From Candidatus Abyssobacteria bacterium SURF_5 (GTDB lineage Bacteria > Abyssobacteria > SURF-5), in assembly GCA_003598085.1 (NCBI GenBank), contig QZKU01000108.1:1-17974 (forward strand): 17,974 nucleotides of DNA, given 5' to 3'. Below, piece after piece: positions 1-17,974 of this stretch. Both the position numbers and the translations under genes were made by a program. The number at the start of each line of letters is the position of its first letter. The first letter of the stretch is position 1. The notes below the pieces were generated by a model that did not search any database, was not told the DNA's origin, and saw only the letters and a list, made by a program, of their open reading frames with translations.

Positions 1-130
1 GCTACCGCACCTTCGAAACTTTTTCTTTGGCCCTTTATCACGTACTCGGAAATCTCCCTATACCAGAATTAACCCACAAATTCTTGTGAGGAGCTAAAAT
101 CATTAACCTTTGTTGAAGGAGCAGGCCGAA

Positions 131-565
131 ATGAAAACAATTCCTTACGAAGGCCCCATCGAGGCGATTGTTCTAGGCCTGGGACCCGGCGAGCTTCTGC
201 TCGAATCGATCGAAAAAGCGATACGCGTGCATGACATCAGGAATGGCGTGGTGGTCTCGGGCATCGGCACGTTGAAGACCTGCCGGATGCATTACATCAC
301 CCACACCGATTTCCCGCCGCAGGACGCCAAATTCACTCTGCACGAGCCGCTCGAGCTCGTGAGCATGAACGGCATTATTGCCGATGGCGAACCGCATCTC
401 CACGCGGTTGTATCGCAGGCGGAGGAAGGTGCGCGCGGGGGACACATCGAGCCGGGGTGCGAAGTGGCTTACCTTGCGGAGATCGTCATCCACAAGTACC
501 GATATCTTCGTCTGATGCGGCGGCCTCATCCGGACAAGATGATCAAGCTGCTCGGCCCGAAATAA
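131..565 (+). CDS. PPC/DUF296 (PCC) domain protein
   Basis: A 144-residue protein that is essentially one PPC (plants and prokaryotes conserved, DUF296) domain. Visible family marks are the GIGTLK segment near residues 44-49, the paired histidines of EPHLHAVV (H89, H91) and the GGH motif (H105), followed by the E-x-A-Y-x-A-E strand. In prokaryotic members such histidines can form a metal site; in plants the domain accompanies AT-hook DNA-binding proteins. The biochemical role in bacteria is unsettled, so DNA binding should not be assumed. The start is the ATG at 131 because AGGAG (117-121) lies nine bases upstream; an in-frame TTG at 110 has no such site. It is convergent with the SDR gene and shares the intervening terminator region. 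No operon partner is visible; the gene to its left is outside the window. Confidence 0.85.
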   Translation: MKTIPYEGPIEAIVLGLGPGELLLESIEKAIRVHDIRNGVVVSGIGTLKTCRMHYITHTDFPPQDAKFTLHEPLELVSMNGIIADGEPHLHAVVSQAEEGARGGHIEPGCEVAYLAEIVIHKYRYLRLMRRPHPDKMIKLLGPK

Positions 566-595
566 GGTACACCCGATCCGCAAGAACTCGCTATT

Positions 596-638
596 AAAAA
601 GGCGGCCCCGCCGGCGAGGAAGTATCCGGCGGAGCCGC
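596..638 (-). terminator. intrinsic terminator of the maoC-SDR operon
   Basis: On the minus strand, arms at 626-638 and 602-614 form a stem of 5 bp, one A-C mismatch and 7 bp around an 11-base loop, followed by a run of U encoded by AAAAA at 596-600. It lies about 40 bases past the SDR stop. The plus-strand side has no U run, so it would serve the PPC gene poorly. Confidence 0.8.
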
Positions 639-677
639 TCAACAAGACACGTATTGACGCCTGTTCGTATGCCAGGC

Positions 678-1439
678 CTACGCGGTGCCTCCTCCATCGA
701 CAACCATATACGAGCCGGTTGTGAAGCTGGAGGCGTCCGACGCAAGATAAAGCGCAGCCCCCGCGATCTCAATCGGCTGCGCGTGTCGCTTTAGCGGAAT
801 GCTCTCTAGGGCGATCTTATAAATCTCCTCGGTCTCGATCAGCACTTTGGCAAAATGAGTTTCGGTAAGACCTGGGCAGATGGCATTGCAGCGCACTCCC
901 GACGGACCAAGTTCCTTGGCGAATACCTTGGTCATCATTATGACCGCAGCCTTGGTCATCCCGTACACGGCTTGAAACTGCGAACCTCGCAGGCCGGCCA
1001 CGGAGGCGATATTAATGATAGAGCCTTTCTTTTGCTCCACCATTATCTTGCCCGCCTTTTGGGCCATGAAGAAATATCCCTTGGTGTTGACCTCGAAGGT
1101 CTTGTCATAGGCGCTCTCGGGCACCTCGAGAACGCTGCCGAAATACGGATTGGCCGCGGCGTTGTTAACGAGGACATCAACCCGCCCGTATTTTTTCATG
1201 ACCTGATCGTAAAGCGAATCGATCATTTCCAGCTTGCCCGTGTGGCACGCGATCGGAATGGCTTCTCCTCCCGATTTCTTGATCGACGCCGCGACCGCAT
1301 CGAGTGACTCCTGCTTGCGTGAGGATATCACCACCTTCGCTCCGTTTTCCGCGAATGTCCGGGCTATCGCCTCGCCGATTCCGCGGCTGGCGCCGGTTAC
1401 GATGGCCACCTTGTCTTTCAAACTGAAGCTTACTCCCAC
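678..1439 (-). CDS. short-chain dehydrogenase/reductase (SDR) family oxidoreductase
   Basis: A 253-residue classical SDR, the usual family length. The Rossmann cofactor motif TGASRGIG is at residues 15-22, NNAA at 92-95, and the catalytic tetrad is N118, S146, Y159 and K163 (YGMTK); the PG motif follows in ICPGLTE. Arg after the first Gly-rich turn and the SSRK segment after strand 2 suggest NADP(H), by inference. The sequence resembles 3-oxoacyl reductase or alcohol-dehydrogenase type SDRs of acyl metabolism. The start is GTG at 1439, chosen because GGAGGG (1452-1447) sits seven bases upstream; an in-frame TTG at 1466 would place that site inside the gene. It is the second gene after the MaoC hydratase, 57 bases apart, so a hydratase-dehydrogenase pair acting on a hydroxyacyl thioester is plausible. 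The true substrate is unknown. Confidence 0.92.
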   Translation of the reverse strand: MGVSFSLKDKVAIVTGASRGIGEAIARTFAENGAKVVISSRKQESLDAVAASIKKSGGEAIPIACHTGKLEMIDSLYDQVMKKYGRVDVLVNNAAANPYFGSVLEVPESAYDKTFEVNTKGYFFMAQKAGKIMVEQKKGSIINIASVAGLRGSQFQAVYGMTKAAVIMMTKVFAKELGPSGVRCNAICPGLTETHFAKVLIETEEIYKIALESIPLKRHAQPIEIAGAALYLASDASSFTTGSYMVVDGGGTA

Positions 1440-1496
1440 AACCGTACCCTCCGTGTGTCCGTGCAACCGTTGTATGTTCCGAGGAGAAGTGGACGA

Positions 1497-1958
1497 TCAC
1501 GTAAAGAACATGGTCAAGGTCTCAGCGATGGCGGCCGGCTTGTCCTCGCCCTCGATTTCTATCGTATGGGTGGTCGTAACCAACACGCGTCCGCCGCCCT
1601 TCTCCTCGATATTTGTCAGAGACATGCGATCCCTGATTTTGGAATTGACCGGAACCGGATTGACGAACCGGAGCTTGTTCATCCCGTAGTTGATCGCCAT
1701 CCGGGTTCCTTCGGGGATGACGGAGATATCCGAAGAAAAATAGGGGAGGAGGGAAACAGTCAGATAACCGTGCGCGATTGTTTTTCCGAACGGCCCGCTG
1801 GCCGCCATTTCCTCATCCACATGAATCCATTGATGATCGCCGGTGCAATCCGCAAAAGCATTAATACGCTTCTGGTCGATCTGCAGCCAGTCCGAAACAC
1901 CGATCTCCTTGCCCAAACGATCCTTCAGTTGTTCGAGAGGTAGCACTTCCGCAGCCAT
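1497..1958 (-). CDS. MaoC/NodN-like (R)-specific enoyl-CoA hydratase family protein
   Basis: A 153-residue single hot-dog domain protein. The hydratase motif is clear: F-A-D-C-T-G-D41-H-Q-W-I-H46 followed by the A-A-S-G-P-F-G-K-T-I-A-H-G helix; D41 and H46 correspond to the catalytic Asp/His pair of MaoC-type enoyl hydratases. Length and the HQWIH wording match the NodN-like short subgroup. The expected reaction is reversible hydration of an enoyl thioester; the chain length and whether it is CoA-linked cannot be told. The start at 1958 has AGGAG (1970-1966) seven bases upstream. It is the first gene of the operon with the SDR downstream, and its promoter is at 2047-2075. An upstream in-frame extension to 2087 covers the promoter and leader and is not believed. 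Confidence 0.9.
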   Translation of the reverse strand: MAAEVLPLEQLKDRLGKEIGVSDWLQIDQKRINAFADCTGDHQWIHVDEEMAASGPFGKTIAHGYLTVSLLPYFSSDISVIPEGTRMAINYGMNKLRFVNPVPVNSKIRDRMSLTNIEEKGGGRVLVTTTHTIEIEGEDKPAAIAETLTMFFT

Positions 1959-2046
1959 TTCTTTTCTCCTTTCGTATTGATGCGAATACAATTCGATAGA
2001 GGCAGGTAATCCAACAACAGAAACAGTCCACTCTCCGATAGCGCAT

Positions 2047-2075
2047 ATTGTATTCATTTCCCGCCCATTTTTCAA
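2047..2075 (-). promoter_or_regulatory. sigma70-type promoter of the maoC-SDR operon
   Basis: On the minus strand TTGAAA (2075-2070), a 17-base spacer and TACAAT (2052-2047) fit the sigma70 consensus closely. Predicted transcription begins near 2040, giving a leader of about 80 bases to the MaoC start at 1958. Confidence 0.65.
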
Positions 2076-2416
2076 CCATTTCCTCAAGAACTACCTGTGA
2101 CTTTCCAAAGAGAGAAGCAAATGAAGTCATGTCAAGCCGGCGCTTCGGCAGAGTGGATTACAGTGTTTGCCCCAGTTACTGCTGGGAAACGGCATGACAA
2201 GCTATAAAGGAAAAGATTTGTCTCCCCAATGCCACCGGACCGGGAACTGACGAAATCCATGACGGGCATTTGAAGAAATAAGAGTGGCGCATTGGCCACG
2301 GCGGCGCAATCGGGAAAAGTCGTGGGTTTTAAAAATTTGTGGCATGAGCGAGGAGAGGGTGGGGTGCGCCAGCTTTTAGATAAACGACACTTCTTTTGTG
2401 TTCCAGCCCGAGAATT
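2076..2416. other. intergenic stretch between divergent operons, no gene recognised
   Basis: About 340 bases separate the two divergent promoters. A minus-strand open frame at 2132-2455 has no ribosome-binding site, an atypical composition and no recognisable motif. A short hairpin CCCAG/CTGGG (2171-2186) and imperfect GTCATG/CATGAC arms flanking it were seen, but no riboswitch consensus was recognised. Confidence 0.6.
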
Positions 2417-2445
2417 TTGACACAGCCTCTTTTCCTTATTATAAT
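2417..2445 (+). promoter_or_regulatory. consensus sigma70 promoter of the glycyl radical enzyme operon
   Basis: TTGACA (2417-2422), exactly 17 bases, then TATAAT (2440-2445): both hexamers and spacing are the full consensus. Predicted start of transcription is near 2452, about 75 bases ahead of the gene. A full consensus suggests strong basal transcription unless a repressor acts. Confidence 0.85.
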
Positions 2446-2525
2446 TGAAGCACATTGTTCTATTTTTGGACCAGATTATTATATAACTCGTTACTGATAC
2501 AAAGCTTATCTAAATGAGGCGAACC

Positions 2526-4871
2526 ATGGCCTGTTCACACCCCCGATTGGAAAAGCTGAGACTCAGCCTTCTTGACGCTCCGCACGAGATCTGCATCGAG
2601 CGCGCGCGGCTGCTGACGCAATCATATATGGAAAACGCAGACCTGCCGCAGATCGTGCGATTTGCCAAGGCAGTAGACCACGTTCTAAGGAACATGTCCG
2701 TTCGAATCGACAGCGATGAACTTGTAGTTGGCTGCCGTACGAGCAAACTGAAGGCCGCACCGCTCTATCCCGAAAACAAGAGCGCCTGGATCGAGGAAAA
2801 CCTGGATGGTTTCGCGGAGCGCGAACATCAGCGCGCCCTTATTTCGGACTCCGAGAGGACGGAGCTTCGCGACAAGATTCTGCCCTATTGGCGCGGGAAG
2901 ACTGTCGAAGACCGGATGAATGACCTGATGCCCGACCACTTGAAACTGGAAATGAGCAAGATGGTCTTCACCATGATGATGCAGATCACGTACGGCATCG
3001 GGCACTTCTCAATGAATACCGAAAGGGTGCTTTCTGAAGGACTGGAATCCATCATAAAAATATCAGCAAGATGCGAGGCCGATTCGACGGACGCCGATGA
3101 GCGCGCTTTCTTCTCGGCAAGCCGGATTGCTTGTGAAGGCGCGATTGCCTTCGCTCAGAGGTATGCCGATGAGGCGGAACGACTCGCCGCGGCTGAGACC
3201 GACGCCGCAAGACGGCAGGAGCTCGAGGAAATAGCCCGGGCCTGCCGTCATGTGCCTGCCAAGCCTGCCCGTACTTTCCATGAGGCGGTGCAATCGCTGT
3301 ATTTCATTCAACTGATCGCCCAGATCGAGAGCGGCGGCAATTCCATTTCCGTCGGCAGGATCGACAAGATTCTTTATCCGTATTACAAGCGTGACCGTGA
3401 CTTGGGGCGGATCACACCCCAACAGGCCCAGCTCCTGATCGAGTGCATGTTCCTCAAGATGGGCGAAATCTGGAATGTGCTCGAGGAGACATATCTGCCC
3501 GGCGGCGAGGGGCCGGAAGGCAAGACTACGCAGAATGTGATCGTCGGCGGTATGCGTCCCGACGGCGGCGACGACACAAATGATCTCACGCGCCTTGCGC
3601 TCGAAGCGTACGCGGATCTGCGCACCGTCCAGCCGAATTTCGGTATCCGCATCAATCGCAATACTCCCGATGACCTGTTCCTGCGCGCGTGCGAGCTGAC
3701 TCGCGAGGGCGTGCTCATCCATTTCTTCAATGATGAGGTGATCGTGCCTGCGCTCGGTGCCAAAGGATGCTCGATCGAGGATGCCCGCGACTACAGCGCC
3801 GTCGGCTGCGTCGAGCCGAATCCGCACGGAAAAACCTTTGGGTCCACCTTCGCCGTGCAGTTCAATGCCGCAAAATGCCTGGAGTTCGGGGTCACCGGCG
3901 GCCAGTGCTCCGTCTTCGGACTTCGGAACGGCGCCCCCTGCGGAGGTCTTCAGACCTATTCCAGGTATGACGAGTTGCTGGAAGCATACAAGCTGCAGGT
4001 GAATCAATTTCTCCAGCGCATGGCCGATGCAATGTATATTCTCGATACTGCTATTGCCGAGCTTGTGCCGGCGCCGTTCGCCTCGAGTCTCATCGAGGGG
4101 TGCCTCGAGTCGGGGAGGGATGTCACCCGAGGAGGCGCCCGGTATAACTTCACTGGAGTTCAACTTATGGGGCTTGCCAATGTCGCCGATTCGCTTGCCG
4201 CAGCAAAAAAGCTGGTGTTCGACGAAGGCGAGGTTGCGGCTGCGGAGCTGGTTGAGGCGCTTGCGAACGATTTCAGTAATCGCGAGCCTCTCCGGCAGAT
4301 GCTCCTGAAACGCGCGCCCAAATACGGTAACGACGAAGATTATGTCGACACGATCGCGGCTGAGGTCGTCACTCACTTCGCCGAAGAATTGGATAGATAT
4401 ACAACCTACCGCGGCGGGCGCTATCAGATGGGCATCTTTTCGGTCGCTTTTCACATCGCGATGGGCGCCTTTACCGGACCGACCCCCGACGGCCGCAAGA
4501 TGAGCGAGATACTGGCCAACGGTATAACGCCGCAAACAGGAATGGCGCTCTGCGGCCCCACGGCGATCGTGCAGTCGGCCGCGAAACTGCGCCAGACCGC
4601 CGTCTCCAACGGAAACACGCTCATTCTCCGGTTCCAGCCGCTCGGCGTTGAATCCGGAAAATTGCGCGACCTGATCAGAACATACTTCGACCTTGGCGGA
4701 ATGCAGCTGCAGTTCAACATGGTCGACACGCAAACGCTTCTCGACGCGCAGGCAAATCCCGATCGTTACCGCGACCTCGTCGTGCGCATCGCCGGATACA
4801 GTGTACTCTTCACCAACCTGAGCAAGAAGGCGCAGGACGAAATCATCAGCCGCACCGCCTGCGAACTATAG
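2526..4871 (+). CDS. glycyl radical enzyme (pyruvate formate-lyase-like, GCVEP type), substrate unknown
   Basis: A 781-residue glycyl radical enzyme with the full PFL-like domain and the C-terminal radical loop. The thiyl cysteine is C428 in SAVGC-VEP, with the catalytic-base glutamate two residues later; H160 lies in the G-H-F-S-M-N segment, near the position of the active-site His of B12-independent glycerol dehydratase. The radical glycine is G757 in RIAGYSV, and the TPDGRK segment precedes it as usual. The GCVEP loop places it with the dehydratase/lyase branch (glycerol and propanediol dehydratases, choline lyase, isethionate lyase, and many unassigned members) and not with PFL, which has two adjacent cysteines. 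At C+14, where glycerol dehydratase carries an Asp, this protein has Phe. GAGG six bases ahead favours ATG 2526 over ATG 2514. No radical-SAM activase is in the window. It is followed 62 bases later by a sulfatase. Confidence 0.93.
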   Translation: MACSHPRLEKLRLSLLDAPHEICIERARLLTQSYMENADLPQIVRFAKAVDHVLRNMSVRIDSDELVVGCRTSKLKAAPLYPENKSAWIEENLDGFAEREHQRALISDSERTELRDKILPYWRGKTVEDRMNDLMPDHLKLEMSKMVFTMMMQITYGIGHFSMNTERVLSEGLESIIKISARCEADSTDADERAFFSASRIACEGAIAFAQRYADEAERLAAAETDAARRQELEEIARACRHVPAKPARTFHEAVQSLYFIQLIAQIESGGNSISVGRIDKILYPYYKRDRDLGRITPQQAQLLIECMFLKMGEIWNVLEETYLPGGEGPEGKTTQNVIVGGMRPDGGDDTNDLTRLALEAYADLRTVQPNFGIRINRNTPDDLFLRACELTREGVLIHFFNDEVIVPALGAKGCSIEDARDYSAVGCVEPNPHGKTFGSTFAVQFNAAKCLEFGVTGGQCSVFGLRNGAPCGGLQTYSRYDELLEAYKLQVNQFLQRMADAMYILDTAIAELVPAPFASSLIEGCLESGRDVTRGGARYNFTGVQLMGLANVADSLAAAKKLVFDEGEVAAAELVEALANDFSNREPLRQMLLKRAPKYGNDEDYVDTIAAEVVTHFAEELDRYTTYRGGRYQMGIFSVAFHIAMGAFTGPTPDGRKMSEILANGITPQTGMALCGPTAIVQSAAKLRQTAVSNGNTLILRFQPLGVESGKLRDLIRTYFDLGGMQLQFNMVDTQTLLDAQANPDRYRDLVVRIAGYSVLFTNLSKKAQDEIISRTACEL

Positions 4872-4933
4872 CCTGTTCATGACAGCGAGATAGGCTGAGC
4901 GGCACGCCGTCAATGGGAAACGGGGGAAGGCTC

Positions 4934-6328
4934 ATGGACCGCCGGGAATTCTTGAAATCACTGACCGGCGCGGCGGCATCTTTTTGCCTCGGCGCATCCG
5001 TCTCCTGCGACAGAGGCAAGCCGGCGCAGTCGGCGTCAACGATGCCGAACATCGTTCTCTTTATCGCAGACGATCTCGGATGGAAAGACCTGAGTTATTA
5101 TGGAAACAGTAACATTACCACTCCGAATATTGATAGGATCGCCGCGGAAGGGATGTTATTCACGAATGCCTTTGTGACGGCATCCAGTTGTTCACCCAGC
5201 CGCGCCAGTATCCTGACCGGCCAATATCCGCATTCCAACGGAGTCACCGGCCTCACTCATGTTCGAAAACGTCTTATGCTTTCGCCGTTCCATCGCACTT
5301 TTCCCGAACTGCTGGCAAAATCAGGAATGGAGACGGCATTTGAAGGAAAATGGCACGTCGCGCCGTATTTCCCCACCGGCTGGTACGGCTACCGGCAGCG
5401 CCTCAGCGGGGTCCTGCCGAAAGATTTCCTGATCCGGTCATCAGAAAGAGCCGTCGAATTCATTCGGGCAAATCGAAACAATCCTTTCTATCTCGAACTG
5501 AACTACATGGACACTCACCGCGATGACGCCGGCGAATTCCATTTCGTGCCGCAATTTCCGGTCGACGCGGACACAATTTCCGTTCCCGACTACTACACGC
5601 TGCCCGATTGGCCGGAGGTGCGGCTCGATCTGGCAAAATATTACAGCAACCTGCTGTTGATGGACAGCATGATCGGAACGGTGCTCGATGCGCTTGATCG
5701 GAACAGGATTTCCGAAAAGACACTCGTTTGTTTCGTAAGCGATAATGGACCGCCCTTTCCCGGAAACAAGATGACGCTGTACGACCGCGGAATGGCCGTC
5801 CCGCTCATTTTTCGCTGGCCGGGAAAAATAGAGGCCGGAACAAGATCAAATGCGCTGGCAAGCACGATTGACATCATGCCGACTCTGCTCGAGGCGAGCG
5901 GGATACCGGCGCCTGAATCAGCTCAGGGTAAACCGCTTCTGCGGCTCTTGCAAGCCGAAAATGAGTCTGCCTTCCGAGAGGCTGTCTTCGCCGAAATGAC
6001 GTACCACGTCAATTATCTCCCGATGCGCGCCGCCCGCACAAGGAAGTGGAAATACATTCGAAATTATTCGGATGATCCCGTGGGACTTGACCAGTGTTCG
6101 CACATGGCATGGGCTCGGAAGATATGCGAACTGCCGAACCAGGGCTGGCTGCGCCCGCGCGCGCCCGAAGAGTTATATGACTTGGAGAACGATCCTCACG
6201 AACAGACAAATCTGGTTGCCGACCCCGCGCGTCTTCAGGATTTGGCAGCGATGCGACATTTGCTCGATGAACATATGAGATCAACCCGGGATCCTTTTCT
6301 CGGCAAATCGTTCGACCAGCGGCAATAG
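4934..6328 (+). CDS. Tat-exported type I (formylglycine) sulfatase
   Basis: A 464-residue arylsulfatase-superfamily protein. The N-terminus MDRREFLK is a twin-arginine signal followed by a short apolar stretch and a cysteine at residue 25 (A-S-V-S-C), so it is probably exported folded and might be lipid-anchored. Metal and catalytic residues are visible: D46-D47, C86 in CSPSR (the Cys-type formylglycine site) with R90, K139 and H141 (GKWH), H195 (DTHRD), D270-N271 and K279. The overall wording is close to N-sulfoglucosamine sulfohydrolase-like and other carbohydrate sulfatases; the substrate is not determined. Start at 4934 is set by the Tat motif and the GGGGGAAGG just upstream; ATG 4913 would bury the signal. 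It is probably co-transcribed with the glycyl radical enzyme. Maturation needs FGE or an anSME-type enzyme encoded elsewhere. Confidence 0.92.
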   Translation: MDRREFLKSLTGAAASFCLGASVSCDRGKPAQSASTMPNIVLFIADDLGWKDLSYYGNSNITTPNIDRIAAEGMLFTNAFVTASSCSPSRASILTGQYPHSNGVTGLTHVRKRLMLSPFHRTFPELLAKSGMETAFEGKWHVAPYFPTGWYGYRQRLSGVLPKDFLIRSSERAVEFIRANRNNPFYLELNYMDTHRDDAGEFHFVPQFPVDADTISVPDYYTLPDWPEVRLDLAKYYSNLLLMDSMIGTVLDALDRNRISEKTLVCFVSDNGPPFPGNKMTLYDRGMAVPLIFRWPGKIEAGTRSNALASTIDIMPTLLEASGIPAPESAQGKPLLRLLQAENESAFREAVFAEMTYHVNYLPMRAARTRKWKYIRNYSDDPVGLDQCSHMAWARKICELPNQGWLRPRAPEELYDLENDPHEQTNLVADPARLQDLAAMRHLLDEHMRSTRDPFLGKSFDQRQ

Positions 6329-6427
6329 AATCCTCGCGAACTTCATTTCCCGTAAAACCAGGATCATGACGCCGAAGGCCTGGTCACAGAAGGTGTCCCG
6401 ATACCCGTACCCCGCGGCCATTGTTTA

Positions 6428-6456
6428 TTGACCGCTCTGGAGGGATGTGTTAGAAT
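6428..6456 (+). promoter_or_regulatory. sigma70 promoter of tRNA-Thr
   Basis: TTGACC (6428-6433), a 17-base spacer and TAGAAT (6451-6456) lie 16 bases ahead of the tRNA, the expected spacing for a short 5' leader. Confidence 0.75.
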
Positions 6457-6472
6457 GGGGTGGATCGGCGAA

Positions 6473-6545
6473 GCTGAAGTAGCTCAGTAGGTAGAGCACC
6501 GCACTCGTAATGCGGGGGTCGGGGGTTCGAATCCCCCCTTCAGCT
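6473..6545 (+). tRNA. tRNA-Thr (anticodon CGU)
   Basis: A 73-base cloverleaf folds without mismatch: acceptor GCTGAAG/CTTCAGC, D stem GCTC/GAGC, anticodon stem CCGCA/TGCGG with loop CTCGTAA (anticodon CGT, reading ACG), 5-base variable region, and T stem GGGGG/CCCCC with loop TTCGAAT. The discriminator base is T; CCA is not encoded. It has its own promoter and terminator, so it is a single-gene unit. Confidence 0.96.
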
Positions 6546-6549
6546 CTTG

Positions 6550-6582
6550 GAACAGGGCGTTGTGAAAGGCCCTGTTCTTTGT
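6550..6582 (+). terminator. intrinsic terminator after tRNA-Thr
   Basis: GAACAGGGC (6550-6558) and GCCCTGTTC (6569-6577) form a perfect 9-bp stem around a 10-base loop, followed by TTTGT. It begins five bases after the tRNA. Confidence 0.8.
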
Positions 6583-6615
6583 ACAGCGGCCTATCTCACT
6601 CCCAGTTTGCTCTTC

Positions 6616-6762
6616 TTACTTATACCTTCTGGCAATATTTGCGATCTCGAAAAACAGGTCTTGCTCGCGGATGACGCCCACAGCCCTGTCGCCATCCGTC
6701 ACCAGCAGTCGTCGAACTTTCAGATCGAGGAGCCGAATAGCGGTTTGCACGAATACATGAGG
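6616..6762 (-). pseudogene. C-terminal fragment of a CBS-domain protein
   Basis: Read on the minus strand, codons from 6762 to the TAA at 6618-6616 give a 48-residue segment containing V-Q-T-A-I-R-L-L-D, then K-V-R-R-L-L-V-T-D-G-D-R-A-V-G-V-I-R-E-Q-D-L-F-F, which is the second half of a CBS (Bateman) domain with its natural C-terminus. It is cut by an in-frame TAG at 6765-6763 and no start or first CBS repeat could be found in any frame upstream. The next frame (R-S-L-S-S-L-M-Y) could be a frameshifted continuation, weakly. It sits in a degraded stretch beside the tRNA terminator. Most likely it is a decayed remnant; a sequencing frameshift is the alternative. Confidence 0.6.
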
Positions 6763-6915
6763 CTACTCAAGGAGCGGCCAATTGTGGCGACTTTATATTT
6801 GAATCCCTCCTAACTTCTCGGGCATGTTCACCGTCATGGCCCGCGACCTGCCAATGAAGGGGGCTATTCTGCCGGCTCTTCCTGCAATGTCCGCTTTCAC
6901 TGGTCGAATTTCTTG
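6763..6915. other. degraded spacer, nothing recognised
   Basis: No coherent coding frame, repeat or RNA structure was identified between the CBS remnant and the next promoter. Both strands are interrupted by stops or lack ribosome-binding sites. Confidence 0.5.
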
Positions 6916-6943
6916 TTGACTGAGGACGGCGCGATAGTATATT
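6916..6943 (+). promoter_or_regulatory. probable sigma70 promoter of the MpsC-like gene
   Basis: TTGACT (6916-6921), a 16-base spacer and TATATT (6938-6943) precede the gene by about 70 bases. The predicted leader is about 60 bases. Confidence 0.55.
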
Positions 6944-7011
6944 TTAGGAATGCCTGCCCCGAGCTGGAAAAAGTCGATGTTACGGTCAGAACCTATGGAA
7001 TAATAGAGAAT

Positions 7012-7389
7012 ATGAGAAAAACCAGAGGACAGATGGAGGAAGAAATCTGCAAGGCGATCATGAAGTTCGAGAAGGACTACATGGGACGAGGCCCGTTGGA
7101 GACGAGGACGCATATCATTGAAGATATTGTGCTTATTCGCCTGAAGAAAGTCCTTACTCAGGCCGAACTGAATCTTGCCAAATCGGAGGGCGATTCCAGA
7201 GGCCGTGAACTAATAAAGCAAATACGGATCGAGTTACTGGAGAAGGGGCGTTCTCTCCTTGAGACTTCGATTCAATCCATTACGCAGAGAGTGGTCGTCA
7301 GTCTTCATACCGATATCAGCACCAAGACGGGGGAAAGGATAATAATCTTTACCCTTGATGGACACCCTGCCTTTGATGGGTCCGATTGA
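7012..7389 (+). CDS. DUF2294 / MpsC-like protein
   Basis: A 125-residue protein covering the whole DUF2294 family (Pfam PF10057, named after MpsC of the staphylococcal membrane-potential-generating system; B. subtilis YbcI is similar). Marks are the helix Q-M-E-E-E-I-C-K-A-I, KFEKDYMGRGP at about residues 22-32, the T-H-I-I-E-D strand, an amphipathic LTQAELNLAKSEG helix, and the near-invariant V-S-L-H-T-D-I-S-T-K-T-G-E-R block close to the end. MpsC acts with the MpsA/MpsB (DabB/DabA-like) pair in some bacteria, but no such neighbour is present, so a role in ion or bicarbonate transport is not supported here. ATG 7012 is chosen because the conserved domain begins there; the ribosome-binding site (AGAG) is weak, and an in-frame extension to 6913 overlaps the promoter. 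Confidence 0.8.
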   Translation: MRKTRGQMEEEICKAIMKFEKDYMGRGPLETRTHIIEDIVLIRLKKVLTQAELNLAKSEGDSRGRELIKQIRIELLEKGRSLLETSIQSITQRVVVSLHTDISTKTGERIIIFTLDGHPAFDGSD

Positions 7390-7501
7390 ACGGCCTGGCA
7401 GAAAAGGTCAGAAGTACCATGCAGTGCGGGGACGCCGCCTTTGGCCGAAATGTATCAGAAGATTAGTGGAAGATTGGGAAGACGCAGAGTATGCGAGGCT
7501 C
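7390..7501. other. spacer downstream of the MpsC-like gene, nothing recognised
   Basis: Short overlapping frames exist at 7355-7543 and 7441-7644, but neither shows a ribosome-binding site or a family motif. No terminator for the MpsC-like gene was found here; the first good one is at 7690-7726. Confidence 0.4.
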
Positions 7502-7530
7502 TTGACTACGATCCTACTCCGGCGTATAAT
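7502..7530 (+). promoter_or_regulatory. near-consensus sigma70 promoter of the leader/small RNA
   Basis: TTGACT (7502-7507), exactly 17 bases, then TATAAT (7525-7530). The predicted start is near 7537. It reads into a structured non-coding stretch, not directly into a gene. Confidence 0.75.
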
Positions 7531-7536
7531 TGTGTT

Positions 7537-7726
7537 GACATAAGGCGAGCACGCGAAGGGCGGTCAAAGCTCCGCCGCCAGGCGCCATTTAGGCCGCAAG
7601 AATCAGCAATAATCCTGCGGCGCGCCCCTAAAGTGGTTTTTTAGTCCATCTGTATTCCGCAAGGGCGGAATGCATCATTGGAAAGGAAAGCCGAGGAATA
7701 CTACGTGATTCCTCGGCTATTTTTTT
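7537..7726 (+). ncRNA. candidate structured leader RNA or free small RNA
   Basis: About 190 bases bounded by a strong promoter and a perfect intrinsic terminator. Visible pairings are GGCG-AGC with GCU-C-CGCC (about 7543-7577), alternatively GGCGG/CCGCC; a long arm TTTAGG-CCGCA with TGCGG and CCTAAA (about 7588-7632) followed by GTGG and T6; a hairpin ATTCCGC/GCGGAAT with AAGG loop (7654-7671); and the terminator (7690-7717). The size and boundaries fit an independent small RNA such as a 6S-type RNA, but no 6S consensus was recognised. Equally it could be a transcription-attenuation leader of the carboxylase gene 40 bases further on. No known riboswitch consensus was matched by eye. Confidence 0.45.
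7690..7726 (+). terminator. intrinsic terminator just upstream of the biotin carboxylase gene
   Basis: GCCGAGGAAT (7690-7699) pairs perfectly with ATTCCTCGGC (7708-7717) around an 8-base loop, followed by TATTTTTTTG. It ends 40 bases before the ATG at 7766, leaving little room for another promoter. Confidence 0.9.
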
Positions 7727-7765
7727 GAGTTGTCAGTTTCCCGAAGTCGGAACTGGAGAACGAAG

Positions 7766-9493
7766 ATGGAACGAGCCTTCACAAAAGTACTGGTTGCCAA
7801 TAGAGGTGAGATTGCAATACGGATCACGCGCGCATGTCAGGAGTTGGGAATGGCGACAGTGGCCGTATATTCCGATGACGACAGGAAATCCTTCTATTAT
7901 CGCATTGCCGATGAAGCTGTCAATATCAGCGGAAGCGGTGCGAGAGATACGTACCTGAATATTGAGAAAATACTGCAGGTAGCCGAGAAGACCGGTTGCG
8001 ACGCGGTGCATCCGGGATATGGTTTCCTGTCCGAGAATCCTGATTTTGCGGGCGAATGTGAAAGAACCGGCATAAAATTCATCGGGCCCTCGAGCGCCTG
8101 CATGAAAAAGATCGGAGATAAAGCCGGCCTGAAGAAATTGATGAAAACCGGCGGCATTCCGACTCTGCCGTCTCTTGAAGATAGGGTTGCGGCGGAAAAT
8201 CTGAAGACAGCGATTCGCGAAATCGGGCTGCCGGTGATTATCAAGCCGTCATTCGGGGGTGGCGGCAAGGGAATGAGGGCAGTATTCACCGAGCAAGAAA
8301 CGGAAGACGCAATACGGTATGCAAGGACAATCGGCAAGTCGGCTTTTGGAAGCCCGGCCTTCTACATCGAAAAATTGCTGGAGCGCCCGCGACACATCGA
8401 GGTGCAAGTCCTCGCGGATCACACAGGAGGCATTCTTGCCTTTGGTGAAAGAGAGTGCTCGATCCAGAGAGACTACCAGAAATTAATAGAGGAAACCCCT
8501 TCACCCGCGCTTACCGGAGAGGATAGAGACATCGTCATTGAATTGGCCAGGAATGCGGCCGGATTGATCGAGTACGAGAATGCTGGAACCGTCGAGTTTC
8601 TCTACCAGGATGGCAGCTTCTATTTCATCGAGGTTAACGGAAGAATTCAGGTGGAGCACTCGATCACGGAGTTGGTTACCGGTATCGATCTCATCAAGGA
8701 GCAGATACGAATTGCTGCCGGAGGAAGCATCCCCTTCGCCGGTGAATACATTGTTCCCAGGGGCTGGGCGATCCAATGCAGAATCAACGCGGAAGACCCA
8801 TCCCGGAATTTCCTCCCGTCTCCCGGCAAGATTCTCGGGTATCGCGCCCCCGGAGGATTTGGAGTCAGGGTGGATACCGGCGTGTTCATGGGGTACTCCA
8901 TTCCCGCCCAATACGATTCGCTTGTGTCGAAGTTGTCGGTTTGGGCGAGAGGGCGAGATGAGGCCATCTCACGAATGAAGCGGGTCCTTAATGAATATGT
9001 GATACTTGGCACCAAGACAACTCTTCCGCTCCATCGAGCCATATTTCGAGAGCCTGATTTCCTCAGCGGTAATTTCGATACCGGGTACATTGAGAAGCAC
9101 ATCGGGTATCTACTAGAAACAATGAGACAGCTCGAACAGAACGAACGATCTCATGACCAGATGCTTGCGGAAGTGTTCCTGAATAATTTACATGGTGAAC
9201 ACGGCTCTCCTGAATCGCACGTGGAGGTCACGCCGCAGGCTGTGGCAATTCCCCCGTTTGACCCTCGGAACGGCGACGACAATAAGCGGGACGGAGCTGA
9301 ACTCGCCGCACTGATAGGAGCAGCAATTGCGCTGGCAACGAATACTGAGAGTTCTTCCGCCGAACAGATCAGAGAAACGGGGCGAAGCGGCAACAGTTGG
9401 TCTTTGGCGGGACGTTGTGCTCAAATGAACCAGAGACTTTCCGGCGGGACATATCGCAGTGGTTCCAAGACTCACACCGCTTACGGAATGTGA
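7766..9493 (+). CDS. biotin carboxylase subunit of an acyl-CoA/pyruvate-type carboxylase, with unusual C-terminal tail
   Basis: A 575-residue protein. Residues 1-450 are a biotin carboxylase: LVANRGEIAIRI (9-20), HPGYGFLSEN, the ATP-grasp lysines K119 and K160, the glycine loop GGGGKGM (164-170), H210, E277, E289, N291, R293 and Q-V-E (295-297), and R339. This part would carboxylate biotin with ATP and bicarbonate. Two changes stand out: the usual R-R-H-Q-K is R-D-Y-Q-K (235-239) and QVEHP is QVEHS. The last 120 residues are not standard: no biotinyl domain (no A-M-K-M), but an A-E-L-A-A-L-I-G-A-A-I-A-L helix (511-523) and S-W-S-L-A-G-R (544-550), resembling the stalk subunits of decarboxylase/carboxylase complexes. 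GGAG seven bases before ATG 7766 fixes the start. No carboxyltransferase or biotin carrier lies in the window. Confidence 0.9.
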   Translation: MERAFTKVLVANRGEIAIRITRACQELGMATVAVYSDDDRKSFYYRIADEAVNISGSGARDTYLNIEKILQVAEKTGCDAVHPGYGFLSENPDFAGECERTGIKFIGPSSACMKKIGDKAGLKKLMKTGGIPTLPSLEDRVAAENLKTAIREIGLPVIIKPSFGGGGKGMRAVFTEQETEDAIRYARTIGKSAFGSPAFYIEKLLERPRHIEVQVLADHTGGILAFGERECSIQRDYQKLIEETPSPALTGEDRDIVIELARNAAGLIEYENAGTVEFLYQDGSFYFIEVNGRIQVEHSITELVTGIDLIKEQIRIAAGGSIPFAGEYIVPRGWAIQCRINAEDPSRNFLPSPGKILGYRAPGGFGVRVDTGVFMGYSIPAQYDSLVSKLSVWARGRDEAISRMKRVLNEYVILGTKTTLPLHRAIFREPDFLSGNFDTGYIEKHIGYLLETMRQLEQNERSHDQMLAEVFLNNLHGEHGSPESHVEVTPQAVAIPPFDPRNGDDNKRDGAELAALIGAAIALATNTESSSAEQIRETGRSGNSWSLAGRCAQMNQRLSGGTYRSGSKTHTAYGM

Positions 9494-9591
9494 GGAATGA
9501 ACCGATCTACAGGATCCCATAGAATTTAATCCGCCCCTGTAGTCGGCGTCCTCAGGAATCCAGAGAATAGTATCTCTAGTCAAGGCAGGAA

Positions 9592-10413
9592 TCAGGTCGA
9601 ATCTGTCGTTCGAGACAATCTTTCAGTTCCCAATCTGCGGAGGAGAGCGATTGGCCGCTCGATCTTTCCCTCCCGAGCCTGCGGGCAATGCTTGTCCAGC
9701 GGTTCATCCAGATTCCAGTTATTCCACCAGCCAATAAACTCGAACTGTCCGCTCTTTTCTACTGAACCGACAAATTCGTCCGGAATAATGGCGTGTCTTC
9801 GGGAAACTTCCTCCAATGTGGTTTGAACGTCATTCTCACCGATTATCCGAAGCCTGATGATCTCATCAAAGGTCCGAGTGGCAGGATCGACATTCTGCAT
9901 GAGATAGGATGCCTCTATCCTGTATCGATCCGCTTGGATCATCCAGTTTTCAGTTCTCTGCAGCAACGGATTAAACTCGATGCACCAGTCAAGCAGGTAG
10001 AGGCCGCCCGGGTTCAATGCATTCGCGACGCAGGAGAGATGGCTCAGAAACTCTTCCGCATTCTTCACATAAAGCGAACCGAGCAGGACGAGGGCGAAAT
10101 CGACATGATCCTGCAATTCAAAGCGACTCATATCCGCCTGAACGAGGACAGGCGAAAATCCTTTCGCCTTCGCTTTTGCCTTCGCATATTGAAGCATCCG
10201 ATCGTTCAGATCAACGCCAATGTAGGAGTATCCTCTTCTCATCAACTCCAACGAATGCGGCGCCGGACCACAGCCGAGTTCAAGCGTGCGGCGGACAAGA
10301 ATTCGAGAGTGAAGCTCAACGCATTTCTCTATGACATCGACTTCATGCTTGATGTCGCGAAATGAAAAGGCAGCCTCGTACTCCTCGGGATGATCATAAA
10401 TTCTTTTATTCAT
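9592..10413 (-). CDS. class I SAM-dependent methyltransferase
   Basis: A 273-residue protein with a Rossmann methyltransferase core. Motif I is L-E-L-G-C-G-P (44-50), the acidic end of strand 2 is D68 in Y-I-G-V-D-L, motif Q-A-D-M follows at 92-95, and the post-I strand V-D-F-A-L-V-L-L-G-S-L-Y and the L-N-P-G-G-L-Y-L-L segment complete the fold. The C-terminal half (R-R-H-A-I-I-P-D-E-F, G-W-W-N-N-W) is the beta-rich part of a methyltransferase-11/25-like protein; the substrate is unknown. It is the only gene of its unit, with a promoter inside the msrAB terminator, and is convergent with the biotin carboxylase. The ribosome-binding site is weak (GGGGCGCAG before ATG). Confidence 0.85.
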   Translation of the reverse strand: MNKRIYDHPEEYEAAFSFRDIKHEVDVIEKCVELHSRILVRRTLELGCGPAPHSLELMRRGYSYIGVDLNDRMLQYAKAKAKAKGFSPVLVQADMSRFELQDHVDFALVLLGSLYVKNAEEFLSHLSCVANALNPGGLYLLDWCIEFNPLLQRTENWMIQADRYRIEASYLMQNVDPATRTFDEIIRLRIIGENDVQTTLEEVSRRHAIIPDEFVGSVEKSGQFEFIGWWNNWNLDEPLDKHCPQAREGKIERPIALLRRLGTERLSRTTDST

Positions 10414-10448
10414 CTGCGCCCCGTCCGGACCTGCTCCCTTAGCCGTGA

Positions 10449-10490
10449 AAGAAAAATTCTGGCCGAAGTATACCGTGTCGGCCAGAATTT
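10449..10490 (-). terminator. intrinsic terminator of msrAB
   Basis: A perfect 13-bp stem (10478-10490 with 10454-10466) around an 11-base loop, followed on the minus strand by TTTTTC. It lies 50 bases past the msrAB stop. Confidence 0.85.
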
Positions 10491-10495
10491 CTCAA
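10467..10495 (-). promoter_or_regulatory. promoter of the methyltransferase gene, nested in the msrAB terminator
   Basis: On the minus strand TTGAGA (10495-10490), a 17-base spacer and TATACT (10472-10467) fit a sigma70 promoter. The -10 hexamer lies in the terminator loop. Predicted transcription starts near 10460, about 47 bases from the gene. Confidence 0.5.
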
Positions 10496-10539
10496 GTGTT
10501 CGCAGCAACAAAAATGGGAAGAAGCGTTAGAATATTACA

Positions 10540-11571
10540 CTACCTGTTCTTTTTATGCGTTTGAAAGAGATATAGATATTTTCCATATCCTTCTTTTTCC
10601 ATGTCTTCTTTTGGAATGAAACGCAGAGCCGCGGAATTCATGCAGTAGCGAAGGCCGGTCGGGGGCGGGCCGTCATCGAACACATGGCCCAGGTGCGAGT
10701 CGCCGCGCTTGCTCCTCACCTCAGTGCGTTTGGTGAAAAGCAGCTTCCTGTCGTCTTTTTCGACGATGTTCTGGGGCTCGAGCGGCTTGGTGAAGCTGGG
10801 CCAGCCCGTCCCCGAATCGTACTTGTCGATGGAACTGAACAGCGGTTCTCCCGATACGACATCCACGTATATGCCCTCGCGCTTGTTATCCCAATATTCG
10901 TTGTCAAATGGCGGTTCCGTTCCCTCATGCCGGGTGACCTCGTACTGAAGCGGTGTCAGCTTCGCTCGCAACGTGGCCTCGTCCAGCTTTGGGCGCCGCT
11001 GCGCTTCGTCCAACCGCGTCTCCTCCGGTTTCGGGCTCCACGCTTTTTCAATGAATTCGTCTCGGCCGGAATGATGACGGTACACCTTGTATCTCAATGA
11101 ATGCGTGTCGTAATAATCCTGATGATAGTCCTCGGCCCGATAAAAGTTGGTGAAGGGCCTGATTTCGGTGGCTATCGGCCTGTCAAATCTGCCTGACTTG
11201 TCAAGGGCTTCCTTTGTCTTTTCCGCAAGCCGCCTTTGCTCCTGATCATGATAAAAGATCGCGCTGCGGTATTGGCTGCCGCGATCGACAAACTGCCCAC
11301 CCGCATCTGTCGGGTCTATTTGCTTCCAGAAAACCTCAAGCAACTGCTCATATGAGACTCGCGACGGATCATAATATACCTGAACGGCCTCGACGTGGCC
11401 CGTTGTACCTGATGTAACTTGCTCGTACGTGGGATTTTCCACGTCTCCTCCCGCATAGCCGGAAACCACATCCTCAACCCCCGGCACCTTCTCAAAATCG
11501 GCTTCCACGCACCAGAAGCAGCCGCCGGCAAATGTCGCCTTTCTTAAAACCTTCTTTTCCTGTTCAGCCAT
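10540..11571 (-). CDS. msrAB: fused peptide methionine sulfoxide reductase MsrA-MsrB
   Basis: A 343-residue two-domain repair enzyme. The MsrA domain (about 10-170) reduces methionine-S-sulfoxide and has the G-G-C18-F-W-C21 active site, SGYAGG and G-H-V-E-A-V. The MsrB domain (about 200-325) reduces the R epimer, with [14 protein letters not shown] and the catalytic C310 in RYCMNSA. C18, C21 and C310 are the only cysteines, so the zinc-binding CxxC pairs of many MsrBs are missing (the first is Y-V-D-V-V-S-G) and MsrB has no resolving Cys of its own. This is the pattern of A-B fusions, where recycling must use another thiol. The start is ATG 11571, with GGGAGGAAAG directly upstream. No signal peptide, so cytoplasmic. 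Thioredoxin is the family's usual reductant. Confidence 0.95.
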
Positions 11572-11603
11572 CTTTCCTCCCTTAGAATCCGAAGTTTCTC
11601 GGC

Positions 11604-11619
11604 ATATATTCCAATATAT
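11604..11619. promoter_or_regulatory. AT-rich inverted repeat upstream of msrAB
   Basis: ATATATT, CC, AATATAT: 7-base arms 33 bases upstream of the msrAB start, overlapping where a -10 element would be expected (TATATT on the minus strand). No good -35 was found. It may be an operator or chance. Confidence 0.25.
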
Positions 11620-11697
11620 TTTGCGGTCTTGGCCAGAAATGGGCAAGCTTGGTAATCCTTCTCCTGGCTTTCCGGCAGCGCCTCCCCCGCAAGATCA

Positions 11698-11727
11698 GTG
11701 GCACCATGCGGCCGCATTTCCTATAGT
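11698..11727 (+). promoter_or_regulatory. possible promoter of the Pnkp-like kinase gene
   Basis: GTGGCA (11698-11703), 18 bases, TATAGT (11722-11727). The spacer contains the perfect 12-base palindrome ATGCGGCCGCAT (11706-11717). A moderate match only. Confidence 0.35.
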
Positions 11728-11751
11728 TTAATTAAGCAAATTCAGCTTGTA

Positions 11752-11787
11752 TGCGGAGGTTTTTGAAGAAGCGGAGGTTTTTGAAGA
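11752..11787 (+). repeat. 18-base tandem duplication at a gene start
   Basis: The unit beginning G-C-G-G-A-G-G-T and ending G-A-A-G-A-A is present twice in tandem without a mismatch. In the kinase frame each copy reads R-R-F-L-K-K, and each carries GGAGG, a potential ribosome-binding site. Confidence 0.85.
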
Positions 11788-11789
11788 AG

Positions 11790-12314
11790 ATGAAGATATT
11801 GATCCCCGACCCGTCTTTGGTCTTGCTGATCGGGCCGTCCGGTTCGGGCAAATCCATTTTTGCCCGCAGGCATTTTTTGCCAACCGAAGTGGTTTCGTCG
11901 GATTTTTGCCGCGCACTCGTGTCCGACGATGCCAACAACCAGGACGTGTCGAAGGATGCGTTTGACCTGCTTCATTTCATCGCCAGGAAACGTCTGCATA
12001 ACCGGAAAGTCGTCGTCATAGATGCCACAAACCTGAGGCGCGACGTTCGGAAACAGCTGTTCCTGATCGCCGCCGCGTATGAGGTCGTTCCCATCGGTAT
12101 CGCTTTCGACCTGCCGAAGACCGTCTGTTTCGCGCGCAACCGCCGCCGCGACCGATATATTAATCCCGAGGTCGTCGAGCGGCAATGGGAGCAAATGCAG
12201 CATGCGCTGACAAATCTGAAAAACGAGGAATTCGCCACACTGTACGTGCTTGATTCAGTGGGGGCGGTGGAGGCGGCAACTGTCGAGCGTATTTCTTCTC
12301 GTCATGCTCGATGA
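11790..12314 (+). CDS. P-loop kinase, Pnkp polynucleotide-kinase-like domain, free-standing
   Basis: A 174-residue single-domain P-loop protein (187 if the upstream ATG 11751 is used). Walker A is G-P-S-G-S-G-K-S (15-22), then R-R-H-F-L-P-T-E-V-V-S-S-D38, C-R-A-L-V-S-D-D, V-V-V-I-D-A-T-N (74-81), and an arginine-rich lid A-R-N-R-R-R-D-R (115-122). Line by line this matches the 5'-kinase domain of bacterial Pnkp, which phosphorylates 5'-OH RNA ends in the Pnkp-Hen1 repair system. Here the phosphatase and ligase domains are absent and no hen1 is nearby, so the substrate (nucleic acid or other) is open. ATG 11790 is preferred since the domain begins right after it; the longer form would add a tandem RRFLKK tail. 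Transcribed divergently from msrAB. Confidence 0.8.
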   Translation: MKILIPDPSLVLLIGPSGSGKSIFARRHFLPTEVVSSDFCRALVSDDANNQDVSKDAFDLLHFIARKRLHNRKVVVIDATNLRRDVRKQLFLIAAAYEVVPIGIAFDLPKTVCFARNRRRDRYINPEVVERQWEQMQHALTNLKNEEFATLYVLDSVGAVEAATVERISSRHAR

Positions 12315-12432
12315 AGCCAAAGGCGAGCATTATCCGTCTTGAGGGGGACCGAAACGATACTCCTCCGAGGGAATAATGGCCAGCTAAATGAAGAGTTTGG
12401 TGCGCTTTCGGCGGAAAGCTGAGGTGGTGTGC

Positions 12433-12795
12433 TCAGACGCTTACCACCTTTGACGCCGACACAAGTATTTGAGAAATCTCCCTCATGTTGGATCCTCTGC
12501 CCACACGTTGCTTTTCTCTCAACTGAAAGAAATCCAGACAGGTTCCGCAGGCAAGAATCTGGATGTTCCTCTTTTCCAGCTCCCGTAGGGTCTCCAGAAC
12601 ATCCGTACTTTCGGTAGCCAACTTGACGCCGGAATTCATCATGATCAAGAAATCCGGCGGATCATCAGAAATACTTAAATGATGGAGAAAATTCATCATC
12701 AAATTAGCGCCAAGTTCATCGTTCCCACGGCCGATCGTTTCCGAACAGATCAAGACTGCCACTTTCCCTGTTTCACCTGATCGCTCTTCTTTCAT
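12433..12795 (-). CDS. DsrE/YedF-like sulfur-relay protein (lacking the TusA domain)
   Basis: A 120-residue protein equal to the C-terminal DsrE-like domain of YedF-type 'selenium metabolism' proteins. Conserved blocks: V-L-I-C-S-E-T-I-G-R-G-N-D-E-L-G (14-29), M-N-S-G-V-K-L-A-T-E (53-62), the C-G-T-C pair (C83, C86), and V-G-R-G-S-N-M (98-104). Full YedF proteins have an N-terminal TusA/SirA domain of about 75 residues; it is absent here and not found upstream. Such proteins are thought to carry sulfur or selenium as persulfide on the cysteine. ATG 12795 is preferred over an in-frame TTG at 12816 because AAGGA lies between them. Divergent from the ODP-cyclase gene, with a separate promoter. 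Confidence 0.85.
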   Translation of the reverse strand: MKEERSGETGKVAVLICSETIGRGNDELGANLMMNFLHHLSISDDPPDFLIMMNSGVKLATESTDVLETLRELEKRNIQILACGTCLDFFQLREKQRVGRGSNMREISQILVSASKVVSV

Positions 12796-12860
12796 TCGTT
12801 TTGATTTCCTTCCCAATTATAAGACGGATCACCAGGCTATTTCGTTCCTGATGCTATTGT

Positions 12861-12888
12861 ATTATATTTATGGACGCAAGTTCATCAA
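12861..12888 (-). promoter_or_regulatory. promoter of the DsrE-like gene
   Basis: On the minus strand TTGATG (12888-12883), 16 bases, then TATAAT (12866-12861); the leader would be about 60 bases. A second TATAAT at about 12819-12824 has no -35 partner. Confidence 0.55.
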
Positions 12889-12913
12889 GCCTCAGACCTT
12901 TTAGCAGCACGGA

Positions 12914-12943
12914 TTGACGCTATGGCTCCTGAACCAATATGAT
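12914..12943 (+). promoter_or_regulatory. promoter of the ODP-cyclase gene
   Basis: TTGACG (12914-12919), 18 bases, TATGAT (12938-12943), about 36 bases before the start codon. Confidence 0.6.
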
Positions 12944-12979
12944 AGTGATACAAATCGCGGATAGAAAAGGCGGTGCGTT

Positions 12980-14605
12980 ATGAAGAAACTCGACGACTCG
13001 AATGCCATAGAGGTTGCTGATGGCCTGTGGTGGGTCGGATTTGCGGATTACGAGGCCGGCTTTTCCAATAATCCCTACCTTCTGATAGACGGAGATGAGG
13101 CGGTGTTGTTCGATCCCGGGCCGGGCCACCCCCTGTTTCGAGACATCATTCTCCAGAAGATCGAGCAAGTGACTTCTCCCGAGCACATTCGATACCTCGT
13201 CGTCCACCACCAAGACCCCGATCTGTGCGGCTTGATTCCCCTGATTGAAAACGCCCTGCATCCCGACCTCGTTATTATGGCGCATCCACGCACGGCGCTT
13301 TTCGTCCCCTACTATGGCGTTCGGAAAGGCGTTTTGCCGCTGGGAGACGGGGATAGTTTGGAACTGAAGTCGGGCCGGAAAGTTGTCTTTTTCCACGCAC
13401 CTTACCTCCATTTCGCCGGGAATATTATGAGTTACGACACTAAAACCTCATCCCTTTTCTCCGGCGACGTCTTCGCAGTCTTCAGCCGCGAATGGAGCCT
13501 GTATGCCGACCGCTCCTACAAGGAACTCGCGCGCGACTTCATTGAAAATTACGTGGCCGCCAGAGAACCGGTTCTTTATGCTTACGAAAAGATAAAGACA
13601 TTCAAAATTGATCGCATTCTCCCCCAACATGGAGGAATCATCGAAAAGGATATCGATGTCTTCCTCCAATTGCTGCAGGAAGTTAATCCCGGTCGGCTCA
13701 TCGGGGAATTACGCAACAAGCCGACAACCGCCCAAACCCGCGCCCTTTTCTCAAGCGGAAAAGAGTGGCTGGAGTACTGGCTAAAAAAGGAGTTGGACGC
13801 GCATTCTCTTGATGAACTCATGAAGGTGGCGATAGAGGAAGGACCTTCGACTATCTCGCTTCTCATCGATTCAATCTCAAAGAAAGCGAAGGAGTTGGGT
13901 GTCGCTAACCCCTTGACCTATAGCCAGGTGCATCGCTGGGATACCATTTGGTCCTCCCAAACCGCCCCGATTCTGGATTCGATCCGCAGGCGCTTCTTGA
14001 GCAGGCAGTACAGCCTGCGCTCGGGGACAGACCCTCTTGTGGACGTGTTGAAGCAGGACCTGCAGGCATTCAAGACGAGTGTGGTCGTCATGTTTGTAGA
14101 CATCCGCGGTTTCACGCAGTGGAGCGCCGAACGCGCCCCCGCCGAGGTCGTAGAGACGCTGAACCGGCAGCACGAAATCATGGCGCGGATCATCAACTCG
14201 AGCGGCGGCAGGGTCAACAAGATTCTGGGCGACGGAATTCTCGCCTACTTCCCTGAGCAGAAGCTTCAGGAGAGTCTCATCGCCGCCGAAAAACTCCAGA
14301 GCGCGGTCCAAAAAAACCACCTTCTGCCCATCGGCATCGGCTGCGATTCCGGCGAAGTCATCATGGGGGATATCGGTCAGGAGGCAAGGCTCGACTACAC
14401 GCTGATCGGATCGGTTGTAAATTTCGCCTCGCGGATGTGCAGCAGCGCGGGTAAAGGCGAAATCGCCTTCAGCCAGCGCTTGCTTTCCAGGGTGGATGCA
14501 GCGATCGTGGAAAAAATCCTGCATTCCTACTCCTCCAAGACAATCCGCGCCAAAGTGAAGCCGGGCGATCCCGAAATTGAAGGAGTCGTGCTGCAAAGGA
14601 GATAA
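12980..14605 (+). CDS. ODP (flavodiiron-like MBL-fold) sensor fused to class III nucleotide cyclase
   Basis: A 541-residue, soluble, two-domain signalling protein. Residues 1-235 are a metallo-beta-lactamase fold of the ODP type (oxygen-binding diiron protein, related to flavodiiron proteins). Candidate metal ligands are H77, D79 and D81 (H-Q-D-P-D), H144, D163 (F-S-G-D) and H217 (P-Q-H-G-G). A helical linker (240-355) leads to a class III cyclase domain (365-541): metal aspartates D374 (FVDIRGFT) and D418 (KILGDG), purine-site K414 and T474, and transition-state N481 and R485 (V-V-N-F-A-S-R). All catalytic positions are present, and Lys/Thr fits subclass IIIb adenylate cyclase. The inferred job is making cAMP in response to O2, NO or peroxide bound at the diiron site. 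Start ATG 12980 has AAAGGCGG upstream. There is no membrane segment. Confidence 0.88.
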   Translation: MKKLDDSNAIEVADGLWWVGFADYEAGFSNNPYLLIDGDEAVLFDPGPGHPLFRDIILQKIEQVTSPEHIRYLVVHHQDPDLCGLIPLIENALHPDLVIMAHPRTALFVPYYGVRKGVLPLGDGDSLELKSGRKVVFFHAPYLHFAGNIMSYDTKTSSLFSGDVFAVFSREWSLYADRSYKELARDFIENYVAAREPVLYAYEKIKTFKIDRILPQHGGIIEKDIDVFLQLLQEVNPGRLIGELRNKPTTAQTRALFSSGKEWLEYWLKKELDAHSLDELMKVAIEEGPSTISLLIDSISKKAKELGVANPLTYSQVHRWDTIWSSQTAPILDSIRRRFLSRQYSLRSGTDPLVDVLKQDLQAFKTSVVVMFVDIRGFTQWSAERAPAEVVETLNRQHEIMARIINSSGGRVNKILGDGILAYFPEQKLQESLIAAEKLQSAVQKNHLLPIGIGCDSGEVIMGDIGQEARLDYTLIGSVVNFASRMCSSAGKGEIAFSQRLLSRVDAAIVEKILHSYSSKTIRAKVKPGDPEIEGVVLQRR

Positions 14606-14710
14606 GCAGTCGGCATCCTCTCCCTCTGAAAGCTGGATTTGAAAAGCGGTCCTCTTTCCCGCGTCATTCCATGCGGGAATCAGCGAAACGATTCTTGGAA
14701 AAAGCATAAA

Positions 14711-14741
14711 AAAGAGGGGCGGCGCCTCGCCGCCCCTCTTT
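14711..14741. terminator. bidirectional terminator between convergent genes
   Basis: A perfect 14-bp stem, AAAGAGGGGCGGCG (14711-14724) with its complement (14728-14741) around CCT. Upstream A's give the minus strand a clean U tract (TTTTTT); the plus-strand tail (TTTCCTT) is poorer. It separates the cyclase stop (14605) from the MopE-like stop (14774). Confidence 0.9.
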
Positions 14742-14773
14742 CCTTGCAGTATTTATCCTCTCAGTCTGCCTTT

Positions 14774-17005
14774 TCAGATCCTTTTCTTCCTGAGAGCGAA
14801 GCGATACAGCACGAGGGAAGTTCCGAGCGTCAAGCTGAGAAGCATTCCCAGCCCAACAAAACTGGGCGCCTCTAGCGCAAGATCGCACGTCCAGATCACG
14901 GGCATCAAAGTTGTCCTCGTTGCCGCCCTCAGAATCTCATGACGTGCAATTACATCGGCAATCGCCGGGCTGTAATGGTAATACAGCCGAACAAAGATTC
15001 GCCCGATATCGTTCGACAACAGGTACGCATCTCTGAATTGTCTGAGGATGACTACATCGGCCGCCATCGGCGAACCGAACGCCGCGGTTGCGATGAAGCA
15101 GTCATCATCGTCATCGTCACCAACCTGCTGCGGAGTGACGAGCTGTAGCCCGTCGGTTAGATGGCTCACACACAACTCGACTGCCGGCTGCCCGGTCTCG
15201 TCCGGGAATGCCGCATGATCGATTCTCTCCACCAGGAATCCATCGCCGACAAAGGCTCTTTGCCAGCCGGTTCCGACGGTGAAACGCCATACCTCCAGTG
15301 CTTGCGGATTCGTTCCCGCAGGAAGCAGGAGCACCAGCGTTGCGCAATCCTCAGGGAGCACCATCGGCGGCTGCAGACTGACGGGCTCGGCGAATCCTCT
15401 CACACCGAACGGCAGCGGAGCGAGACCGTCCACCGGACCAAAGAACGGGCGGGGTATCAAGGTTACGGGAACCACCAGGAACGAGCCTGAGAGCGTGCCG
15501 TCAAGCAGTGTGATGATGACAAATTCGTCCTGCATTTCCACGACTTGCGGCGGCAAGACCGGCGCCGTGTCCTCTATGTTGAAGCGGTATGAGCCGTCGG
15601 CGAAGTACGTGGCGGAATTCGCCCGAGCGTCACACGCATCAACAACAACCTGCACCGTCTGCCCCATCGGCAGCCCGGAGCCGAATGTGGTTTCAAAATC
15701 CGGAACGAACGTCACCCACACATCTCGGGCGTTCCCGTCTTCCACCATTCTGAATCTGGTTTCCCCGGCAATCGGTTCCAGAGTTTCTACGCCGCCGTCG
15801 GTATACACGAGGAACGCATTGACGGCGGTGCGGCATGTCGGGTCTGCCAGCGCTACCGCTGTGTCGTCAAAGAGTCTTACGCAGATAGTGGTGAACACAG
15901 ATGCGGGAAAGTTGTCCACGATTCCCTGTCCGGGGAATGGATGAAGGTCCTCCTCAATAATCACGGGCGCATCGAAATCTTCGCAGGATTCATCGACGAG
16001 TCCGTCGCAATCGTTGTCGACGGCGTCGCCGCAGATTTCGGTCGCTATCGGATTAATGAGGGGATCATGGTCGTTGCAGTCCACGTCCGAAAAAAAGCCG
16101 TCGCCGTCTTCGTCCACCGGCGCGGCGCAATCGGGATCGGCCGCATCCGTCAACCCGTCGCAATCGTTGTCCATCAAGTCGTCGCAGACTTCAGCCGCGC
16201 CCGGGTTCACCAGCGGATTCGTATCGTCGCAATCGACGTCGGAGAAGAACCCATCGCCGTCCGCATCGATCGGCGGCGCTCCGCAATCCGGATCGAGGAG
16301 ATCGACAAATCCGTCGCAGTCGTTGTCAATTCCATCATCGCATTTTTCAGCCACGCCCGGGTTGACGAGCGGATCCGTGTCGTCGCAGTCTCCGCCGCCG
16401 GCTCCTGGACTCGGGTTGCACAAGGCATCCTCGAATCCGTCGCCGTCCGCATCGGCGCATCCGGGACCGCCAACAACCTCAAAGGAATTTGTCAGAGTGA
16501 GTTCCTCGCCGTGATTCAGTGTTTCATTGCCTACATCAAACAATGCGCCATACCACGTGACCGTCCACCGGTAGACTCCGGGAGTGGCCGGAGCGGGGGC
16601 GGAAAGCATTACCGGAAACTGCAAGCCCGGGAAGCCTCCGTCATCGCCCGTCTCCGTTGGGCCCGTTACCCGGTCAAGTTCTCGATAACTCCCTCCGCCA
16701 AGATCCTCATAAAGAATCGCGCGAATCCAACCGGTCCTATACCCGCCGGTAAAAACCACGTTTACCGTTTCGCCGGCCGTATAGAGGGTCTTGTCGGTCG
16801 TGGCCGTCAGATTCATCACTGTCCGGGACTGATCCTGCCAGACACCGTGCGCGTGACACCCATTGCACGTCGGCGTGTCGTTCGAATGGCATGACGCACA
16901 ATGCAACCCGAAAAGCTCCGATCTGGCAAGCGCGGGTTGTGGAATCAGAAACAGCAGGGCCATCAACCACAGAAAGAGAATCAGGACGTAATTCTTAGTT
17001 CTCAT
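14774..17005 (-). CDS. secreted MopE-like repeat protein with two haem-binding motifs and CFI-box C-terminus
   Basis: A 743-residue exported protein. A signal peptide (1-28, ending A-L-A) is followed by two c-type haem motifs, CASCH (36-40) and CNGCH (47-51), with extra histidines. A beta-rich domain with a G-V-Y-R-W-T-V strand follows. Then come three MopE-type repeats of the form C-D-D-T-x-P-L-V-N-P plus D-N-D-C-D-G, rich in D-x-D-G-D-G calcium-type loops, at about 180-345. A second beta-rich part leads to an acidic run (six Asp), a CFIATAAFG box (636-644), a helical region and a C-terminal membrane helix ending R-K-K-R-I. This CFI-box tail is typical of surface proteins in deltaproteobacteria and relatives. 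A role as an outer-surface electron carrier or metal binder is inference. GGAGG six bases before ATG 17005 fixes the start. Confidence 0.85.
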   Translation of the reverse strand: MRTKNYVLILFLWLMALLFLIPQPALARSELFGLHCASCHSNDTPTCNGCHAHGVWQDQSRTVMNLTATTDKTLYTAGETVNVVFTGGYRTGWIRAILYEDLGGGSYRELDRVTGPTETGDDGGFPGLQFPVMLSAPAPATPGVYRWTVTWYGALFDVGNETLNHGEELTLTNSFEVVGGPGCADADGDGFEDALCNPSPGAGGGDCDDTDPLVNPGVAEKCDDGIDNDCDGFVDLLDPDCGAPPIDADGDGFFSDVDCDDTNPLVNPGAAEVCDDLMDNDCDGLTDAADPDCAAPVDEDGDGFFSDVDCNDHDPLINPIATEICGDAVDNDCDGLVDESCEDFDAPVIIEEDLHPFPGQGIVDNFPASVFTTICVRLFDDTAVALADPTCRTAVNAFLVYTDGGVETLEPIAGETRFRMVEDGNARDVWVTFVPDFETTFGSGLPMGQTVQVVVDACDARANSATYFADGSYRFNIEDTAPVLPPQVVEMQDEFVIITLLDGTLSGSFLVVPVTLIPRPFFGPVDGLAPLPFGVRGFAEPVSLQPPMVLPEDCATLVLLLPAGTNPQALEVWRFTVGTGWQRAFVGDGFLVERIDHAAFPDETGQPAVELCVSHLTDGLQLVTPQQVGDDDDDDCFIATAAFGSPMAADVVILRQFRDAYLLSNDIGRIFVRLYYHYSPAIADVIARHEILRAATRTTLMPVIWTCDLALEAPSFVGLGMLLSLTLGTSLVLYRFALRKKRI
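15980..16462 (-). repeat. MopE-type coding repeats in the haem protein gene
   Basis: Three tandem coding repeats of roughly 45-53 codons rich in GAC/GAT and TGC codons; short exact nucleotide matches such as the codons for F-F-S-D-V-D-C recur between units. They create a long false open frame on the plus strand. Confidence 0.8.
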
Positions 17006-17210
17006 GCGCCACCTCCACTTTTTCTCTCCTATTGTCCTCCACTGTTACCTTTAAACCCGGCCACGCTTCTCGCGTGAGTCGGGTATACTGCCAGTCAAAA
17101 TACAGCCTCTTCCGCGCTGATATACCTGCTCGATTCCATTTCCAGTACAGTAAACTAAGTAAGCATGTTCATTAACCGATCCAAGTGCAAGCGATTTTTT
17201 CGTCGGTTTC
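17006..17210. other. leader region of the haem protein gene
   Basis: About 200 bases between the terminator of the upstream gene and ATG 17005. The only clear structure is a hairpin at 17056-17083: CCCG, 2-3 bases, CACGC, a 5-base loop, GCGTG, CGGG. No convincing -35/-10 pair was found on the minus strand, and no cyclic-dinucleotide (GEMM) riboswitch consensus. Confidence 0.45.
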
Positions 17211-17247
17211 AAAAAAAAAGAGAAGCAGTCCATTGGCTGCTTCTCTT
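17211..17247 (-). terminator. intrinsic terminator of the partial MopE-like gene
   Basis: On the minus strand an 11-bp perfect stem (17237-17247 with 17218-17228) and an 8-base loop is followed by nine T's (17219-17211). It lies about 50 bases past the stop at 17296, so the two MopE-like genes are separate units. Confidence 0.92.
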
Positions 17248-17251
17248 ATTC

Positions 17252-17273
17252 CCTGTAAATGTCTGTTTACAGG
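17252..17273. repeat. short perfect inverted repeat
   Basis: CCTGTAAA (17252-17259) and TTTACAGG (17266-17273) around a 6-base loop, between the stop of the partial gene and its terminator. It may stabilise the 3' end of the message. Confidence 0.5.
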
Positions 17274-17295
17274 CTATTTAGCGTCTATCGCTTAC

Positions 17296-17974
17296 TTATT
17301 TTTTTCTCCAGATCCTCCAGAATTGACGCGGCGAACGTTCGCATTTGTCGTCATCGTCATCATCGCGTTCGTCATCGTTTTCATCTTCATCATCATGAAC
17401 GTTGTCGTTTACTACTGTTAAAAGCCAGACCTCCTCACTTTCCTCGACGACTATCGGACGTACATCCCCGTCAGCGCCTCTCACTCTCCAGTAAATAGGA
17501 GTGTCTTGCGGCGCTTTCGCCCAGATCGTTGACGGCAGGGTGAATGAAGTCGTCTTCAGTATCGGAGAATGCCACAAAAACGCCGTGAAATCCGGATCAA
17601 GTGAAAACTCGAGACGGAAAGTATCGGCGGTTTCGGCCGACCATTCGAACGTCGGAAGCTCCCGTATCACGGCGCCGTCTGCAGGCTCGAGCAAGTGAAT
17701 TTCAGACGGCTGAGCAATGGTGCAATCGGAATCGGCTGCGTCAACAAACCCGTCGCAGTCATTGTCGATGCCGTCGTCGCACACTTCGGGTGCGCCGGGA
17801 TTGACTGCGGGATTGGTGTCGTCACAATCCGCATCAGCGGCATAGCCGTCGCCGTCCGCGTCCACCGGGGGCGGTCCTTCGCAATCTGGATCGGCTGCGT
17901 CAACAAAGCCGTCGCAGTCGTTGTCGATGCCGTCGTCGCACACTTCGGGTGCGCCGGGATTGACTGCGGGATCG
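17296..17974 (-). CDS. MopE-like D/C-rich repeat protein, 5' end beyond the window
   Basis: The last 226 codons of a longer gene; the frame is open to the right edge. Visible first are two MopE-type repeats: D-P-A-V-N-P-G-A-P-E-V-C-D-D-G-I-D-N-D-C, then D-x-D-G-D-G and a second copy. They are followed by one beta-sandwich (about 95 residues, with L-L-E-P-A-D-G and F-E-W-S-A-E marks of fibronectin-III-like or bacterial Ig-like surface domains) and a very acidic tail (D-D-E-D-E-N-D-D-E-R and six Asp) ending K-C-E-R-S-P-R-Q-F-W-R-I-W-R-K-K. Unlike its neighbour it lacks the CFI box and membrane helix. Probably a secreted calcium-binding surface protein; the function is unknown. Any signal peptide or haem motifs would lie outside. 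Confidence 0.8.
   Translation of the reverse strand, partial: DPAVNPGAPEVCDDGIDNDCDGFVDAADPDCEGPPPVDADGDGYAADADCDDTNPAVNPGAPEVCDDGIDNDCDGFVDAADSDCTIAQPSEIHLLEPADGAVIRELPTFEWSAETADTFRLEFSLDPDFTAFLWHSPILKTTSFTLPSTIWAKAPQDTPIYWRVRGADGDVRPIVVEESEEVWLLTVVNDNVHDDEDENDDERDDDDDDKCERSPRQFWRIWRKK
17765..17974 (-). repeat. 159-base near-identical coding repeat reaching the window edge
   Basis: The 48 bases at 17765-17812 recur exactly at 17924-17971, a period of 159 bases (53 codons); flanking bases differ by only a few third-position changes. The array continues out of the window. Confidence 0.85.

Follow-up and report, generated by a model that had tools for sequence, protein, structure and literature searches.

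Does the gene at positions 12980 to 14605 of the window (the whole 17,974-nucleotide stretch of DNA analyzed, which is an entire contig of its genome) encode an oxygen sensor that controls cAMP synthesis within one soluble chain? A first-pass annotation had read it as an ODP-type metallo-beta-lactamase (MBL)-fold domain fused to a class III cyclase, and Pfam confirmed that fusion (PF19583 and PF00211). Considering its residues, its relatives, and its genomic setting, we propose that the protein probably works as a genuine, if rare, soluble switch that links oxygen/iron to cAMP.

Architecture of the fusion protein

The gene is a single continuous open reading frame (ORF) with an ATG start. Its 541-amino-acid (aa) product consists, from N to C terminus, of an ODP (oxygen-binding diiron protein) domain, a type most familiar from chemotaxis proteins, a helical linker of approximately 125 residues, and a class III cyclase domain. 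Hydropathy averaged over 19 residues peaked at 1.35, within the ODP fold, consistent with the earlier claim that there is no membrane segment, and the residues singled out in that annotation (H77-Q78-D79-P80-D81, H144, D163, H217, K414, and T474) were all at the positions given. The main parts of the gene are as follows.

12980..14605, + strand: whole gene of the ODP-linker-class III cyclase fusion, 541 aa (ORF, translation, Pfam)
13064..13633, + strand: ODP domain, metallo-beta-lactamase fold, aa 29-218 (PF19583, profile match, model alignment)
13685..14065, + strand: helical linker, aa 236-362 (helices predicted; conserved among fusions)
14075..14488, + strand: class III nucleotidyl cyclase domain, aa 366-503 (PF00211; CyaB 3r5g and other cyclases)

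Identity of the sensor domain

The PF19583 match covered aa 29-218 (E = 1.7e-46; 159 bits versus a curated cut-off of 27.2), but flavodiiron proteins can also pass this cut-off, which makes the match alone insufficient for ODP identity. In a profile search, the nearest solved chains were ODPs (6qrq, E = 1.1e-37; 6qnm, E = 5.2e-30), with flavodiiron proteins ranking behind. By their entry titles, the nearest solved structures are the ODPs of Thermotoga maritima and Treponema denticola, and one of the entries, 6r9n, captures the peroxy-diiron state. The model built for aa 1-370 (m9a5d5b38eea8; mean pLDDT 66.2, with higher values across most of the ODP part, which was usable) aligned to the zinc-loaded T. 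maritima ODP 6qwo with a Z score of 23.9 (221 residues, 3.0 Å) and to 6r9n with a Z score of 22.9. Flavodiiron chains aligned to the model nearly as well (Z within about 1 of 6qwo), so it is the residue pattern, not the fold, that decides ODP identity. An AlphaFold model of the full-length chain, for which four sequences were used, was of low quality (mean pLDDT 58.8).

13208..13222, + strand: metal motif H77-Q78-D79-P80-D81 (HxDxD), shared without change by the two solved ODPs and the seven fusions whose site is intact
13409..13411, + strand: predicted metal ligand H144, aligned with a His of the solved ODPs
13466..13468, + strand: predicted metal ligand D163, from alignment with solved ODPs and fusions
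13625..13630, + strand: Q216-H217, the ODP-specific Gln and the last His, within a PQHG motif found in both solved ODPs

Residues H77, D79, D81, H144, D163, and H217 agree one by one with ligand positions of the solved ODPs. Where the window protein has PQHG, the flavodiiron proteins compared have PSHG (PGHG in that of T. maritima), and where it has HxDxDL they have HxExDH. According to a review of the superfamily (PMC7785958), ODPs lack the third His of motif 2 and have a Gln at motif 5 in its place; judged by position, this Gln should be Q216 here. The first-pass ligand list was correct in its His and Asp positions and overlooked the Gln.

These differences bear on whether the protein could be an O2- or NO-reducing flavodiiron-like enzyme that became fused to a cyclase by chance. 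Such an enzyme would share the fold and the general homology to flavodiiron proteins, but we consider this reading highly improbable given the HxDxD and PQHG motifs, the lack of a rubredoxin domain, and the presence in the same genome of a separate, ordinary flavodiiron protein (L049). The Pfam scan also detected no flavodoxin domain after the lactamase domain, and the fusion therefore has no built-in electron route of the flavodiiron-reductase kind. Judged by its residues, the metal site is of the ODP type, and identity as a flavodiiron reductase was rejected on the motif and the missing flavodoxin domain.

For the window domain, iron and O2 chemistry is presumed by analogy with the solved ODPs. 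Within that chemistry, Fe(II) occupancy itself could be the signal, with O2 having only an indirect effect: ODP structures have been solved both apo and metal-loaded, and the title of Muok 2019, as cited elsewhere, names ODP an Fe(II) and oxygen sensor. However, the peroxy-diiron form in 6r9n places O2 chemistry within reach of the site, and we regard a sensor of iron status as unlikely.

Cyclase domain and linker

PF00211 (Guanylate_cyc) matched aa 366-503 at E = 5.9e-16 (59 bits versus a curated cut-off of 21.9), and the domain matched CyaB 3r5g (E = 4.3e-15) as well as other cyclases.

14099..14101, + strand: predicted cyclase metal ligand D374 (alignment with cyclases and fusions)
14219..14233, + strand: K414 (purine-specifying) to D418 (second metal ligand), by alignment
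14399..14434, + strand: T474 (purine-specifying) with N481 and R485 (transition-state pair), by alignment with cyclases and fusions

Six catalytic residues are in register with other cyclases, namely, D374 and D418 for the metals, N481 and R485 for the transition state, and K414 and T474 for purine choice, so that the complete metal and transition-state set claimed earlier was borne out. The position of K414 is occupied by Glu in chain 2w01, which we take to be a guanylyl cyclase, and ATP is therefore the likely substrate of the window cyclase. A Lys/Thr pair at the purine-specifying positions is a mark of class IIIb adenylyl cyclases, and its presence here agrees with the subclass proposed in the first-pass annotation. 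Bicarbonate activation is common in class IIIb but not universal, and bicarbonate control of the window cyclase is a weak guess from subclass, with the K/T pair as its sole basis. Taken as a whole, the first-pass interpretation held for the ODP identity, the ligand set, the adenylyl-cyclase-type residues, and the soluble conserved fusion, and was weak in the bicarbonate idea.

The segment between the GDG and GIG motifs distinguishes these cyclases. Its length is 39 residues in the window protein, and the other measurable fusions have about 39-42, versus 53 in four measurable ordinary cyclases, two of which are from the window's own genome. A GDG-GIG segment shorter by approximately 14 residues is thus a mark of the ODP-cyclase family.

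The linker had been described as helical, and helices were indeed predicted at residues 250-268, 277-287, and 289-306 (block-mean pLDDT about 67-90); residues 314-370 were poorly predicted in the models. No Pfam or NCBIfam match was found for aa 236-362, a stretch that is conserved among the fusions, though less so than the ODP half.

Distribution of the fusion

The same three-part protein was recovered in about ten other genomes across phyla, far beyond chance. Full-length homologues were found in Ca. Abyssubacteria SURF_17 (a family-mate), Chloroflexota, Spirochaetota, and one further genus, with identities to the window protein of 70% (SURF_17), 54% (a Thermoflexales MAG), and 52% (a Spirochaetales MAG). 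The phylum of the Spirochaetales MAG also contributed L034, L036, L035, L037, and L038, among which L035 and L037 have an open frame without the first part of the ODP, and L115 and L116 are fusions in two genomes of that further genus. In a Victivallales MAG, the fusion is split across two contig ends. A frame or assembly artifact was ruled out by the continuous ORF in independent genomes.

The fusion is rare wherever phyla were sampled, being present in 6 of 392 genomes sampled in the Spirochaetales MAG's phylum (where one further match was a fragment), 1 of 400 from that of the Thermoflexales MAG, and 1 of 288 from that of the Victivallales MAG; two of the three members of the window's family carry it. 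Viral contigs contained single-domain relatives only, with neither a fusion nor a flavodiiron protein, and plasmids yielded no full-length match to the fusion. Such rare, scattered occurrence would fit either horizontal spread or extensive loss, and it no more than suggests horizontal transfer.

Conservation and natural variants

The ODP half is the best conserved, with 83, 66, and 63% identity to the window protein in SURF_17, the Thermoflexales MAG, and the Spirochaetales MAG, respectively; the corresponding values are 63, 56, and 50% for the cyclase and 61, 37, and 39% for the linker. All seven ODP ligand positions and all cyclase residues are kept in seven fusions (the window protein and six others, from at least four groups). 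H144 is kept in every fusion except those of a degenerate Spirochaetota branch, the members of which carry H77Q, D79R, H144Q, and D163T or I together with an intact cyclase residue set. A second variant combines D81N in its ODP with two changes at the cyclase metal site, D374N and, adjoining the second metal ligand, G417E; its cyclase is probably inactive or altered.

L035 946-2511, + strand: ODP-cyclase fusion with lost metal site (residue alignment)
L037 964-2529, - strand: ODP-cyclase fusion with lost metal site (residue alignment)
L038 952-2646, - strand: ODP-cyclase fusion with lost metal site (residue alignment)
L115 and L116, 838-2496, + strand: ODP-cyclase fusions with D81N, D374N, and G417E (residue alignment)

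Could the ODP then be a structural or dimerizing scaffold, with regulation coming from elsewhere? The degenerate branch retains the domain with four ligands gone, and L038 still matches PF19583 at E = 2.4e-31. Against this stand the ligand positions that are identical across at least four groups and the rank of the ODP as the most conserved region of the fusion, and a pure scaffold seems improbable to us. As read from the alignment, the metal site is under constraint in most family members but not in all. Since the ligands have been lost in side branches, not every family member should be called an O2 sensor; the relatives lacking metal ligands or the cyclase metal ligand offer ready negative controls for signal passing by the ODP.

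By eye, the protein adjoining L038 resembles a methyl-accepting chemotaxis protein.

Genomic and cellular setting

Near the fusion gene, the window encodes the following.

10540-11646, - strand: MsrA-MsrB fusion, near the ODP-cyclase gene
12433-12816, - strand: weak DsrE-like gene, in divergent orientation to the fusion gene
14774-17005, - strand: protein containing several copies of MopE-type metal-binding motifs, adjacent to the fusion gene (PF11617)
17296-17943, - strand: second protein with repeated MopE-type motifs (by eye)

At the SURF_17 locus, visual inspection suggests a leucyl-tRNA synthetase and an FGGY-type kinase as neighbors. No neighbor is common to the window and SURF_17 loci, and no conserved operon partner ties the fusion gene to an O2 response. 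Elsewhere in the window genome, we identified four further Guanylate_cyc matches and eight cNMP-binding matches over the cut-off, several with a GE...RSA cassette; the CRP-like L045 has HST in place of RSA. On sequence grounds, these cNMP-binding proteins are candidate cAMP effectors.

The host had been supposed to be an anaerobe, and its relatives are described as mainly anaerobic. Ca. Abyssubacteria genomes carry nar and qNOR, with cytochrome c oxidases undetected (PMC6121073), which makes O2 traces and NO both plausible stimuli. This gene content would suit a nitrate-reducing anaerobe in which NO binding at the diferrous site controls cAMP, and related flavodiiron proteins are NO reductases. 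However, no NO-specific feature was seen in the window protein and the characterized ODPs are described as O2/Fe sensors, so that we find an NO sensor quite unlikely.

Proposed mechanism

The reading that we favor, and hold to be reasonably likely, is a soluble one-component Fe(II)/O2 switch for cAMP. In a soluble dimer, each ODP domain would bind two Fe(II), and reaction of the diiron site with O2 would give a peroxo or diferric state. This change at the metal site would reach the paired cyclase domains by way of the helical linker and alter their rate, so that the amount of cAMP made from ATP would change and the nucleotide would act on the cyclic-nucleotide-binding proteins of the cell. Supporting this switch are the ODP family match with its ODP-specific ligands, the complete cyclase residues, the architecture conserved across phyla, and the candidate effectors in the genome; the ruined metal site of Spirochaetota L035, L037, and L038 and the D81N and D374N changes of L115 and L116 speak against universal metal sensing. 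The computed evidence fits O2, Fe(II), NO, and peroxide alike as the input, and the coupling of sensor to cyclase, and its sign, we only infer. Bhr-DGC of Vibrio cholerae, in which a diiron domain gates a nucleotide cyclase under a redox control that has been tested, is active when reduced (PMC9388753), and by analogy it is slightly more likely that the reduced, anoxic form of the window protein would be the active one.

A broader reading is plausible though tentative: these proteins may form a family of soluble cAMP switches in distant bacterial groups, with an MBL-type diiron site sensing O2 (or Fe(II) and O2) and with side branches that lost the metal site and turned to another input. If the Fe(II)/O2 switch is true, non-heme O2 sensing would be coupled directly to cAMP, an unusual input in anaerobic and deep-subsurface bacteria. 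Since the chain is soluble and self-contained, a single purified protein would let both sensing and output be followed, which is not possible with the chemotaxis ODP.

Comparison with known systems

The first-pass annotation had stated that ODPs occur attached to signaling outputs, which three lines bear out. The T. denticola ODP has a role in chemotaxis and acts with a chemoreceptor (PMC7666581); Muok 2019, as retold in PMC7319448, described in general terms ODPs that are fused to signal-transduction domains; and we found an ODP-GGDEF fusion (L012). In the literature searched, outside which the full text of Muok 2019 lay, no paper named ODP together with adenylate cyclase. ODP fusions to signaling domains are thus already known in general, and the cyclase-fused form is a variant on that theme.

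L012 1498-3141, + strand: ODP-GGDEF fusion, c-di-GMP counterpart
L013 1192-2223, - strand: stand-alone ODP bearing an additional tail that is probably helical
L013 546-1103, + strand: small protein beside that stand-alone ODP, resembling a globin-type sensor domain (by eye)
L051 2414-4258, + strand (IMG/VR contig): lactamase domain resembling ODP (motifs HEDPD and PQRG), with a DHH-type-looking phosphoesterase after it (by eye)

With the ODPs of T. denticola and T. maritima (PF19583; 6qnm, 6r9n, 6qrq, and 6qwo), the window protein shares the fold, the HxDxD...H...D...QH pattern, and the lack of a flavodoxin domain; unlike those stand-alone chains of approximately 250 aa, its ODP has a fused cyclase output. 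Flavodiiron proteins (ROO, FprA, and flavorubredoxin) have the same metallo-beta-lactamase diiron fold but differ in their Glu and second His (HxExDH), PSHG, flavodoxin domain, and reductase function. The class IIIb adenylyl cyclases (CyaB, 3r5g) share the catalytic residues and the K/T pair, but have a different sensor, and the GDG-GIG segment of the window protein falls approximately 14 residues short of that in the ordinary cyclases used for comparison. In L012, an ODP domain with the same ligand set likewise precedes a linker and a nucleotide cyclase, although the linker is dissimilar and the output is a diguanylate cyclase. Bhr-DGC also joins a soluble diiron sensor to a nucleotide cyclase within one protein, but its hemerythrin is an unrelated diiron fold and its GGDEF output makes c-di-GMP rather than cAMP.
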